The notes under the pieces are model-generated. The model searched no databases and had not been told where the DNA came from. It saw only the letters and a list, made by a program, of their open reading frames with translations. A DNA stretch of 64,000 bases from Aeromicrobium sp. IC_218 (GTDB lineage: Bacteria; Actinomycetota; Actinomycetes; Propionibacteriales; Nocardioidaceae), in the NCBI RefSeq assembly GCF_004336805.1, contig NZ_SJXM01000003.1:1-64000 (forward strand), written 5' to 3'. Below, one piece after another: positions 1-64,000 of the stretch (within the stretch, counting starts at the first letter, position 1; each line of letters begins with the position of its first letter). Position numbers and translations under genes: made by a program.

Positions 1-726
1 CCGCAGGTCGGCGTCGAGCCGGACGGGGGAGGGCGGGTCGATCCCGTCGACCACCGCACGTGCCACGTCCGCGAGGTCGCACCTCTCAGTCGGTCCGGAC
101 GCCTCCTGCTCGGTCCGGGCGAGGCGCAGCAGTGCGTCCACGATGGCGGTGGAGCGCGCGTTCATCTCCAGGGTCCGGTCGATCAGCCGGTCGACGTCAC
201 GACCTTCGGGGTCCGCCTTGGCCACGTCGAGCATCGCCTTGACCACGGCGTTCGGCGTCCGCAGCTCGTGGGACGCGTTCGCGGTGAACCGGCGCTGCTC
301 GGCGAACGCCGCCTCGAGCCGGTCGAGCATCGTGTCGAAGACGTCGGCCAGCCGGCGCAGCTCGTCGTCCGGGCCGGGCAGGTCGATGCGGTGGGTCAGC
401 GAGCCCTCGGCCGCCGTCGACGCCGCGGCGGAGATGGCGTGCAGCGGCCGCAGCACGCGGCCGGCGAGCAGCCAGCCACCGACCAGGCCCACCACCGCCA
501 GGACGAGCGTCCCCGCCACGACCGGACGCACGGCGGCCTCGGCGAGGTCCGACCGGTTGGGTGCGGGCACCCCGCCGCGGGCGTCGACCAGGTTGGCGTC
601 CGGCAGGTAGCGGAGCACGAAGGCGAGCACGAGCATGAATCCGGCCCAGGCCAGCATGAGGAAGCCGGCGTAGCTCAGCGTGAGCTTGAGCCGGACGCTC
701 AGCCCCGGCCGCCGGGTGCGCGTCAC
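1..726 (-). CDS. Sensor histidine kinase, HAMP family (partial, C-terminus outside window)
   Basis: The first 242 residues of a membrane histidine kinase read leftward and run off the window edge, so the ATP-binding domain is not visible. There are two membrane helices (about residues 12-35 and 68-90) around a short external loop, then a HAMP linker, then a HisKA box with phospho-acceptor His at about residue 153 in the motif SHELRTP. The GTG start overlaps the stop of the response regulator by four bases (GTGA), so the pair is translationally coupled. It would phosphorylate that OmpR-type regulator. The stimulus is unknown. The divergent VanY-like peptidase suggests a cell-wall cue, which is inference only. 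Confidence 0.9.
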   Translation of the reverse strand, partial: MTRTRRPGLSVRLKLTLSYAGFLMLAWAGFMLVLAFVLRYLPDANLVDARGGVPAPNRSDLAEAAVRPVVAGTLVLAVVGLVGGWLLAGRVLRPLHAISAAASTAAEGSLTHRIDLPGPDDELRRLADVFDTMLDRLEAAFAEQRRFTANASHELRTPNAVVKAMLDVAKADPEGRDVDRLIDRTLEMNARSTAIVDALLRLARTEQEASGPTERCDLADVARAVVDGIDPPSPVRLDADLR

Positions 727-1388
727 GCGGGCTCGCCGAACCGGTAGCCGACGCCGGCGACCGTGTGGATGACGCCCGGTGGGCCCAGGCGCTTGCGCAG
801 CGTCGAGATGGTGATGCGGACGGCGTTGGTGAACGGGTCGGCGGCCTCGTCCCAGGCCTGCTCGAGGAGGTCCTCGGCGCTCACGACGCCACCGTCGGCG
901 GCCATCAGCACGCGCAGGACGGAGAACTGCTTGCGGGTGAGGGCGACGTAGTGGCCGTCGCGGTGCACCTCGCGGCGAAACGGGTCGAGCCGCACGCCGA
1001 CCGCCTCCAGCACCGGGGGAGCGGCGCGTCCGGACCGCCGCGCCAGGGCCCGCAGCCGCAGCACCAGCTCGCGCATCTCGAACGGCTTGGTGAGGTAGTC
1101 GTCGGTGCCCAGTCCGAAGCCGGAGACCTTGTCGTCCAGGCTCGCCGCGGCGGTCACCATGATCACGCGCGTGCGGGGGTGGTCGGCCGCCAGCCGGCGG
1201 GCGACCTCGTCGCCGTGGACGACCGGCAGGTCGCGGTCGAGCACCACCGCGTCGTAGTCGTTGAGGCCGGCCAGATCGAGCGCGGCCTGCCCGTCGTGCG
1301 CCACGTCCGCGGCGATCGCCTCGAGCCGGAGGCCGTCGCGGATCGCCTCCGCGAGGTAGGTCTCGTCCTCCACCACCAGTACGCGCAC
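723..1388 (-). CDS. OmpR/PhoB-family response regulator
   Basis: This 221-aa protein has a receiver domain (residues 1-115) followed by a winged-helix DNA-binding domain (about 125-220). The acidic pair E7-D8, phospho-acceptor D51 (in VVLDRDLP), a switch Thr in MVTAAA and the conserved Lys in TKPF are all present. The C-terminal part has the usual TRKQFSVL and VRTxxxLRKRL-like elements, ending GVGYRF. The start is the ATG at 1388. It is the partner of the histidine kinase encoded immediately downstream. It probably acts on its own promoter and on the divergent peptidase gene, because a 7-bp inverted repeat lies between the two starts. Confidence 0.95.
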   Translation of the reverse strand: MRVLVVEDETYLAEAIRDGLRLEAIAADVAHDGQAALDLAGLNDYDAVVLDRDLPVVHGDEVARRLAADHPRTRVIMVTAAASLDDKVSGFGLGTDDYLTKPFEMRELVLRLRALARRSGRAAPPVLEAVGVRLDPFRREVHRDGHYVALTRKQFSVLRVLMAADGGVVSAEDLLEQAWDEAADPFTNAVRITISTLRKRLGPPGVIHTVAGVGYRFGEPA

Positions 1389-1418
1389 GCCCCGATGCTA
1401 CGAGCCGGGACCTTTCGT

Positions 1419-1444
1419 GGACGTATCGGAAATCGCGTACGTCC
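1419..1444. promoter_or_regulatory. Candidate operator: 7-bp inverted repeat, 12-nt spacer
   Basis: GGACGTA (1419-1425) and TACGTCC (1438-1444) are perfect inverted copies. They lie in the 87-nt gap between the divergent response regulator and VanY-like genes, where an autoregulated OmpR-type regulator would bind. Function is inferred from position only. Confidence 0.4.
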
Positions 1445-1475
1445 TGGCAACACGCCGGACGGTGCAGTGGATGCC

Positions 1476-2054
1476 ATGACCCACCGACTCCGCACCACCG
1501 TCCTGGCCCTCGTCACCACCGTCGGCGTCGCCGCGCTCCTCGTGGCCGGGCTTCGCTCGTCCGGCGAGGCGTCCGCCGTGCCCGGCCTGTCGTTCCTGCC
1601 CGGCCCGTCGTCGACGCCCGTCGACAGCGCCGCCAGCCGTGAGGGCGACCTCGAGGACCGGACGGTGTCCGTGGACGCCGACGAGCCCGCCGTGACCCGG
1701 CTCGACCCCGCCCTGCGGGACGCGGTGCGGGACGCGGTCGCCGCGGCAGCCGACCAGGACGTCGAGGTGCGCATCAACAGCGGGTGGCGCAGCACCGGCT
1801 ACCAGGAGCGCCTGTTCGCCCAGGCGCTCGTCAAGTACGGCTCGCAGGAGGAGGCGCTGCACTGGGTGGCGACGCCGGACACGTCCTCGCACGTCACCGG
1901 CGACGCCGTCGACGTCGCCCCGACGAAGGCGGCGTACTGGATGAGCCAGCACGGCGACCGGTTCGGGCTGTGCCAGGCCTACGCCAACGAGATCTGGCAC
2001 TACGAGCTGCTCACCGAGCCCGGCGGCACGTGCCCCGACCCCGAGGTGCGCTGA
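1476..2054 (+). CDS. M15 (VanY-type) D-alanyl-D-alanine carboxypeptidase-like protein, membrane-anchored
   Basis: This 192-aa protein has an N-terminal hydrophobic helix (about residues 7-27, signal anchor or signal peptide), a low-complexity linker, and a compact M15 peptidase domain. The zinc motifs of the family are visible: SSHVTGDAVDV (SxHxxGxAxD) and EIWHYE near the C-terminus. Family members remove the terminal D-Ala from peptidoglycan precursors or muropeptides outside the membrane. ATG 1476 is chosen because the ATG five bases upstream meets a stop after two codons. It is divergent from a two-component system, an arrangement resembling vanRS-vanY. No VanH/A/X homologue is present, so resistance to glycopeptides should not be assumed. 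Confidence 0.85.
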   Translation: MTHRLRTTVLALVTTVGVAALLVAGLRSSGEASAVPGLSFLPGPSSTPVDSAASREGDLEDRTVSVDADEPAVTRLDPALRDAVRDAVAAAADQDVEVRINSGWRSTGYQERLFAQALVKYGSQEEALHWVATPDTSSHVTGDAVDVAPTKAAYWMSQHGDRFGLCQAYANEIWHYELLTEPGGTCPDPEVR

Positions 2055-2129
2055 CGGGCCGGGACGGGTCGGCCGACCCGGTGCGGACGGTCACGGACGA
2101 CTGCCCGCCGGGGCGGGAGCGCGGGTCGC

Positions 2130-2164
2130 TAGGGTTCTGCTGCGACCGCCTCCGGAGCGGTCGC
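2130..2164 (+). promoter_or_regulatory. -10 box and leader hairpin of the receiver-phosphatase/kinase operon
   Basis: A TAGGGT -10 box lies at 2130-2135. It is followed by a stem of GCGACCGC (2142-2149) and GCGGTCGC (2157-2164) in the presumed 5' leader, before the purine-rich ribosome binding site at 2171-2177. No clear -35 is seen. The hairpin's role is unknown. Confidence 0.4.
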
Positions 2165-2181
2165 CCGTCGAGAGGGGTTGA

Positions 2182-3411
2182 GTGCGGGTGTCCACGCGTC
2201 GCCCCGCCGCACCCGACGAGCCGCGGCTGCCCCGCACGGACGAGCCGACCATCCTGCTCGTCGAGGACGACGCGGGTGACGCCCTGCTCGTGGACGAGCT
2301 GGTCGCCGACGCCGGGTCGCCCATGCACCTCACCTGGGCCCGCTCGATGCGCGACGCCGAGGCGCTGCTCGCGGAGGGCCTCGAGCCCGACTGCATCCTG
2401 CTCGACCTCCACCTGCCCGACGCCCACGGGCTCGAGGGAGTCGCTCGCATCCAGGGCCAGGCGGGCACGGCGGCCGTCGTCGTCCTGACCGGCCTGGCCG
2501 AGCAGGGCTCGGGGCTGGCCGCGGTCGCGGCCGGTGCGCAGGACTACCTGGTCAAGGGACGCGTCGAGCCGGAGCTGTTCGAGCGCGCCGTGCAGTACGC
2601 GATCCAGCGCAAGCAGGCCGAGCAGGCCGCCGCCGCGCTGCAGGCGAGCCAGATCCGCGCCCAGGAGAACGCCCGGCTCGAGCGCGGCCTGCTGCCCACC
2701 CCGATGCTGGCCGCGTCCGGCCAGCTCGACGTCGCCGCCCGGTACCGCCCCGGACGCGCGCAGAGCGTCCTCGGCGGCGACTTCTACGACGTCGTGCAGA
2801 CGGCCGACGGCACCGTCCACGTCCTCATCGGCGACGTCTCGGGCCACGGCCCCGACGAGGCGGCGCTCGGCGTGGGCCTCCGGATCGCCTGGCGCACGCT
2901 CGTCATCAGCGGCGCGACCGGCCCCGAGCAGCTGCGGCTGCTGGAGCGCGTGCTCGTCGCCGAACGCACGAGCGCCGAGGTGTTCGCGACGCTGACGAGC
3001 ATCGAGCTCGACCCCGACCGGCGCCGGATGCGCGTGATGCGCGCCGGCCACCCGGGCGTGATCCTGCACCACCGCGACGGCGCCGAGCTGCTGGAGGTCG
3101 AGGGCGGCCTCGCGCTCGGTCTCGTCCCCGGCGAGGCGACGTGGCCCGTGGTCGAGCACCGCCTCGACGCGGGCACCGGCGTCGTCCTGTTCACCGACGG
3201 GCTCTTCGAGGTCCGCACCGGGGAGCGGGAGCGCCTGGGTGAGCAGGGCCTGCTCGACCTCGCGCGCGGTGCGGCCGGGCTGGACGCCGAGGAGTTCGTG
3301 GACCTGCTCGTCTCGCGGGCCGGTGAGCTGGCCGAGGCGCACGGCGGGCTCGGGGACGACGTGGCCGTCATCCACGTCCGTTGGACCGACGAGAACGACG
3401 AGGACGCATGA
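2182..3411 (+). CDS. Receiver-domain PP2C (RsbU/SpoIIE-type) serine phosphatase
   Basis: This 409-aa cytoplasmic protein has an N-terminal response-regulator receiver (residues ~22-140; acidic residues E28-D30, phospho-acceptor D75 in LLDLHLPD, Lys in LVKGR), a short coiled linker (~145-170), and a SpoIIE-type PP2C domain (~180-405). The metal-binding motifs GGDFYDV, GDVSGHG, FTDGLFE and GDDVAV are complete, so it should be active. Such proteins dephosphorylate anti-anti-sigma (STAS) proteins when their receiver is phosphorylated. No STAS or anti-sigma gene is in the window. The start is GTG 2182; an in-frame GTG at 2188 has better ribosome-binding-site spacing. Its stop overlaps the ATG of the kinase (ATGA). 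Confidence 0.92.
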   Translation: MRVSTRRPAAPDEPRLPRTDEPTILLVEDDAGDALLVDELVADAGSPMHLTWARSMRDAEALLAEGLEPDCILLDLHLPDAHGLEGVARIQGQAGTAAVVVLTGLAEQGSGLAAVAAGAQDYLVKGRVEPELFERAVQYAIQRKQAEQAAAALQASQIRAQENARLERGLLPTPMLAASGQLDVAARYRPGRAQSVLGGDFYDVVQTADGTVHVLIGDVSGHGPDEAALGVGLRIAWRTLVISGATGPEQLRLLERVLVAERTSAEVFATLTSIELDPDRRRMRVMRAGHPGVILHHRDGAELLEVEGGLALGLVPGEATWPVVEHRLDAGTGVVLFTDGLFEVRTGERERLGEQGLLDLARGAAGLDAEEFVDLLVSRAGELAEAHGGLGDDVAVIHVRWTDENDEDA

Positions 3412-5033
3412 GCCAGGCAGCAACCCCCGGACGTCGCGGCTGGACGGTGTCGGCGATCTTCAACGCCGTCCTCGCGGTGATGCTCGTGCTGGTGCTCGCC
3501 GGCGCGACGATCGTCGCGATCCTCATGTCGCGCACGGCCTCGGTCACCGACGAGCTCGTCGGCGAGGTGCAGCCGGCCCAGGCCGAGGCGCTGCGCCTGC
3601 AGGCCGCCCTGGTCGACCAGGAGACGGGTGCGCGCGGCTACACGATCACCGCCGACCGCCAGTTCCTGACCCCGTACACGGAGGGCCTGGCGGCCGAGGA
3701 GGCGTCCGCGACGCACCTGATGGAGCTGGTCGAGGGGCGGCACCGGCTCGTCGAGGACCTGGAGCGCATCCGCCAGGCGGCCGAGCGGTGGCGGGCCGAG
3801 TACGCCGACCCGCTGATCGGCGGCGTCACGGCGGGCTCGCCGCGCCAGGCCGACGAGCGGGCCGCCCTGCGTGGCAAGGAGGCGTTCGACGAGATCCGAG
3901 CCCTGTTCGTGCGGCAGAACGCCGACCTTGCCGACGCGGTGGACGAGGGGCGCGACGACCTGGAGCAGATCCGCACGATCCGGTCGTGGGTGCTGTCCGG
4001 CGTCATCATCGCGTTCCTGGCCACCGCGGCGCTGCTCGTCGTGCTCGTGCGGCGCCTGGTGACCCGTCCCCTCGAGGCGTTGCAGGACGCGTCCCGGACG
4101 GTCGCGGGCGGCGAGTTCTCCCACCGCATCACGCCCCACGGCCCGACCGACGTCCAGGCGGTCGCGGTCGCCGTCGAGGCGATGCGGACGCGCGTCGTCG
4201 AGGAGCTCGAGACCTCGCTCGCCCAGCAGGACCGTCTCGAGCAGCAGAAGGCCGAGCTGGACGCCCAGGCGCTGGAGCTGCGCCGCTCGAACAACGAGCT
4301 CGAGCAGTTCGCCTACGTCGCGTCGCACGACCTGCAGGAGCCGCTGCGCAAGGTCGCGTCCTTCTGCCAGCTGCTCGACAAGCGGTACGGCGACGAGCTG
4401 GACGAACGGGGCAAGCAGTACATCGACTTCGCCGTCGACGGCGCCAAGCGGATGCAGGTGCTCATCAACGACCTGCTCACCTTCTCGCGCGTCGGCCGGG
4501 TCAACGACAGCCTCGAGCCGGTCTCGCTGGACGCCACGCTGGACAAGGCGCTCGCCAACCTGGAGGCCGCGATCGACGACGCCGGCGCCGAGGTCGTCCG
4601 CCCGGCGGCGCTGCCCGACGTGCTGGGCGACCCGACCCTGTTCGGGATGCTCTGGCAGAACCTGGTCGGCAACGCGATCAAGTTCCAGCGACCCGGGCAG
4701 GCCCCCCGCGTGGAGGTCGCCGTGTCGCGGCAGGCGACGGACGCCGGAGACGTCTGGCAGGTCAGCGTCACCGACAACGGCATCGGCATCGACGCCGAGT
4801 TCGCCGACAAGGTGTTCGTGATCTTCCAGCGGCTGCACAGCCGCGAGGCGTACTCCGGCACCGGCATCGGCCTGGCGCTGTGCAAGAAGATCGTCGAGCA
4901 CCACGGCGGACGCATCTGGATCGACACCGACCACACCGACGGCACGCGCTTCTGCTTCACCGTGCCCGTCGCCCCCGAGACCAACCCCGTCACGGCGTCC
5001 GCGCGTGGCACCGCAGAAGGAGACCGCGCATGA
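3408..5033 (+). CDS. CHASE3-domain sensor histidine kinase, phytochrome-kinase type
   Basis: This 541-aa kinase has a TM helix at ~17-40, an extracellular CHASE3 sensor with the QETGARGY signature (~45-190), a second TM (~200-222), HAMP (~223-275), a coiled coil, HisKA with His307 in YVASHDLQEPLRKV, and a complete HATPase domain (N box QNLVGNAIKFQ, DNGIGI, GTGIGLAL). The DLQEPLRKV version of the H-box is typical of kinases related to bacteriophytochromes, although no chromophore domain is present. It is coupled by ATGA overlaps to a receiver-phosphatase upstream and a single-domain receiver downstream, which suggests one kinase feeding two outputs. Confidence 0.93.
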   Translation: MSQAATPGRRGWTVSAIFNAVLAVMLVLVLAGATIVAILMSRTASVTDELVGEVQPAQAEALRLQAALVDQETGARGYTITADRQFLTPYTEGLAAEEASATHLMELVEGRHRLVEDLERIRQAAERWRAEYADPLIGGVTAGSPRQADERAALRGKEAFDEIRALFVRQNADLADAVDEGRDDLEQIRTIRSWVLSGVIIAFLATAALLVVLVRRLVTRPLEALQDASRTVAGGEFSHRITPHGPTDVQAVAVAVEAMRTRVVEELETSLAQQDRLEQQKAELDAQALELRRSNNELEQFAYVASHDLQEPLRKVASFCQLLDKRYGDELDERGKQYIDFAVDGAKRMQVLINDLLTFSRVGRVNDSLEPVSLDATLDKALANLEAAIDDAGAEVVRPAALPDVLGDPTLFGMLWQNLVGNAIKFQRPGQAPRVEVAVSRQATDAGDVWQVSVTDNGIGIDAEFADKVFVIFQRLHSREAYSGTGIGLALCKKIVEHHGGRIWIDTDHTDGTRFCFTVPVAPETNPVTASARGTAEGDRA

Positions 5034-5473
5034 GCCAGAGCACCGAGCCGATCGAGGTCCTGCTCGTCGAGGACGACCCGGGCGACGAGCTCATGACCCG
5101 TGAGGCGTTCGAGGACAACAAGATCCGCAACACGCTGCACGTCGTCCGCGACGGCGAGCAGGCGCTCGACTTCCTCTACCGCCGCGGCGAGCACGCCGAC
5201 GCGCCGCAGCCCGACCTGGTCCTGCTCGACCTGAACCTGCCGAAGTACGACGGACGCCAGGTGCTGGAGAAGATCAAGTCCGACCCCGACCTGGCCCACA
5301 TCCCGGTCGTCGTGCTCACCACGTCCAGCGCGGAGGAGGACATCCTGCGCAGCTACAAGCTCCACGCCAACGCGTACGTGACCAAGCCCGTCGACGTCGA
5401 GCAGTTCATCGCCGCGGTCCGCCAGATCGACGAGTTCTTCGTGACGATCGTCCGGCTCCCGAACCGCCGCTAG
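5030..5473 (+). CDS. Single-domain response regulator, Rcp1-like
   Basis: This 147-aa protein is a stand-alone receiver with no output domain. Acidic residues E14-D16, phospho-acceptor D67 (VLLDLNLPKYDGR), the Thr pair in VLTTS and the Lys in TKPVD are present. The short insertion between the first helix and the phospho-acceptor strand (RRGEHADAPQPD) is typical of Rcp1-type receivers that partner phytochrome-like kinases. Its ATG overlaps the stop of the CHASE3 kinase (ATGA). It may be a phosphate sink or act by protein-protein contact. A strong hairpin follows. Confidence 0.92.
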   Translation: MSQSTEPIEVLLVEDDPGDELMTREAFEDNKIRNTLHVVRDGEQALDFLYRRGEHADAPQPDLVLLDLNLPKYDGRQVLEKIKSDPDLAHIPVVVLTTSSAEEDILRSYKLHANAYVTKPVDVEQFIAAVRQIDEFFVTIVRLPNRR

Positions 5474-5488
5474 CCGCAGCCGCCCGCG

Positions 5489-5534
5489 CACGACCGAGGC
5501 CCGCTCCCGGGGAGGGGAGCGGGCCTCGGTCGTG
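5489..5534. terminator. Bidirectional hairpin terminator
   Basis: A perfect 20-bp inverted repeat (5489-5508 with 5515-5534, 6-nt loop) sits between the convergent receiver and alcohol dehydrogenase genes. No T-tract follows on either side, as is usual for GC-rich actinobacterial terminators. Confidence 0.8.
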
Positions 5535-5545
5535 CTGCGCGGAGG

Positions 5546-6586
5546 TCAGGCCAGCGTCGCGGTGTCGATGACGAAGCGGTACCGGACGTCCGAGGCCAGG
5601 ACGCGCTCGTAGGCCTCGTTGACCTGCGCGGCGTCGATCACCTCGACCTCGGCGCCGATGCCGTGCTCGCCACAGAAGTCGAGCATCTCCTGGGTGAGCG
5701 CGATGCCGCCGATCATGGAGCCGGCGTAGGAGCGGCGGGCGCTGATCAGCGACATGGCGTTGAGGCTGAGCGGCTCGGCCGGGGCGCCGACGTTGACCAG
5801 CGTGCCGTCGACGGCGAGCAGACCCAGGTAGGCGTCGACGTCGATGACCGCGCTGACGGTGTTGACGATCAGGTCGAACGTGCCCGCCAGGTGCTCGAAC
5901 GTGCTCGGGTCGGACGTCGCGAAGTACGCGTCGGCGCCGAGCCGCAGGCCGTCCTCCTGCTTCTTGAGCGACTGCGACAGCACGGTCACCTCCGCGCCGA
6001 GCGCATGGGCGATCTTGACCGCCATGTGCCCGAGGCCGCCCAGACCGACCACGGCCACCTTCCGGCCGGGGCCCGCGCCCCAGCGGCGCAGCGGGGCGTA
6101 CGTGGTGATGCCGGCGCACAGCAGCGGCGCGGCCTGGGCCGGGTCGATGCCGTCGGGCACCGAGAGGACGTAGTCGGCGTCGACGACGACGTGGGTCGAG
6201 TAGCCGCCCTGCGTGGTCGTGCCGTCGCGGTCGGTGGCGGCGTACGTCCCCACCATGCCCTGGGCGCAGTACTGCTCGTCGCCGCGCCGGCAGCTGTCGC
6301 ACTCGCCGCACGAGCTGACCATGCAGCCGACGCCGACGCGGTCGCCGACCGCGTGCCGGCTGACGTCGGCGCCGACCTCGGTGACGGTGCCGACGATCTC
6401 GTGGCCCGGGACGACGGGGAACGGCTGCGGGCCCCAGTCGCCGTTCACGGTGTGGATGTCGGAGTGGCAGATGCCGGCGTACTCGATGGCGATGAGGACG
6501 TCGTGCGGTCCGACGGCGCGGCGCTCGACCGTCGTCGGGACCAGCGGCTCGCCCGCGGCGGGGGCGGCGTACGCGTTGACGCGCAT
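5546..6586 (-). CDS. Zinc-dependent alcohol dehydrogenase, cinnamyl-alcohol/YahK type
   Basis: This 346-aa member of the medium-chain dehydrogenase family has the catalytic zinc ligands in [15 protein letters not shown] and VPGHEIVG, a structural zinc loop (four Cys in [15 protein letters not shown]), and a dinucleotide-binding GLGGLGH in the Rossmann domain (~170-300). Family members reduce aldehydes to alcohols with NADPH; the physiological substrate here is unknown. The ATG at 6586 has an AGGAAGAG ribosome binding site. It is transcribed divergently from an XRE-type regulator with about 150 bp between them, the common arrangement for a regulator and its target. Confidence 0.93.
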
Positions 6587-6677
6587 GGATCAGCTCTTCC
6601 TGTCGGTGGGCGGACGCCCTCGGGCGTCCGGGTTCGCCACCATCGAAGCGCGCCGCGCGAGCCGGTGACAGGGCGGA

Positions 6678-6693
6678 CTTGTGGGGGTACAAG
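6678..6693. promoter_or_regulatory. Candidate operator, CTTGT/ACAAG inverted repeat
   Basis: CTTGT (6678-6682) and ACAAG (6689-6693) form a short inverted repeat in the divergent gap between the alcohol dehydrogenase and the XRE regulator. It is a plausible regulator site, but the repeat is only 5 bp. Confidence 0.25.
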
Positions 6694-6722
6694 CTCGACC
6701 TGGCTAGCGGCCGTCGGCGGCC

Positions 6723-6728
6723 TACCGT
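6723..6728 (+). promoter_or_regulatory. Leaderless -10 box of the XRE regulator
   Basis: TACCGT ends 6 nt before the GTG start at 6735, and no ribosome binding site separates them, consistent with a leaderless transcript. Confidence 0.5.
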
Positions 6729-6734
6729 GGAGAC

Positions 6735-7619
6735 GTGGACAACCGCGACGACATCCGTGACTTCCTCGCCACCCGGCGGGCCCGGCTCACGCCCGAGCAG
6801 GTGGGCCTGCCCGCAGGCGGCGGGCGCCGGCGCGTCCCCGGGCTGCGCCGCGAGGAGGTCGCCGTCCTGGCCGGGGTGAGCACCGAGTGGTACACCCGCC
6901 TGGAGAAGGGTCACATCGCCGGTGTCTCCGAGGACGTCCTCGAGGCCGTGGCCCGCGCGCTGCGCCTGGACGAGGCCGAGCACACCTACCTGTTCGACCT
7001 GGCCCGGGCCGCGCGGACGATGAGGCGTCCGCCCCGGCGCCGCAAGGCCGACGACCTGCCCGCGCCGGTGCAGTGGATGCTCGACTCGATGGTCGACTCG
7101 GCCGCGTTCGTCGCCAACGGCCGGCTCGACCTGGTGGCGTCCAACGCCCTCGGCCGGGCGCTGTACTCGCCGGTGATCGACTTCGACCCGGTGCGGCCGA
7201 ACATCGCGCGCTACCAGTTCCTCGACCCCACGGCCGACACGTACTTCACCGACCTCGCGGGCGCTGCCAAGGTCACGGTCGCGCTGCTGCGCACCGAGGC
7301 CGGGCGGCATCCCGACGACAAGGAGCTGCGCGGGCTCGTCGGCGAGCTGTCGACGGTGAGCGAGACGTTCCGCACCCGCTGGGCGTCCCACGACGTCCGC
7401 CTGCACCACGCCGGGCACAAGCAGTTCAACCACCCGGCCGTCGGCCTCATCGACCTGGCCTACCACTCGATGGACATCGCTCCCGGAAGCCCTCGGCCGC
7501 TCACCATGACCGTCTACACCGCCGAGCCCGGCAGCGCCTCGGACGAGCAGATGCGCCTGCTCGCCAGCTGGGCCGCGACCGAGGCCCCCGAGCACGTCCG
7601 CGCCGACCAGACCTCCTGA
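6735..7619 (+). CDS. XRE-family transcriptional regulator with MmyB-like ligand domain
   Basis: This 294-aa protein has an N-terminal helix-turn-helix (~25-80, with LRREEVAVLAGVSTEWYTRLEKG) and a C-terminal MmyB-type ligand-binding region (~100-280) that includes VASNALGRALYS. In this actinobacterial family the C-terminal domain is thought to sense a small hydrophobic ligand and the gene lies divergent to an oxidoreductase it controls, as here. GTG 6735 is chosen because it aligns with the family N-terminus and a leaderless -10 box. A cupin gene follows 18 bp downstream and is probably co-transcribed. Confidence 0.9.
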   Translation: MDNRDDIRDFLATRRARLTPEQVGLPAGGGRRRVPGLRREEVAVLAGVSTEWYTRLEKGHIAGVSEDVLEAVARALRLDEAEHTYLFDLARAARTMRRPPRRRKADDLPAPVQWMLDSMVDSAAFVANGRLDLVASNALGRALYSPVIDFDPVRPNIARYQFLDPTADTYFTDLAGAAKVTVALLRTEAGRHPDDKELRGLVGELSTVSETFRTRWASHDVRLHHAGHKQFNHPAVGLIDLAYHSMDIAPGSPRPLTMTVYTAEPGSASDEQMRLLASWAATEAPEHVRADQTS

Positions 7620-7637
7620 ACCCCGAAGGACCCCGCC

Positions 7638-8045
7638 ATGCAGATCACCCGCAGCTCCGTCGCCACCGTCAAGGGCCCGGCCGACTGGTTCACCGGCGAC
7701 GTGTACATCGACGCCGTCGCCGCCGCGCCCGACCCGTCGCGGGTCAGCGCGAACCTGGTGCACTTCATGCCCGGCGCCCGCACCCACTGGCACCGGCACC
7801 CGCTGAGCCAGACCGTCTTCGTCACCGAGGGCGTCGGCCTGTGCCAGCGCCGCGGGGGACCGGTCGAGGTCATCCGTCCCGGGGACCGAGTGCTGTTCGA
7901 GGCCTACGAGGAGCACTGGCACGGTGCCGCGCCCGACCGGCTGATGGTCCACCTGGCCATCAACGAGGGCGACGAGCACCACGCGGTGGTCCACTGGGGC
8001 GAGCCGGTCACCGACGACGAGTACCGGGCCGAGCCGGCCGGCTGA
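7638..8045 (+). CDS. Small cupin-domain protein
   Basis: This 135-aa single-domain cupin carries the two family motifs: first motif around THWHRHPLSQTVFVTEG (two His and a downstream position for metal binding) and second motif around VLFEAYEEHWHG. It resembles the cupins found beside carboxymuconolactone-decarboxylase-like proteins. The substrate is unknown. It lies directly after the XRE regulator and likely belongs to that transcription unit, so it may be part of the same aldehyde or alcohol stress response. Confidence 0.85.
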   Translation: MQITRSSVATVKGPADWFTGDVYIDAVAAAPDPSRVSANLVHFMPGARTHWHRHPLSQTVFVTEGVGLCQRRGGPVEVIRPGDRVLFEAYEEHWHGAAPDRLMVHLAINEGDEHHAVVHWGEPVTDDEYRAEPAG

Positions 8046-8082
8046 CGGTTTCGGTCGCGCCGCGTCCGGGCACCGTCGAGGC

Positions 8083-8616
8083 GTGGGAGCGCTGCTGTCG
8101 GTCGGGCACGGGACGGCCGGACGTGACGACCTGACCGAGCTGTTCCGCGGCGCCGGCGTCGAGCGGGTCGTGGACGTGCGGCGGTTCCCGGGCAGCCGGC
8201 GCAACCCCGAGGTCTCCACCGACGCGATGGCGGTGTGGCTGCCGGCGGCCGGTCTCGGCTACCGGTGGGAGGCCCGGCTCGGTGGCCGTCGCCGGGTGCC
8301 CGACGGCGGCCAGGACGTCGACCGGTGGTGGCGGGTGGAGGCGTTCCGCGGCTACGCCGCGCACATGCGCACCGACGAGTTCCGGGCCGGCCTGGACGCG
8401 CTCGTGGCCGACGCCGAGGCGGCGTCCGGCGCGGTCGCGTTCCTGTGCAGCGAGAGCCTGTGGTGGCGCTGCCACCGGCGGATGGTGAGCGACGCGCTCG
8501 TCCTGCTGCGCGCACGCGAGGTGCAGCACCTCGGCCACGACGGGCGCATGACGCCCCACGTCCCGTCCGAGGGGGCGCGCGTCGACGGCGACGCGATCTA
8601 CTACGACGCCGGCTAG
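8083..8616 (+). CDS. DUF488 family protein
   Basis: This 177-aa protein starts at GTG 8083 with the family opening (LSVGHGT) and the DVRRFPGSRRNP segment. The conserved C-terminal block is also present, with a Cys and a CHRR element (FLCSESLWWRCHRR). DUF488 proteins are widespread, small and mostly uncharacterised. The Cys and basic residues have prompted suggestions of a nucleic-acid or nucleotide role, but nothing is proven. Its stop codon shares a CTAG with the convergent hydrolase. Confidence 0.85.
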   Translation: MGALLSVGHGTAGRDDLTELFRGAGVERVVDVRRFPGSRRNPEVSTDAMAVWLPAAGLGYRWEARLGGRRRVPDGGQDVDRWWRVEAFRGYAAHMRTDEFRAGLDALVADAEAASGAVAFLCSESLWWRCHRRMVSDALVLLRAREVQHLGHDGRMTPHVPSEGARVDGDAIYYDAG

Positions 8617-9308
8617 GCCTCGACCAGGAACGCCCGGACGTGCTCGACGAACCGCTCGGGCTCGCGCTCGTGCACGAGGTGCCCGGCCTCGACCGTCACC
8701 TGGCGGGCGTCCGGGAGGGTCGCCACGAGCGCGGCGACGTCCTCCTGGGGGACGGGGCTGGACGCTCCGCCGGCGACGACGAGCGTGCGGGCGGCCACGG
8801 ACGCCGCCGTCTCCGGCCAGTGCGACGCGGGGCGGTCGATCTCGGGTCGCACCTGCTCGACGACGGCCCAGTCCAGCGGCAGGTCGCCGGGGGGACGGTC
8901 GGGCGGTGCGGGCGTGCGGGGCCGGGGGAGCGGCACGTCCTCGAGCACGACCCGGCGGACGAGCCGCGGGCGCCGGGCCGCGACCAGGAGGGCGACGAGC
9001 CCGCCGAGCGAGTGGCCGACCAGGTCGACCGGGCCCCGTCCCAGTCCGGTGAGGGCGTGCTCGACGTCGGTGGCCATGAGCTCGATGGCGTACGTGCCCG
9101 GCCAGTCGCTGTCGCCGTGCCCGCGCAGCGAGAGCGCCACGACGTCGCGGTCGCCGCTGAGGGCGTGGGCGACGGTGTCCCAGGTGCGGGCGGTGTCGCC
9201 GGTTCCGGGCAGCAGCACGGCCGTCGGTCGCGGCTCGTCCGCCGTGCGGCCCTCGTGCAGGAAGCCCCGCAGGCGGACCTTCCCGGCGTCCAGCTCGATC
9301 GGCCTCAT
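8613..9308 (-). CDS. Alpha/beta-fold hydrolase
   Basis: This 231-aa protein has the alpha/beta-hydrolase fold: an oxyanion-loop region LLPGTGDTARTW, the nucleophile elbow GHSLGG, an acidic residue in the DVAALV/ VVAGG region, and a catalytic His in AGHLVHE. No signal peptide is visible, so it should act in the cytoplasm on an ester, amide or C-C substrate that cannot be named from sequence. The ATG at 9308 is preceded by a leaderless-type CATGCT box. The stop overlaps the DUF488 stop within one CTAG. Confidence 0.88.
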   Translation of the reverse strand: MRPIELDAGKVRLRGFLHEGRTADEPRPTAVLLPGTGDTARTWDTVAHALSGDRDVVALSLRGHGDSDWPGTYAIELMATDVEHALTGLGRGPVDLVGHSLGGLVALLVAARRPRLVRRVVLEDVPLPRPRTPAPPDRPPGDLPLDWAVVEQVRPEIDRPASHWPETAASVAARTLVVAGGASSPVPQEDVAALVATLPDARQVTVEAGHLVHEREPERFVEHVRAFLVEA

Positions 9309-9314
9309 GCCGGC

Positions 9315-9320
9315 AGCATG
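9315..9320 (-). promoter_or_regulatory. Leaderless -10 box of the alpha/beta hydrolase
   Basis: CATGCT on the minus strand ends 6 nt before the ATG at 9308. It is a weaker match than TAnnnT, but the spacing matches other leaderless starts in the window. Confidence 0.3.
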
Positions 9321-9348
9321 CCCCGGGCGAGGGGGCAGGCGGGGCGGG

Positions 9349-9645
9349 TCAGACGGGGGCGTCGACCTCGAGCGGACGGTGCTCGGCCCCGTCGCCCTGC
9401 AGCGCCTCCATGACGTCCTTCATCGGCAGCACCTTCGTGCCGGCCAGCAGCATGAGTGCCTCGACCTTGGCCGCGCTGCGTCCGACGAACGGCGCGCTGC
9501 GGACGGGGTTGTCGCCGATCCGCTCGCCCTCGTCCATCGACGCCAGCGCACGCTGGGCCTGGTCGATCACGTCGCGCAGGTGCCGTCGCAGGTCACCGGC
9601 CTCCGTCCGCAGGGTGTTGGCGAGGAAGGCGTTGACGTTGCTCAT
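9349..9645 (-). CDS. Hypothetical helical protein, 98 aa
   Basis: No family is recognised. The protein is predicted to be mostly helical, with a basic, charged first half and no membrane segment. The start at 9645 is chosen because a GAGAGGACC ribosome binding site precedes that ATG; a longer reading begins at 9690. The 5' end overlaps the end of the preceding membrane-protein gene by 53 bases in another frame. It is the third member of a run with an M15-type peptidase and a small membrane protein and may share their function. Confidence 0.65.
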   Translation of the reverse strand: MSNVNAFLANTLRTEAGDLRRHLRDVIDQAQRALASMDEGERIGDNPVRSAPFVGRSAAKVEALMLLAGTKVLPMKDVMEALQGDGAEHRPLEVDAPV

Positions 9646-10138
9646 GAGGTCCTCTCGACGGCGTGACCCATCCGTGGTCATCGGCCCCATCGGCGGCGGG
9701 GGCGCCCACCTGAGCCGAACCCGGGACGTGCGGCGGGTCGAACGCCGACTCGTCGACCCCGGCGTGCGGGTCGACCGGGTCGGGTCCGTACCGGTCGAGC
9801 ACGACGTCGTGCGGCCGGCCCACCCCGTCCTCGGGGCGGCACGCGGCGGCGACGCGCCCGGTCGAGCCGGTGAGTCCCCAGGGCTCCAGCACGCCGTGGT
9901 GGGCGGCGACGGCCACCGCCAGGCCCTGCAGGGCCAGCACGAGGGACGCCGTGGGCTCGAGCCCGTCCCCGGCGAGTGGCGGGGTCAGGAGGGCGGCCGC
10001 CACGACGAGGACCACCAGCGTCGTGGCCTTCACCGCCCGCGACGCCAGGCGCTTGGTGACGGCCGCGACGACCATGGGCAGGAGGAGCGCGACGACCAGG
10101 AAGGCCGCGACCGTGCCGGTGTCCAGACGGGTGGTCAT
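9593..10138 (-). CDS. Small membrane protein with holin-like N-terminus, 181 aa
   Basis: Three hydrophobic segments (about residues 9-28, 37-55 and 64-83) are followed by a polar, proline- and histidine-rich tail of about 90 residues without a recognisable domain. The start lies three bases after the stop of an M15-peptidase-like gene that has no signal peptide. That pairing resembles an endolysin-holin cassette, with the membrane protein making the path across the membrane. No holin family signature can be asserted from sequence alone. The tail overlaps the next gene by 53 bases, so its C-terminus is less certain. Confidence 0.6.
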   Translation of the reverse strand: MTTRLDTGTVAAFLVVALLLPMVVAAVTKRLASRAVKATTLVVLVVAAALLTPPLAGDGLEPTASLVLALQGLAVAVAAHHGVLEPWGLTGSTGRVAAACRPEDGVGRPHDVVLDRYGPDPVDPHAGVDESAFDPPHVPGSAQVGAPAADGADDHGWVTPSRGPHEQRQRLPRQHPADGGR

Positions 10139-10141
10139 GGC

Positions 10142-10822
10142 TCAGCCACCCTTCACCCGGTCGAGGGCCTCGGCGGGGAACCACTCCTTGGGGGCGGCGC
10201 GGCGGCGGTAGTTGCCGGTCGCGAACTTGGCCGTGAACGTGTACCCGCGCGGACGGTGGTGCAGCTCGCCGTAGTCCTTGCCCGGGCCGGCGAACGTCGT
10301 CGTCCCACCGGGGACGTCCACGACGTACTCGATCCGGGGGACCAGCAGGCGTCCGGCGATGGCCCGGGAGCGCCCCTGCCGCCGGGCCCACTGGACGCCG
10401 TCGCGCCAGCTCCGCAGAGGCATGGCGACGTCCGGGCCGTCGTCGTCGCCGCCCGTCCCGCCCGTGCCGAGCCCGTTCGCGTGGTGCTCCTGCAGGGCGG
10501 TCACCTGGTAGCGGGCGGGGCCGTTGTGCGGGCAGCCGTTGAGGACGCCGTGCTGGTGCTCCGGCTCCCACGCCGATCCCGAGCGCGACCACGCGGCGGC
10601 ACCCATCTCGCGCGCGACGAGGACGGCCTCGGTGGACCGCTGCACGATGTCGTACGCGCCGCCCTTGGTGTGGGTCGGTCCGGACGCGGCGGCCGTGCCG
10701 ATCAGCTGGTAGATGTCGATCGACCGGATGATGAGGCCGCGGCGCTTCAGCTCGCGCTCGTACACCGGCAGCCAGGCGGCGAGGCACGAGCAGGCGGGGC
10801 GGCCGCGGAACGTGGTGGCCAT
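10142..10822 (-). CDS. M15-like peptidase domain protein, endolysin-like, no signal peptide
   Basis: In this 226-aa protein the first half carries a pattern like M15 zinc peptidases: H51 and D58 in GPTHTKGGAYDIV, and an ExxH (E88-H91) in EPEHQHGV. The second half (~150-226) contains GPGKDYGELHHRPRGYTF and may be a binding module. It lacks a signal peptide, unlike the VanY-type enzyme at the left end, which is typical of phage endolysins that need a holin. It is followed closely by a small membrane protein and lies just upstream of a tRNA gene, a common phage integration site. No other phage gene is seen, so it may be a remnant or a domesticated lysis cassette. Confidence 0.6.
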   Translation of the reverse strand: MATTFRGRPACSCLAAWLPVYERELKRRGLIIRSIDIYQLIGTAAASGPTHTKGGAYDIVQRSTEAVLVAREMGAAAWSRSGSAWEPEHQHGVLNGCPHNGPARYQVTALQEHHANGLGTGGTGGDDDGPDVAMPLRSWRDGVQWARRQGRSRAIAGRLLVPRIEYVVDVPGGTTTFAGPGKDYGELHHRPRGYTFTAKFATGNYRRRAAPKEWFPAEALDRVKGG

Positions 10823-11003
10823 GGGGATCCTCCCGGACGTCGAAGGCGCCGGCTCCCCGCAGACCGACGGCCCTGATCAGGTCATTGTCGGACGTCCGCC
10901 GCCGAAAAGCGCCGGTGCGACGGCGACTTTCTCGCCCGCACGTCCACCGGGCGCGCGCTTCGCTACGCTCGTCGGGCGCGTCCGGCTGCGGCGGGACGCG
11001 CGA

Positions 11004-11077
11004 GGGGCGGTAGCTCAGCCGGTCAGAGCAGAGGACTCATAATCCTTGGGTCGTGGGTTCGAGCCCCACCCGCCCTA
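11004..11077 (+). tRNA. tRNA-Met (CAU), elongator type
   Basis: This 74-nt cloverleaf has acceptor stem 11004-11010 pairing with 11070-11076 (one G-U pair), a D arm, the anticodon loop CTCATAA with CAU, a T arm with TTCGAGC, and discriminator A at 11077. CCA is not encoded. The GGACTCATAATCC anticodon arm resembles elongator tRNA-Met of other actinobacteria, while initiator features are absent. A tRNA-Ile2 with modified C34 would also carry CAU and cannot be fully excluded. Confidence 0.9.
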
Positions 11078-11227
11078 CGAACGCCGTGCGGCGCACCTGG
11101 CGAGACCGGGTACCCTGGACCTGCTGGTCCACCGACCGGCCGGCGGGCTCGTCCCGCCGAAGGACGTGCATCTACCTCGGGCCCACGCGGGCCGTCCAAG
11201 GCGGCACCCGCGTACTGGAGACCCGGC
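11078..11227 (+). promoter_or_regulatory. Promoter and structured leader of the MFS gene
   Basis: This 150-nt gap after tRNA-Met has a TACCCT -10-like box at 11111-11116. It is followed by two short hairpins, GGACC/GGTCC (11117-11130) and GGCGGG/CCCGCC (11142-11158), and a GGAG ribosome binding site before the ATG. No known riboswitch class is recognised. Confidence 0.35.
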
Positions 11228-12487
11228 ATGACCCTTCCCGACGAGCTGCTTCGCACCGCCGGACCCGACGAGGACCTCACCCTGCGGCGCGCCGTCGGCC
11301 CCTCGTACTTCCCCGTGGCCTTCGTGGCCCGCTTCCCCTACGCGATGATGATCGTCGGCGTGCTGACGCTCGTCGTCGCCGCGCGCGACTCGGTCGCCCT
11401 GGGCGGCCTCAACTCGGCCGCGGTCGGCGCGGGCACCGCGATCTTCGGCCCCCTGCTCGGCATGGCCGCCGACCGCTTCGGCCAGCGCCCGGTGCTGCTG
11501 GTCGCGGGTGCCGCGAACAGCCTGGCCCTGCTCGTCATGGCCGCCGTCGCGTTCAGCTCGCTGCCCGACCTCGCCGTGCTGGCGACGGCGTTCGTCATCG
11601 GTGCCACCGCCCCGCAGGTCGCCCCGATGTCGCGCAGCCGCCTGTTCGGCGTCATCACCGAGCAGCTGCCGGCCCGCCGCCGGGTCAAGACGCTCAACGG
11701 CGTGATGGCGTACGAGTCGGCCGCCGACGAGACCGTCTTCGTGTTCGGCCCGGCCATCGTCGGTCTGCTCGCGACGACGATGAACCCGGTCGCCCCCGTC
11801 ATCGGTGCGGCCGTCCTCACCGTGCTCTTCGTGACGGCGTTCGCGCTGCACCCGACCGGACGCGTGGAGCCCTCCGGCGCGGACGAGCGGGTCGAGGCGG
11901 CACCGGCCCGTGACCTGCTGCGCCCCGGCGTGCTCGTCGCGGTGCTCGGCACCCTGGGCGTCGGCATGTTCTTCGGCGGCATGCTCACCTCGCTCACCGC
12001 GGTCATGCGGGACGAGGGGACCGGCGACGCGGCCGGACTCGTCTACGGCGTCATGGGCATCGGCTCGACCATCCTCGCCCTGGCCGTGGCGGTCTTCCCC
12101 GAGCGGTTCGCCCTGCGCGCCCGCTGGCTCGTGTTCGGCGCGACCATGCTCGTCGCGGCGCTCGGGTACGCCCTCGCTGGCGGCATGGTCGGACTGGTCG
12201 GCGCGATGGTGGTCGCGGGCGTCGGCATCGGCCCGACGCTGGTCACCCAGTACAGCCTGGCCGCCACGCGCAGCCCGGTCGGACGCTCGGCCACGGTCAT
12301 GACGATGCTCGGCTCGGCGGTCATCGTCGGCCAGTCCGCGGCGTCGGCGGTGACCGGCGCGATCGCCGAGTCGTCCGGCTCGGACGCCGCCCGCTGGGTC
12401 CCCGTGGTCGCGGCCGCCGTCGTCGTCCTCGCGGCCGTCCTCAACGTCCGCGTCCGGGACGAGCGTCCCGCGGCGCACCGCGACTGA
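11228..12487 (+). CDS. Major facilitator superfamily transporter
   Basis: This 419-aa protein has about 12 hydrophobic segments in two halves split by a charged loop near residue 220. The loop after helix 2 carries the MFS-type GMAADRFGQRPVLL signature. It is an inner-membrane secondary transporter, probably exporting a small molecule or drug. The substrate cannot be told from sequence. It starts at ATG 11228 after a GGAG site. It follows tRNA-Met and is not obviously in an operon, with the lipoprotein gene 45 bp downstream having its own start signals. Confidence 0.88.
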   Translation: MTLPDELLRTAGPDEDLTLRRAVGPSYFPVAFVARFPYAMMIVGVLTLVVAARDSVALGGLNSAAVGAGTAIFGPLLGMAADRFGQRPVLLVAGAANSLALLVMAAVAFSSLPDLAVLATAFVIGATAPQVAPMSRSRLFGVITEQLPARRRVKTLNGVMAYESAADETVFVFGPAIVGLLATTMNPVAPVIGAAVLTVLFVTAFALHPTGRVEPSGADERVEAAPARDLLRPGVLVAVLGTLGVGMFFGGMLTSLTAVMRDEGTGDAAGLVYGVMGIGSTILALAVAVFPERFALRARWLVFGATMLVAALGYALAGGMVGLVGAMVVAGVGIGPTLVTQYSLAATRSPVGRSATVMTMLGSAVIVGQSAASAVTGAIAESSGSDAARWVPVVAAAVVVLAAVLNVRVRDERPAAHRD

Positions 12488-12520
12488 CGCCGTTCCGCCC
12501 CGCACGACCCGACCGGCGGG

Positions 12521-12526
12521 CATGCT
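12521..12526 (+). promoter_or_regulatory. Leaderless -10 box of the lipoprotein gene
   Basis: CATGCT ends 6 nt before the ATG at 12533. It is a weak match, with spacing like the other leaderless starts. Confidence 0.3.
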
Positions 12527-12532
12527 GACGGG

Positions 12533-13312
12533 ATGAACCTCCGGTCCGCCGCCGTCGTCCTGGCCGTCGCCACGGTGCTCGGTGCGTGCTCGGCGTCGGA
12601 GTCCGCGGAACCGCGAGCGACCCCTGAGCCGCGTCCCACCGCGCCGGTCCGCACCGTCGACGGCGAGCCGCTGCTCACCTGCGGTGGCCACGAGTTCCCC
12701 GTGTCCGCGATGGTCGACGGCATCGAGTCCCGGACGCCCGCGGCGGACATCGTGAACGCGCTGGACGGCCTCGTCCGGAGTGCGGGGATGGACGCGCCGC
12801 TCGGGCTCAGCAAGGACGGGGTCCGGCCCGGCGAGTGGAAGGTGCTGGCCGAGGACGCGGATTCCCTGCTGGTGGCCACGGGCCGGTGGGACGAGCGCGG
12901 CCCTGGGGAGCGTGCGCACCGGGTGGGTCTGGAGAAGCAGGGGGACCGCTTGCGCGTCGCCGGCTGGGGCGACTGCCAGCCACGGCCGGTGCCGGTCGAC
13001 GCCGTGGCGTGGGCCATGGTGACGGCGTCGGCCGCCGACCTCGACCCCGACGCCGTGAGCGTCCCGGTCCGGGTGACCGAGCAGGAGTGCACCTCGTCCC
13101 GTGACCCGGAAGCGCACCTGCACGAGCCCGTCGTCGTCGAGACCGACCGGACGGTGACGGTCTACTGGACGACCGAGGTGGTCACCGGGCCCCAGAAGTG
13201 CCCGGGCAACCCCCTCGCCGATCGCATCATCGAGCTGGACGAGCCGCTCGGTGACCGGACCGTGCTCGACGGCTCGACCTGGCCCGCCATCCCGGTCACG
13301 CAGCGGTTCTAG
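12533..13312 (+). CDS. Hypothetical lipoprotein
   Basis: This 259-aa protein has a type II signal peptide. Its lipobox is LGAC, so Cys19 would be lipidated. A Ser/Pro/Glu-rich linker follows, then a globular domain of about 210 residues with four further Cys residues (in LLTCGG, GDCQPRP, EQECTS, PQKCPG) that could form two disulfides outside the membrane. No family is recognised. The 3' end overlaps the convergent DUF2243 gene by 17 bp. Confidence 0.8.
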   Translation: MNLRSAAVVLAVATVLGACSASESAEPRATPEPRPTAPVRTVDGEPLLTCGGHEFPVSAMVDGIESRTPAADIVNALDGLVRSAGMDAPLGLSKDGVRPGEWKVLAEDADSLLVATGRWDERGPGERAHRVGLEKQGDRLRVAGWGDCQPRPVPVDAVAWAMVTASAADLDPDAVSVPVRVTEQECTSSRDPEAHLHEPVVVETDRTVTVYWTTEVVTGPQKCPGNPLADRIIELDEPLGDRTVLDGSTWPAIPVTQRF

Positions 13313-13823
13313 ACCGCGCCAGCATCGCGCGGCGTCCGCGTCGGTGCAGCAGCCAGCCGGCCACGACGAGCAGGGCACCGAGGGCCAGGAAGCCCAGGTC
13401 CCACGACAGCGGCCCGCCCAGGTCGTCGCGGACGTGGTGCACGCCCAGCACCTGGTGGTCGACCACGCCCTCGACGAGGTTGAACACGCCCCACCCGGCC
13501 AGCAGCAGGCCCAGGTGGAACGACCAGCTCGGCGCGAGCCGTCCCTGACGCCAGGCGTCGACGAGCAGCAGCGAGCCGACGAGCACGAACAACCAGGTCA
13601 CGACGTGGAAGAACCCGTCGGCCATCGTGTTCACCTCGAGGCCCGCCAGCGTCGTGGGCTCCTTGCCGTGGATGTCGCTCACCATGTGGTGCCACTGCAG
13701 CACCTGGTGCAGCAGGACGCCGTCCACGAAGCCGCCCAGCCCCAGCCCCATCAGCAGGCCGCCGGCGATCGAGGGCGGCTCGGCGGACGGCGGGGGAGCA
13801 GGCGCTGCATCGGGTCGGGTCAT
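13296..13823 (-). CDS. DUF2243 family membrane protein
   Basis: This 175-aa protein has four hydrophobic helices and the family's His-rich elements: GFVDGVLLHQVLQWHHM near the N-terminus, and EGVVDHQVLGVHHV in the third helix. The conserved His residues suggest metal or haem binding, but function is unknown in the family. The start is ATG 13823. The gene converges on and overlaps the lipoprotein gene by 17 bp. Confidence 0.85.
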   Translation of the reverse strand: MTRPDAAPAPPPSAEPPSIAGGLLMGLGLGGFVDGVLLHQVLQWHHMVSDIHGKEPTTLAGLEVNTMADGFFHVVTWLFVLVGSLLLVDAWRQGRLAPSWSFHLGLLLAGWGVFNLVEGVVDHQVLGVHHVRDDLGGPLSWDLGFLALGALLVVAGWLLHRRGRRAMLARSRTAA

Positions 13824-13898
13824 GGCCGGGACGTACCCCGCTCACGCCCTGGGCGAACACGCAGGCGATGGGCCCCGCACCGGTGCCAGGCTGGAGGC

Positions 13899-14492
13899 AT
13901 GGACCAGGACCAGCTCAAGCAGCACCTGCACCGCTACCTGCAGGCCGGACGTGACGCGCTCATGTGGAAGCTCGACGGACTCTCCGAGTACGACGTGCGG
14001 CGCCCCATGACGCGCACCGGCACGAACCTGCTCGGCCTGGTCAAGCACGTCGCCAGCATCGAGCTGGGCTACCTGGGGGACGTCTTCGACCGTCCCTCGA
14101 ACATCCCGCTGCCCTGGCTCAGCCCGGACGCCGAGCCGAACGCCGACCTGTGGGTCCAGCCCTACGAGACCCGGGCCCAGGTCGTCCAGCTCTACCGCGA
14201 CGCCTGGGCGCACGACGACGCCACGATCCGCGAGCTCGACCTCGACGCCGTGGGGCACGTCGAGTGGTGGGGCGAGGACGGGCGCGTGACGCTGCACCAG
14301 ATCGTGCTGCACGTCATCGCCGAGACGCACCGGCACGCCGGTCACGCCGACATCGTCCGCGAGGCGATCGACGGCGCGGCGGGCATGCGGTCGCGCGACG
14401 ACAACCTGTGGGGCCCGCCCGGCGGGTGGGACGCCCACCGCGAGCGGCTCGAGCAGGCGGCCCGCGAGGCGCAGGACGCGCCGGGGTCCTAG
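13899..14492 (+). CDS. DinB-like (DUF664) protein
   Basis: This 197-aa four-helix-bundle protein is of the DinB/DUF664 group. It has the family's metal-binding His residues: one in LVKHVA (helix 2) and others in HVIAETHRHAGHADIVRE. In actinobacteria such proteins include mycothiol-dependent transferases, so a thiol-transfer or detoxification role is possible. The start is ATG 13899 with a GGAGG site just upstream. Its stop shares a CTAG with the convergent regulator gene. Confidence 0.85.
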   Translation: MDQDQLKQHLHRYLQAGRDALMWKLDGLSEYDVRRPMTRTGTNLLGLVKHVASIELGYLGDVFDRPSNIPLPWLSPDAEPNADLWVQPYETRAQVVQLYRDAWAHDDATIRELDLDAVGHVEWWGEDGRVTLHQIVLHVIAETHRHAGHADIVREAIDGAAGMRSRDDNLWGPPGGWDAHRERLEQAAREAQDAPGS

Positions 14493-16660
14493 GCGGGCAC
14501 CTGCGCCCAGACGGTCTTGCCCTCGCGACGCTCCATCGTGCCCCAGCGCGACGACAGCGCCTCGATCAGCAGCATGCCGCGGCCGCCGGTGGCCTCGGCG
14601 GACGCCAACCGAGGTCGTGGCTCGTGCGGGCTGTCGTCGCTCACCTCGATGCGCACCGCGTCGCTGAGCTGCCACAGCGCGAGGTGGGCGGTGCTGCGGG
14701 CGTGCACCAGCGCGTTCGTCACCATCTCGCTGACCAGCAGCAGCACGGCGTCCTCGAGCTTCTCCAGGCCCCAGCGGTGCAGGGCCTCGGCCGCCACCGA
14801 GCGGGCGGTGGCCACCTCGTCGCGCCGCTCGACGGTCGTGGTCACCCGCTCGCGTCCGTCGTGGCCCTCGTAGTCGCACACGAGTAGGGCCAGGTCGTCG
14901 TCGGCGTGCGTGCGGGCCGCCTGCACGATGGCGTCGGCGGTCGTCTCGGCGTCCTGCCCGTGCATGCCCTGCACGGACGTGACGAGGTCCGCGACCGTCA
15001 CGTCCAGGCCGGCGTCGCGGCGCTCGACGAGGCCGTCGGTGTAGAGCAGCAGGCGGGAGCCGGGACGCAGCGTCGACCGGGTGACCGGCCACGTGGCGTC
15101 CTCGGCGGTGCCGAGCGGCAGGCCGCCCTCGCAGTCGAGCTCGGTGGCGTCGCCGGACGGGTCGACGACGATCGGCAGCGGGTGCCCGGCCCGGACGACC
15201 AGCAGCTCGCCGGTGCAGGGCGACAGCGTGGCGAGGCAGCAGGTGGCCAGCAGGTTGGTGCGCAGCGACAGCATGAGCTGGTTGACCTGGGCGACGGCCA
15301 CGTCCGGGTCGTGGCCCTCGGCGATGTAGGCGTGCAGCGCCATGCGCAGCTGCCCCATGACGGCGGCGGCGCTGATGCTGTGCCCCTGGACGTCGCCGAT
15401 GACGAACGTGATCGTGCCGGTCGGGGAGGCGATGACGTCGTACCAGTCGCCGCCCACCGCGGCACCGGCCGCGCCGGGCCGGTAGCGGACGGCGAGGGAG
15501 ACGGTGTCGAGCTCGGGAAGCTCCTGGGGGAGCAGCGAGCGCTGCAGGGTGAGTGACGAGTCGGTCACCGCCGCGACGTGGGCGCGCAGCTGGGTCTGCG
15601 AGCGGACCTGGGCCTCGTCCAGCCGGGCCCGCTCCATGGCCGAGGCGAGCTGTCCGGCGACCGCCCCGAACATCGAGACCTCTGCCGTCTCGAGCGCGCG
15701 CGGACGGTCCCAGGCGACGGCGAGCACGCCGAGCGACGCCCCGCGCACGAGCAACGGCACGCACAGCACCGCACCGGCCTGAGGCAGCTGGGCGGCGATC
15801 GCCGGGTAGCGGGCCTCGAGGGACGTGCGGTCGGTGATCCGGACGGGCTGCTGGCTGCGGAAGGCCTCGGCGACCGGGCTGGCCACGTCGCGCGGCAGCG
15901 TCCGGGGCCCGGCCGGCTCGGGCAGGGGAGTGGCGCCGCGGACGGCGACGAAGTCCTCGCCGTCCGGCTCGAACAGCGCGATGCGCACCGCCTGCGTGCG
16001 ACGGCCGAGCGAGTCGCGCAGCGCGTCCATCGCGTCGGCGGTCGTGCGGGCGTCGGCCAACCAGGACGTGACCTCCTGCAGCAGCGCGAGCCGGTTCGCA
16101 CCCTGCTCGGCGCGCCGACGGGCCTGCTTCTCGGCGGCGAACAGCCGCGCGTTGTCGAGGGCGACGGACGCATGGGCCATGATCGCCGCGACGTCGGCCT
16201 CGGCGGCCTCGTCGAAGACGTCCGGGTCGGGATGGCCCAGCAGCAGGGCCCCGGCGACCTCCCCGTCGCGGCCGCGGACGGGACCGGCCAGGTAGCTGCG
16301 CAGCGGAGCGTCGTCGCCGAACGACTCGAAGCGTCCGTCGTGCTTCACGTCGGCCGAGCGGACGAGCGTGCCGGCACCCAGCGCGGGGGCCAGGAGCGTC
16401 GCGACGGCGTCAGGGTCGTCGGTCAGCGCGGGCGGCGTGCGACCGGCGGTGACGTCGAGGATGCGGACGTGACCGTCCTCGTCGCTGTCGGCGTGGCGCA
16501 GGACCGCGAAGCCGGCACCGGCCAGCTGGACGCCGGCCTCGGCCACCCGCTGGAGGACGCCCGTCAGCTCGAGGTCGGCGTAGATGACCTCGGCGAGGTG
16601 CGCCGTCGGCTGCCCGCCCGGCGACCGTCCCGCCCGGCGGTGTCGTGGGTTCTGGTCCAC
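14489..16660 (-). CDS. GAF-GAF-PP2C phosphatase fused to an anti-sigma-type ATPase domain
   Basis: This 723-aa cytoplasmic regulator has GAF-like sensor domains (~25-180 and ~200-365), a coiled linker, a SpoIIE-type PP2C phosphatase (~385-590, with GGDWYDV, GDVQGHS, YTDGLVE and DDDLALLV) and an RsbW-like HATPase (~600-720, SEMVTNALVHA and GGRGMLL). The same chain thus carries a phosphatase like RsbU and a kinase-like domain like RsbW. It probably controls STAS anti-anti-sigma proteins in response to a small ligand or redox signal. GTG 16660 is chosen for the AGGAGG site just upstream. The ORF extends to 16765 without such a site. Confidence 0.9.
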   Translation of the reverse strand: MDQNPRHRRAGRSPGGQPTAHLAEVIYADLELTGVLQRVAEAGVQLAGAGFAVLRHADSDEDGHVRILDVTAGRTPPALTDDPDAVATLLAPALGAGTLVRSADVKHDGRFESFGDDAPLRSYLAGPVRGRDGEVAGALLLGHPDPDVFDEAAEADVAAIMAHASVALDNARLFAAEKQARRRAEQGANRLALLQEVTSWLADARTTADAMDALRDSLGRRTQAVRIALFEPDGEDFVAVRGATPLPEPAGPRTLPRDVASPVAEAFRSQQPVRITDRTSLEARYPAIAAQLPQAGAVLCVPLLVRGASLGVLAVAWDRPRALETAEVSMFGAVAGQLASAMERARLDEAQVRSQTQLRAHVAAVTDSSLTLQRSLLPQELPELDTVSLAVRYRPGAAGAAVGGDWYDVIASPTGTITFVIGDVQGHSISAAAVMGQLRMALHAYIAEGHDPDVAVAQVNQLMLSLRTNLLATCCLATLSPCTGELLVVRAGHPLPIVVDPSGDATELDCEGGLPLGTAEDATWPVTRSTLRPGSRLLLYTDGLVERRDAGLDVTVADLVTSVQGMHGQDAETTADAIVQAARTHADDDLALLVCDYEGHDGRERVTTTVERRDEVATARSVAAEALHRWGLEKLEDAVLLLVSEMVTNALVHARSTAHLALWQLSDAVRIEVSDDSPHEPRPRLASAEATGGRGMLLIEALSSRWGTMERREGKTVWAQVPA

Positions 16661-16758
16661 GGACCCTCCTGTCGTGCAGCGGGCCCTCGCCCGACGGGCA
16701 CCACGGTAGCCCGTGCGGCGGGCCGCGCGTCCGGCAGCCTCGGGCCGGTCCGGCGGTC

Positions 16759-16788
16759 TTGGCACGCCCTGGTGGCGTCGGGCACAAT
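16759..16788 (+). promoter_or_regulatory. Sigma-70-type promoter of the DUF3145 gene
   Basis: TTGGCA (16759-16764), an 18-bp spacer and CACAAT (16783-16788) form the best-looking -35/-10 pair in the window. An AGGGAGG ribosome binding site and ATG follow downstream. Confidence 0.6.
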
Positions 16789-16845
16789 GGCTGCATCAGT
16801 GCCGCCCGCCGGGTCGTTGGGGAAGACGTATCCAGGGAGGCACCG

Positions 16846-17361
16846 ATGAAGTCGAGCCGTACGGACGTCCCCACGCGGGGCGTGCTGTTCGTGCACTCAG
16901 CGCCGTCCGCGCTCTGTCCCCACGTGGAGTGGGCAGCGGCCGGCGTCCTTGGCGCGCCCGCGGACTGGCACTGGGTCGACCAGCCCGCCGAGTCCGGCAG
17001 CTATCGCGCCGAGCTCTCGTGGCAGGCGAAGGCCGGCACGGCCGCGGAGCTCGCCTCCGCGCTGCGCGGCTGGGAGCGGATCCGCTTCGAGGTCAGCGAG
17101 GAGCCGACCGCCTCCACCGAGGGAGCCCGCTACTCCTACACGCCCGCGCTCGGGCTATTCCACGCCCTCACCGGCCTGCACGGCGACGTGCTCATCCCCG
17201 AGGACCGCATCCGCGCGTTCATGGTCAAGGCCGCCCGCGGCGACGTGACGATGGACCAGGCGCTCGAGGGACTGCTCGGGGCCCGCTGGGACGCCGAGCT
17301 GGAGCCGTTCCGCCACGCGGGCGACGGCGCCCCGGTGCGCTGGCTGCACCAAGTGATCTGA
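16846..17361 (+). CDS. DUF3145 family protein
   Basis: This 171-aa cytoplasmic protein begins with the family's GVLFVHSAPSALCPHVEWA segment, which includes a conserved Cys-Pro-His, and ends near WLHQVI. The family is nearly confined to actinobacteria, highly conserved in sequence and length, and of unknown function. It has its own promoter, and an AGGGAGG site precedes ATG 16846. The gene converges on the acyl-carrier-domain gene with a 6-bp gap. Confidence 0.9.
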   Translation: MKSSRTDVPTRGVLFVHSAPSALCPHVEWAAAGVLGAPADWHWVDQPAESGSYRAELSWQAKAGTAAELASALRGWERIRFEVSEEPTASTEGARYSYTPALGLFHALTGLHGDVLIPEDRIRAFMVKAARGDVTMDQALEGLLGARWDAELEPFRHAGDGAPVRWLHQVI

Positions 17362-17367
17362 GCTCGG

Positions 17368-18180
17368 TCAGCCGACGGTGACCGTGGCGACCGGCGTCGC
17401 GGTGCGCGAGTCGCGGTCGAGCAGGCGGATCTGCCGCTCTCCGGTGCGCGTCGTGTAGATCTGCGTCGTGAAGCTGCCCTCGTCGTCGCTGACCTGCACG
17501 GTCACCGGGAAGTCGGTCCAGCCGCCATCGCCGTCCTTGGTCTGCACCTGCAGCACGGCGTTGTCGTCGGCGGTGGGCAGGCGACCGGACAGCGTCATCC
17601 GCTCGCCGGCCGAGACCTGGCGCGGGGTGATGCTCAGCTCGGGCTCCGGCGCGTCCTGCGTCGGCGCCGTGACGCTCGGGGTCGGCGTCGGCGTGGGGGA
17701 GGGCGTGACCGGCGCGGCCGTGGTGGGGGTCGCCTTCGGCACGTCCTGCGAGCCCAGGCCCATCACCTTGCCGACCGCCGCGAGGCCGAAGCCGCCGACG
17801 ACGCCGATGACCAGGCCCACGCCGACGAACCCGGCGGCGTAGGAGACGGCCTTGCGCTTGCGCTGCTTGACCTCCTCCGGCGGGAGGCTGGGGTCGAGCA
17901 GCGGCGGGACGACGAACGGGGAGCCGGACGTCGTGGGGGCCGGGGCGTCGCCCGAGACCGCGTCGACGAGGTCCTGCACGGTGACGACGGCGTCCAGCTG
18001 AGCGTCGGGCACCGGACGTCCGAGCTGCTGCGACGCGCCCTCCGCGATCTCCACGAGGGCCAGGGAGTCGACGCCGAGGTCGCGCAGGCGCGCGTGCGGG
18101 ACGACCGCCGACGGCTCGCAGTCGACGACCCGCACGATGATGTCCGTCAGCGCGCGGCTGACCTGGCTGTCCGAAGGCAC
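17368..18180 (-). CDS. Acyl-carrier domain fused to a transmembrane helix and extracytoplasmic beta domain
   Basis: Residues 1-80 of this 270-aa protein look like an acyl/peptidyl carrier domain with the phosphopantetheine attachment motif LGVDSL (Ser39). A basic stretch (KQRKRK) precedes a single TM helix (~109-133), then a Pro/Thr-rich linker (~150-178) and a C-terminal Ig-like beta domain (~180-270). The positive-inside rule puts the carrier domain in the cytoplasm and the beta domain outside. No ketosynthase, adenylation or acyltransferase gene is nearby. Starts at GTG 18180 behind a leaderless TAGGCT. Function unknown; a membrane-tethered acyl donor is possible. Confidence 0.8.
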   Translation of the reverse strand: MPSDSQVSRALTDIIVRVVDCEPSAVVPHARLRDLGVDSLALVEIAEGASQQLGRPVPDAQLDAVVTVQDLVDAVSGDAPAPTTSGSPFVVPPLLDPSLPPEEVKQRKRKAVSYAAGFVGVGLVIGVVGGFGLAAVGKVMGLGSQDVPKATPTTAAPVTPSPTPTPTPSVTAPTQDAPEPELSITPRQVSAGERMTLSGRLPTADDNAVLQVQTKDGDGGWTDFPVTVQVSDDEGSFTTQIYTTRTGERQIRLLDRDSRTATPVATVTVG

Positions 18181-18186
18181 GGGGTC

Positions 18187-18192
18187 AGCCTA
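18187..18192 (-). promoter_or_regulatory. Leaderless -10 box of the acyl-carrier-domain gene
   Basis: TAGGCT on the minus strand ends 6 nt before the GTG at 18180. Confidence 0.5.
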
Positions 18193-18226
18193 CCGATCCC
18201 GCGCCGGGCGCGACGTCCGCCACGGA

Positions 18227-19270
18227 TCAGGCGGCCGGGGTCGGCTGCGGGTCCGGAGCGGGGTCCTTGCGCCGCCGGAAGAACGGCCGTCGTTGGCGGA
18301 AGTTGCCGGTGACCAGCGCGCCGATCGTGACCGACGCCCAGGCGATGAACGCGCCGGCGAAGTCGTCCAGGATGTAGTGCCAGCCGAAGTACAGCGTCGC
18401 GACGACGGTGAGCACGAAGTACGCCCACGCGATGTAGCGCAGGGCCGGCTTGAGGCCGATGTGGTGGAAGAACAGCGCGGCCGTGAGCGTGACCGAGACG
18501 TGCAGCGAGGCGAAGCCTGCGATGCCGTAGATCGTCTCGCCCGTCGGGTCGCTCTTGAAGATGACGCCGTTCTTGAACAGGCTCTGCTGCAGCGCCGTCA
18601 CGCCGGTGTCGGGCAGGTCCAGGAACATCGACGGCTGGGCGAAGGCCGGGCCGAGCGTCGGGAAGATGTAGTAACTGACCGTGCCGAGCACCCAGTTCAG
18701 GCACAGCGCGGTGGCGTACCAGGCGCCGATCGAGACGTCGCGGTTCAGCACCAGGAACGCGGCCAGCGTGACCGGGATGAGCGGCAGGTACGAGACGTAG
18801 ATGAACGCCAGGACCTGCGCCATGACCGTCGTGCCCAGCGCCGCGTGCAGCAGCTCGGCCGGGTTGTTGCCGAAGGCGAGCCAGTGGTCGATGCGCAGGA
18901 AGTCGGTGTCGTAGATGACGTCCTCGCGGATGAGCGGCAGCAGGCTCTTGAGGTTGCGGTAGCCGACGTAGCTCACGTAGAAGCACAGCAGGCCGGTCGC
19001 GATGTAGCCCGCGCGGCGCCACGTCCACTCCTCGCGGACGATCGTGCGCATGCCGCCCCAGAAGCCCTTGAAGCCGAAGCGCTTGAGCGCCTGCGGGACG
19101 ATGCCGAGCGCGAAGAAGCCCAGGCCCATGACGGGCAGGCGGACGTAGGCTGGACCGAGGAAGCCCTCGGGGTCCTTGAGCGTGACGTCCAGCGCCAGCG
19201 TGGCCACGATCGCCGTCGCCCCGGTGATGAGGGACAGCACGACGGCAAAGGTGTAGGGCCAACGACGCAT
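18227..19270 (-). CDS. PAP2-superfamily membrane protein, inositol-phosphotransferase type
   Basis: This 347-aa protein has roughly eight membrane helices. The PAP2 signature elements are present: FASLHVS (catalytic His) and a later WHYILDDFAG with His and Asp. The long N-terminal membrane part and spacing resemble the AUR1-like branch that transfers phospho-inositol headgroups, rather than soluble phosphatases. Likely role is membrane-lipid headgroup transfer or dephosphorylation. The ATG at 19270 is favoured over 19279 because AGGA then lies 8 nt upstream. The gene follows aceE on the same strand behind a hairpin terminator. Confidence 0.82.
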   Translation of the reverse strand: MRRWPYTFAVVLSLITGATAIVATLALDVTLKDPEGFLGPAYVRLPVMGLGFFALGIVPQALKRFGFKGFWGGMRTIVREEWTWRRAGYIATGLLCFYVSYVGYRNLKSLLPLIREDVIYDTDFLRIDHWLAFGNNPAELLHAALGTTVMAQVLAFIYVSYLPLIPVTLAAFLVLNRDVSIGAWYATALCLNWVLGTVSYYIFPTLGPAFAQPSMFLDLPDTGVTALQQSLFKNGVIFKSDPTGETIYGIAGFASLHVSVTLTAALFFHHIGLKPALRYIAWAYFVLTVVATLYFGWHYILDDFAGAFIAWASVTIGALVTGNFRQRRPFFRRRKDPAPDPQPTPAA

Positions 19271-19316
19271 GGGCGCCATCCTAGCGATCGCTCGCTGAGG
19301 AGTTCCTGAGGACGGC

Positions 19317-19350
19317 GACGGCCCCCGCTCCGGTGGGAGCGGGGGCCGTC
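19317..19350 (-). terminator. Hairpin terminator after aceE
   Basis: A 15-bp perfect inverted repeat (19317-19331 with 19336-19350, 4-nt loop) lies 13 bp beyond the aceE stop, before the PAP2 gene. Confidence 0.75.
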
Positions 19351-19363
19351 GGGGCGGGCCGGG

Positions 19364-22123
19364 TCAGGCGTCGCCGCCCTCCTGCGGGATGCCGGCGACC
19401 GCGGTCGGGTCGTCGATGCGGAAGCGGTTGAACGCCTCGCTGACCCGCTCGCGCGGCACCTCGTCGCGCTGGGCGAGGCTCTGCAGCACGCCGACCACGA
19501 TCGACTCGGCGTCGATCTGGAAGTAGCGACGCGCCGCCGCGCGGGTGTCGGCGAAGCCGAAGCCGTCCGCACCGAGCGACTGCCAGGCGCCGGGCACCCA
19601 GCGGGCGATCTGGTCGGGCACCGCACGCATGTAGTCGCTGACGCCGACCGTGACCGCGTCGGAGTCGAGCAGCTTCTGCGTGATGTAGGGGACCCGCTGG
19701 TACTCGCCCGGGTGGTTGAGGTTCCAGCGCTCGACCTCCTCGGCGTCGCGGGCCAGCTCGTTCCACGACGTCACCGACCACACGTCCGCGCGGACGCCGT
19801 AGTCGTCGGCCAGGACCTGCTGGGCCTTGAGCGCCCACGGCACCGACACGCCGGACGCCATGATGCGCGCCCGCGGACCCTCGCCGCCCTCGGCCGGCTT
19901 GTACAGGTACGCGCCGCGGAGGATGCCCTCCACGTCGACGTCCTGCGGCTCGGCCGGCTGGACGATCGGCTCGTTGTAGACCGTCATGTAGTAGATGACG
20001 TCCTCGCCCTGCGGGTGGGCGTCGCTCGTGCCGTACATGCGCTGCATGCCGTTCTGCACGATGTGGCTGATCTCGAAGCCGAACGCGGGGTCGTAGTGCA
20101 CGACGGCCGGGTTCGTCCGCGCGATGAGCGGGGAGTGGCCGTCGGCGTGCTGCAGGCCCTCGCCGGTCAGCGTCGTGCGGCCGGCGGTGGCGCCGATGAG
20201 GAAGCCGCGCGAGAGCTGGTCGGCCATCGCCCAGATCGAGTCGGCGGTCCGCTGGAAGCCGAACATCGAGTAGAACAGGTAGACCGGGATCATCGGCTCG
20301 CCGTGCGTGGAGTACGCCGAGCCCGCCGCGATCGCCGACGCCATGGCGCCGGCCTCGCTGATGCCCTCGTGGAGCAGCTGGCCCTGCTGGGACTCCTTGT
20401 AGGCGAGCAGCAGCTTGCGGTCGACCGACTCGTACTGCTGGCCCGACGGGTTGTAGATCTTCGCCGACGGGAACATCGAGTCCATGCCGAACGTGCGGTA
20501 CTCGTCCGGCGCGATCGGGACGACGCGCTTGCCGATCTCGGGGTCCTTCATGAGGTCGCGCAGCAGGCGGACGAACGCCATGGTGGTGGCGATCTCCTGC
20601 TTGCCCGAGCCCTTCTTCAGCTCGCCGTACAGCTCGTCGGCCGGCAGCTTGACGCCGTTGGCCAGGATGCGCCGCTCGGGCACCGAGCCGCCCAGCGCCT
20701 GGCGGCGGGCCATCATGTACTGGATCTCGTCGCTGTCGGCGCCGGGGTGGTAGAACGGCGCGATGTCGGAGGCGTCGATCGCCTCGTCCGTCACGGGGAT
20801 CTTCAGCTTGTCGCGGAAGCCCTTGAGGTCGTTCTTGGTGAGCTTCTTCATCTGGTGCGTGGCGTTGCGGCCCATGAAGGAGTCCAGCAGCCAGCCCTTG
20901 ACCGTGTGGGCCAGGATCACCGTCGGCTGCCCGCTGTGCTTGGTCGCCGCGTCGAACGCCGCGTAGACCTTGCGGTAGTCGTGGCCGCCTCGGGGGAGAC
21001 GCTCGATGTCCTCGTCCGACAGGTGCTCGACGAGCTTGCGCAGGCGCGGGTCGGGGCCGAAGAAGTTCTCGCGGTTGTACGCGCCGGTCTCGACCGAGAG
21101 CGTCTGGAACTCGCCGTCGGGGGTGCGGTTCATCTGGTTGACCAGGACGCCGTCGACGTCGCGGGCGAGCAGCTCGTCCCACTGGCGGCCCCACACGACC
21201 TTGATGACGTTCCAGCCCGCGCCGCGGAAGAACGACTCCAGCTCCTGGATGACCTTGCCGTTGCCGCGCACCGGGCCGTCGAGCTGCTGCAGGTTGCAGT
21301 TGATGACGAACGTGAGGTTGTCCAGCTCCTCCCGGGCCGCGAGCGCGATGGCGCCCAGCGACTCCGGCTCGCCCATCTCGCCGTCGCCCAGGAAGGTCCA
21401 GACGTGCTGCTGGCTGGTGTCCTTGATGCCGCGGTGGTGCAGGTAGCGGTTGAAACGCGCCTGGTAGATCGAGTTGATCGCCGCCAGGCCCATGGAGACC
21501 GTGGGGAACTCCCAGTAGTTGCTCATGAGGCGCGGGTGCGGGTACGACGACAGGCCCTGGCCGGCGCCGTGCGAGTGCTCCTGGCGGAAGCGGTCGAGCT
21601 GGGTCTCGGTCAGGCGTCCCTCGAGGTACGAGCGGGCGTACACGCCCGGGGCCGCGTGGCCCTGGAAGTAGATCTGGTCGCCGCCACCGGGGTGGTCCTT
21701 GCCCTTGAAGAAGTGGTTGAAGCCGACCTCGTACAGGCTCGCCGCCGACTGGTACGTGGCGATGTGGCCGCCGACGCCCAGACCGGGACGGTTCGCGCGC
21801 GACACCATGACCGCCGCGTTCCACCGGATGTACGAGCGGATGCGCCGCTCGATGTCCTCGTTGCCGGGGAACCACGGCTCGCGCTCGGGCGGGATGGTGT
21901 TGATGTAGTCGGTGCTGCGCAGCGCCGGCACCCCGACGTTCTGCTCACGCGCACGCTCCAGCAGGCGGAGCATGACGTACCGGGCGCGGTCGCGTCCGTT
22001 GGTGTCGATCATGTCGTCCAGCGAGGCAACCCACTCGTTGGTCTCGTCGGGATCGATGTCAGGCAGCTGCGTGGGCAGGCCCTCGTGGATGACCGGGGTG
22101 CGGTCCGAGCCGGATTGCGGCAT
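19364..22123 (-). CDS. aceE: Pyruvate dehydrogenase E1 component, homodimeric type
   Basis: This 919-aa enzyme decarboxylates pyruvate with thiamine diphosphate and acetylates the lipoyl group of E2, linking glycolysis to the TCA cycle. Length and the full-length homodimeric architecture match AceE. The thiamine-diphosphate motif ([12 protein letters not shown] ... NCNLQ) lies at about residues 245-280. The C-terminal part includes the [11 protein letters not shown] segment. The ATG at 22123 (MPQSGSD) is chosen because CAGGAG lies just upstream; the ORF is open to 22171. It is divergent from the DUF3052 gene, a conserved arrangement in actinobacteria. No E2 or E3 gene is in the window. Confidence 0.97.
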
Positions 22124-22143
22124 TAGATCTCCTGAAAGTCTCG

Positions 22144-22219
22144 TGGACACGTCCATCATTCCACGCGACATTCGCTAGGGTGAGACCGGCGAGGGGGTCC
22201 GAAACCGTACTCGCGAGTA
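22144..22219. promoter_or_regulatory. Divergent promoter region between aceE and DUF3052 with two palindromes
   Basis: TGGAC-AC-GTCCA (22144-22155) lies on the aceE side, in its probable leader or promoter. A -10-like TAGGGT at 22176-22181 points toward the DUF3052 gene. A perfect 12-bp palindrome TACTCGCGAGTA (22208-22219) sits just downstream of it. These are candidate operators; no regulator can be named. Confidence 0.4.
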
Positions 22220-22256
22220 GGAAATCCGGTACGAAAGGACGCCTGAGGAGGCACCG

Positions 22257-22643
22257 TTGGACGCGGCTCGACTGGGCTTCACGCCCGGAACCGTCATCCA
22301 GGAGCTCGGCTGGGACGAGGACGTCGACGACGACCTGCGCTCGGCCATCGAGAAGCACGTCGGTGCGGAGCTCGTCGATGGGGAGTACGGCGACGTCGTC
22401 GACGGGGTGATCCTGTGGTGGCGCGACGGCGACGACGACCTCGTCGACTCGCTCGTCGACACGCTGCAGGACCTGGTCGAGGGCGGCACCATCTGGCTCT
22501 TCACCCCCAAGGTCGGGCAGCCCGGCTACGTCCCGGGGGCCGACATCGCCGAGGCCGCTCCGGTCGCCGGTCTGTCGACCACCACGACGTCGTCGACCGG
22601 TACCGACTGGGCCGTCACCCGGCTCACCTCGCAGAAGCGCTGA
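22257..22643 (+). CDS. DUF3052 family protein
   Basis: This 128-aa acidic protein contains the family core GFTPGTVIQELGWDEDVDDDLR and DGVILWWRDGDDDLVDSLVDTL. It starts at an unusual TTG (22257), supported by a GAGGAGG site with 5-nt spacing and by family length. DUF3052 proteins are conserved in actinobacteria, where several members neighbour aceE, and some mycobacterial members are linked to regulation of cell division. Function here is not proven. Confidence 0.88.
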   Translation: MDAARLGFTPGTVIQELGWDEDVDDDLRSAIEKHVGAELVDGEYGDVVDGVILWWRDGDDDLVDSLVDTLQDLVEGGTIWLFTPKVGQPGYVPGADIAEAAPVAGLSTTTTSSTGTDWAVTRLTSQKR

Positions 22644-22686
22644 CCCAGCGGGTGCCGAGGTCGTCGTGAGGGGGTAGAAACGCCTC

Positions 22687-23148
22687 ATGACGATCGAGAT
22701 CGGCGACCTCGCGCCCGACTTCACGCTCAAGAACCAGCACGGCGAGCCCACCACGCTCTCCGAGCTGGTCTCCGAGGGACCCGTCGTCGTGGTGTTCTTC
22801 CCCTTCGCCTTCACCGGCGTGTGCACGGGGGAGATGCGCGAGATCCGCGACAACCTCGGCGACCTCGAGGACGTGGGCGCCCAGGTGGTGGCGATCTCGT
22901 GCGACTCGACCGCCACGCTGCGGACCTTCGCCGACACCGAGAACCTCACCTTCCCGCTGCTGAGCGACTTCTGGCCGCACGGCGCGACGGCCCAGGCGTA
23001 CGGCGTGTTCAACGACGTCACGGGCTCGGCGATCCGCGGCACGTTCGTGGTCGACCCCGAGCGCGTCGTGCGCTGGAAGATCGAGAACGGCATGCCCGAC
23101 GCCCGCAGCTTCGAGGACTACCGCGTGGCCCTGTCCGGCACCGCCTGA
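22687..23148 (+). CDS. Peroxiredoxin, AhpE type
   Basis: This 153-aa thioredoxin-fold peroxidase has the peroxidatic Cys46 in the motif PFAFTGVCTGE, with the conserved Thr and a downstream Arg. A second Cys72 (AISCDS) could act as a resolving residue. It reduces hydrogen peroxide and organic peroxides in the cytoplasm and would be recycled by thiol systems such as mycothiol/mycoredoxin. The start is ATG 22687. A TAGAAA box 6 nt upstream hints at leaderless initiation. Confidence 0.93.
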   Translation: MTIEIGDLAPDFTLKNQHGEPTTLSELVSEGPVVVVFFPFAFTGVCTGEMREIRDNLGDLEDVGAQVVAISCDSTATLRTFADTENLTFPLLSDFWPHGATAQAYGVFNDVTGSAIRGTFVVDPERVVRWKIENGMPDARSFEDYRVALSGTA

Positions 23149-23277
23149 GGAAACTTCCGCAAAACCGGTGCACACGTGTACGCGATGCGCTTACATGGAC
23201 GTGCTGCGGCCGCTGGGGACCCGAGACCCCGGCGGTCGCAGTCTTTTCGTGCGGCCCGCCTCGCCGTCGCGCTGCGG

Positions 23278-23283
23278 TAGTCT
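23278..23283 (+). promoter_or_regulatory. -10 box of tRNA-Val
   Basis: TAGTCT lies 12 nt upstream of the mature tRNA 5' end. No clear -35. Confidence 0.4.
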
Positions 23284-23295
23284 GTGCCGCTGACC

Positions 23296-23369
23296 GGGCG
23301 AATAGCTCAGCTGGTCAGAGCATCCGGCTTACACCCGGAAGGTCGGGGGTTCGAGACCCTCTTCGCCCA
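23296..23369 (+). tRNA. tRNA-Val (UAC)
   Basis: This 74-nt cloverleaf has acceptor GGGCGAA (23296-23302) pairing with TTCGCCC (23362-23368), anticodon loop CTTACAC (anticodon UAC), T loop TTCGAGA and discriminator A. The CCA end is not encoded. Confidence 0.93.
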
Positions 23370-23427
23370 CCCCGCACCGTGTGGACGCCGCCCCGGCTCC
23401 GTCGGACCCGGCTGTCACGATGGCTCG

Positions 23428-25521
23428 GTGACCACGACCGCCGATGCCGCCCTCACCACCCTCCGCCGGCTGACCGGGCGCGACGACGCCGTCTTCCACC
23501 CCGGCCAGCTCGAGGCGATCACCGCGCTGGTCGGCGAGCAGCGCCGCTCGCTGGTCGTGCAGCGCACCGGCTGGGGCAAGTCCGCGGTCTACTTCATCGC
23601 CACGAGCCTGCTGCGCGAGCGTGGGTCCGGCCCGACGCTGCTGGTCTCGCCGCTGCTCGCCCTCATGCGCGACCAGGTGGCCGCGGCCGAGCGGGCCGGG
23701 GTGCGCGCGGTCTCGATCAGCTCGGCCAACGCGCACGAGTGGGACGAGGTGCGCGGCCGGCTCGCCGCCGACGATGTCGACGTCCTGCTGGTGTCGCCCG
23801 AGCGGCTCAACAATCCGCAGTTCCGCGAGGAGCAGCTGCCCGAGCTGGTGGCGCGCATGGGCCTGCTCGTGGTCGACGAGGCGCACTGCATCTCCGACTG
23901 GGGCCACGACTTCCGGCCCGACTACCGCCGCCTGCGCGACCTCATCGGCACGCTGGGCGAGAAGGTTCCGGTGCTTGCGACCACCGCCACGGCCAACGCG
24001 CGCGTGGTCGCCGACGTCGCCGAGCAGCTCGGCGGCGACGTCCTCACGCTGCGCGGCTCGCTGGCCCGTGACTCGCTGCGGCTGGGCTGCCTCGTGCTGC
24101 CCACCGCGCGCGACCGGCTCGGCTGGCTGGTCACGCACCTCAAGGACCTGCCGGGCAGCGGCATCGTCTACGCGCTCACCGTGTCGGCCGCCGAGGACAC
24201 CGCCCGGCTGCTGGCCGAGGCCGGCTACGCCGCGAAGGCCTACACCGGCCGCACGGACCCCGAGGAGCGTGAGGCGCTAGAGCGGGCGCTCAAGAACGAC
24301 GAGGTGAAGGCGCTCGTCGCCACGTCCGCCCTCGGCATGGGCTTCGACGCGCCGCGGCTGGGCTTCATCGTCAACCTCGGCGCCCCGTCGTCCCCGGTCG
24401 CCTACTACCAGCAGGTCGGCCGCGCCGGCCGCGGCACCGACCACGCCGACGTGCTGCTGCTGCCCGGGCCCGAGGACGCCGACATCTGGCAGTACTTCGC
24501 CACCGCGTCCATGCCCGACCCGGTCAAGGCGCAGGCGGTCATCGCGGCGCTGGGCGACGAGCCGCTGTCGACCCCCGCGCTCGAGACCCGCGTCGACGTC
24601 AAGCGCACGTCCCTGGAGCTCCTGCTCAAGGTGCTCGACGTCGACGGGGCGGTGCGCCGGGTGCGCGGCGGGTGGGTCTCGACCGGCGTGCCGTGGACGT
24701 ACGACGCCGAGCGCTACGAGCGCATTGCCGCGGCCCGGCAGGCCGAGCAGCAGGCGATGCTGGCCTACGAGCGGGCCACGACCTGCCGCATGGAGATCCT
24801 GCAGAGCGAGCTCGACGACCCCACCGCCGCGCCGTGCGGACGCTGCGACGTGTGCGCCGGCGCCTGGTACCCCACCGACGTCGCGGCCGACGCGGTGGCG
24901 TCCGCGTCCGGCACGCTCGACAAGGTCGGCGTGCCGGTCGAGCCCCGCGGCCAGTGGCCCACCGGGGCGTCCCGGCTCGGCGTCGAGGCGAAGGGGCGGC
25001 TCTCGCCCGACGAGAAGGCCGAGACCGGACGCGTCGTCGCCCGTCTGACCGACCTGGGCTGGGGCGGGACCCTGCGCACGCTGCTGGCCGCCGGCGCGCC
25101 CGACCAGCCGGTCACCGAGGAGCTGCTCGGCGGCGTCGTGCGGGTCCTGCGCGACTGGGACTGGCAGCAGCGTCCGGCCGGGGTCGTGGCCATGCCGTCG
25201 CTGCACCGGCCCCAGCTCGTCGCCTCCACGGCGGCGGGCATCGCCCGGCTCGGTCGCCTGCCGCTGCTCGGCACGCTCGACGCCGATCCCTCGATGCCGG
25301 TGCCGGGCCCGGGCGGCAACAGCGCCTACCGGCTCGCCTCGGTGTGGGGACGCTTCTCGGTGGGCCCCGAGCTGCAGCAGGCGCTCGCGTCCGTCCATGG
25401 TCCGGTGCTGCTCGTCGACGACCTGGTCGACAGCCGGTGGACGCTCACCGTGGCGGTGCGCGAGCTGCGCCGGGCCGGGGTCAGCGCCGTGCTGCCGTTC
25501 GCGCTCGCCTCCGTCGCCTGA
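23428..25521 (+). CDS. RecQ-family DNA helicase with C-terminal phosphoribosyltransferase-like domain
   Basis: This 697-aa protein has a SF2 helicase core with Walker A (GWGKSAV), DEAH box in [22 protein letters not shown], motif III-like LATTATAN, and motif [12 protein letters not shown] Cys-rich zinc element follows (CRMEIL ... CGRCDVC, ~450-475). The C-terminal ~180 residues are not the HRDC domain of E. coli RecQ. They end in [17 protein letters not shown], which resembles the PRPP-binding loop of ComF-type phosphoribosyltransferases. It probably unwinds DNA during repair. The start is GTG 23428; upstream codons would run into tRNA-Val. Confidence 0.88.
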
Positions 25522-25555
25522 CCCACCTCGGCGAGGACCTCGCCCCGCGCTGGGA

Positions 25556-25602
25556 GTGACGTCGTGCCCGCCCGCACCGGCATGTCGCGGGCACGACGTC
25601 AC
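25556..25602 (+). terminator. Hairpin downstream of the RecQ-like gene
   Basis: A perfect 16-bp inverted repeat (25556-25571 and 25587-25602) with a 15-nt loop lies 35 bp after the helicase stop. It probably terminates transcription, though the loop is long. Confidence 0.55.
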
Positions 25603-25649
25603 GCTCAGCCCGGACGGGCGCAGGCACGCGGGTGAGGGTGGTGGCTCAC

Positions 25650-25655
25650 TAGAGT
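25650..25655 (+). promoter_or_regulatory. Leaderless -10 box of the Nif3-like gene
   Basis: TAGAGT ends 7 nt before ATG 25663. This also argues against the GTG at 25654, which lies inside the box. Confidence 0.6.
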
Positions 25656-25662
25656 GACGCTC

Positions 25663-26805
25663 ATGCCCACCCTGCGTGACGTCGTCGCCGTGCTGGACGA
25701 GCTGTACGACCCCGCGTGGGCCGACGACTGGGACGCCGTCGGCACCGTCGCCGGCGACCCCGACGCCGAGGTGCGACGCGTCCTGCTCGCGGTCGACCCC
25801 GTGCAGGCCGTGGCCGACGAGGCGGTGGCCGGTGGGTACGACCTGCTCCTCACGCACCACCCGCTCTACCTCAAGGGCGTCACCAGCGTGGCCGCGACGA
25901 CACCGAAGGGCCGTGTCGTCCACACGCTCGTCCGCGGCGGGGTCGCGCTCCACACCTGCCACACCAACGCCGACGCGCCCCGCTTCGGCGTCTCGGAGTC
26001 CATGGCGCTCGCGCTCGGGCTCACCGACGTCCGCGCCCTCGACCCGGACCCGGCCGAGGACGTCGACAGCTGGACCGTCTTCGTGCCGGCGCCGGACGCC
26101 GAGCGCGTCCTGGCCGCCCTGCACGCGGCCGGCGCGGGAGCACTCGGCGACTACGACAGCGCCGCGTTCGTCAGCGAGGGCACGGGCCAGTTCCGGCCGC
26201 TCGACGGCGCCGACCCGCACACCGGCCAGGTCGGCCGCCTCGAGAAGGTGGCCGAGAAGCGGCTCGACCTCGTCGCGCCCGCCCGGCTGCGGGAGCGGGT
26301 GCGCGCCGCGCTGCTCGCCGCGCACCCCTACGAGGAGGTCGCCTACGACGTCATGGCCACCGCGCCGCGGCCCGAGTCGCAGCGGGGGAGCGGGCGCATC
26401 GGCACGCTCCCGGTGCCGATGACCCTGCGCGACTTCGCCGACCACGTCGGCCGCAGCCTGCCCGCGCACCGCAGCGCCCACCGCGTGGCCGGCGACCCCG
26501 ACCGCGAGGTCCGCACCGTCGCCCTGTGCGGCGGCTCCGGCGACTTCCTGCTCGGCCGGGCGGACGCGGCCGGTGCCGACGTCTACGTCACCTCCGACCT
26601 GCGCCACCACCCGGTCAGCGAGCACCTCGAGCGTCCCGGCGCCTGCGCCGTCATCGACGTGCCGCACTGGGCCGCGGAGTGGACCTGGCTGCCGGTCGCC
26701 GCGACGCAGCTCGTCGCACGCCTGGGCGATACGGTGGAGGCGCACGTCTCGACGACCGTGACCGACCCCTGGACGTTCGTCCCCGCCCCGAGGAGCACAC
26801 CCTGA
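25663..26805 (+). CDS. Nif3-like dinuclear metal centre protein
   Basis: This 380-aa protein of the Nif3/YbgI family has metal-ligand motifs in LLTHHPLYLKG, LHTCHTNAD and, near the C-terminus, VTSDLRHHPVSEH. The middle region (~135-235) is the insertion found in longer members. The family forms a hexameric toroid with a two-metal site. Its reaction is unsettled (GTP cyclohydrolase-like or hydrolase). The gene leads a cluster with a zinc-ribbon protein and an RNase H/phosphatase, in the same order as in mycobacteria. Confidence 0.93.
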   Translation: MPTLRDVVAVLDELYDPAWADDWDAVGTVAGDPDAEVRRVLLAVDPVQAVADEAVAGGYDLLLTHHPLYLKGVTSVAATTPKGRVVHTLVRGGVALHTCHTNADAPRFGVSESMALALGLTDVRALDPDPAEDVDSWTVFVPAPDAERVLAALHAAGAGALGDYDSAAFVSEGTGQFRPLDGADPHTGQVGRLEKVAEKRLDLVAPARLRERVRAALLAAHPYEEVAYDVMATAPRPESQRGSGRIGTLPVPMTLRDFADHVGRSLPAHRSAHRVAGDPDREVRTVALCGGSGDFLLGRADAAGADVYVTSDLRHHPVSEHLERPGACAVIDVPHWAAEWTWLPVAATQLVARLGDTVEAHVSTTVTDPWTFVPAPRSTP

Positions 26806-27542
26806 AAGCCGACCCGTCCGCCCAGCTCGTCCTTCTCGACCTGCAGGCCCAGGACTCCCAGCTCGCCCACCTGGCCCACCGCAAGGCGTCGCTGCCCGAG
26901 CACGCCCGCATCGAGGAGCTGACCGCGCGCGCGGCCGAGCTCGACGGCCGCCGGGTCGAGGCCGAGACGGCCGTCTCGGACCTGACGCGCGACCAGAAGA
27001 AGGCCGAGTCCGAGGTCGAGCAGGTGCGCGTCCGGCGTCAGCGCGACGAGCAGCGGCTCAACAGCGGCGCGATCTCCAACCCCAAGGACCTGGAGTCGCT
27101 GCAGCGCGAGCTCACCGCCCTCGACCGCCGCATCGCGACGCTCGAGGACGACGAGCTCGTCGTGATGGAGGACCTCGAGCAGGCCCAGGCCGTGCTCGCC
27201 GACGTCATGCACGACGTCGACGAGGTCGAGGCCTCGCTCCAGCAGGCCCGGCAGACCCGCGACGCCGCGATCGCCGAGATCGACCAGGACGTCTCGGTCG
27301 CGACCCTCGACCGTGGCGCGCTCGTCGAGCGCGTGCCCGGCGACCTGCTCGGCCTCTACGACAAGCTCCGTGCCCAGTACGGCGCGGGTGCCGGTGCGCT
27401 GCGGGCCCGACGCTGCGAGGCGTGCCGGCTCGAGCTCAACGGGGCGGACCTGCGCGAGATCGCGGCGGCGCCCGACGACGAGGTCGTCCGCTGCCCCGAG
27501 TGCAGCCGCATCCTCGTCCGGACGTCCGAGTCCGGTCTGTGA
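26802..27542 (+). CDS. Coiled-coil zinc-ribbon protein with probable CTG start
   Basis: This 246-aa protein has a long coiled coil (~30-165) followed by a C4 zinc ribbon (CEAC ... CPEC, ~205-235). Homologues sit between nif3-like and RNase H genes in actinobacteria; a nucleic-acid-binding role is proposed but unproven. No ATG, GTG or TTG occurs in frame near the 5' end. CTG 26802 has a GAGGAGC ribosome binding site about 7 nt upstream, forms a CTGA overlap with the nif3 stop, and corresponds to the Met-Lys-Ala opening expected for the family. Confidence 0.85.
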   Translation: MKADPSAQLVLLDLQAQDSQLAHLAHRKASLPEHARIEELTARAAELDGRRVEAETAVSDLTRDQKKAESEVEQVRVRRQRDEQRLNSGAISNPKDLESLQRELTALDRRIATLEDDELVVMEDLEQAQAVLADVMHDVDEVEASLQQARQTRDAAIAEIDQDVSVATLDRGALVERVPGDLLGLYDKLRAQYGAGAGALRARRCEACRLELNGADLREIAAAPDDEVVRCPECSRILVRTSESGL

Positions 27543-27555
27543 CCGAGGGGCCGGC

Positions 27556-28725
27556 ATGACCGTGCGGAACGTGGTCGTCGAGGCCGACGGAGGCTCGCGC
27601 GGCAACCCGGGCCCGGCCGCGTACGGGGCCCTGGTGCGCGACGCGGTCACCGGCGAGGTGCTGGCCGACCGCGGCGAGACCATCGGCGTCGCCACCAACA
27701 ACGTCGCGGAGTACCGCGGGCTCATCGCCGGCCTCGAGCTCGTCGCCGAGCACGCGCCGGACGCCGAGGTCGAGGTCCGCATGGACTCCAAGCTGGTCAT
27801 CGAGCAGATGGCCGGCCGCTGGAAGATCAAGCACCCCGACATGAAGCCGCTGGCCATGCAGGCCCGCCAGCTGGCCCCGGCCGGCGTGCGCTGGACCTGG
27901 GTCCCGCGCGAGCGCAACAAGGCGGCCGACGCGCTGGCCAACGAGGCGATGGACCTCGAGGCCCGCACCGGACGTCCGGCCGTGGTCGGCACCGCCGCGC
28001 GCGAGGAGGTCGTGCCGCTGCCCGAGGGCCAGGACGTGCTCGCCGCGCCCGCCGCGGCCCCGGCCAAGTCCGAGAAGAACCCGCTGCTCGGCTGGCGCGG
28101 CAAGGCGCACGGCGACCCCACGACGATCGTGCTGCTGCGCCACGGCGTCACGGCGAGCACCGTCCGCAAGCTGTTCTGCGGCACCGGCGGCACCGACCCC
28201 GGTCTGACGTCCGAGGGCGAGGCCCAGGCGATCCGGGCGGCGGCCTGGATCGAGCGGCACGTCGACGTCGACGCCATCGTCGCCTCGCCGCTGCGCCGCA
28301 CGCGCGAGACGGCCGGCTTCGTCGCCCGCGAGCTCGGCCTGGACGTCGCCACCGAGCCCGGCATCGCCGAGGCCGCCTTCGGCGACTGGGACGGCCTCAC
28401 CTTCGCCGAGGTGATGGAGCGCTGGCCTGACCACATGAACGAGTGGCTGGGCTCGACGTCCGTCGCCCCGCCCGGCGGCGAGACCTTCGACGCGGTCTAC
28501 GAACGCGTCCGTGACGCGCGCGACCGCCTGCTCCAGACCTACGCCGGCCGGACGATCGTCGCGGTCAGCCACGTGACGCCGATCAAGATGATGGTGCGCC
28601 TGGCCCTGGACGCGCCCATGCCGATCATCCACAAGATGGAGCTGGCCCCGGCGAGCGTCACGACCATCTCGTGGTGGCCCGACGGCACGCCCTCGCTGAA
28701 GAACTTCTCGGTCGTCCCGGACTGA
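27556..28725 (+). CDS. Bifunctional RNase H / acid phosphatase
   Basis: This 389-aa protein has a type I RNase H domain (~1-140) with catalytic Asp11 (EADGGSRGNPG), Glu in EYRGL, Asp in RMDSK and Asp in KAADALANEA, joined by an Ala/Pro linker to a histidine-phosphatase domain (~190-389) with LLRHGVTAST and a second catalytic His in VSHVTP. The fusion is known from mycobacteria, where it cleaves RNA in RNA/DNA hybrids and the C-terminal half has phosphatase activity related to alpha-ribazole phosphatase (cobalamin synthesis). It follows the zinc-ribbon gene by 13 bp. Confidence 0.95.
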   Translation: MTVRNVVVEADGGSRGNPGPAAYGALVRDAVTGEVLADRGETIGVATNNVAEYRGLIAGLELVAEHAPDAEVEVRMDSKLVIEQMAGRWKIKHPDMKPLAMQARQLAPAGVRWTWVPRERNKAADALANEAMDLEARTGRPAVVGTAAREEVVPLPEGQDVLAAPAAAPAKSEKNPLLGWRGKAHGDPTTIVLLRHGVTASTVRKLFCGTGGTDPGLTSEGEAQAIRAAAWIERHVDVDAIVASPLRRTRETAGFVARELGLDVATEPGIAEAAFGDWDGLTFAEVMERWPDHMNEWLGSTSVAPPGGETFDAVYERVRDARDRLLQTYAGRTIVAVSHVTPIKMMVRLALDAPMPIIHKMELAPASVTTISWWPDGTPSLKNFSVVPD

Positions 28726-28779
28726 GTGACGAGTCCCACACCGGGGAAGGGTGGGCCCGGGCCCGCCGTTGGCACCGGT

Positions 28780-29856
28780 ATGGATCTCTTCACTCCCGTG
28801 ACCCTGGGCGACCTCGAGCTGGCCAACCGCGTCGTGATGGCGCCGCTGACGCGCATGCGCGCCGGTGCCTCCGGGGTGCCGAACGACCTGCTGGTCGAGC
28901 ACTACGAGCAGCGCGCCAGCCTCGGCCTCATCGTCACCGAGGGCACCTACCCGCGTCGTGAGTCGCAGGCGTTCGTCGGCCAGCCCGGCATCGTCGACGA
29001 CGAGCAGCAGGCCGGCTGGGCCCGCGTCGCCGACGCCGTCCACGCCCGCGGCGGCGGCATCGTCATGCAGCTCATGCACGGCGGACGCGTCACCCACGCG
29101 GACGTCAACGGTGGTCGCCGCGTCGAGGCGCCGAGCGCCATCGCCATCCAGGGCGAGGGCCACACCGAGCAGGGCAAGCAGGCCTACCCGGTGCCGCACG
29201 CGCTGACGGTCGAGGAGGCCCAGGAGGTCCGTGACGACTTCGTCCGCGCCGCCCGCCGCGCCGTCGACGCCGGCCTGGACGGCGTCGAGGTCCACGGGGC
29301 CAACGGCTACCTGCTGCACGAGTTCCTGTCGCCGGCCTCGAACGTCCGCGACGACCAGTACGGCGGCTCGCCCGAGAACCGCGCCCGGTTCGTCGTCGAG
29401 GTCGTGCGCGCGGTGGCCGACGAGATCGGAGCCGGCCGGGTCGGGCTGCGCATCTCGCCCGAGCACAACATCCAGGACGCGCTGGAGACCGACCACGAGG
29501 ACGTCCGCGCGACCTACGGCCACCTGCTCGACGAGCTGCGGCCGCTGGGCCTGGCCTACCTGTCGGTGCTGCACCGCGAGCCCGCCGGCGAGCTGGTGCA
29601 GGAGCTGCGAGCGCGCTTCGGCGGCCCGCTCGTGGCCAACAGCGGCTTCGGCTCGGTGACGACCCGCGACGAGGCGGTCGCGCTCATCGAGGCCGCGCAC
29701 GCCGAGGCGGTCGCCGTCGGCCGCGCGGCCATCGCCAACCCGGACCTGCTCGAGCGCTGGCACGGCGAGCACCCGGAGAACGAGCCCGACCCGCGCACGT
29801 TCTACGCGCCGGGCGCCGAGGGCTACACCGACTACCCGTTCCTGGTCCGGGCCTGA
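28780..29856 (+). CDS. Old yellow enzyme-type NADH:flavin oxidoreductase
   Basis: This 358-aa FMN-dependent TIM-barrel ene-reductase has the family opening LFTPVTLGDLELANRVVMAPLTR, the active-site region VHGANGYLLHEFLSPASN, and an FMN-binding GRAAIANPDL near the C-terminus. It reduces activated C=C bonds or nitro compounds with NAD(P)H. ATG 28780 is preferred over the upstream GTG 28726, which would add a low-complexity stretch. It is convergent with yaaA three bases away. Confidence 0.95.
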   Translation: MDLFTPVTLGDLELANRVVMAPLTRMRAGASGVPNDLLVEHYEQRASLGLIVTEGTYPRRESQAFVGQPGIVDDEQQAGWARVADAVHARGGGIVMQLMHGGRVTHADVNGGRRVEAPSAIAIQGEGHTEQGKQAYPVPHALTVEEAQEVRDDFVRAARRAVDAGLDGVEVHGANGYLLHEFLSPASNVRDDQYGGSPENRARFVVEVVRAVADEIGAGRVGLRISPEHNIQDALETDHEDVRATYGHLLDELRPLGLAYLSVLHREPAGELVQELRARFGGPLVANSGFGSVTTRDEAVALIEAAHAEAVAVGRAAIANPDLLERWHGEHPENEPDPRTFYAPGAEGYTDYPFLVRA

Positions 29857-29859
29857 GGC

Positions 29860-30627
29860 TCAGATCTCGGTCACGACGACGTCGAGCCGGTTCCCGGACC
29901 GCTCGACCGTCCAGCCGAGGTCGCCCAGCGCCTCGGCGAGCTCGTCGACCGACGTCGGACGAGCGTCCTCGACGAGCAGCGCCCGCACGAGGCGGCCCTT
30001 GGTCGCCTTGTTGAAGTGGCTGACGACCTTGCGCTGGCCGTCGGGGCGCTCGTGCAGCACCCGCATGGTCGCGGTGCGCGGCGCGAGCGCCCTGGACGAC
30101 TTGCCCAGGTTCACGTATGTGCCTGAGCGCAGGTCGACGAGCAGGCCGTCGCCGGCCGCCTCGTCGAGCGCCGGGGGCAGGACGTCGCGCCAGACGCCGC
30201 TGACCGTGCCGAGCCGGGGCAGCGTCACCGAGCCCGACAGCCGGTAGGCGGGGATCGGGTCGGACGGCCGCAGCAGCCCGAACAGCCCGGACGCCACCGC
30301 CAGCGTCGCGTCGGCGCGCTCGCGGACGTCCGCCGGGAGCCCGGCCAGGTCGAGGTGGCTGAACAGCACGCCGGTGTAGACCTCGTCGGCGCGGCCGACC
30401 GGCTCCTCGAGCAGGGCGGCGTTGGTCGAGAGCGCGTCGGCCTGCGTCGGTCCGAGACCGAGCACGTCCATCGCCCGGGCCGGACGTCCGGAGCTGAGCG
30501 TCACGAGCGCCTTGAGCAGGCGCTGGCGGGTGCGGTTCAGCGTGGGGAACGAGAGGTCGTCGACGTCGAGGACCCGGTCGCCGGACGGACGGGTCTTGCC
30601 CTCCGAGGGCGGCAGCAGCACGAGCAC
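29860..30627 (-). CDS. yaaA: YaaA-family peroxide stress protein (DUF328)
   Basis: This 255-aa protein carries the conserved opening LLPPSEGKTRP and later NLGKSSRAL and VVSHFNKATKGRL elements of the YaaA family. In E. coli YaaA lowers free iron during hydrogen peroxide stress and binds DNA; a similar role is inferred here. Starts at GTG 30627 behind a leaderless TAGGGT. Confidence 0.92.
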   Translation of the reverse strand: MLVLLPPSEGKTRPSGDRVLDVDDLSFPTLNRTRQRLLKALVTLSSGRPARAMDVLGLGPTQADALSTNAALLEEPVGRADEVYTGVLFSHLDLAGLPADVRERADATLAVASGLFGLLRPSDPIPAYRLSGSVTLPRLGTVSGVWRDVLPPALDEAAGDGLLVDLRSGTYVNLGKSSRALAPRTATMRVLHERPDGQRKVVSHFNKATKGRLVRALLVEDARPTSVDELAEALGDLGWTVERSGNRLDVVVTEI

Positions 30628-30633
30628 CCGGTG

Positions 30634-30639
30634 ACCCTA
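30634..30639 (-). promoter_or_regulatory. Leaderless -10 box of yaaA
   Basis: TAGGGT on the minus strand ends 6 nt before GTG 30627. Confidence 0.55.
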
Positions 30640-30644
30640 CCGAC

Positions 30645-31709
30645 TCACCACACGAGGCTCGTCCACGCCCACAGCACGGTGGTGCACGCGACCACGAGCG
30701 CGGGCGTCGTCGCCACCGCGAGCCGGTGGAAGGTGCCCAGCGTGGCGACCTCCCGGGCCGCCGAGCGCCACCAGAGCAGGTTGGCCAGCGACCCGACGAT
30801 CGTCAGGTTCGCGCCCACGCCGACGCCGACCAGCACGGCCAGCACGGTGGCCGGCCCGGCGAGCGCCGCGGCCGGCAGCAGCACGAGCGTCGCTGGCAGG
30901 TTGTTGACGACGCCGGCCAGCAGCATGGCCAGCAGCGCGGCGCCCACGAGCGCCGCCCACGAGTCGCCGCGGGGGAGCAGGTCGCCGACGAACGATCCCG
31001 CCGGCGTCCGCGAGAACCAGGTCACGAGCATGCCCCAGGCGAGCACGAGCAGGGCCATGGGCAGGTTGGCCGCGTGCAGCAGGTCCCGCCACGTCGTCAC
31101 GCGGCGCACCAGGGCCGGGACGCCCACGAGCACGGCTGCCACGGTCGCGACGACCCACGGGGTGGTGCCCGCACCGAGGCCCAGCAGCAGCACGACCAGG
31201 ACGGCCAGCGGGTAGCGGGGCACGTCCGGCGGATCGCCGTGGGCCGGCGGCGGGTGGCCGATCTCGTCGCGGAACCACCAGCGCAGCACCAGGTACTCGC
31301 CGGCGACGGCGACCAGCCACACCGGCGCCATGGCGCCGGCGAACGCGGCGAAGCCGAGCCCGGTCGCCGAGAACATGAGCAGGTTGGTCAGGTTCGAGAC
31401 CGGCAGGAGCAGCGACGCGGAGTTCGCCAGGCGGACGGTCGCGTACGCCGGCCAGCGCCGTCGACCCGCGGCCGCGAGCAGCACCGGGGTCAGCAGCACC
31501 GCGGTGGCGTCCAGGCTGAGCACCGCGGTGACGAGCGCGGCCAGCACCACGGAGAGGGCGAGCAGCGCGGACGCCGACCCGCGGGCCAGCCGCCGGGTGC
31601 GGGCGCCCAGCGCGTCGAACAGCCCGGCGTCCGCGCAGGCCCGCGCCACCACGGCGATGGCGACGAGGAAGCCCAGGGCCTCGGCGAGGGCGCGCAGGTC
31701 GTGGAGCAC
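30645..31709 (-). CDS. ArsB/NhaD-like ion-transporter family membrane protein
   Basis: This 354-aa protein has about ten hydrophobic helices and the repeated ion-transporter elements: LSLDATAVLLTPV in the first half and NNLPATLVLLPAA in the second, as in ArsB/NhaD permeases. It could export arsenite or act as a cation or dicarboxylate carrier. There is no ArsR, ArsA or ArsC gene nearby, so arsenic specificity is not supported. Starts at GTG 31709 behind TAGGGT. Confidence 0.85.
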   Translation of the reverse strand: MLHDLRALAEALGFLVAIAVVARACADAGLFDALGARTRRLARGSASALLALSVVLAALVTAVLSLDATAVLLTPVLLAAAGRRRWPAYATVRLANSASLLLPVSNLTNLLMFSATGLGFAAFAGAMAPVWLVAVAGEYLVLRWWFRDEIGHPPPAHGDPPDVPRYPLAVLVVLLLGLGAGTTPWVVATVAAVLVGVPALVRRVTTWRDLLHAANLPMALLVLAWGMLVTWFSRTPAGSFVGDLLPRGDSWAALVGAALLAMLLAGVVNNLPATLVLLPAAALAGPATVLAVLVGVGVGANLTIVGSLANLLWWRSAAREVATLGTFHRLAVATTPALVVACTTVLWAWTSLVW

Positions 31710-31716
31710 GGGGGAG

Positions 31717-31722
31717 ACCCTA
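31717..31722 (-). promoter_or_regulatory. Leaderless -10 box of the ArsB-like gene
   Basis: TAGGGT on the minus strand ends 7 nt before GTG 31709. Confidence 0.5.
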
Positions 31723-31739
31723 CGGCTGCGCGCCCGGGG

Positions 31740-32324
31740 TCAGCCGAGCCAGCCCGCGCCCTCGGCGATCAGCAGCAGGCCGAACACCGCGAACGCCGCG
31801 GCGGCGCCGTACTTGATGACCTTCTCGGGCAGGTGCTTGCCCAGCGCGATGCCCACGACGATCGCGAGCGCGTCGGCCGCCACCATGCCGATGGTGCTGC
31901 CGACCCACGTGCCGAACCACTGGTGCTGCGTGGCCAGGGTGATCGTGGCGAGCATCGTCTTGTCGCCCAGCTCGGCCAGGAAGAACGCCACGCCCACGGC
32001 GAGCAGCGCCGAGCCCGACGCCTTCTTGGCCTTCTCCGCCTCGTCCTCGGTGAGCTCGTCGCCGCGCAGCGTCCAGGCCGCGAACCCGAGGAAGGCGATG
32101 CCCGCCGCGATCGCGATGGGGCCCTGGTAGTCGGCGAACCCACGGCCGATCCAGTAGCCGATGGCGACGCTGGCCAGGTGGACGATCGCGGTGGCGGCGG
32201 TGATGCCGAGCAGGACGTCCCGCGCACGGAACCGGGTGGCGAACGTCATCGCCATCAGCTGGCTCTTGTCGCCGAGCTCGGCGACGAAGATGACAGCGGT
32301 GCTCAGCCACAAGGCCTCGATCAT
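31740..32324 (-). CDS. GDT1/UPF0016 family transporter, probable manganese exporter
   Basis: This 194-aa protein has six or seven membrane helices in two halves, each with the family signature E-x-G-D-K-(S/T): AELGDKSQLMA and AELGDKTMLA. UPF0016 proteins move Mn2+ or Ca2+ out of the cytoplasm (MneA, Mnx, Gdt1). The leader carries a yybP-ykoY riboswitch that binds Mn2+, so manganese efflux is the best-supported function. The start ATG at 32324 follows a terminator hairpin whose 3' arm holds the ribosome binding site. Confidence 0.92.
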   Translation of the reverse strand: MIEALWLSTAVIFVAELGDKSQLMAMTFATRFRARDVLLGITAATAIVHLASVAIGYWIGRGFADYQGPIAIAAGIAFLGFAAWTLRGDELTEDEAEKAKKASGSALLAVGVAFFLAELGDKTMLATITLATQHQWFGTWVGSTIGMVAADALAIVVGIALGKHLPEKVIKYGAAAAFAVFGLLLIAEGAGWLG

Positions 32325-32325
32325 G

Positions 32326-32358
32326 AAAAAAGCTCCTCGTCCGTCCCGGACGAAGAGC
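32326..32358 (-). terminator. Riboswitch expression platform: intrinsic terminator overlapping the ribosome binding site
   Basis: Read on the minus strand, an 11-bp stem (32348-32358 with 32332-32342; one G-U pair, 5-nt loop) is followed by a run of six T. The GAGGAG ribosome binding site lies in the 3' arm, and the ATG begins two bases after the T-run. The hairpin can therefore stop transcription and hide the ribosome binding site. A second stem (CGACGAG/CTCGTCG, 32365-32390) lies upstream and may be a competing fold. Confidence 0.8.
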
Positions 32359-32404
32359 CGCACACGACGAGTCCTCGACCGGGCTCGTCGTATGACAATC
32401 CGGT

Positions 32405-32496
32405 CGAAAGTCTCGTCCGCCAGCTGGGCTGGCCTGCTGTGCCGGACCCGAGGGTCAGTATGTCGACACAGCCGTTGGGGACTACTCCCTTTCGCT
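32405..32496 (-). promoter_or_regulatory. yybP-ykoY manganese riboswitch
   Basis: The minus-strand leader carries the class's conserved blocks: AAAGGGAGTAG at the 5' side, GACATACTGACC in the middle, and GACTTTCGACC at the 3' side. The P1 stem pairs CGAAAG (32494-32489) with CTTTCG (32410-32405). A TATCCT -10 box lies at 32502-32507, inside the end of the upstream ACT gene, so transcription would start near 32496. In the known class, Mn2+ binding turns on exporter genes, which fits the GDT1 transporter downstream. Confidence 0.88.
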
Positions 32497-32883
32497 CCGC
32501 AAGGATAGCGCACGGATCGCGGCGACCGCGTCGTGGCGTGCCTCCCACGGGACGACGACGTGGTCGTGGTGGGCTCCGGCCAGGACGTTGCAGGGGATCT
32601 GCGCGTCGGCCAGGGCGCGCGAGAACGTGGCCGTGAGGCCGACCGAGTCGAGCGCGCTGTGCACGGTGAGGGTGAGCCAGGCGCCCACGAACTCGTAGGC
32701 CAGCCCGATCTCGTCGGCGTCGTCGCGGCCCATCACGACCGTGATGCCCTCGTCCTCGACGACGACCGCGCGGATGCCGACCTCGTCGATGACCCGGGGC
32801 ACGAGCGCGTAGACGACCGGCTCCTCGTCCATCCGGACGTCGAGGGAGGCCAGCATCACGTCCAGGTCGCTCTCGCCGCTCAT
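32482..32883 (-). CDS. ACT domain protein
   Basis: This 133-aa protein contains a single ACT-like ligand-binding domain of the ACT_7 type. It is soluble, without any catalytic domain; such small proteins are thought to sense amino acids or related ligands. Starts at ATG 32883 behind a leaderless TAGAGT. The 3' end contains the promoter and first bases of the manganese riboswitch of the downstream transporter gene. Confidence 0.75.
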   Translation of the reverse strand: MSGESDLDVMLASLDVRMDEEPVVYALVPRVIDEVGIRAVVVEDEGITVVMGRDDADEIGLAYEFVGAWLTLTVHSALDSVGLTATFSRALADAQIPCNVLAGAHHDHVVVPWEARHDAVAAIRALSLRSERE

Positions 32884-32889
32884 GGCCGA

Positions 32890-32895
32890 ACTCTA
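32890..32895 (-). promoter_or_regulatory. Leaderless -10 box of the ACT-domain gene
   Basis: TAGAGT on the minus strand ends 6 nt before ATG 32883. Confidence 0.6.
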
Positions 32896-32913
32896 GGGGA
32901 GGGAGACGACGGC

Positions 32914-32919
32914 TACGAT
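32914..32919 (+). promoter_or_regulatory. -10 box of the RNase P RNA gene
   Basis: TACGAT lies 6 nt upstream of the first paired base of the RNase P RNA. Confidence 0.5.
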
Positions 32920-32925
32920 GGGGAC

Positions 32926-33330
32926 GCGAATGAGCCGGCCGGGCGGCCGCGCCGGACGCCCTCGGGCGTGCGGTGAGGAAAGTCCGGACTCCACAGAGCG
33001 CGGTGGTGGCCAACAGCCACCCACGGTGACGTGCGGGACAGTGCCACAGAGAACAGACCGCCAACGGCCTGCGCCCTCGGGTGCAGGTGCGGGCAAGGGT
33101 GAAACGGTGAGGTAAGAGCTCACCAGCGGCCTCGGTGACGGGGCCGGCTCGGTAAACCCCACCGGGAGCTAGACCAAGAGGGCGCCTCGGCGCCTGCGCT
33201 GACGGGCTGCTCGTCCACGGGTCAGCGGGTAGGTCGCACCGAGCGGCGCAGCGATGCGCCGCCCAGATGGATGGTCGCCCAGCGCCTTCGGGCGTGGACA
33301 GAATCCGGCTTACAGGCCGGCTCATTCGCC
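32926..33330 (+). ncRNA. rnpB: RNase P RNA, bacterial class A
   Basis: The catalytic RNA that matures tRNA 5' ends. The 5' and 3' ends pair over 15 bases (32926-32940 with 33315-33329). The conserved core elements are present: GAGGAAAGTCCGGACTCCACAG near the 5' end (32972-32993), GGTGAAACGGTGAGGTAAGAGC-like P10-P12 region, and AGACCAAGAGGG, with ACAGAATCCGGCTTAC at the 3' side (33298-33313). About 405 nt, normal for actinobacteria. Confidence 0.95.
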
Positions 33331-33412
33331 TTCGCGCCGCTGGGCGTGGTGCAGTACCGTGGCTCGAGCGGTTCCACGGACGGTTCCGCTTCGGGGCCTC
33401 TCACATGGAGTC

Positions 33413-34876
33413 GTGCGTTTCGTGGCCACAGCATCGTTCCTCGCGGCGGTCGTCGCGCTGGGCGTCGCCGTGCTCGCGCTGCGCCGCCGCGACGTGTTCG
33501 GCACGGGCCTGCTGGCGGTCGCCGGCGTGGCCGTCGCCGCCTGGGACGTGATCGTCCCGCTCGCGGACGAGGACATCGACCCGACCGGAGTGAGCGACAC
33601 CCTCTGGCTCCCGGTCATCGCCGTCGCCGCCCAGTGCTTCTACGTCATCGCCCGCCGCGGCGTCGTCGCTCGCTGGCCCATCCCGAACCCGGTCCTCGGC
33701 TTGTTCGTGGCCTACCCGGCCGTGCTCGTCTCGTTCCTGTGGCCGCGCCGGGACGTCGCGCAGTTCACCGACGACGGCGCGTTCGTCGCGGTGTGGATCG
33801 TCCAGGCCGCGTACTGCGCCACGCTCATCGGCCTGGCGATCGTCGCCATGGCCGAGCGCCGCCAGCACCACGACGCGACCCGGCGGCCGCTGCTCCTGCT
33901 GATGCTGCTCATGGTCGGCCTGCTGGGCGTCCAGATGGTGCAGGTGCCCGGCGTCCACCTCGTCGCCACGGCCGCGCTCGTGCTGATCTACCGGCTCGTC
34001 GTCGTGGTCCGCTACAACGACCGCGTCCCCGCGCCGGTGGTGAGCCCGCTCGGTGCCCTCGAGGTCCACGCGTTCGCCTTCGACCATCACGGACGCCTCG
34101 TCGAGGCGACCCGCTCGGCGCTGCGCCTGGTCGGTGCGGCCACCGGACGCGAGCCGCGTCCCGGTGACTCGGTCGCCGAGGCGCTCGGGCCCGACGTCGA
34201 CCTGGGCACGCCCGGCAGCGACGGCGTCCTCGTGCTCGGCACCGGCACCCGGGCCGTCGTCGCGCAGGCCCGCACCGCGTCCTACCGGCCGCCCCGGGCC
34301 GCCGGGCTGGACGGGACGATCCTCACGCTCTGGTACGCCGAGGGCGTCACCGGCGCCGGCGGAGCGTCGCGTGACACGGTCACCGGCGCGCTCACCCGGG
34401 CGACGCTGGAGGCCGTGCTGCGCTCGTTCGCCCGGCACGCCACCCGCAGCGGCGAGGCGCTCTCGGTCGCCGTCGTCGACCTCGACCGCTTCAAGCAGGT
34501 CAACGACCAGCACGGCCACCTCGCCGGCGACGCGATGCTCGCCGCGGTGGCGGGGCGCCTGCTGGACGTCGTCGGCGACGCCGGCTGCGTCGGACGCTAC
34601 GGCGGCGACGAGATGGTCGTGGTGCTGCCCGGCGCGAGCCTGGGGACCGCGCACGCCCTGGCGTCCCGCCTCGTGCAGGCCGCGGGTCAGCCGGTGCACG
34701 CGGAGGGTCAGCGGCTCGAGCCCTCGGTGAGCGTCGGTGTCGCGCAGCACGTCCCCGGCCAGTCGGCGACCGACCTCGTCCGGGCGGCCGACGCGGCGAT
34801 GTACACGGTGAAGCGCGGCGGCGGCGGAGCGGCGGGCACCGCGCAGCGTGACCTGCGCAACAGCGCCGGTGCGTAA
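33413..34876 (+). CDS. Membrane GGDEF-domain protein (probable diguanylate cyclase)
   Basis: This 487-aa protein has seven or so N-terminal membrane helices (1-195), a poorly conserved middle region (~205-315) and a GGDEF domain (~320-470). The active-site loop reads YGGDEMVVV; Met replaces Phe of GGDEF, a conservative change, and VVDLDRFKQVND holds the metal-binding Asp. It would make cyclic-di-GMP at the membrane. Two starts are possible: GTG 33413 and GTG 33422, the latter having better spacing from GGAG at 33407-33410. Longer readings would overlap rnpB and are rejected. Confidence 0.85.
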   Translation: MRFVATASFLAAVVALGVAVLALRRRDVFGTGLLAVAGVAVAAWDVIVPLADEDIDPTGVSDTLWLPVIAVAAQCFYVIARRGVVARWPIPNPVLGLFVAYPAVLVSFLWPRRDVAQFTDDGAFVAVWIVQAAYCATLIGLAIVAMAERRQHHDATRRPLLLLMLLMVGLLGVQMVQVPGVHLVATAALVLIYRLVVVVRYNDRVPAPVVSPLGALEVHAFAFDHHGRLVEATRSALRLVGAATGREPRPGDSVAEALGPDVDLGTPGSDGVLVLGTGTRAVVAQARTASYRPPRAAGLDGTILTLWYAEGVTGAGGASRDTVTGALTRATLEAVLRSFARHATRSGEALSVAVVDLDRFKQVNDQHGHLAGDAMLAAVAGRLLDVVGDAGCVGRYGGDEMVVVLPGASLGTAHALASRLVQAAGQPVHAEGQRLEPSVSVGVAQHVPGQSATDLVRAADAAMYTVKRGGGGAAGTAQRDLRNSAGA

Positions 34877-34909
34877 CCTCTGCACAAGTTCGTCGTTCTA
34901 GAGGTCACC

Positions 34910-35257
34910 ATGGACGATCTCACCCAGCCTGCAGACCGCGGATTCGTGCACCCTGCGCAGCGTCACCCGTCGATCGGGGGGCCGCGAGAGACGCTGCTGT
35001 ACGCCGTGCCGGACGCGCAGGCGCAGGCCAGGGTCGTCCGGGCGCTGGAGCGCAGCGACGACGACGGGCTCGTCGCCCTGTCGCTGCGCTCCGGCCACGA
35101 TCACCTCGTCGCCGTCCACTGCGCGCGCACGTGGCCGGCCATGCGCCGGGTCCGCGCCATGGTGACCGCCGCCGACCCCGAGGCCGTCCAGGTGCTCGGC
35201 TCGCGCGGCACGATCGACCTCACGGCCCCCGAGGGCCCCTGGGCCATCAGCGCCTGA
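34910..35257 (+). CDS. Hypothetical protein, 115 aa
   Basis: No family is recognised. It is a soluble, mixed alpha/beta protein; residues 25-115 look like a single compact domain with several short hydrophobic strands. ATG 34910 has an AGAGG site. It is followed one base later by the start of a small membrane protein and is probably co-transcribed with it. Confidence 0.75.
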   Translation: MDDLTQPADRGFVHPAQRHPSIGGPRETLLYAVPDAQAQARVVRALERSDDDGLVALSLRSGHDHLVAVHCARTWPAMRRVRAMVTAADPEAVQVLGSRGTIDLTAPEGPWAISA

Positions 35258-35258
35258 C

Positions 35259-35453
35259 ATGGGCCGCGAGCTGGAGCCGGAGCCGCCCGCGCCCTACCGG
35301 TACGCCATCGGCGCCGGGCTCGGACTGATCGTCGGCGCCATCGTCGGGGCCATGGTCCACCGCCCGGTCGCCGCCATCGTCATCGGCGTGGCCGTCGGCC
35401 TGGTCGCCGCCTACATCCTCTCGGTGCTCCGCGAGGGGGCTGGCCGCTCCTAG
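35259..35453 (+). CDS. Small membrane protein, 64 aa
   Basis: Two closely spaced hydrophobic helices (~15-34 and ~36-57), glycine-rich, with a short acidic N-terminus and basic C-terminus. Family not recognised. The start comes two bases after the TGA of the upstream gene. Its stop TAG shares a CTAG with the convergent map gene. Confidence 0.7.
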
Positions 35454-36298
35454 GGGAGCGTCAGGATCTCCGCGCCGTCCTCGGTCACCAGGAGCGTGTG
35501 CTCGAACTGCGCGGTGCGCGAGCGGTCGCGCGTGACGGCCGTCCAGCCGTCGTCCCACAGGTCCCAGTCGATACCGCCGAGCGTGAGCATCGGCTCGATG
35601 GTGAACGTCATGCCGGCCTGGATGATCGTGTCGGCGCTCGGCTCGTCGTAGTGGTGGATCACCAGCCCGTCGTGGAACGCCGGGCCGACCCCGTGCCCGG
35701 TGAAGTCGCGCACCACGCCGTAGCCGAACCGCTTGGCGTACGACTCGATGACGCGGCCGATCACGTTGACCTGCCGGCCGGGCCGCACCGCCTTGATGGC
35801 GCGCATCGTGGCCTCGTGGGTGCGCTCCACCAGCAGGCGCGACTCCTCGTCGACGTCGCCGACCAGGTACGTCTTGTTGGTGTCGCCGTGGACGCCGCCG
35901 ACGTACGCGGTGATGTCGATGTTGACGATGTCGCCGTCCTCGAGCGGACGGTCGTCGGGGATGCCGTGACAGATGACCTCGTTGACGCTGCTGCACAGGC
36001 TCTTGGGGTACTCGCGGTAGCCCAGGGTCGACGGGTAGGCGCCGTGGTCGCAGAGGAAGGCGTGGCCCACGCGGTCGAGCTCGTCCGTGGTCACGCCCGG
36101 CGCGATGGCCGCCTCGACGGCGTCCAGGGCTTGGGCGGCCAGCCGTCCGGCCACGCGCATCCGCTCGATCGTGCCGGCGTCACGCACCAGCGGGCCGCGG
36201 TAGGGCAGCGGCGCCGGCTGGCCGACGTACTCGGGACGCTCGATGGACTCGGGCACGGGAAGGGGTCCGGAGACGGTGCCGGGGACGAGGAGGCTCAC
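35450..36298 (-). CDS. map: Methionine aminopeptidase type I
   Basis: This 282-aa enzyme removes N-terminal Met from nascent proteins. Dinuclear metal ligands are visible: Asp in [10 protein letters not shown] and VHGDTNKTY, His in [11 protein letters not shown], Glu in FTIEPML, and Glu in QFEHTLL. Starts at GTG 36298 behind a leaderless TAGGCT. The N-terminal ~40 residues are an extension before the catalytic domain. The gene is monocistronic here and convergent with the small membrane protein. Confidence 0.96.
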
Positions 36299-36304
36299 CG
36301 CCCG

Positions 36305-36310
36305 AGCCTA
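36305..36310 (-). promoter_or_regulatory. Leaderless -10 box of map
   Basis: TAGGCT on the minus strand ends 6 nt before GTG 36298. Confidence 0.55.
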
Positions 36311-36350
36311 TCGAGGAGCGTCCGCCCTCGGCCTCGGGCAGGATGGCGCC

Positions 36351-36533
36351 ATGAGCGACTCCGGCCCCTTCTACTTCTGCCTCAAGCACCACACGGTCGA
36401 GGGCAAGGACGGCTGCAAGGCGGCCGACCGGCTCGGCCCCTACGACACCCGCGAGGCCGCGTCCCACGCCCTGGAGTCCGCCGAGGAGCGGACGAAGGCG
36501 TGGGACGAGGACCCCAAGTGGAAGGACGACTGA
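36351..36533 (+). CDS. Small hypothetical protein, 60 aa
   Basis: Short, charged protein. CLKHHTVEGKDGC (two Cys flanking His-His) could bind a metal, and YDTREAASHALESAEERTKAWDEDP forms a probable helix. It looks like a small conserved actinobacterial family, but no function is known. ATG 36351 lies 6 nt after a CAGGAT box. It converges on panB with a 4-bp gap. Confidence 0.75.
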   Translation: MSDSGPFYFCLKHHTVEGKDGCKAADRLGPYDTREAASHALESAEERTKAWDEDPKWKDD

Positions 36534-36537
36534 GCGC

Positions 36538-37401
36538 TCAGGACTCGAACGAGTGCTCCGCCGCCGGGAACGTCCCGGCGGCGACGTCGGCCGCGTACTC
36601 CTGGGCGGCGGCGAGCATGACGCCGTGCAGGTCGGCGTACTTCTTGACGAAGCGCGGCGCGCGGCCGGTGCGCAGGCCCATCATGTCCTGCCACACGAGC
36701 ACCTGGCCGTCGCAGCCGGCGCCCGCGCCGATCCCGATCGTGGGGATGTCGAGCGCCTCGGTGACCTGCGCGGCGACCGGCGCCGGCACCATCTCCATGA
36801 CGATGCTGAACGCGCCCGCGTCCTGGAACGCCTTCGCCTCCTCGATCAGCCGCTGGGCGGCGTCGCCGCGCCCCTGGACCCGGTAGCCGCCCAGGTTGTG
36901 CTCGGCCTGCGGGGTGAAGCCGATGTGCGCCATGACCGGCACGCCGGCGTCGGTGAGCAGCTGGACCTGCGGCACCATCGGCAGGCCGCCCTCGAGCTTG
37001 ATTGCGTGGGCGTTGGCCTCCTTCATGAAGCGCGCGGCGGTCTCGAACGCCTGCTGAGGCGAGCCCTGGTAGGAGCCGAACGGCAGGTCGGCGACCACGA
37101 GGGCGCGGCGGGCCGAGCGGGTCACGGCGCGGACGAGCGGGATGAGCTCGTCGACGGTGACCGGCAGCGAGGTCTCGTTGCCGAAGACGTTGTTGGAGGC
37201 GGAGTCGCCGACGAGCATGACCGGGATGCCGGCCTCGTCGAAGACCTGCGCCGTGTACTGGTCGTACGCGGTCAGCATCGCGAAGCGCTGACCCTGCTGC
37301 TTCCACTGGCGCAGGTGGTGGGTGCGCACCTTGCGGACGCTGGGGTCGCTGGTCGCGGGGCCGCCGTAGGGCGCGGGCTCCTCGGCGTGGATGTCGTTCA
37401 T
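36538..37401 (-). CDS. panB: 3-methyl-2-oxobutanoate hydroxymethyltransferase
   Basis: This 287-aa enzyme makes ketopantoate from alpha-ketoisovalerate and 5,10-methylene-tetrahydrofolate, the first step to pantothenate and CoA. Family motifs [50 protein letters not shown] and [22 protein letters not shown] are present. The ATG at 37401 is chosen for the AAGGAGC site; the ORF extends to 37497. No panC or panD in the window. Confidence 0.96.
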
Positions 37402-37511
37402 GATGTGCTCCTTGCGTCTCTCGCGGCCCGGACGGGTCCACGGATCGGCCCCAGCCTGGCACACCCCGCACGGGGTGCGACCCGAGGCGTCGCTCACACC
37501 GTCGGGCTGGT

Positions 37512-39263
37512 TCAGGCGTGCTCGCGCCAGCGGTTGGTGATCGGGACGCGGCGGTCGCGGCCGAAGTTGCGGCGCGAGATCTTGGGTCCCGGCGGGTACT
37601 GGCGGCGCTTGTACTCGGCCCGGTCGACCAGCGTCACGACGCGCTTGACCACCTCGGGGTCGAAGCCCTCGGCGAGCACGTCGTCGTAGCCGAGGTCACG
37701 CTCGACGTAGGCGTCCAGGATCGCGTCGAGCACCTCGTACGGCGGCAGCGAGTCCGAGTCGAGCTGGCCGGGACGCAGCTCGGCCGACGGGGGCTTGGCG
37801 ATCGCGTGCTCGGGGATCGGCGGCTCCTGGCCCTGCGCCTCGGCGTGGGCGTTGCGCCACCGCGACAGCTCCCACACGATCGTCTTGGGGACGTCCTTGA
37901 GCGGCGCGTACCCGCCCACGGCGTCGCCGTAGATCGTCGAGTAACCGGTGGCCAGCTCGGACTTGTTGCCGCAGGCGAGCACCAGGTGGCCGTCGCGGTT
38001 GGACAGGGCCATCCAGATGTTGGCGCGGATGCGGGCCTGCAGGTTCTCCTCGGCCAGCCCTTCCAGCTCGAGCAGCTCCTCGTAGGAGTCCAGGATCGAG
38101 GCGATCGGGACGGTGTCGAGCCGCAGGCCGGTGCGGCGGGCGAGCTCGGCGGCGTCGGACTTGGAGTGCTCGGTCGACCAGGCACTGGGGTTGGAGACGC
38201 CGAAGACTCGGTCGGCCCCGAGGGCGTCCACCGCGATGGCGCCGCACAGCGTGGAGTCGATGCCGCCCGACAGGCCCATCAGCACCGAGCGGAAGCCGTT
38301 CTTCTCCACGTAGCCGCGCAGGCCCGTGACCAGCGCGAAGTAGCGCTCGCCCAGGTCGTCCAGGCGCTCGCGGACCTCGGCGGGACGCGGCTCGTAGGCG
38401 GGCTGCGGGTCGGACGAGACGATGGTGCGCTGGATGCGCAGGCCGCCGAACGACTCCTCGGGGTCGGGCATGCGCGGCGTGGCCGCGGGCAGGTCGAGGT
38501 CGACGACCAGCAGCTCCTCGGCGAACTGCGCGCCGCGGGCCAGCACGTCGCCCTCGGGGCCGACGACGATCGAGTCGCCCTCGAAGACCAGCTCGTCCTG
38601 GCCGCCCACGGTGTTGACGTAGGCGACGGTGCAGTCGCCCTCGCGGGCGCGGCGCGAGACCAGGTCGTAGCGGACATCGTCCTTGTTGGCCTCGTACGGC
38701 GACCCGTTCGGGACGACCAGCAGCGACGCCTCGGCGGCGCGCGCGGCGGCCGACGGGCCCTCCTGCCAGATGTCCTCGCAGATGGCGAGCGCGACGTCGA
38801 CGCCGTGCACCTGGACGACGTTGATCGTGTGCCCGGCCACGAAGGTGCGCATCTCGTCGCCGACGCCGTAGTTCCACAGGTGGTGCTTGGCCTGCCGGGC
38901 GACGACGCGTCCGCCGTGCAGGACGGCCACGGAGTTGGTCGGCGCGTTCTTGGGCACGCCTGGCCCGTCGGCGACGCCGTCGGCGCGGTCGAGGTACCCG
39001 ACGTAGACGACGAGGTCGCCCAGGCCTCGCGCCTGCAGGTCGCCGGCCAGCGCCTCGACGAGCTCGCGGGAGGCCTGGATGACCGAGGCGCGCATCGCGA
39101 GGTCCTCGATCGGGTAGCCGGTGAGCATCATCTCGGGGAAGACGACGAGGTGGGCGCCCTCGGCGGCGGCCTCGCGGCAGCGGTCCAGGACGATCTTCGC
39201 GTTGCCCTCCAGGTCGCCGACGACGGCGTCCACCTGGGCCAGGGCGATTCTCAGCTGCGGCAC
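37512..39263 (-). CDS. nadE: Glutamine-dependent NAD+ synthetase
   Basis: This 583-aa protein makes NAD+ from nicotinic-acid adenine dinucleotide, ATP and glutamine. The N-terminal nitrilase-like glutaminase (~1-260) has Glu in [12 protein letters not shown], Lys in [11 protein letters not shown] and Cys in ICEDIWQEG. The C-terminal synthetase (~300-583) has the ATP loop GLSGGIDST. Starts at GTG 39263 behind a leaderless TACGCT; the open frame continues far upstream only because GC-rich DNA lacks stops. Confidence 0.96.
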
Positions 39264-39269
39264 CCGGCC

Positions 39270-39275
39270 AGCGTA
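39270..39275 (-). promoter_or_regulatory. Leaderless -10 box of nadE
   Basis: TACGCT on the minus strand ends 6 nt before GTG 39263. Confidence 0.5.
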
Positions 39276-39325
39276 GTGGCGCACCGCGGACGTCCGCCCG
39301 CCGTGCGCGGCCGAGGGCCGACCGG

Positions 39326-40375
39326 TCAGGTGAAGGTGTCGATCGCGCGGCGCAGGGACAGCACGACGCTGTCGACCAGCAGCTGCTGGTGGGTCTCGTG
39401 CACACGCGCCTCGAGCAGGGTGGCGAGCTGGGCGTCGGCCGCCTCCAGCCGCGGGTCCACCTCGCCGCCCTCGCCGTAGGCCTCGAGCGCGTCGGCCACC
39501 CGGTGCATCGCGACGGCCAGCGGCTCGCGGACGTCGTCGCTGAGGGTCGTCTGCGCGGCGGGGTCGCCCGGCACGCCGTGCGGTCGCAGCAGCAGGTCGC
39601 TGACGTCGGCCATGAGGAACGAGATGCGGTCGAGGCCGTCGGCCTCCGCGGACAGGGTCGTGAGGGCGGTGCGGTGCCGCCGGGCGCGCGCGTTGGCGGT
39701 GAGCGACTCGTGCACGCGGGAGACGGCGTCGCTCATCTCGGTGCGCGCACGCCGCAGGTCGGAGTGCTGCTGGTCCCACTCGTCGATCGGGGGGAGCTCG
39801 TGGGTCACGAGCAGGTCGGCGATCTCGTGCAGCTGCTCGGCGAGCACCGATCGAGCCCGGCTCACGGCCGCGCGGGCGGGCGCCAGCGGCAGGGGAGGGG
39901 CGACCATGTTGACCACGATGCCGACGAGGGCGCCGAACAGGGTGAGGCCGCCGTAGGCACCGATGAACTGCGCATCGCCGTGACCGATGATCAGCGTGAA
40001 GACCGCCGCCGTCGGTGCCCAGCCGCCCATGGCGCCCAGCGGACGCCACCCGGCCACGCTCACCGACAGGGCGACGACGACCGCCAGGGTGACGGCCGCC
40101 AGGTCGTCGCCCGTCGCGGCGCCCACGAGCCACGCGACGACGCCACCCACGACGATCGCGCCGACCGCCTGCAGCGACTCGCGCACGGAGCCGGCCAGGG
40201 TCGAGGTCGTGGCGATGATGGCGCCGAACGGCGCGTAGTACGGGTAGTCCTGGGACCCGGGGACGAAGCGCACGAGGGTCCACGCGATCGCGGACGCCAC
40301 GGCGGCCCGCAGCGCGAGAGCGATCCGGGGATGCTCGGTCCACCGGTCCAGGAGCCATCTGCGTGCCGTGTGCAT
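39326..40375 (-). CDS. FUSC-type aromatic-acid-exporter-like membrane protein
   Basis: In this 349-aa protein the N-terminal half (~18-165) has six membrane helices with the FUSC/ArAE pattern YYAPFGAIIATTSTLAGS. The C-terminal half (~170-349) is soluble and helical. Related proteins export aromatic or hydroxy acids, or are of unknown function. ATG 40375 is used; a CACGGT box lies about 6 nt upstream. It is divergent from glnA. Confidence 0.82.
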   Translation of the reverse strand: MHTARRWLLDRWTEHPRIALALRAAVASAIAWTLVRFVPGSQDYPYYAPFGAIIATTSTLAGSVRESLQAVGAIVVGGVVAWLVGAATGDDLAAVTLAVVVALSVSVAGWRPLGAMGGWAPTAAVFTLIIGHGDAQFIGAYGGLTLFGALVGIVVNMVAPPLPLAPARAAVSRARSVLAEQLHEIADLLVTHELPPIDEWDQQHSDLRRARTEMSDAVSRVHESLTANARARRHRTALTTLSAEADGLDRISFLMADVSDLLLRPHGVPGDPAAQTTLSDDVREPLAVAMHRVADALEAYGEGGEVDPRLEAADAQLATLLEARVHETHQQLLVDSVVLSLRRAIDTFT

Positions 40376-40446
40376 CCCGCCACCGTGGCACGGGGCGCCT
40401 GACGCGGCACGTCGCTCGCGGTCGTCCACGGCGCCGAGGCACCCCC

Positions 40447-40476
40447 GAAACATCCCGGTAACACGTCCCGTAGAGA
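40447..40476 (+). promoter_or_regulatory. glnA promoter with partial GlnR-like box
   Basis: GAAAC (40447-40451) and GTAAC (40458-40462), 6 nt apart, match the alternating half-sites of actinobacterial GlnR boxes, but only one pair is present. A TAGAGA -10-like box at 40471-40476 lies 8 nt before ATG 40485. Confidence 0.35.
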
Positions 40477-40484
40477 CTGGCCCC

Positions 40485-41822
40485 ATGGGTAAGCAAGAGG
40501 ACTTCGTGCTGCGCGCGATCGAGGAGCGCGACGTGCGCTTCGTCCGCCTGTGGTTCACCGACGTGCTGGGCTCGCTGAAGTCGGTCGCGATCGCCCCGGC
40601 CGAGCTCGAGGGCGCCTTCGACGAGGGCATCGGGTTCGACGGCTCGGCGATCGAGGGCTTCGCCCGGGTGCACGAGGCCGACATGGTGCTCAAGCCCGAC
40701 CCGGCGACGTTCCAGCTGCTGCCGTGGCGCGGCGAGACCCCGGCGACGGCGCGCATGTTCTGCGACATCCACATGCCCGACGGGAGCCCGGCGTACGCCG
40801 ACCCGCGCTTCGTGCTGAAGCGGACGCTGCAGAAGGCCGCCGACGCCGGCTTCACCTTCTACACGCACCCCGAGGTCGAGTTCTACCTGTTCAAGGACAA
40901 GCCGGCCACGGGCCAGGTGCCGGTGCCGGTGGACGACAGCGGCTACTTCGACCACACCGCCCAGGGCGCCAGCCAGGACTTCCGCCGCGAGGTCATCGGG
41001 ATGCTCGAGCACATGGGCATCTCGGTGGAGTTCAGCCACCACGAGGGCGGCCCGGGCCAGCAGGAGATCGACCTGCGCTACGCCGACGCGCTCTCGATGG
41101 CCGACAACATCATGACCTTCCGCACCGTCGTGCGGGAGGTGGCGCTGAGCCAGAGCAAGTGGGCCACGTTCATGCCCAAGCCGTTCACCGAGCACCCCGG
41201 CTCGGGCATGCACACGCACGTGTCGCTGTTCGAGGGCGACGAGAACGCCTTCTACGAGGCCGGCGCGGAGTACCAGCTGTCGCAGACCGGACGCTCGTTC
41301 ATCGCCGGCGTCCTGCGTCACACGCCCGAGATCACCGCGGTCACCAACCAGTGGATCAACTCCTACAAGCGCCTGGCCGGCGGCGGTGAGGCCCCGAACT
41401 ACGTGTCGTGGGGCCACAACAACCGCTCGGCGCTCGTCCGCGTGCCGATGTACAAGCCGCACAAGAGCGGCTCGGCCCGCATCGAGCACCGCGGCATCGA
41501 CTCGGCCTGCAACCCCTACCTCGCCTTCGCGCTCATCCTGGCCGCGGGCCTCAAGGGCGTCGAGGAGAAGTACGAGCTGCCGCCCGAGGCCGAGGACGAC
41601 GTCTGGGGCCTGAACGACTACGAGCGCAAGGCGATGGGCATCGACCCGCTCCCGGGCAACCTGGACGAGGCCATCCGGCTCATGGAGTCCAGCGAGCTGG
41701 TGGCCGAGACGCTCGGCGAGCACGTCTTCGACTTCTTCCTGCGCAACAAGCGGGTCGAGTGGGAGGCCTACCGCGCGCAGGTCACCCAGTTCGAGCTCGA
41801 CCGCATGATGCCGTTGATGTGA
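40485..41822 (+). CDS. glnA: Glutamine synthetase, type I (GSI-alpha, GlnA2-like)
   Basis: This 445-aa dodecameric enzyme makes glutamine from glutamate, ammonia and ATP. It has the active-site elements DGSAIEGFARVHEADM, HPEVEFYLF, HHEGGPGQQEIDLRY, the Asn-His segment YVSWGHNNRSALVRVP and SGSARIEHRG. The short length and the KYELPPE element in place of NLYDLPP suggest the alpha type, which is feedback-controlled rather than adenylylated. It sits directly upstream of glnE, as glnA2-glnE does in mycobacteria. Confidence 0.95.
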   Translation: MGKQEDFVLRAIEERDVRFVRLWFTDVLGSLKSVAIAPAELEGAFDEGIGFDGSAIEGFARVHEADMVLKPDPATFQLLPWRGETPATARMFCDIHMPDGSPAYADPRFVLKRTLQKAADAGFTFYTHPEVEFYLFKDKPATGQVPVPVDDSGYFDHTAQGASQDFRREVIGMLEHMGISVEFSHHEGGPGQQEIDLRYADALSMADNIMTFRTVVREVALSQSKWATFMPKPFTEHPGSGMHTHVSLFEGDENAFYEAGAEYQLSQTGRSFIAGVLRHTPEITAVTNQWINSYKRLAGGGEAPNYVSWGHNNRSALVRVPMYKPHKSGSARIEHRGIDSACNPYLAFALILAAGLKGVEEKYELPPEAEDDVWGLNDYERKAMGIDPLPGNLDEAIRLMESSELVAETLGEHVFDFFLRNKRVEWEAYRAQVTQFELDRMMPLM

Positions 41823-41870
41823 ACGGATCCTGCCCGCCGGACGTCGCCCGGCCCGCCTCCGTCCGCTCGG

Positions 41871-41876
41871 TAGGGT
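41871..41876 (+). promoter_or_regulatory. Leaderless -10 box of glnE
   Basis: TAGGGT ends 7 nt before GTG 41884. It overlaps the alternative GTG at 41875, which is therefore disfavoured. Confidence 0.55.
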
Positions 41877-41883
41877 GCGGTCC

Positions 41884-44802
41884 GTGGTGACCCAGGCCCG
41901 CGTCGAGTCCCTCGCCCGCAAGGGCTTCCGCTCCCCGGACGAGGCGGTGGCCCGGCTGGCCGAGCTCGCCCCGGTCCCCGAGACGCTCGTGGACGCCGTG
42001 GCGGCCGTCGCCGACCCCGACGGCGCCCTCGCCTCGCTCGCGCGCATCGGCGAGGCGTGGGGCCGCGACCGGCTGCTGGAGGCGCTCGAGTCCGACGAGG
42101 TGCTGCGCCAGCGCCTGCTGGTCGTGCTGGGCACCAGCGCCGCGCTCGGCGACTTCCTGGCCCGGCACCCCGAGCTCGTCACCGACCTGGGCGACGGCCA
42201 GCTGCTGACCGAGCCGATGAGCGAGGACGAGCACCGTCGCCAGATGGCCGGGGCCACCACGGCCGACGAGCTGCGCGTCGCCTACCACCGCAAGCTGCTC
42301 CACGTCGTCGCCCGCGACCTCAACGGGCTCACCACGTTCGCCCAGTCGTCGGCCGAGCTGTCCGACCTCGCCGTGGCGACGCTCGGCGCCGCGCTGGAGA
42401 TCGCCCGCACCGAGGTGACGGGGGCCGACTCCTGCCGGCTCGCGATCGTCGCGCTGGGCAAGACCGGCGGGCACGAGCTCAACTACGTCAGCGACGTGGA
42501 CGTCATCTTCGTCGCCGAGCCGGCCGAGGGCGCCGACCAGTCCGCGGCCCTCACCGCGGGCACGAAGCTGGCCTCCACCGTCATGCGGCTGTGCGGCGAC
42601 CTGACCGCCGAGGGCACCATCTGGGAGGTCGACGCCGAGCTGCGCCCCGAGGGCAACCAGGGCCCGCTCGTGCGCACCGTCGCCAGCCACGCCGCCTACT
42701 ACGACCGCTGGGCCACGACCTGGGAGTTCCAGGCCCTCATGAAGGCGCGGTACGCCGCCGGCGACGCGGAGCTCACGCAGGAGTACCTCGACGTCGTCCG
42801 CCCGCTCGTGTGGCGGGCCAGCACGCGTCCGAACTTCGTGGCCGACACCCGGGCCATGCGCCGTCGCGTCGTCGAGCACATCCCCGCCGCGCACCGCGAC
42901 CGCCAGCTCAAGCTCGGTGCCGGCGGCCTGCGCGACGTCGAGTTCGCCGTGCAGCTGCTGCAGCTCGTGCACGGTCGCCTCGACGAGTCGCTGCGCAGCC
43001 CCACCACGCTCACCGCGCTGCAGGCGCTCATCGACGGCGGGTACGTCGGACGCCGCGACGGCGCGGCGATGGAGGAGGCGTACGAGTTCCTGCGCACGCT
43101 CGAGCACCGCATCCAGCTGCACAAGCTGCAGCGCACCCACGTCGTGCCCGAGGACGAGGACGACCTGCGCCGGCTCGGTCGCAGCATGGGGTTCCGCCAG
43201 GACCCGGTCGCGAACCTCACGCGCGAGTGGCAGGCCCAGCGCCGCCAGGTGCGCCGGCTGCACGAGAAGCTGTTCTACCGGCCGCTGCTGGAGGCCGTCG
43301 CGGCGCTGCCGACCGACAGCCTGCGCCTGACCACCGAGGCCGCCCGCGAGCGGCTCGAGGCGCTCGGCTTCGTCGACCCGGCCGGCGCCCTGGGCCACAT
43401 CCAGGCGCTCACGTCCGGCGTCTCGCGGCGCTCGGCCATCCAGCGCTCGCTGCTGCCCGCCATGCTCGAGTGGTTCGCCGAGTCGCCCGACCCCGACCGC
43501 GGGCTGCTGACCTTCCGCCGGGTGTCCGAGCAGCTCGGCGAGAGCCACTGGTACCTGCGCAAGCTGCGCGACGAGGGCACCGGCGCCGAGCAGCTGGCCC
43601 GGCTCGTGTCGTCCAGCTCGTACGTCGGCGACCTCATCGTGCGCGGCCCGGACACCGTCGCGCTCCTGGGCGACGACCACGAGCTCGTGCCGCGCAGCCG
43701 GGAGCGGCTCACGCACGAGATGGTGCTGGCCGCGGCCCGCCACCGAGGCGGGGACGCGGCGTTCAAGGCCGTGCGCCGCGTGCGCCGCCGCGAGCTGACC
43801 CGCATCGGCATGGCCGACGTGCTCGGCCGGCTCGACATCACCGAGGTGGGGGAGGCGCTGAGCGACCTCACCACCGCCACGCTCGAGGCGGCGCTGCAGG
43901 CCGCCATCGCGTCCGTCGAGGACGAGCGCGGTGAGCTCGGCACCCGCATGGCCGTGGTGCTGATGGGACGCCTCGGCGGCCACGAGTCGGCCTACGGCTC
44001 CGACGCCGACGTCATGTTCGTCCACGAGCCGCTCGAGGGCGCGGACGCGCAGCAGGCCCAGTCGGCCGCCACCGCCGTCGCCCAGCGGCTGCGCAACGCG
44101 CTCGGTGCGGCCGGGGTCGACCCGGCGCTCGAGGTCGACGCCGACCTGCGGCCCGAGGGGCGCAACGGCCCGCTCGTGCGCAGCCTGTCGGCCTTCGCCG
44201 CCTACTACGACAAGTGGTCGGCGGTGTGGGAGGCCCAGGCCCTGCTGCGGGCCGACCCGGTCGTCGGCGACGAGGGCCTGTGCGGGCGCTTCCGCGCGCT
44301 CATCGACCCGCTGCGCTGGCCCGAGGGCGGCACGAGCGAGGCCGAGGTGCGCGAGATCCGGCGCATCAAGGCGCGGGTGGACGCCGAGCGGCTCCCGCGC
44401 GGCGCCAGCCCGACCACGCACCTCAAGCTCGGCCGCGGCGGCCTCGCCGACGTCGAGTGGACCGTCCAGCTGCTGCAGATGCAGCACGCGCACGAGATCG
44501 GGGGGCTCCGCACCACCCGGACCATCCCGGCCCTGCACGCGGCCGCCGGGGCGGGCCTGCTCGACGAGGCGGACGCCGAGTCGCTGGAGGCCGCCTGGCG
44601 CATGGTCAGCCGCGTCCGCAACGCCGTGGTGCTGCTGCGCTCGCGCCCGGCCGAGTCGATGGTCGAGCAGTCGGCCGAGCGGGCCGGCGTCGCCCACCTG
44701 CTCGGGTACGGGCTCGACGGCGGCGAGGTGATGGTCGACGACTACCTGCGCACGACGCGCCAGGCGCGTCAGGTCGTCGAGCGCGTCTTCTGGGGGGACT
44801 GA
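41884..44802 (+). CDS. glnE: Glutamine synthetase adenylyltransferase / adenylyl-removing enzyme
   Basis: This 972-aa bifunctional nucleotidyltransferase adds or removes AMP on adenylylatable glutamine synthetase. Two catalytic domains carry paired GxD-type motifs: YVSDVDVIFVAE (first, adenylyl-removing, ~200-215) and YGSDADVMFVHE (second, adenylylating, ~700-715), each followed by the family's helical regions. GTG 41884 is chosen over 41875 and 41887. The adenylylated target, a GSI-beta GlnA1, must be outside the window because the adjacent synthetase lacks the site. Confidence 0.95.
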   Translation: MVTQARVESLARKGFRSPDEAVARLAELAPVPETLVDAVAAVADPDGALASLARIGEAWGRDRLLEALESDEVLRQRLLVVLGTSAALGDFLARHPELVTDLGDGQLLTEPMSEDEHRRQMAGATTADELRVAYHRKLLHVVARDLNGLTTFAQSSAELSDLAVATLGAALEIARTEVTGADSCRLAIVALGKTGGHELNYVSDVDVIFVAEPAEGADQSAALTAGTKLASTVMRLCGDLTAEGTIWEVDAELRPEGNQGPLVRTVASHAAYYDRWATTWEFQALMKARYAAGDAELTQEYLDVVRPLVWRASTRPNFVADTRAMRRRVVEHIPAAHRDRQLKLGAGGLRDVEFAVQLLQLVHGRLDESLRSPTTLTALQALIDGGYVGRRDGAAMEEAYEFLRTLEHRIQLHKLQRTHVVPEDEDDLRRLGRSMGFRQDPVANLTREWQAQRRQVRRLHEKLFYRPLLEAVAALPTDSLRLTTEAARERLEALGFVDPAGALGHIQALTSGVSRRSAIQRSLLPAMLEWFAESPDPDRGLLTFRRVSEQLGESHWYLRKLRDEGTGAEQLARLVSSSSYVGDLIVRGPDTVALLGDDHELVPRSRERLTHEMVLAAARHRGGDAAFKAVRRVRRRELTRIGMADVLGRLDITEVGEALSDLTTATLEAALQAAIASVEDERGELGTRMAVVLMGRLGGHESAYGSDADVMFVHEPLEGADAQQAQSAATAVAQRLRNALGAAGVDPALEVDADLRPEGRNGPLVRSLSAFAAYYDKWSAVWEAQALLRADPVVGDEGLCGRFRALIDPLRWPEGGTSEAEVREIRRIKARVDAERLPRGASPTTHLKLGRGGLADVEWTVQLLQMQHAHEIGGLRTTRTIPALHAAAGAGLLDEADAESLEAAWRMVSRVRNAVVLLRSRPAESMVEQSAERAGVAHLLGYGLDGGEVMVDDYLRTTRQARQVVERVFWGD

Positions 44803-44832
44803 CAAGCCGGCCCTCCGGGGCGACACTGGATC

Positions 44833-45687
44833 ATGCGATCCTTCCTCGTCGCCCTGCTGGTCGTCGGTGCGCTCGCGGCGCCGCAGACACCCGCGCTCGC
44901 CGAGGAGGCCGAGCCCACCCCGGCCGTCCGCAACCTGGCCGCTCCCACGGTGGCCGGCACGGCCGCCTACGGGCGCACGCTCGCCGTGCGACCGGGACGC
45001 TGGACCGAGGGCGCGCGGCTCTCGTACCGGTGGCTGCGCGACGGGCGGCCCATCGGCGGTGCCCAGGCGACCCGCTACCGGGTGAAGCCCCAGGACGTCG
45101 GCCGCCGGCTCGCGGTGCGCGTGACGGGCTCGCGGGCCGGCCACCGCTCGACGTCCGTGACGACCGCCCCCACGCGCACCGTGCAGCACATGGTGCCCGC
45201 CCGCCGGGTGGTCACCTACAGCGTCCGCACCAAGGGACGCATCAAGGCCGACCTGCGCGAGTTCAAGCGGCTGGCCCAGCAGACGTTCGACGACGCCCGC
45301 GGCTGGCGGACGTCCGGCACGGTGTTCCGCCGGGTCAAGCGGGGCGGCGACTTCACCCTCTACCTGGCCGCGTCGCGGACGCTGCCGTCGTTCTCGTCCG
45401 TCTGCAGCCGGCAGTGGAGCTGCCGCGCCGGACGCCACGTGGTCATCAACCAGACCCGGTGGCTGTACGCCAGCCCGGCCTGGCGGCGCAGCGGCGGCTC
45501 GCTGCGCGACTACCGGCACATGGTGGTGAACCACGAGACCGGGCACTGGCTGGGCCACGGCCACCGGTCCTGCCCCCGCAGAGGCGGGCCGGCGCCGGTG
45601 ATGATGCAGCAGTCCAAGGGTCTCGGCGGGTGCGAGTTCAACCCGTGGCCGCGACCGGGCGAGCGGCGGGTGCCGCGCTTCGGCTAG
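44833..45687 (+). CDS. Secreted DUF3152 putative metalloprotease
   Basis: This 284-aa protein has a signal peptide (1-23, cleavage after ALA), an Ig-like module (~35-110) of the kind in which RYRVKPQDVGRRL occurs, and a C-terminal DUF3152 domain (~125-284). The domain contains HETGHWLGHGH, a full HExxHxxGxxH zinc motif, and Cys residues that may form disulfides. It would act outside the membrane. The substrate is unknown. Its stop shares CTAG with the convergent methyltransferase. Confidence 0.88.
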   Translation: MRSFLVALLVVGALAAPQTPALAEEAEPTPAVRNLAAPTVAGTAAYGRTLAVRPGRWTEGARLSYRWLRDGRPIGGAQATRYRVKPQDVGRRLAVRVTGSRAGHRSTSVTTAPTRTVQHMVPARRVVTYSVRTKGRIKADLREFKRLAQQTFDDARGWRTSGTVFRRVKRGGDFTLYLAASRTLPSFSSVCSRQWSCRAGRHVVINQTRWLYASPAWRRSGGSLRDYRHMVVNHETGHWLGHGHRSCPRRGGPAPVMMQQSKGLGGCEFNPWPRPGERRVPRFG

Positions 45688-46928
45688 GCCGGACGCTCCA
45701 TGCGCAGCTGCACGACGTCCAGGTAGCCGACGGCGAACCCGGCCTCGCAGTAGGCGAGGTACAGCTCCCACATGCGGCGGAACGTCTCGTCGAAGCCGGC
45801 CGCGCGCACCTCGTCCGCGTGGCCGATGAAGCGCTCGCGCCACAGCCGCAGGGTGCGGGCGTAGTCGGTGCCCAGCGGACGCCGCCGGGTGACCCGCAGG
45901 GCGGTGTGCGCCCGCAGCACGTCGTCGACGGCCCGTTCGGACGGGATGAGGCCGCCGGGGAAGACGTACTTCTGGATCCACCCGTACGAGTGCCGCGTCG
46001 CGAGGTAGCGGTCGTGCGCCATGGTGATGGCCTGGATCGCCACGGTGCCGCCGGGCGCGAGGACGCGGTCGATCGTGGCGAAGTAGGTGGGCCAGAACTC
46101 CTCGCCGACCGCCTCGATCATCTCGACGCTGACGACGGCGTCGTACTCGCCGTCGACCTCGCGGTAGTCCTGCAGGCGGATCTCCACGCGGTCGTCGACC
46201 TCGGCGAGGGCGACGCGCTCGCGGGCCAGCTCGGCCTGCTCGGTGGAGATGGTGATGCTCGTGACCTGGGCGCCGCGGCGAGCCGCGCGGATGGCCAGCG
46301 CGCCCCAGCCGGTGCCGATCTCCAGGACGCGCGAGCCCTCGCCGACCCGTGCGGCGTCCAGGATGGCGTCGATCTTGCGCACCTGGGCGGGCTCGAGGTC
46401 GTCGAACACCCGCGGCTCGGTCCCGTCGAAGTCGGCCGACGAGTAGGACATCGTCGGGTCCAGGAAGAGCATGAACAGCTCGTTGGACAGGTCGTAGTGG
46501 CGCTCGATGTTCGACCGTGAGCCCTCGACGCTGTTGCGCTCGGCGTGCGGGAGCCGGACGTCCACGAGCTTGCGCAGCCGCAGCAGGGGAGCGGGCACGA
46601 GGGCGGTGAGCCGCTCGGCGAACGGCGCGAGCAGCTCGGCCAGGTCGGTGCCGGGGGCGGCGCGCCAGTCGCCGGCCATGTACGCCTCGCCCAGGCCGAT
46701 CTTCGTGTCGCGGCCGAGCCGGGCGAAGAACGACGCCGGGCGCACGACCTGCAGCTCGGGGGAGTCCGGTCCGCCGGCGCCCCAGCTGGTGCCGTCGGGG
46801 AAGGTGACGCGCACGGGCACGCGGCTCACGGTCGTCCGCAGGATCGCCCTTGCCGCCCGAGCGCGGAGCGGGGTACGAGGCTCGTGGAAGAGGTCGGGCC
46901 AGCGCGTGGTGGTCAGCTGCTCGGTCAT
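45684..46928 (-). CDS. Cyclopropane-fatty-acid synthase-like SAM methyltransferase
   Basis: This 414-aa protein resembles cyclopropane-fatty-acyl-phospholipid synthases. Residues ~1-130 are the lipid-binding N-terminal region and ~135-414 the SAM-dependent part, with VLEIGTGWGALAIRAA (SAM loop), HYDLSNELF and SVEMIEAVG. It adds a methylene or methyl group to unsaturated acyl chains in membrane phospholipids. The ATG overlaps the DUF1365 stop (ATGA). It is last in a lipid-modification run with DUF1365 and a flavoprotein; that trio may yield a product other than a simple cyclopropane. Confidence 0.93.
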   Translation of the reverse strand: MTEQLTTTRWPDLFHEPRTPLRARAARAILRTTVSRVPVRVTFPDGTSWGAGGPDSPELQVVRPASFFARLGRDTKIGLGEAYMAGDWRAAPGTDLAELLAPFAERLTALVPAPLLRLRKLVDVRLPHAERNSVEGSRSNIERHYDLSNELFMLFLDPTMSYSSADFDGTEPRVFDDLEPAQVRKIDAILDAARVGEGSRVLEIGTGWGALAIRAARRGAQVTSITISTEQAELARERVALAEVDDRVEIRLQDYREVDGEYDAVVSVEMIEAVGEEFWPTYFATIDRVLAPGGTVAIQAITMAHDRYLATRHSYGWIQKYVFPGGLIPSERAVDDVLRAHTALRVTRRRPLGTDYARTLRLWRERFIGHADEVRAAGFDETFRRMWELYLAYCEAGFAVGYLDVVQLRMERPA

Positions 46929-47671
46929 CGGATCCCTTCCTGGGGGGTGTGCGGGGTGCGGGGGACGATCGGGAGACGGCGCAGCCAGAGCCGGACGCCG
47001 TGGAAGCGGATGAGCGCGCTGGTGCGCTGGGTCATGAGCGGTCGCAGCAGCGCCAGGCGGGCGAGCCGCCACGGCGTCATCCGCTCCGGGACGCCGCGGA
47101 ACGTCGCGCTGAAGGACGCCTCGGCGCCCTGGCGCAGCACGATCGCGGCGGAGACCACGTCGGGGCGGACGCGGAACTGCAGGTCGTAGCCGCCCTCGAC
47201 GGTGAAGAACGGCGAGACGTAGAGCTCCTTGTCGACCCGGTCGCGGCCCTGCTCGTCCGGACGCAGGACGTACGCGTGGCGCTCGCCGTAGGTGTTGTGC
47301 ACCTCGGCGACCAGGCAGGTCAGGCTCCCGTCCGGGGCGAACGCCCAGAACACGCTCAACGGGTCGAAGACGTGGCCCAGCACGCGGGCGTTCGCCAGCA
47401 TGACGATGCGGTGGCCGGTCAGGTCGATCCCGCGCAACGCGCAGAACCGGCGGACGTTGTCGCCGAGGGAGGCGTCCGGGTCGCCGAGGTGGTCCTCGGA
47501 CCGGAAGGTCGAGAACGCCCGCAGCGGCCAGGCCAGGCGCGGCAGGTCGTCGACGTCGACGAGCCACTGGTAGACGCGATGCCGGAAGCGGCGCGTCATC
47601 GGGGTGCGCCGGGTGTGCGACACCCAGCCGTCCACGAGGGCGGGCAGCGGCGGAAGCTCGGTCGCGGTCAC
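46925..47671 (-). CDS. DUF1365 family protein
   Basis: This 248-aa protein is a DUF1365 member: HRVYQWLVDVDDLP near the N-terminus, GHVFDPLSVFWAF in the middle and DKELYVSPFF. The family usually sits between a flavin oxidoreductase and a cyclopropane-synthase-like gene, as here. Function is unknown. Starts at GTG 47671 overlapping the flavoprotein stop (GTGA), and its stop overlaps the next ATG (ATGA), so translation of all three is coupled. Confidence 0.92.
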   Translation of the reverse strand: MTATELPPLPALVDGWVSHTRRTPMTRRFRHRVYQWLVDVDDLPRLAWPLRAFSTFRSEDHLGDPDASLGDNVRRFCALRGIDLTGHRIVMLANARVLGHVFDPLSVFWAFAPDGSLTCLVAEVHNTYGERHAYVLRPDEQGRDRVDKELYVSPFFTVEGGYDLQFRVRPDVVSAAIVLRQGAEASFSATFRGVPERMTPWRLARLALLRPLMTQRTSALIRFHGVRLWLRRLPIVPRTPHTPQEGIR

Positions 47672-48954
47672 GGGGCGTCCCAGTCGGCGCCGAGCGCGCG
47701 GGCCGCCTCGACGCCGGAGCGGCAGCCGTCCTCGTGGAACCCCCACCCGAGGTGGGCGCCGGCGAAGGCGGTGCGGTCGGTGAACAGGTCGCGCACCTGC
47801 TGCTGCGCGGCGACGGCCTCGACGGTGTAGACGGGGTGGGTGTACGTCATCCGCGCCTCGACCGTGGCCGGGTCGATGCGGTCGACGTCGTTGAGCGTCA
47901 CCAGGAACGGGCGGTCGGCGTCGAGCCCCTGGAGCCGGTCCATCGCGTACGTGACGGCGGGCGCGGCACCGCGGTGCCCGCAGGTCTCGGTGCGGTAGTT
48001 CCAGGACGCCTGCGCCTGCCGGGCGCGCGGCATGGGCGCGGGATCGCGGTGCAGCACCGTCTCGTTGCGCGAGTACCCGAACGCGCCGAGGGCGGCGGTC
48101 TCGGCGTCCGAGGGGTCCGTGAGCATCGCCAGCGCGTCGTCGGCGTGCGTGGCGACGACGACCTGGTCGACGACGTGCAGGCGGTCGTGCGCGTCGACCA
48201 GCTCGATGCCGTCGGGCTTGCGCGTGAGGTGACGGACGGCCGAGCCGACGCGGACGTCGCCGATGGCTGCGGTGACCTTGTCCACGTACGTGCGCGACCC
48301 GCCCTCGACCGTGTACCACTGCGGCGAGCCGGTGATCGACAGGAAGCCGTGGTGGCTCAGGAACTCGAACAGGTAGCGGGCGGGGTAGTCCAGCGCCGTG
48401 CCGAGGCCCGACGACCAGACGCAGGCCACGACCGGGATGGCGTAGTGGTCGACGAAGTAGGTGCCGAAGCCGTGCTCGCGCAGGAAGTCGCCGTACGTCT
48501 GCGGCTCCGCGTCGCGCTGCGGGGTCTCCAGGAGCGCGAGGGCGGCCCGCTGGAAGCGCTTCACGTCCAGCAGCATGCGCAGGAAGCGCGGGTCGGCGGC
48601 TCGTCGCTTCTGGGCGAAGATGCCCTTGAGGCCGCGTCCGCCGGCGTACTCCAGGCCGCAGCCGTCGCAGCGGATGCTCATGCTCATCTCGGTCGGGCGC
48701 ACCGGCACGTCCAGCTCGGCGAACAACCGGCGCAGCAGCGGGTACGTGCGGTCGTTGTGCACGATGAAGCCCGAGTCGACGCGATGGCTGCGGTCACCGT
48801 CGGCGACGGTGTGGGTGTGCGCGTGGCCGCCGGCCCGGTCGTCGGCCTCGAAGACGGTCACGTCGTGCGTGCGGCGCAGCAGGTACGCGGCGGTGAGGCC
48901 GGAGATGCCGGAGCCGACGACCGCGACGCGCGGCCGCGTGGGGGAGTGCGTCAT
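47668..48954 (-). CDS. FAD-dependent amine-oxidase-like flavoprotein
   Basis: This 428-aa protein has an N-terminal FAD-binding Rossmann motif (VVGSGISGLTAAYLL) and the FAD-dependent amine oxidase fold (COG2907 type). It is thought to oxidise or desaturate a lipid, or to work with the neighbouring methyltransferase. The exact reaction is unknown. The gene begins with ATG 48954 and is the first of the coupled trio with DUF1365 and the cyclopropane-synthase-like gene. Confidence 0.9.
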   Translation of the reverse strand: MTHSPTRPRVAVVGSGISGLTAAYLLRRTHDVTVFEADDRAGGHAHTHTVADGDRSHRVDSGFIVHNDRTYPLLRRLFAELDVPVRPTEMSMSIRCDGCGLEYAGGRGLKGIFAQKRRAADPRFLRMLLDVKRFQRAALALLETPQRDAEPQTYGDFLREHGFGTYFVDHYAIPVVACVWSSGLGTALDYPARYLFEFLSHHGFLSITGSPQWYTVEGGSRTYVDKVTAAIGDVRVGSAVRHLTRKPDGIELVDAHDRLHVVDQVVVATHADDALAMLTDPSDAETAALGAFGYSRNETVLHRDPAPMPRARQAQASWNYRTETCGHRGAAPAVTYAMDRLQGLDADRPFLVTLNDVDRIDPATVEARMTYTHPVYTVEAVAAQQQVRDLFTDRTAFAGAHLGWGFHEDGCRSGVEAARALGADWDAP

Positions 48955-48969
48955 GCTCCTGGTTCGAGG

Positions 48970-49182
48970 CTACGGACCGTCCGGATTGGTCGTGTCGTCC
49001 TCGTGCGCCCTGCGACGTGCCTCACGGATCTCGAACACCTCCGTGCCGAACGCGCCCAGCTCGGACGTGACGCGGCGGGCGGCGTCGAAGCAGATCGCTG
49101 CGACCCCGCCCGCCGTGCTCAACGCCGCCTCGACGTACTGCTGCAGGACGTCCTTGGTGATCTCGTGACGGCTCAGGCCCAT
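48970..49182 (-). CDS. Small helical hypothetical protein, 70 aa
   Basis: No family is recognised. It is predicted to be helical with an amphipathic or weakly hydrophobic segment (residues ~15-45) and a charged C-terminus (RRRAHEDD). It lies between the desaturase and flavoprotein genes, 4 bp after the desaturase stop, so it is probably co-transcribed with them and may take part in lipid handling. The start is ATG 49182; the first 11 codons of the longer reading overlap the desaturase gene. Confidence 0.65.
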   Translation of the reverse strand: MGLSRHEITKDVLQQYVEAALSTAGGVAAICFDAARRVTSELGAFGTEVFEIREARRRAHEDDTTNPDGP

Positions 49183-49186
49183 GCGA

Positions 49187-50476
49187 CTAGTGTGCCGCCG
49201 CCTGCTCCTGGGCACGACGCTCGGCCTCCGCCTCGCGCTTGGCCCGGCGCAGCGCCTTCGACTCCGGCGAGTTGCCGATCTTGTACGGGTCGTCGGGCTT
49301 CTTGCTCAGCTGGTGCAGCTGGGAGGCGACGCTCCACAGCTGCTTGGACAGCCGGCCGGTGTTGTAGCGCAGGTCGTACTTCTCGACCAGGCGGTGCACG
49401 TCCGCGGACACGTCGCCGTAGCGGCGCGCCGGGATGTCGGGGAACAGGTGGTGCTCGATCTGGTAGCTCAGGTTGCCGGTGAGGACGTGGAACGGCTTGC
49501 TGCCGGAGATGTTGGCCGAGCCGAGCAGCTGGCGCAGGTACCACTGGCCGCGCGTCTCGTTCTGCGCCTCCTCCTCCTTGAACGTCTCCACCTCGGCCGG
49601 GAAGTGGCCGCAGAAGATGATCAGGAAGGTCCAGATGTTGCGGATGACGTTGGCCACGAACGTGCCGGCCAGGACGAGCACCGGGGTCCACCAGGACGTG
49701 AACGGCACGAGCGCGAGCGACAGCACCGGGAAGGCCACGTAGTCCTTGACCAGCTGGCGGCGGATCTTGCGCATCGCGCGCTTCTTGCGGCCCTGGAACT
49801 CGGCCTTGTCCATGCGTCCGGCGAGGTACTCGTCGAGCTCGACGCCGTGGTACATCACGCCCCACTCGAACAGCAGCATGAGGACGAACGCGAGCGGCAG
49901 GTTGAACCGGTGGCTCGGGTACCACGGCTGCTCGGCGTCGATGCGGAACATGTTGTAGCCGATGTCCCGGTCCATGCCGTGGATGTTCGTGTAGGTGTGG
50001 TGCATGTAGTTGTGGCCGTGCTTCCACTCCTGCGCGGGGGCCACGTTGTCCCACTCGTACTTCTGGCCGTTGACCAGCGGGTCGTTCATCCAGTCGTACT
50101 GGCCGTGCATGACGTTGTGGCCGATCTCCATGTTCTCGAGGATCTTGGCCACGCCGAGCAGCAGGATGCCGGCGACGAACGCCGGCCAGAAGAACGGCAT
50201 GAACAGGCCGATGCGGCCCAGCACCTCGAAGGCGTTGCGCAGCTTGATGACCCGCCGGATGTAGTCGGCGTCGGCCTGGCCGAGGTCGTCCAGGACGCGC
50301 TGGCGCACGGTGTCCAGCTCGCGGCCGAACTCCTCCAGCTGCTCGTAGCTCATCAGGTCGGTGCCGATGGTGGCGCGCCGGTCGGTGTCGGGACCGACGA
50401 GCGGCTGCGGCGCCTTGTTGTGGTTGCTGGCGCTCAGCGGCTCGATCGGCGCGTGCTTGGTGCGGTAGTGGGACAC
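49187..50476 (-). CDS. Membrane fatty acid desaturase
   Basis: This 429-aa protein of the membrane desaturase family has about four helices and the three His boxes HNVMHGQ, HKxxHHTYTN-like HGHNYMHHTYTN, and QIEHHLFPD. It inserts a double bond into acyl-CoA or phospholipid chains using an external electron donor; the adjacent reductase-ferredoxin protein, as in mycobacterial DesA3, is the likely donor. Starts at GTG 50476 with an AGAGGAAC site and lies 13 bp after the reductase gene. Confidence 0.94.
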   Translation of the reverse strand: MSHYRTKHAPIEPLSASNHNKAPQPLVGPDTDRRATIGTDLMSYEQLEEFGRELDTVRQRVLDDLGQADADYIRRVIKLRNAFEVLGRIGLFMPFFWPAFVAGILLLGVAKILENMEIGHNVMHGQYDWMNDPLVNGQKYEWDNVAPAQEWKHGHNYMHHTYTNIHGMDRDIGYNMFRIDAEQPWYPSHRFNLPLAFVLMLLFEWGVMYHGVELDEYLAGRMDKAEFQGRKKRAMRKIRRQLVKDYVAFPVLSLALVPFTSWWTPVLVLAGTFVANVIRNIWTFLIIFCGHFPAEVETFKEEEAQNETRGQWYLRQLLGSANISGSKPFHVLTGNLSYQIEHHLFPDIPARRYGDVSADVHRLVEKYDLRYNTGRLSKQLWSVASQLHQLSKKPDDPYKIGNSPESKALRRAKREAEAERRAQEQAAAH

Positions 50477-50489
50477 GGGTCAGTTCCTC

Positions 50490-51590
50490 TCAGAGGGCCA
50501 TGCTGACGTCGCCGACGGGGACCTGGACGCAGATCTTCACGGTCTCGTCGGTGTTGGCGGCCACTTCGCCGGTGATGACGTGGCGGACGGCGCCGTGGTT
50601 CTTCTTGACGGCGCAGGTGTTGCAGACGCCCATGCGGCATCCGTAGCGGGGGGACAGGCCGGCGGACTCGGCCTGCTCCAGGATCGTGGCGCCCGAGTTG
50701 TCGGCGCTCACGGCGCTGTCCTCGAACGTGAGGGTGCCCGTGGCGTCGGCCGCGTCGAGGTCGACGCTGGGCACCTTGAAGTACTCGACGCGCAGCTGGT
50801 CGGCGGCGCCGGCTGCCTCGTACGCGTCGCGGACGGACGCGATGAGGCCCGCCGGGCCGCAGGCGTACGTGAGCGTGGTGGCGGGGTCCACGCCGAGCTG
50901 CTGGAGGTGCTCGGCGGTGAAGCGTCCGGTGAGCTCGGCGCCGGGCTCGGGCTCGCGCGTGTAGACGCGGACGACGCGGCCCAGGCCGGCCTCCTCGACG
51001 AGCGCGTCGAGCTCGGCGGTGAACATCTCGTCCTCGCGCGAGCGCGCGTAGTGCAGGAAGGTGACCTGCGGACGCGGGGTGCCGGGCTTGGCGTCGCGCA
51101 GCGTGCGCAGCATGGCCATCACCGGGGTGATGCCGCTGCCGCCGCTGAGCAGCAGCACGTGGTCGGGCAGGGTGCGGGGCAGGACGAACTCGCCGTCCGC
51201 CTGCGAAAGGTGCACGAGGGTGCCGGGCTTGAGCTCGTGGTGCAGGTACTGCGACACGTAGCCGTCCGGGTGGGCCTTGACCGACACGCTGAACGTGCGG
51301 CCGGCCCGCTTCTCGGAGCTGGAGACCGAGAAGACGCGCACGCGGCGCTTGCCCTCGACCTCGACGCCGAACTCGACGTGCTGGCCGGCGCGGAAGCCGC
51401 GCCACGCGCCGTTGGGGCGCAGCACGACCGTGCTCGCGACACCGGTCTCGCGGACGACCTCCACCACTCGCGCCCGCACCTGCGTGACGGTCCACATGGG
51501 GTGGACGTGCTCCAGGTAGTGGTCGATCGAGTGCGGCGACGTCAGCGACGCGACCGGCTTGGACGCCAGCGCGGCTCGGATCAGCCCCAT
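50490..51590 (-). CDS. Ferredoxin reductase with C-terminal 2Fe-2S domain, desaturase partner
   Basis: This 366-aa protein fuses a flavin/NAD(P) reductase (~35-260; flavin loop RVFSVSSSE, NAD loop LLSGGSGITPVMAML) to a plant-type ferredoxin domain (~285-366; iron-sulphur Cys in CRMGVCNTC and a final Cys near the C-terminus). It passes electrons from NAD(P)H to the desaturase encoded next. The ATG at 51590 has a GAGGAGA site. Its promoter carries operator 1 of the TetR regulator. Confidence 0.94.
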   Translation of the reverse strand: MGLIRAALASKPVASLTSPHSIDHYLEHVHPMWTVTQVRARVVEVVRETGVASTVVLRPNGAWRGFRAGQHVEFGVEVEGKRRVRVFSVSSSEKRAGRTFSVSVKAHPDGYVSQYLHHELKPGTLVHLSQADGEFVLPRTLPDHVLLLSGGSGITPVMAMLRTLRDAKPGTPRPQVTFLHYARSREDEMFTAELDALVEEAGLGRVVRVYTREPEPGAELTGRFTAEHLQQLGVDPATTLTYACGPAGLIASVRDAYEAAGAADQLRVEYFKVPSVDLDAADATGTLTFEDSAVSADNSGATILEQAESAGLSPRYGCRMGVCNTCAVKKNHGAVRHVITGEVAANTDETVKICVQVPVGDVSMAL

Positions 51591-51606
51591 CGTTCTCCTC
51601 GCTTCG

Positions 51607-51635
51607 AGCGTTCAGTGAACGCGTGTGCACTCCAA
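51607..51635 (-). promoter_or_regulatory. Promoter of the reductase-desaturase operon with DesT-like operator 1
   Basis: Minus-strand TTGGAG (51635-51630), a 17-bp spacer and AACGCT (51612-51607) form a promoter. The spacer contains AGTGAAC-n4-GTGCACT (51614-51631), a near-perfect match to the AGTGAAC-n4-GTTCACT type used by DesT/TetR desaturase regulators, so binding would block the promoter. Confidence 0.6.
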
Positions 51636-51690
51636 GGGTCGCACAGCGGGCCGAACGACGCAACGGCCGGACCCTGCACGAGACGGTGAT

Positions 51691-51708
51691 GGGGAACACC
51701 TGTTCACT
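51691..51708 (+). promoter_or_regulatory. DesT-like operator 2
   Basis: GGGGAAC-n4-GTTCACT is a second copy of the same pattern (5 of 7 and 7 of 7 arm matches), lying just upstream of the -10 box of the TetR gene and covering its -35 position, as expected for autoregulation. Confidence 0.5.
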
Positions 51709-51719
51709 GGGGATGCCGA

Positions 51720-51725
51720 TAGGCT
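51720..51725 (+). promoter_or_regulatory. Leaderless -10 box of the TetR regulator
   Basis: TAGGCT ends 6 nt before ATG 51732. Confidence 0.6.
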
Positions 51726-51731
51726 GGCCGC

Positions 51732-52364
51732 ATGGCGAGCCAGGGCGCCGCAGGGACGCGGCAGGAGCAGAAGGAGCGCACGCGTGAGGCCCTCATGGCC
51801 GCGGCGCTCGAGCTGAGCAGCTCGTCCGGCTTCGCCCAGATCAGCCTGCGCCAGGTCGCCCGCGCCGCCGGCGTCGTCCCGACGGCCTTCTACCGGCACT
51901 TCGAGTCGATGGACGAGCTCGGCCTGGCCCTGGTCGAGGAGTCGTTCAGCACGCTGCGGCGGATGATCCGCGAGGCGCAGCGCGACCCGCAGGTGTTCGA
52001 GAACATCATCGACGCGGCCGCCGAGGTGCTGGTCGAGGCGGTCAAGCACAGCAAGGCGCACTTCGGCTTCGTGGCGCGCGAGCGCGTCGGGGGGTCGCCG
52101 GTCGTCCGGCAGGCCATCCGGCACGAGCTGGAGCTGTTCGAGAGCGAGCTGGCCGTGGTGCTGGCCAAGCTGCCGCACATCGAGCGCTGGCACAGCGACG
52201 ACGTGCACATGGTGTCGCGGCTGTTCGTCCGCAACATGGTCTCCAACGCCGAGGAGGTCGTCGAGATGCCTGACGGCCGGCCCGACCTGGAGGCGCGCAT
52301 CAAGGAGGGCGCCCGGCGCCAGATGCGCCTGATAGTCCTGGGGTTCGAGAAGTGGCGGTCCTAG
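51732..52364 (+). CDS. TetR-family regulator of fatty acid desaturation (DesT/FasR-like)
   Basis: This 210-aa protein has an N-terminal TetR helix-turn-helix (~15-62, with ISLRQVARAAGVVPTAFYRHF) and a C-terminal ligand domain of the DesT type. It is divergent from the reductase-desaturase genes and two operator-like repeats lie between them. By analogy with DesT it would sense acyl-CoA saturation and repress the desaturase when unsaturated chains suffice. The ligand is inferred, not seen. Confidence 0.9.
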   Translation: MASQGAAGTRQEQKERTREALMAAALELSSSSGFAQISLRQVARAAGVVPTAFYRHFESMDELGLALVEESFSTLRRMIREAQRDPQVFENIIDAAAEVLVEAVKHSKAHFGFVARERVGGSPVVRQAIRHELELFESELAVVLAKLPHIERWHSDDVHMVSRLFVRNMVSNAEEVVEMPDGRPDLEARIKEGARRQMRLIVLGFEKWRS

Positions 52365-52380
52365 CCGCCCACCGCTGAGG

Positions 52381-52776
52381 TCAGCGGGTCGGGACCTGGG
52401 CGTCCTGCGCCGTGGTCGCCAGCTGGTCCAGCGCGACGTCGAAGACGTCGTCGCCGAGCTTGTCCTCGAGCTCGTCCTGCTGCTCGGGCGCGGCGTCGAC
52501 GTCGGCCTCCCACGTGACGTACGCGGTGGAGTGCCCGTTGTCGCGCACCGTGATGGTGGCGGTGTGGTCGACGATGCTGAACGGCGGCTCGGGCATCGTG
52601 TAGCGCAGGCTCATCGCCGCGTCGTCACGCTCCACCACGGTGACGACCAGCTCGGCGGACGTCTCGGGGCCGCCCGTGTAGTGCGCGAGCTTGGGGTGCC
52701 ACAGCGAGAAGTCGCAGGCCAGCTTCCACACGTCCTCGGCGGGGGCGGCGACGAACGTACGACGGGTGATGCGCAT
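52381..52776 (-). CDS. SRPBCC-fold protein
   Basis: This 131-aa START/polyketide-cyclase-like protein has the SRPBCC pattern of an N-terminal strand with FVAAPAEDVWKLACDF, repeated antiparallel strands, and a C-terminal long helix. Such proteins bind hydrophobic ligands; there is no catalytic residue set to assign. Starts at ATG 52776 with a GGAGG-like site upstream. Confidence 0.85.
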   Translation of the reverse strand: MRITRRTFVAAPAEDVWKLACDFSLWHPKLAHYTGGPETSAELVVTVVERDDAAMSLRYTMPEPPFSIVDHTATITVRDNGHSTAYVTWEADVDAAPEQQDELEDKLGDDVFDVALDQLATTAQDAQVPTR

Positions 52777-52842
52777 GCAGTTCCTCCAGGATCGCGGGAC
52801 TCGGCCATTGTTCCCGACGTGGAGGTGCGCCGCCCGGCCGGG

Positions 52843-53001
52843 TCAGTCCTCGATCAGCAGCACCAGGAACGGCGAGCCGTACATGACCTGGGTGGTGGCC
52901 GAGATGGCGCGCCCGCCCTCGAGGTCGAACTCGATGTCGATGGGCTCGCTCTGCTTGAAGACGTCGGAGTCGAGGGGGACGATCGTCACGCGCTGGGACA
53001 T
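52843..53001 (-). CDS. Small hypothetical protein, 52 aa
   Basis: A 52-residue reading frame of mostly strand-forming residues with a central acidic stretch (EPIDIEFDLEGG) and a hydrophobic C-terminus (FLVLLIED). ATG 53001 lies 6 nt after a TAGGCT box on the minus strand, the same leaderless arrangement as other genes here. That and codon use in line with neighbours support it being real. No family recognised. Confidence 0.6.
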   Translation of the reverse strand: MSQRVTIVPLDSDVFKQSEPIDIEFDLEGGRAISATTQVMYGSPFLVLLIED

Positions 53002-53007
53002 GACCGC

Positions 53008-53013
53008 AGCCTA
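53008..53013 (-). promoter_or_regulatory. Leaderless -10 box of the 52-aa gene
   Basis: TAGGCT on the minus strand ends 6 nt before ATG 53001. Confidence 0.5.
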
Positions 53014-53024
53014 GGGCCTGGCGC

Positions 53025-53963
53025 TCACGCCTCGGCGGCGAAACGCGACACGGCCTCTCGCACCACCGCCTCCAGCGCGGCGCCCGTGCCGTGCCCGGCG
53101 TCCGGGACGATCACCAGCTCGGCGTCCGGCCACCGGGCGGCGAGGTCGTGGGCCACGTCCGGCGGACCGCTCACGTCGCCGTGGCCGGTGGCGAGCAGAC
53201 CGGGGATCCCGCGCAGGCGGGTCATGCCGTCGAGCAGCTCGGTCTCGCCGAGCCAGGCCGCGTGGCTCCAGTAGTGCGTGACCAGCCGGGCGAACCCGAG
53301 GGCGAACTCGGGGTCGTCGTAGCGCGGGTCGTGCACCGGCGTGAGCGAGACGTGCCGGTCCTCCCAGGCGCACCAGGCACGGGCGGCGGCGTGGTGCACC
53401 GCGGGGTCCGGGTCGACGAGGCGCCGGTGGAAGGCCGCGGCCAGGTCGCCGTCGCGCTCGGGCTCGGGCAGCGCGCCGACGAACGTCTCCCACTCGCGCG
53501 GGAACAGCCGGCGCATGTCGCGGGTGACCCACTCGACCTCGCGGCGCGTGGTGGTGACGACCGAGAACAGCACGAGGGCCCGGACGCGCTCGGGGTGTGC
53601 CTGCGCGTACGCCAGCCCGAGCGTCGAGCCCCAGGACGCACCGAGGACGAGCCAGCGGTCGACGCCGCGCAGCTCGCGCAGCCGTTCGAGGTCGGCCATC
53701 AGGTGCTGGGTGGTGTTGGCGTGCAGGGCGTCGGCCGTGCGTCCGGCGTGCGGGGTGCTGCGGCCGCACCCGCGCTGGTCGAGCAGCAGCACCCGGTAGC
53801 GGCTCAGGTCGAACCAGCGCAGCCATCCCTGGCTCGCGCCCGAGCCGGGCCCGCCGTGCAGGACGACGGCCGGGACGCCCTCGGGGTTGCCGTGCTCCTC
53901 CCAGTGGAGCTCGTGTCCGTCGCCGACGTCGAGCCGGCCGGCGGCGAGGGGAGGGGTGCGCAC
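53025..53963 (-). CDS. Proline iminopeptidase-like serine hydrolase (S33)
   Basis: This 312-aa alpha/beta-hydrolase of the S33 family has HGGPGSGASQGW (oxyanion loop), LLDQRGCGRSTPH, the nucleophile Ser in GASWGSTLGLAYAQ, and a His near the C-terminus in DAGHGTG. It removes N-terminal proline from peptides in the cytoplasm. Starts at GTG 53963; an in-frame longer reading exists, but CATCAT lies 6 nt before this GTG. Confidence 0.9.
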   Translation of the reverse strand: MRTPPLAAGRLDVGDGHELHWEEHGNPEGVPAVVLHGGPGSGASQGWLRWFDLSRYRVLLLDQRGCGRSTPHAGRTADALHANTTQHLMADLERLRELRGVDRWLVLGASWGSTLGLAYAQAHPERVRALVLFSVVTTTRREVEWVTRDMRRLFPREWETFVGALPEPERDGDLAAAFHRRLVDPDPAVHHAAARAWCAWEDRHVSLTPVHDPRYDDPEFALGFARLVTHYWSHAAWLGETELLDGMTRLRGIPGLLATGHGDVSGPPDVAHDLAARWPDAELVIVPDAGHGTGAALEAVVREAVSRFAAEA

Positions 53964-53969
53964 CCCTCC

Positions 53970-53975
53970 ATGATG
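53970..53975 (-). promoter_or_regulatory. Possible leaderless -10 box of the iminopeptidase gene
   Basis: CATCAT on the minus strand ends 6 nt before GTG 53963. Weaker match than TAnnnT. Confidence 0.35.
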
Positions 53976-54008
53976 GTTGACCCGGCGTCCGATGGGTACG
54001 GGCCGGTC

Positions 54009-54284
54009 ATGGCAGCACCGCGAAGAGTGAAGAAGTACCGCAAGGGATACGCCATGCGCATGGGTGTGCTGGCGACGTTGTTCGTGGTCGGCGTGCTGAT
54101 CATGGTCCTGAGCCGGTACGACGTGATCCCGGCCCGCCCGTGGGGCTACGTCGGCCTGGCCGCCGCCGCCGTCTCCGCGATCCTCGGCCTGATCTCGACC
54201 GTCGTCGAGGCGCGCAACGAGAGCGAGCTGGAGTCGAGCCCCGAGAACGCCCGCAGGATGAACGAGGAGGACGCCCGTGACTGA
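54009..54284 (+). CDS. Small membrane protein, 91 aa
   Basis: Basic N-terminus (VKKYRKGYAMRMG) followed by two hydrophobic helices (~17-35 and ~44-66) and a charged C-terminal tail. No family recognised. The 3' end overlaps the next gene by 8 bp, so they are probably an operon. Confidence 0.7.
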   Translation: MAAPRRVKKYRKGYAMRMGVLATLFVVGVLIMVLSRYDVIPARPWGYVGLAAAAVSAILGLISTVVEARNESELESSPENARRMNEEDARD

Positions 54285-54519
54285 CCAGAACCCCGAGACC
54301 CCGCGCGAGCCCAGCGGCGCGATCAACCATCACCAGGAGAACGTCGCTCCGCAGAGCGACCAGGAGCCGGTGCGCGGCGAGAACGCCGACGGCGCCGACC
54401 AGGGTGGCACGCCGGCCAACCAGGGCCCCGTGCCGGCCGAGCCCGAGGACATGTCCGACACCGGCTCCGACATCGGCAGCCTGGCGCCCGACCCGGCGTC
54501 CGAGGAGGTCGCCGAGTAG
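54277..54519 (+). CDS. Acidic hypothetical protein, 80 aa
   Basis: Low-complexity, acidic and likely disordered protein rich in Glu, Asp, Asn, Pro and Gly; no membrane helix or motif. Starts at GTG 54277 within the previous gene's end. A strong hairpin follows the stop, supporting a two-gene transcript ending here. Function unknown. Confidence 0.65.
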   Translation: MTDQNPETPREPSGAINHHQENVAPQSDQEPVRGENADGADQGGTPANQGPVPAEPEDMSDTGSDIGSLAPDPASEEVAE

Positions 54520-54539
54520 GCGACCCGCCCCAGTCAGCG

Positions 54540-54569
54540 AGGACCCCCGCCCTGCCCGGCGGGGGTCCT
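54540..54569 (+). terminator. Hairpin terminator
   Basis: A 12-bp perfect stem (54540-54551 with 54558-54569, 6-nt loop) lies after the acidic-protein gene and before the convergent LysE-type gene. Confidence 0.75.
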
Positions 54570-54587
54570 TCGCGCGTCCGGCCCGGT

Positions 54588-55214
54588 TCAGTCGCGGACC
54601 ACGAGCAGGCCGGCGCCCAGACCGCCGAGCGCCACGCCGGTCGTGCGGTCCCACGCGCGCCGGACGCGCTCGCGGCGCAGCAGCGCGGCGAGTCGCAGGC
54701 CGAGCAGGACGACGACCGTCCAGGCCACGAGGCCGAGCAGCACGTCCACCGCGCCCAGCACGGCCACCTGGGTCCACACGGGGACGCCGTCGGCCGTCAC
54801 GAACTGGGGGAGCACGGCGGCGAAGAACAGCACCGCCTTGGGGTTGAGCACGTTGGTGGTGAACGCCTGCACGAAGCTGCTCCGCACGGACGCCGGGGGC
54901 GCTGGCTCGACGCGTCCCGGACCGGCGTCCCGGCGCAGCGTCGGCAGCACGAGACGTCCGCCGAGGTAGAGCAGGTACAGGCCGCCGAGCACGCGGACGG
55001 CCGTGAGCAGCTCGGGGTGGCGCGCGAGCACGACGGACAGGCCCGCCACGGCCAGGCCCACGTGGACGCACAGCCCCGCCTGGGCGCCGAGGGCCGCCGC
55101 GGCCCCCGGCCGCACGCCGCGCGTGGCCGAGCGGAGGATGACCAGGAAGTCCGGGCCCGGCACGAGGTACGCGACCATCACGACGCCGACGAAGGCCCAC
55201 CAGCTCACGTCCAT
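54588..55214 (-). CDS. LysE/RhtB-family amino acid exporter
   Basis: This 208-aa protein has six helices and the family signature LVPGPDFLVILRSATRGVRPG near the N-terminus, typical of LysE/RhtB exporters of amino acids or similar small molecules. ATG 55214 is chosen as the family start; the frame is open further upstream. Substrate unknown. Confidence 0.88.
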   Translation of the reverse strand: MDVSWWAFVGVVMVAYLVPGPDFLVILRSATRGVRPGAAAALGAQAGLCVHVGLAVAGLSVVLARHPELLTAVRVLGGLYLLYLGGRLVLPTLRRDAGPGRVEPAPPASVRSSFVQAFTTNVLNPKAVLFFAAVLPQFVTADGVPVWTQVAVLGAVDVLLGLVAWTVVVLLGLRLAALLRRERVRRAWDRTTGVALGGLGAGLLVVRD

Positions 55215-55281
55215 CCCTCGATCGTCGCACCGCGGCGCCGGTCCGTCAGCACGAGGGCCGGGCGGCGACCCCGGCGCGGGA

Positions 55282-55287
55282 TACGGT
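55282..55287 (+). promoter_or_regulatory. Leaderless -10 box of the SMP-30-like gene
   Basis: TACGGT ends 7 nt before ATG 55295. Confidence 0.5.
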
Positions 55288-55294
55288 CCCGGCC

Positions 55295-56299
55295 ATGACC
55301 GACGCCGGAACCCGCCGCCTGCTCCGCACCCGCCGCTGGAGCCCGCCACCGGCCCCGGCCGCCGCCGGCCGCACCCCGTCCACCCGTGCCTTCGACGTCG
55401 TCGCCCGCATCGCCACCGGCGCTGGCCCCGAGGACGTCGTGTTCGACCGCGAGGGACGGCTGCTGGCCGGGACGGCCGACGGCGAGGTGGTGCGGATCGA
55501 CCTGTCGCGCGGCCACCGCGAGGTGCTGGCCCGCACCGGCGGGCGTCCGCTCGGGCTCGAGCCCGGCCACGACGGCAGCGTCCTGGTCTGCGACCACGAC
55601 CGCGGGCTGCTGCGGGTGCGTCCCGGCGGCGAGGTCGAGGTGCTCGTCGACACCCTGGCCGGGACGCCGCTGCGCTTCGCCAGCAACGTCGTGGAGGCCC
55701 TCGACGGGACGATCTGGTTCACCGTGTCGACGCGCCGCTGGGACCTCGAGCACTACCTGGGCGACGTGCTCGAGCACTCGTGCACCGGCGTGCTGGCCCG
55801 CCGCGACCCCGACGGCACGGTCACCGTGCTCGCCGACGACCTGGCGTTCGCGAACGGACTGGTGCTCGCGCCCGACGAGTCGCACCTCGTGGTGGCCGAG
55901 ACCGCGGGCTACCGCCTGCGCCGCTACCGGCTCACCGGCGCACGGGCGGGCACGTGGGAGCCGTTCGCCGACAACCTGCCCGGCATGCCCGACAACGCGA
56001 GCCTCGGCAGCGACGGCCTGGTCTGGGTCGCGTACGCCGCGCCGCGCAACGCGCTGCTGGACCGGCTGCTGCCGCGACCGGGGTTCCTGCGCACCCTGGT
56101 GTGGAACCTGCCCGCGTCGGTGCAGCCGAAGCCGGAGCCGATCGCCTGGGTGGCGGCGTTCGACCTGGACGGCCGGCTCGTCCACGACCTGCGCAGCGCC
56201 CGGGACGACTACGGCTTCGTCACCGCCGTCGCCGAGCGCGACGGGGTGCTGGTCGCCGGCGGCCTGCACGCCGAGGACGCCGTCGTGGTGGAGCTCTAG
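55295..56299 (+). CDS. SMP-30/strictosidine-synthase-like beta-propeller protein
   Basis: This 334-aa protein is predicted to be a six-bladed propeller (repeated GxLLxGTADG / DGSVLVCDHD-type strands) of the SMP-30 / gluconolactonase / strictosidine-synthase-like group. Conserved elements SNVVEALDGTIWFT and FANGLVLAPDESHLVVAET match the strictosidine-like branch. Likely a lactone or ester hydrolase; the real substrate is unknown. Its stop shares CTAG with the convergent sarcosine-oxidase gene. Confidence 0.85.
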   Translation: MTDAGTRRLLRTRRWSPPPAPAAAGRTPSTRAFDVVARIATGAGPEDVVFDREGRLLAGTADGEVVRIDLSRGHREVLARTGGRPLGLEPGHDGSVLVCDHDRGLLRVRPGGEVEVLVDTLAGTPLRFASNVVEALDGTIWFTVSTRRWDLEHYLGDVLEHSCTGVLARRDPDGTVTVLADDLAFANGLVLAPDESHLVVAETAGYRLRRYRLTGARAGTWEPFADNLPGMPDNASLGSDGLVWVAYAAPRNALLDRLLPRPGFLRTLVWNLPASVQPKPEPIAWVAAFDLDGRLVHDLRSARDDYGFVTAVAERDGVLVAGGLHAEDAVVVEL

Positions 56300-57435
56300 C
56301 TCGAGCCGGTGCTGAGCCCGCGCGCCGCGGTGCGCACCGACTCCAGGCCGAACATGGCGGCGGCCGGACGTCCGTCGACCAGGTCGGCCAGGACACGTCC
56401 GAGCACCGGGCCGAACTTGAAGCCGTGGCCGGAGAACCCGGCCGCGACCGTGAGCGGTCCGCGCCGGTCGAGCACGAAGTGCTCGTCGTCGGTGGTGGCG
56501 TAGGTGCAGCTGATCGGCTCGGCGGTCGCCGGGTCGAGGCCGGGGAACCAGCGGCCGACGTACGCGCGCAGCTGGGCCAGGCCCTCGGGCGTGGCGGCGT
56601 AGTCGCGCTCGTCGGGGTGCACGACCGGGCCGACGCCGTGGAAGCCGACCTTGTAGCCCTCGCCCGGCGTGGCCAGCGCGTAGGCGTCCGCCGGCGTGCC
56701 GTCGCCGGGACGTGCGTGGTGCACGACGGCGGGCCAGGCCTCGGTGGGCACGGCGGCCTGGAAGTGGGCCGGCTGCTCCTGGGTCACGGTGATGCGGGGG
56801 AGCGGCACGAGGTGCCCGACGAGGTCGTGCGCCCACCCGCCCGCCGCGACGACGAGCTCGCGGGTGCGCAGCCGCGTGCCGTCCTCGAGCTCGACGAGGG
56901 CGTGGTCGCCGTCGACGTCGAGGCGGGCGACGCGAGCGTGGTGGCGCACCTCGCCGCCTTCCAGCGCGGCGGCCTGCTGCAGGGCGGCGACGGCCCGGTC
57001 GGCGTGGACGCGTCCGGTGGCGGGCGAGAACAGGACCTCGGTCTCGAACGAGAGTCCCGGCCACCGCTCGGCCGCCGCGGCGGCGGGCAGCAGCTCGTGC
57101 GGCTCGTCGAGGGAGCGCAGCGTGGCGACGAGCCCGGCGAGCGCCTGCGCCGAGCCGTGGTCGACGCCGCCGGTCCGGGTCAGCAGGTCGGTGCCGGTCC
57201 GCTCCTCGAGCTCACGCCAGGCGGCCTCGGCCTCCTGGGCGAGGCGGACGTACGTCGGGTCGGCGTACGTGCGCCGGAAGATGCGCGACGCGCCGTGGGA
57301 GGCGCCGTGCACGTGGCCCGGGCCGAAGCGCTCCAGCAGCAGCACGTCACGGCCGCGCCGGGCGAGCTGCCAGGCGGCGGCCGAGCCGACCAGGCCGCCG
57401 CCGACGACGACCGCGCCGACGTCCGTAGTCGTCAT
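56296..57435 (-). CDS. Monomeric sarcosine oxidase / N-methyl amino acid oxidase
   Basis: This 379-aa flavoenzyme of the MSOX/MTOX type has the FAD loop VVGGGLVGSAAAWQLARRG at the N-terminus. It oxidises N-methyl amino acids such as sarcosine, making peroxide. A residue to hold covalent FAD (Cys in MSOX) is expected near position 310, and SCTYATTDDEHF there contains such a Cys. The ATG overlaps the upstream small membrane-protein stop (ATGA). Confidence 0.9.
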   Translation of the reverse strand: MTTTDVGAVVVGGGLVGSAAAWQLARRGRDVLLLERFGPGHVHGASHGASRIFRRTYADPTYVRLAQEAEAAWRELEERTGTDLLTRTGGVDHGSAQALAGLVATLRSLDEPHELLPAAAAAERWPGLSFETEVLFSPATGRVHADRAVAALQQAAALEGGEVRHHARVARLDVDGDHALVELEDGTRLRTRELVVAAGGWAHDLVGHLVPLPRITVTQEQPAHFQAAVPTEAWPAVVHHARPGDGTPADAYALATPGEGYKVGFHGVGPVVHPDERDYAATPEGLAQLRAYVGRWFPGLDPATAEPISCTYATTDDEHFVLDRRGPLTVAAGFSGHGFKFGPVLGRVLADLVDGRPAAAMFGLESVRTAARGLSTGSS

Positions 57436-57587
57436 CGAGCGTCCTCCTCGTCGTCGTCGCCGCGGAAGGCCAGGAACAGGCCGACCGCGAGCACCAGGAA
57501 CGGCACGCCCTGCGCGGCCTCGCCGCGGGCCAGGCCCGCGATGCCGAGCACCGCGAAGGGGAGGGCCACCAGCTGCATCGAGCGCAT
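57432..57587 (-). CDS. Small membrane protein, 51 aa
   Basis: Two short hydrophobic stretches (~4-20 and ~27-42) and an acidic C-terminus (GDDDEEDAR). Its stop overlaps the start of the sarcosine oxidase gene by four bases, so it is probably the first gene of that operon. No family recognised. Confidence 0.6.
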   Translation of the reverse strand: MRSMQLVALPFAVLGIAGLARGEAAQGVPFLVLAVGLFLAFRGDDDEEDAR

Positions 57588-57683
57588 GGCGGCACGGTAC
57601 CGGCCCGGTGGCGGCGGTCGTGCCGAGCGGCGTCCGCCGGGACGCCCGAGGCCGGGCCGCGCGCGCCGACCTGTGACGCCTGG

Positions 57684-57689
57684 CACGAT
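57684..57689 (+). promoter_or_regulatory. Possible leaderless -10 box
   Basis: CACGAT ends 6 nt before ATG 57696. Confidence 0.35.
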
Positions 57690-57695
57690 GACGCC

Positions 57696-58040
57696 ATGAC
57701 GTTCACGCTGCGGGCCGGCGACCGGGTGATGGTCAACGGACGCCTGCGCAACGTCACCGCGCTCGACGCCGTGTGGGCGCCGCGGGTCCGCGACCGGCTC
57801 GTCGAGCTGGCGCGCGTCCGCTCGACCACCACCTACGGCGCGCTCAAGGAGGACCTCGGCCTGCCGCACCCGGCCAACGGGTTCGGCCGGATCCTCGACC
57901 TCGTGGCCGAGGACTGCCGCCGTCGCCAGGAGCCCCGGCTGGACGCGCTCGTGGTCACCGTGGAGCACGACGAGGTCGGGGCCGGGCACGGCGAGGGTGC
58001 CGCGGCGCAGCGCGAGAAGGTCTACGCGCACTGGGTCTGA
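57696..58040 (+). CDS. Hypothetical protein, 114 aa
   Basis: Soluble alpha/beta protein with segments TTYGALKEDLGLPHPANGFG and LVAEDCRRRQEPRLDALVV. The first looks like a short winged-helix-type element, but no family can be named with confidence. Followed closely by the GGDEF-EAL gene. Confidence 0.7.
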   Translation: MTFTLRAGDRVMVNGRLRNVTALDAVWAPRVRDRLVELARVRSTTTYGALKEDLGLPHPANGFGRILDLVAEDCRRRQEPRLDALVVTVEHDEVGAGHGEGAAAQREKVYAHWV

Positions 58041-58085
58041 GCGAACCCCTCATTCGTGCGGACGTCCGGCCGATGGGCCGGACGC

Positions 58086-60368
58086 ATGGACATCTCGGAC
58101 CTCCCTCGTACGACGTCCCGCCCCGACGCGCGAGCCGGGCGGGTGCTCGCCGGACCCGCCGCGCTGGCGCTGCTGACGATCGCTGCCCAGGCGTCCGCCG
58201 TCGCCTTCCACCCGGAGCGCGCGTGGCTGGAGCTCGCGACCGCTCTGCTGCTCGTCCTGCAGGCGCGCTGGTTGGCCCGCCGCGTCGCCACGTACCGGGA
58301 CCGGGGACCGCAGCGGGCCATCGTGATGACCGGTCAGCTCCTCGCCCTCGGACTGGCCGCCGACGCCGTGGTGCACCTCGCCTCCTGGGACGTCCCGCAC
58401 TCGGCCGGCTTCGTGACGGGCTCGATCCTGGCCTCGGTGCTCGCGTTCCACGCCGTCCTGCAGTGGGACCAGCTCGGGTCCGGCGTTCCGGACGTCGGTG
58501 ACTGGACCAACGCCCTGGGGATGGTCGCGGTGCTGGTCGGCGCCGGACTGCTGCTCACCGACGGGGCGCTGCTGCCCACGGCGGGCTGGAGCGAGGCGCA
58601 GGAGATCGTCCAGCTCGTGCAGGTGGCGAACGGTCTCGTGCTGCTCGCGGCCTGCCTCAGCGTCGGGCTGCTGGCCGGCATGGGCCGGCAGTCGCGCCTG
58701 TGGGCGGTGCTGGCGACGTCCGTCGGGTTCGTCGTCGCGCAGGGCCTCGCGCTGTCGCAGGGCTTCCACGTCTCCCAGCTCGTCAGCTCGCTCGGCCAGG
58801 TGATCGTCGTCAGCGTCGTCATGGTCGCGCTGCACCACCCCCTGCCGTCGCGACGTGTCGAGGGGGAGCGACCGCCGCTGACGACCAGCTGGTCCCTGGC
58901 GCTCACGGCCGGGGCGTGCCTGGTGCTCGTGGCATCCGCCGTCTCGGACGCGGACGACCGCGCGCTGGCCGGGATCGTCGGCGGGCTCGCGGCGCTGCTC
59001 GGTGTCGCCCGTACCGCCGGGATCGTGCGGGAGATCGAGGGTGCCAACCAGAGCCGCCGCGAGGCCCGCACCGACGAGCTGACCGGGCTCGGCAACCGAC
59101 GCGGACTGGCCCGGGCTCTGGGAGAGGCGATGACCAACCTCGCCGCCGGCGAGCCGGTCGCGCTCCTCGCCGTCGACCTGCGCGGGTTCCGGGACGTGAA
59201 CGACCGGTTCGGTCCCGCGGCCGGTGACGACGTCCTGCGGGTGATGGCCGGGCGGATGCGCGAGCAGCTCTCCGAGCGGATGGTGTCGCGCATCAGCGGC
59301 GACCAGTTCATCGTCGTGCTGGTGGAGCCGGACGCGTCGGACCCGGCGACCACGGCCGACGGTCTCGTCCTGGCGCTCGAGCGGCCGGTCCAGGTGGGTG
59401 CCACGACCGTCCGGCTGCGGGCCAGCATCGGGGTGGCCCAGGCCGCGCCCGGCTCCGGGCTGGGGGATGCCGACGAGCTGCTGCGCCGCGCGCACGTGGC
59501 CATGCACGTGGCGAAGCGGGCCGAGAAGCACGTCGCCTACTACGACCCGAACGAGGAGGCGGCCGCCCACGCCGCACGCGAGCGGGTCGAGGAGCTGGCC
59601 GCCCTGCTCGGGCCGGCCCCGGACCCCGCCGCCGGGCACCTGGTCGTGCACTACCAGCCCCAGCTCGACCTGCGCACCGGGCGCGTGGTGGGTGCCGAGG
59701 CGCTCGTGCGCTGGGCGCACCCCACGCACGGCCTGCTGTACCCCGACGCGTTCGTCGACCTGGTCGAGCGCCACGGCCTCATGCGTCCGCTCACCGACAC
59801 CGTGCTGCGGCTCGCCGCGACGCAGGCGGCGGCGTGGGAACGAGCCGGCACGCCGCTACGCGTGTCGGTGAACCTGTCGTCGTCGCTGTTCCTGGACGGG
59901 CGGCTCGAGCGGATGGTCCAGGACGCGCTCCTCGCCACCGGGGCGAGCGCCCACCTGATCGCGCTGGAGATCACCGAGAGCGTCCTCATGGAGAACGCCG
60001 AGGCGGTGCCGCGGGTGCTCGACGCCCTGGCCGACCGCGCGGTGAGCCTGAGCATCGACGACTTCGGCACCGGCTACTCGTCGCTGGCCTACCTGTCCGA
60101 CCTCCCGGTGGACGAGCTGAAGATCGATCGCTCGTTCGTCCAGCGGATGCTCCAGGACGTGCGGACCCACGCCGTCGTCGCCGGCACGATCGACCTCGCG
60201 CACCGTCTCGGCCTGCGCGTCGTGGCGGAGGGCGTCGAGGACGAGGACACCCTCGAGGCGTTGCGCGCGCTGGACTGCGACGTCACCCAGGGCTACCTGC
60301 ACTCGCGCCCGGTGGAGGCGTCCGCGCTCACGGGCTGGCTGGACGCGCGCACCTCCGTGCTCGGCTGA
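58086..60368 (+). CDS. Membrane GGDEF-EAL protein, probable cyclic-di-GMP phosphodiesterase
   Basis: This 760-aa protein has about eight N-terminal membrane helices (~20-300), then a GGDEF domain (~320-480) and an EAL domain (~500-755). The GGDEF loop reads ISGDQF, so cyclase activity is unlikely. The EAL domain keeps its metal and catalytic residues (GAEALVRW, NLSSS, ITESVL, DDFGTGYSSL, KIDRSF, AEGVE), so it should hydrolyse c-di-GMP. ATG 58086 is taken as the start; GTG 58056 is possible. Confidence 0.88.
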   Translation: MDISDLPRTTSRPDARAGRVLAGPAALALLTIAAQASAVAFHPERAWLELATALLLVLQARWLARRVATYRDRGPQRAIVMTGQLLALGLAADAVVHLASWDVPHSAGFVTGSILASVLAFHAVLQWDQLGSGVPDVGDWTNALGMVAVLVGAGLLLTDGALLPTAGWSEAQEIVQLVQVANGLVLLAACLSVGLLAGMGRQSRLWAVLATSVGFVVAQGLALSQGFHVSQLVSSLGQVIVVSVVMVALHHPLPSRRVEGERPPLTTSWSLALTAGACLVLVASAVSDADDRALAGIVGGLAALLGVARTAGIVREIEGANQSRREARTDELTGLGNRRGLARALGEAMTNLAAGEPVALLAVDLRGFRDVNDRFGPAAGDDVLRVMAGRMREQLSERMVSRISGDQFIVVLVEPDASDPATTADGLVLALERPVQVGATTVRLRASIGVAQAAPGSGLGDADELLRRAHVAMHVAKRAEKHVAYYDPNEEAAAHAARERVEELAALLGPAPDPAAGHLVVHYQPQLDLRTGRVVGAEALVRWAHPTHGLLYPDAFVDLVERHGLMRPLTDTVLRLAATQAAAWERAGTPLRVSVNLSSSLFLDGRLERMVQDALLATGASAHLIALEITESVLMENAEAVPRVLDALADRAVSLSIDDFGTGYSSLAYLSDLPVDELKIDRSFVQRMLQDVRTHAVVAGTIDLAHRLGLRVVAEGVEDEDTLEALRALDCDVTQGYLHSRPVEASALTGWLDARTSVLG

Positions 60369-60541
60369 GCGGCCGCCCGCCAGGACGCGTGCCGAAGCGT
60401 TTCCGCTCAGGTCCGGCCGGGAGTGGTCGATCGGTCCTCCGCTCGCCCTCGCACCTGCTGCGCCGCCGGCCGGTGAGCATCCGTCCCGCGTCCGCGGGCA
60501 CCCCGCGGCCCCTCGTTCCGTCCCCTCGCCCTGGAGCTCCT

Positions 60542-62617
60542 GTGTCCATCTCCCGAGGTCCCGCCGCGCTCGCGGCCGGACTCGCGCTCGTCCTGTCCTT
60601 CCTGGTCGGCGGTGCCTGGCAGCCCGCTGTCGCGGCGGCCGACCCGGCCCCGACGACCGTCGTCCTGAACCCCGACGGCGGCGTGCGCCCCGACGGCTCG
60701 GACGGCCTGCGCTTCGCCGTCAACAAGACCCCCGGCATCGGCATGGCGCCGGTCGGCAGCGACGACCCGTACCTGGCCGGCACGTCGCAGTGGTGCTGCT
60801 CCGGTGGCGCCCCGATGCTCTCGGTCGGCGGCACGCTGTTCGGCAGCGCCGGTCCGGCGGCCGGCGGCGGCAACCAGGCCTGGACGTCGGTCGCGGTGAC
60901 CTCGGTGACCGGCGACGCGACGACCGGTGCCGCGCCCCTGAACGACGGCACCCGCACCGTCGCCGGCGGCGAGAGCGAGGCGACGATCCGCTACACGGCC
61001 GAGAAGGGTGGCCTGCAGTACGTCGTCACGCGCACGCTGTCGTACACCTACCCGAACCAGTACGTGGACGACGCGTACTCCTTCGAGATCCCGGCCGGCA
61101 GCACCGACGTCGTGAAGTTCTACTACGGCGGCGACTCGGCGCCCGGCTCGTCCGACCAGGGCTACGGCATCATGCTGACCCGGCCCGTGCGCTCGGTCAT
61201 CTCGCTCAACCCCAGCTCGGGCATCCTGGTCGGCATCCGTGAGATGCCCGGCTCCAAGCCGTTCGACGGCGCCCGCGCCGCGAGCTTCTACGCGCCCTAC
61301 TCGGTCGTCGCGGCCGGTGGCGACATCGGCTTCGAGGGCGAGACCGCCATCCACGACGCCGGGCTCATGACCCAGTGGACGCTGGGCTCGACGCCCGGCG
61401 TGCAGCAGGCCGAGATGCGTCACATCGTCGGCTTCCAGGGCACCAACCTGGACGCCCGCTTCGACCGTGCCAGCGTCCGTCCGGGCGACGTGGCCCACCT
61501 CGACGTCTCGATCGAGAACCTCAAGCTGGCGCCGGCCTCGGGCCTGGGCTGGACGCTGGACCTCCCGGCCGGCCTCACCGCCGCCGGTGCGGCCGTGAAC
61601 AGCTGCGACGGCACCGTCACGTCCTCCGGCCGTCGCGTGGAGCTCTCCGGTGCCGCGGTCGAGACCGCCGACAACTGCGTCGTGCGGCTGCCCGTCCGGG
61701 CCTCCGGCACGGCGACGCTGACCGCGGCGAGCTTCGTCGCGACCGCGGGCGGCCTCGAGAACCGCGTGGGCACCTCGCGCCTCTCGATCGGCAAGCCGGC
61801 CACGCCGCCGCCGCCGGTCAAGGCGCCGACCGTCGCGCTGTCGGCCTCCAGCGACACCGTCGCCGAGGGCGGCTCGGTCACCCTCACCTGGCGCAGCACC
61901 GACGCGACGGCCCTCGCCGCCACCGGCGCGTGGCGTGGCTCGGTGCCGGCGACCGGCACCCGCGTCGTCACGCTGGGCCGCTCGGGCACGCACGTGTTCT
62001 CGCTGTCGGCCACGAACGCGACCGGCCGGGCGGCCGACCGCGTGACCGTGCGCGTGCTGCCCCGCAAGAAGCTGCAGGCGCTGGCGCCGACCACGGTCGT
62101 CCGTCCGGGCTCGGCCCAGACGGTGACCGCGCGTGGCCTCGCCGCCGGCGAGAAGGTCACGGTGCTGGTGGGCGGCAAGGTCGTGGGCCGCGGCACGGCG
62201 GACGCCTCCGGTGTCGTGCACGTGCGGGTCGTCGTGCCCCGCTCGGCCGGATCGCGTCCGGTCGTCCAGGTGCGCGGTGCCGTCGCGGGCCGCGTCGGCT
62301 CGGTGCGGCTCAACGTCGCGGTGCCCGAGAAGCTCAAGCCGTTGCGCCTGCCGCGCTCGGCGATCCGCGCCTCGGACCACTTGACGTTCGACGTCCAGCT
62401 GCTTCCGCGCGAGGACGTCACGGTGCGCTACAAGGGCAAGGTCGTCCGGACCGGGCGCGCCGACGCCGACGGCCGCTACCGCGTCTCGTTCGACGTGGGG
62501 CGCAGCTGGGGCAAGCGCACGGTGAAGGTGACCGGCGCGACCCGTGACCGGAAGGTGACGGTGAAGTTCCGCGTCGTCGAGCGCTGCGTCGTGGAGCGTC
62601 CGCGCGTCTGCGACTGA
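60542..62617 (+). CDS. Large secreted protein with beta-sandwich modules
   Basis: This 691-aa protein has a signal peptide (1-~31, cleavage near VAAADPA). The N-terminal ~270 residues form a domain with Cys-Cys in QWCCSGG. Conserved-domain-like DUF11-type and Ig-like beta modules follow (~290-390, ~420-500) and a basic C-terminal region (~500-691) with repeated strand pairs. No catalytic motif, LPxTG or C-terminal membrane helix is seen. Starts at GTG 60542. Follows the EAL gene but has its own gap of 173 bp. A strong terminator follows. Confidence 0.8.
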   Translation: MSISRGPAALAAGLALVLSFLVGGAWQPAVAAADPAPTTVVLNPDGGVRPDGSDGLRFAVNKTPGIGMAPVGSDDPYLAGTSQWCCSGGAPMLSVGGTLFGSAGPAAGGGNQAWTSVAVTSVTGDATTGAAPLNDGTRTVAGGESEATIRYTAEKGGLQYVVTRTLSYTYPNQYVDDAYSFEIPAGSTDVVKFYYGGDSAPGSSDQGYGIMLTRPVRSVISLNPSSGILVGIREMPGSKPFDGARAASFYAPYSVVAAGGDIGFEGETAIHDAGLMTQWTLGSTPGVQQAEMRHIVGFQGTNLDARFDRASVRPGDVAHLDVSIENLKLAPASGLGWTLDLPAGLTAAGAAVNSCDGTVTSSGRRVELSGAAVETADNCVVRLPVRASGTATLTAASFVATAGGLENRVGTSRLSIGKPATPPPPVKAPTVALSASSDTVAEGGSVTLTWRSTDATALAATGAWRGSVPATGTRVVTLGRSGTHVFSLSATNATGRAADRVTVRVLPRKKLQALAPTTVVRPGSAQTVTARGLAAGEKVTVLVGGKVVGRGTADASGVVHVRVVVPRSAGSRPVVQVRGAVAGRVGSVRLNVAVPEKLKPLRLPRSAIRASDHLTFDVQLLPREDVTVRYKGKVVRTGRADADGRYRVSFDVGRSWGKRTVKVTGATRDRKVTVKFRVVERCVVERPRVCD

Positions 62618-62624
62618 CCCCACG

Positions 62625-62666
62625 GCACGAGGGCCCCGGGACCGTCTGGTCCCGGGGCCCTCGTGC
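62625..62666 (+). terminator. Hairpin terminator after the secreted-protein gene
   Basis: A 19-bp perfect stem (62625-62643 with 62648-62666) with a 4-nt loop lies 8 bp after the stop codon. Confidence 0.85.
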
Positions 62667-62730
62667 GTTCGCCGCCCTTGACCGGGACGACCGGGAGAGG
62701 GTTACTGGAGGTGTCGGTCCAGGAGGCGCC

Positions 62731-63105
62731 ATGAACGACGAGCCCGTCGAGCGGCTGGTCCGCGCGATCGCCGGCCACGACCGTGCCGCGCTGGGTGCGG
62801 TGCTGGCGCCGGACGTGGACTTCCGCGGCCTGACGCCGGGGCGCTCCTGGGAGGCGAGCACGGCCGACGAGGTCGTCGGGATCGTGCTCGGGCACTGGTT
62901 CGAGGACACCGACCACGTCGAGGCGCTCACCCGGTTCCAGCGCGGACCGTCGGTCGCGGACGTCGAGCAGGTCGCCTACCGGTTCGAGCTCGTCAACGAG
63001 GCCGGCCCGCACGTCGTGGAGCAGCAGGCCTACTACCGGCACGACGGGGAGCGGCTGACGTACCTGCGGGTGCTGTGCTCGGGCTTCCGCCCGCGCGGGT
63101 CCTGA
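62731..63105 (+). CDS. NTF2/SnoaL-like fold protein
   Basis: This 124-aa protein fits the SnoaL/NTF2-like fold: an N-terminal helix VERLVRAIAGHDRAAL, a cone of strands, and a conserved VDFRGL segment. Members are small ligand-binding proteins or isomerases. No catalytic set can be named. ATG 62731 has a GGAGG site. Confidence 0.82.
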   Translation: MNDEPVERLVRAIAGHDRAALGAVLAPDVDFRGLTPGRSWEASTADEVVGIVLGHWFEDTDHVEALTRFQRGPSVADVEQVAYRFELVNEAGPHVVEQQAYYRHDGERLTYLRVLCSGFRPRGS

Positions 63106-63108
63106 GGG

Positions 63109-63543
63109 TCAGCCCGAGACGGTGCGCACGAGGTCGGCCAGCTCGGGCATGCCCTCGGCCTCCGCGAGCGCCTTCTGCAGCGTCTCGTCGTGGGTGGGGT
63201 GGGCGTCGTCCAAGGCGGTGCGGCCCGCCGCGGTGAGCTCGGTGTAGATGCCGCGCCGGTCGTCCGCGCACAGGATGCGGGTTAGGAACCCGCGGTCCTC
63301 CAGCCGGTTGACTAGCCGCGTGGACGCGCTGGGGGAGAGGCCCGCGGCCCGGGCGAGCTGGGACATGCGCAGGTGGAAGCCGTCCTGGCGCGACAGCGCG
63401 TCCATGACGGTGAACTCCACGACGGACAGCCCGTGCTCGGCCTGCAGCGCCTTCTCCAGGCGCGACTCGATGAGCTGGTGCAGGGCGGCGAGCCGGCGCC
63501 AGCCCTGGGCGCGCACCTCGACGGCGTCGTCGCTGATCCCCAT
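63109..63543 (-). CDS. MarR-family transcriptional regulator
   Basis: This 144-aa winged-helix regulator contains LSVVEFTVMDAL, MSQLARAAGLSPSASTRLVNRLEDRGFL and the wing GIYTELTAAGR. ATG 63543 has a GAGGAGG site. It is divergent from an MFS transporter, and a near-perfect 21-bp inverted repeat lies in and beyond the gap, the likely operator. It probably represses the exporter until a ligand binds. Confidence 0.93.
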   Translation of the reverse strand: MGISDDAVEVRAQGWRRLAALHQLIESRLEKALQAEHGLSVVEFTVMDALSRQDGFHLRMSQLARAAGLSPSASTRLVNRLEDRGFLTRILCADDRRGIYTELTAAGRTALDDAHPTHDETLQKALAEAEGMPELADLVRTVSG

Positions 63544-63585
63544 GGTTCCTCCTCGGGCATGTCCGAGGTCACTCTACCAGCGCTT

Positions 63586-63649
63586 TGCAATATCCCGCGT
63601 GTGCAACTACGTTCGACGCATGACTTCATTGCACACGCGGGATGTTGCA
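63586..63649. repeat. Long inverted repeat flanking the MFS start, candidate MarR operator
   Basis: Arms 63586-63606 and 63629-63649 match at 20 of 21 positions in inverted orientation, 22 bp apart. The second arm lies inside the first codons of the MFS gene. The first arm, with the base just before it, itself contains TTGCA ... TGCAA inverted half-sites. This is likely a MarR binding site pair. Confidence 0.7.
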
Positions 63650-64000
63650 CCCGCACAGAGGCGGATGCCGGCCGGCCTGCTCGCGCTGGCCGTGGGCGGC
63701 TTCGGCATCGGCCTCACCGAGTTCGTCATCGCGGGCCTGCTTCCGGAGGTGGCGAGCGACTTCGCGGTCAGCGAGGCCACGGCGGGCTGGCTGATCTCGG
63801 GCTACGCGCTGAGCGTCGCGGTCGGGGCGATCGCGCTGACCGCCGCCGTGACCCGGCTGCCGCGCAAGAACGTCCTGCTCGGGCTGATGGTGCTGTTCGT
63901 CGTCGGCAACCTGCTGTCCGCGATCGCGTCCTCCTACGAGGTGATGCTCGCCGGACGCGTCGTCGCGGCGTTGTGCCACGGCGCGTTCTTCGGCATCGGC
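63620..64000 (+). CDS. Major facilitator superfamily transporter, DHA1-like (partial)
   Basis: The first 127 codons are visible; the gene continues past the window. It has about four helices so far with the opening LLALAVGGFGIGLTEFVIAGLLP and the loop TRLPRKNVLLGLM in the place of the MFS signature. The start is ATG 63620. It is likely an efflux pump under the divergent MarR regulator. Confidence 0.88.
   Translation, partial: MTSLHTRDVAPAQRRMPAGLLALAVGGFGIGLTEFVIAGLLPEVASDFAVSEATAGWLISGYALSVAVGAIALTAAVTRLPRKNVLLGLMVLFVVGNLLSAIASSYEVMLAGRVVAALCHGAFFGIG

What the first reader, a model, noticed from the sequence alone, without database searches (positions are those of the whole stretch)
45684..52364. 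Six-gene lipid-modification block under a DesT-like regulator
Reductase, desaturase, a 70-aa unknown, flavoprotein, DUF1365 and cyclopropane-synthase-like genes run without a break on the minus strand, opposite a TetR regulator. Two AGTGAAC-n4-GTTCACT-type sites lie between them, one between -35 and -10 of the desaturase operon. Desaturation and methyl addition may be switched together.
Basis: partly seen in the sequence, partly recalled or inferred. Interest (0 to 1): 0.6.

Follow-up and report, generated by a model that had tools for sequence, protein, structure and literature searches.

The report
Desaturase operon with furan-fatty-acid-type genes
In this actinobacterium (Aeromicrobium), genes resembling those that make protective furan fatty acids sit in the same gene row as a fat-desaturating enzyme, facing a lipid-sensing type of repressor rather than the stress switch often found beside such genes.

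Summary
The block is real: six minus-strand genes (45684-51590; gaps 13, 4, 15 nt, then two 4-nt overlaps) face a TetR gene (51732-52364). The regulator reading holds: DesT is the best solved relative (2.7e-35; next 9.4e-9), the operator matches the printed E. coli FabR box at 14 of 18 bases, and 51 of 55 exact operator places in 49 genus genomes lie at desaturase loci. Comparison puts site 1 just after the -10, over the likely start, not between -35 and -10. 'Cyclopropane synthase' is probably wrong: Ser and Gln replace E. coli Cfa Cys139 and His266, as in ECF-sigma-linked homologues, and its partner genes are of the UfaD and UfaO (furan fatty acid) types. A bfaAB-like pair (tuberculostearate) lies elsewhere. 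In 20 sampled family loci outside the genus the trio sits near SigK in 8, photolyase in 5 more, a desaturase in 1. Desaturase-linked trios form one clade (99/97), so one joining event suffices. Against a general joint switch: five relatives have long gaps with hairpins between the halves, and one has the trio facing TetR with no operator. Product, ligand and transcript are untested. New variant of known kinds.

The parts
51732..52364 (+). TetR-family regulator, DesT/FabR-like
   Evidence: TetR_N; DesT 3lsj E 2.7e-35; FabR model 126.4 bits, under its cut-off of 151
51691..51708 (+). operator-like site 2, near the regulator's own start (the likely -10 TAGGCT is at 51720-51725)
   Evidence: 2 mismatches; 25 of 49 genus rows have a comparable second site; promoter read by eye
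51635..51663 (-). inferred promoter of the reductase-desaturase operon: TTGCGT, 17 nt, GACCCT
   Evidence: TTG at the same distance in 55 of 55 rows with a good site; weak consensus match, not found by the scan
51614..51631 (-). operator site 1, just downstream of the inferred -10, over the likely start
   Evidence: 55 of 62 rows score at least 11 of 14; 14 of 18 to the printed FabR box
50490..51590 (-). FAD/NAD reductase with 2Fe-2S domain, likely electron donor of the desaturase
   Evidence: NAD_binding_1, FAD_binding_6, Fer2
49187..50476 (-). membrane fatty acid desaturase
   Evidence: FA_desaturase 4.3e-31; the only match of this query in the genome
48970..49182 (-). 70-aa protein, one predicted long helix, travels with the desaturase
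   Evidence: 36 rows aligned; model pLDDT 78.7; no Pfam match for the window member
47668..48954 (-). flavoprotein, UfaD-type
   Evidence: Amino_oxidase 1.9e-26; 47% to the SigK-linked and 42-43% to the ECF-sigma-linked homologues
46925..47671 (-). DUF1365 protein, UfaO-type
   Evidence: PF07103 6.3e-62; UfaO is a DUF1365 protein (PMC7380195)
45684..46928 (-). CMAS-fold methyltransferase, UfaM-type
   Evidence: CMAS 2.4e-84; Ser and Gln at the places of Cfa Cys139 and His266

Best explanation
A DesT/FabR-type TetR protein represses a divergent reductase-desaturase operon and probably itself. In this Aeromicrobium lineage the operon carries a downstream UfaM-UfaD-UfaO-type trio. Shown from sequence: gene order, operator conservation, operator mostly confined to desaturase loci, changed active-site residues, one clade of desaturase-linked trios. 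Inferred: long-chain acyl-CoA changes repression; the six genes form one transcript here; the desaturase, fed by the reductase, makes unsaturated chains; the methyltransferase adds a methyl at the double bond and leaves the bond shifted; the flavoprotein makes a methylated diene; the DUF1365 protein adds oxygen to give a methylated furan fatty acid. The double bond and its further conversion would then be switched by one repressor and not by an ECF sigma factor.
For: DesT best solved relative. Of 55 exact operator places in 49 genus genomes 38 are at tetR-linked loci and 13 within about 1.2 kb of, or directly before, a second reductase-desaturase pair; reversed control 1 hit in all (sorted by hand). 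FabR box match 14 of 18 and, in Shewanella desA, a similar box starting at the predicted start base. Gaps of 41 nt or less between desaturase and 70-aa gene in 20 of 25 genus rows. Ser/Ala and Gln at the Cfa Cys139 and His266 places in all 30 genus rows aligned and Ser and Gln in the three named homologues. UfaM, UfaD and UfaO chemistry in PMC7380195 (passages). bfaAB-like pair elsewhere in this genome. One clade of desaturase-linked trios, 99/97. In G024 and G027 the methyltransferase stays in the desaturase operon while flavoprotein and DUF1365 genes lie with SigK, as if one pathway were split.
Against: No lipid or expression data. The trio was not compared with the R. sphaeroides or R. palustris enzymes themselves, only with ECF-sigma- and SigK-linked homologues. 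Ser and Gln also occur in another CMAS-fold protein of this genome (L127), so the pattern is not proof of UfaM. Five relatives have hairpins in long gaps between desaturase and 70-aa gene; L152 has a hairpin and a possible promoter before the flavoprotein, a different TetR and a different palindrome; L066 has the trio facing TetR with no operator. 8 of 40 scorable loci have the desaturase pair alone. The window's -10 is weak.
Confidence: 0.5

Rival explanations
1. Two units side by side: TetR controls reductase-desaturase (with the 70-aa gene), while the trio has its own promoter and signal.
For: Hairpins in long gaps in L043 and L076-L079 and L152, by eye; trio without operator in L066.
Against: In the window the gap is 4 nt and the next 15 nt, with no promoter- or terminator-like site on the minus strand in the block; 20 of 25 genus rows have gaps of 41 nt or less.
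Confidence: 0.25
2. The methyltransferase, flavoprotein and DUF1365 protein make another methylated or oxidised lipid, not a furan.
For: Only distant homology to trios whose products were not tested; the methyltransferase is kept without the other two at this locus in 4 of 40 scorable loci.
Against: The same three families in R. sphaeroides and R. palustris are reported to give furans (PMC7380195, passages); G024 and G027 have the other two genes at SigK loci.
Confidence: 0.2
3. Ordinary cyclopropane fatty acid synthesis next to a desaturase.
For: CMAS fold; NCBIfam best hit is a cyclopropane synthase model at 250 bits, under its cut-off of 600; 34% identity to E. coli Cfa.
Against: Ser and Gln replace Cys139 and His266; higher identity to ECF-sigma- and SigK-linked homologues (44-51%) and to a Rhodococcus one (56%).
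Confidence: 0.05
4. Tuberculostearate (10-methyl) synthesis.
For: Such acids occur in a variety of actinobacteria (PMC7791843, passages).
Against: A FAD_binding_4 plus CMAS pair of the bfaAB kind lies on another contig, its methyltransferase keeps Cys and His, and the flavoprotein here is Amino_oxidase type.
Confidence: 0.03

Closest known systems
DesT-desBC (Pseudomonas aeruginosa) and FabR-desA (Shewanella oneidensis)
   Same: TetR repressor divergent from a desaturase gene; DesT is the best solved relative; similar 18-bp box, starting at the predicted start base in Shewanella (PMC4273635, passages)
   Different: No methyltransferase, flavoprotein or DUF1365 genes mentioned in the passages seen; ligand response not tested here; score under the FabR model's cut-off
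MadR of mycobacteria
   Same: TetR repressor of desaturase genes, relieved by saturated C16-C24 acyl-CoA, likened to DesT by its authors (PMC8872791, abstract and passages)
   Different: Acts on desA1/desA2; printed site consensus TCTGTGxxxxxxxGT differs from the box here
UfaM-UfaD-UfaO furan fatty acid pathway (R. sphaeroides, R. palustris)
   Same: SAM methyltransferase, flavoprotein and DUF1365 protein (PMC7380195, passages)
   Different: There tied to the singlet-oxygen (ChrR) response; here in a desaturase operon; the enzymes themselves were not aligned
SigK-linked flavoprotein-DUF1365-methyltransferase loci (Tsukamurella; Nocardioidaceae)
   Same: Homologous trio in the same order
   Different: SigK and, in all but one of the 8 family cases, anti-SigK matches beside it; no desaturase in the stretches seen
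BfaAB
   Same: CMAS-fold methyltransferase acting on unsaturated chains (PMC7791843)
   Different: Different flavoprotein family; a BfaAB-like pair exists elsewhere in this genome

Membership tests
DesT/FabR-type regulators | TetR DNA-binding domain and full-length similarity to DesT | tested here: met
   TetR_N; residues 7-209 align to DesT, 2.7e-35
DesT/FabR-type regulators | NCBIfam FabR equivalog cut-off | tested here: not met
   126.4 bits against 151; so called DesT/FabR-like, not FabR
DesT/FabR-type regulators | divergent from a desaturase gene set | tested here: met
   window and relatives
DesT/FabR-type regulators | FabR-like 18-bp box at the promoter | tested here: met
   14 of 18; conserved
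DesT/FabR-type regulators | DNA binding that answers to acyl-CoA | not testable with these tools
   needs EMSA
Furan fatty acid pathway (UfaM/D/O) | the three protein families together | tested here: met
Furan fatty acid pathway (UfaM/D/O) | orthology to the R. sphaeroides or R. palustris enzymes | not tested
   their sequences were not obtained; only ECF-sigma- and SigK-linked homologues compared
Furan fatty acid pathway (UfaM/D/O) | furan fatty acid made | not testable with these tools
   needs lipid analysis
Cyclopropane fatty acid synthase | Cys139 and His266 of E. coli Cfa | tested here: not met
   Ser and Gln; that these residues matter for catalysis is recalled
Cyclopropane fatty acid synthase | NCBIfam cyclopropane synthase cut-offs | tested here: not met
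   250.3 of 600 and 229 of 400 bits
BfaAB 10-methyl pathway | FAD_binding_4 oxidoreductase beside the methyltransferase | tested here: not met
   Amino_oxidase here; FAD_binding_4 pair elsewhere

The most novel reading that the evidence does not exclude
Furan (or methyl-diene) fatty acid making has moved from a stress-sigma switch to a membrane-composition switch: an acyl-CoA-sensing repressor turns on both the making of double bonds and their conversion into oxidation-scavenging lipids, so protection rises with unsaturation and not only after damage. The 70-aa helix would be a new desaturase partner.
Probability: 0.28. Interest if true: 0.6.

Novelty: new variant of a known kind. Interest (0 to 1): 0.45.

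Why it matters
In the paper read here, bacterial furan fatty acids are tied to singlet-oxygen stress (PMC7380195, passages). A lineage in which the same enzyme types sit in a desaturase operon would let one test whether these lipids serve everyday membrane upkeep, with full, split and absent versions in sister species for comparison. It also suggests that some 'cyclopropane synthase' names are wrong where Ser and Gln stand at the two active-site places, and it extends a FabR-like box, with its position at the start site, to actinobacteria.

Tried and rejected
Cyclopropane and 10-methyl readings: set aside on active-site residues and on the separate bfaAB-like pair. A wider regulon: 4 of 55 exact operator places in 49 genus genomes are not at reductase-desaturase loci (G026:C78, G003:C42, G015:C120, G046:C8). 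The frame next to the first looked like a fatty acid synthase start by eye, but Pfam gave nothing, so all four stay unexplained. In the window's own genome looser matches (27 forward, control 17) are near chance, and the third place within 2 mismatches (C24) has none of the query genes near it. Naming the 70-aa protein: three Pfam families each matched one of 7 members weakly (best 0.0097); PDB profile search best E 0.22; a fold search was not run because a lone helix would match much. PDB searches with the desaturase (limit 0.001) and the DUF1365 protein (limit 0.1) found nothing. Searches of the paper library (8 of 10 allowed) listed no report of a desaturase operon with furan genes in actinobacteria; listings are capped and most subscription papers are missing, so this is weak evidence of novelty.
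Full report
What is there. Six genes run on the minus strand from 51590 to 45684 and face a TetR gene at 51732-52364. Gaps are 13 nt (reductase-desaturase), 4 nt (desaturase-70 aa), 15 nt (70 aa-flavoprotein), then two 4-nt overlaps; the last gene overlaps the convergent DUF3152 gene by 4 nt. Pfam: reductase with 2Fe-2S domain, FA_desaturase, none, Amino_oxidase, DUF1365, CMAS, TetR_N. The best named relative of the 70-aa protein (94% over 66 residues) is in Aeromicrobium massiliense, which places the window in or near that genus.

The regulator. DesT of Pseudomonas is the best solved relative (2.7e-35; next 9.4e-9). The NCBIfam FabR model gives 126.4 bits, below its cut-off of 151, so I write DesT/FabR-like. 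Sites 1 and 2 carry 1 and 2 mismatches. The window-wide count is not significant (13 of 100 shuffles), but 0 of 20,000 resamplings of the 141-nt gap reached the pair. Of 62 rows compared (window plus 61 loci; L034, which has the same place as L041, dropped; L038 lacks tetR), 55 have a site 1 of at least 11 of 14, 5 score 10, and 2 have none: L066, with no reductase or desaturase there, and L094, where regulator and reductase look broken. All 55, and the 5, have TTG 31-33 nt upstream of the operator, against a background of 8 of 1650 positions. The FabR box printed in PMC4273635 (passages) matches site 1 on the operon strand at 14 of 18, and there a similar box before desA starts at the predicted start base. 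Caveat: the window's own -10 is weak and the scan found no promoter. Site 2 is less conserved, 25 of 49 genus rows.

The regulon. The exact pattern AGTGAACNNNNGTNCACY occurs at 55 places in 37 of 49 genus genomes; the reversed control gave 1 hit. Sorted by hand from coordinates, 38 are at tetR-linked loci, 13 at a second reductase-desaturase pair (by distance to the desaturase match, four of them also read directly), and 4 are unexplained. The strict pattern misses variants; 12 genomes have no exact match.

Variation in the genus. Of 49 tetR loci (window, L041-L087, L094) 9 are cut or interrupted. Of the other 40, 26 have reductase, desaturase and the whole trio (20 with, 6 without a recognised 70-aa gene; the methyltransferase is split between frames in L043, and L094 is damaged); 4 have only the methyltransferase after the 70-aa gene (L048, L053, L054, L057); 1 has the 70-aa gene alone (L056); 8 have the desaturase pair alone; and 1 (L066, G008) keeps the 70-aa gene and trio facing TetR without the pair and without an operator. 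G008 still has the operator before a second pair. In G024 and G027, two of the four methyltransferase-only genomes, flavoprotein and DUF1365 genes lie with SigK and anti-SigK elsewhere; the other two were not fetched. Five named Nocardioides loci (L035-L037, L039, L040) have TetR, reductase, desaturase and 70-aa gene without the trio, so the 70-aa gene goes with the desaturase. Between desaturase and 70-aa gene, 20 of 25 genus rows have gaps of 41 nt or less; the other 5 (L043, L076-L079) have 102-128 nt with hairpins seen by eye, which speaks against one transcript there.

The trio. PMC7380195 (passages) reports UfaM, a SAM methylase of cis-vaccenate chains; UfaD, a flavoprotein making a methylated diene; and UfaO, a DUF1365 protein needed for the furan. 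The window trio is homologous to trios beside an ECF-sigma/cupin pair (Azospirillum) and SigK (Tsukamurella), to a Rhodococcus trio, and in flavoprotein and DUF1365 to a ChrR-linked pair in Phyllobacterium. At E. coli Cfa Cys139, Gly236 and His266 the window enzyme has Ser, Glu and Gln. The 30 genus rows have Ser or Ala, Glu and Gln (Glu not readable in broken L043); the three named homologues have Ser, Glu and Gln; the genome's BfaB-like protein keeps Cys, Gly and His. A third CMAS-fold protein of this genome, beside DUF1295 and photolyase genes, also has Ser, Glu and Gln, so the pattern alone does not prove UfaM. The catalytic meaning of the residues is recalled. The bfaAB-like pair (FAD_binding_4 plus CMAS) lies on another contig.

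Where the trio lives in the family. DUF1365 matches 234 of 294 genomes examined. I took 20 of the listed places outside the genus, by hand, mostly from long contigs: 8 have SigK in the stretch, 5 more photolyase, 6 neither, and 1 (L152, G053) reductase-desaturase-trio. L152 has another TetR-type gene on the same strand, a different palindrome before the reductase, and a hairpin and possible -10 before the flavoprotein (by eye). In a tree of flavoprotein plus DUF1365 (51 rows) the 24 desaturase-linked rows, including L152 and L066, form one side of a branch (99/97; 98% of bootstrap trees). One joining event is enough, and in L152 the link has outlived a change of regulator, which favours a functional tie between the enzymes.

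Mechanism. Shown: anatomy, operator pattern, residue pattern, single clade. Inferred: control by acyl-CoA (as reported for MadR and described for DesT in PMC8872791, abstract and passages), one transcript here, and the methyl, diene and furan steps. Confidence about 0.5 for the whole and about 0.85 for the regulator part alone.

The 70-aa protein. 36 rows align; among 26 genus rows the three codon positions differ at 0.18, 0.16 and 0.35 of sites. AlphaFold from 7 sequences gives one helix, residues 5-65, mean pLDDT 78.7, pTM 0.42. A surface-bound partner of the desaturase is a guess.

Verdict. The gene and site observation is right except for the promoter placement. The regulator call stands, the chemistry call should change, and the joint switch is likely here but not general. 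New variant of known kinds, interest 0.45.

Noticed in passing
L152:1150-1420 (G053): Same reductase-desaturase-trio order in another genus, but with another TetR-type gene and a different palindrome (ACCTACGCATGCGTAGGT) before the reductase.
   Followed up: partly
L146:2586-2603 (G026:C78): Perfect operator AGTGAACAAGTGTTCACT away from any desaturase match; the neighbouring frame has no Pfam match.
   Followed up: partly
L127:4939-9400 (G000:C23): Third CMAS-fold methyltransferase beside DUF1295 and photolyase genes, gene types that stand with SigK and the trio in several relatives; may be a remnant of such a locus.
   Followed up: partly
window 48970-49182: 70-aa helical protein conserved next to desaturases in Aeromicrobium and Nocardioides, without a Pfam family.
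   Followed up: partly
L094 (G033): tetR has an internal stop or frame break and reductase and desaturase are in pieces, while the trio reads whole.
   Followed up: no
L043 (G035): The methyltransferase is split between two frames.
   Followed up: no
window 52381-52776: A Polyketide_cyc2-type gene convergent with tetR, found in the same place in many relatives.
   Followed up: no
window 32931-33328, 23296-23369, 11004-11077: RNase P RNA (class A) and two tRNAs by Rfam; ordinary.
   Followed up: no
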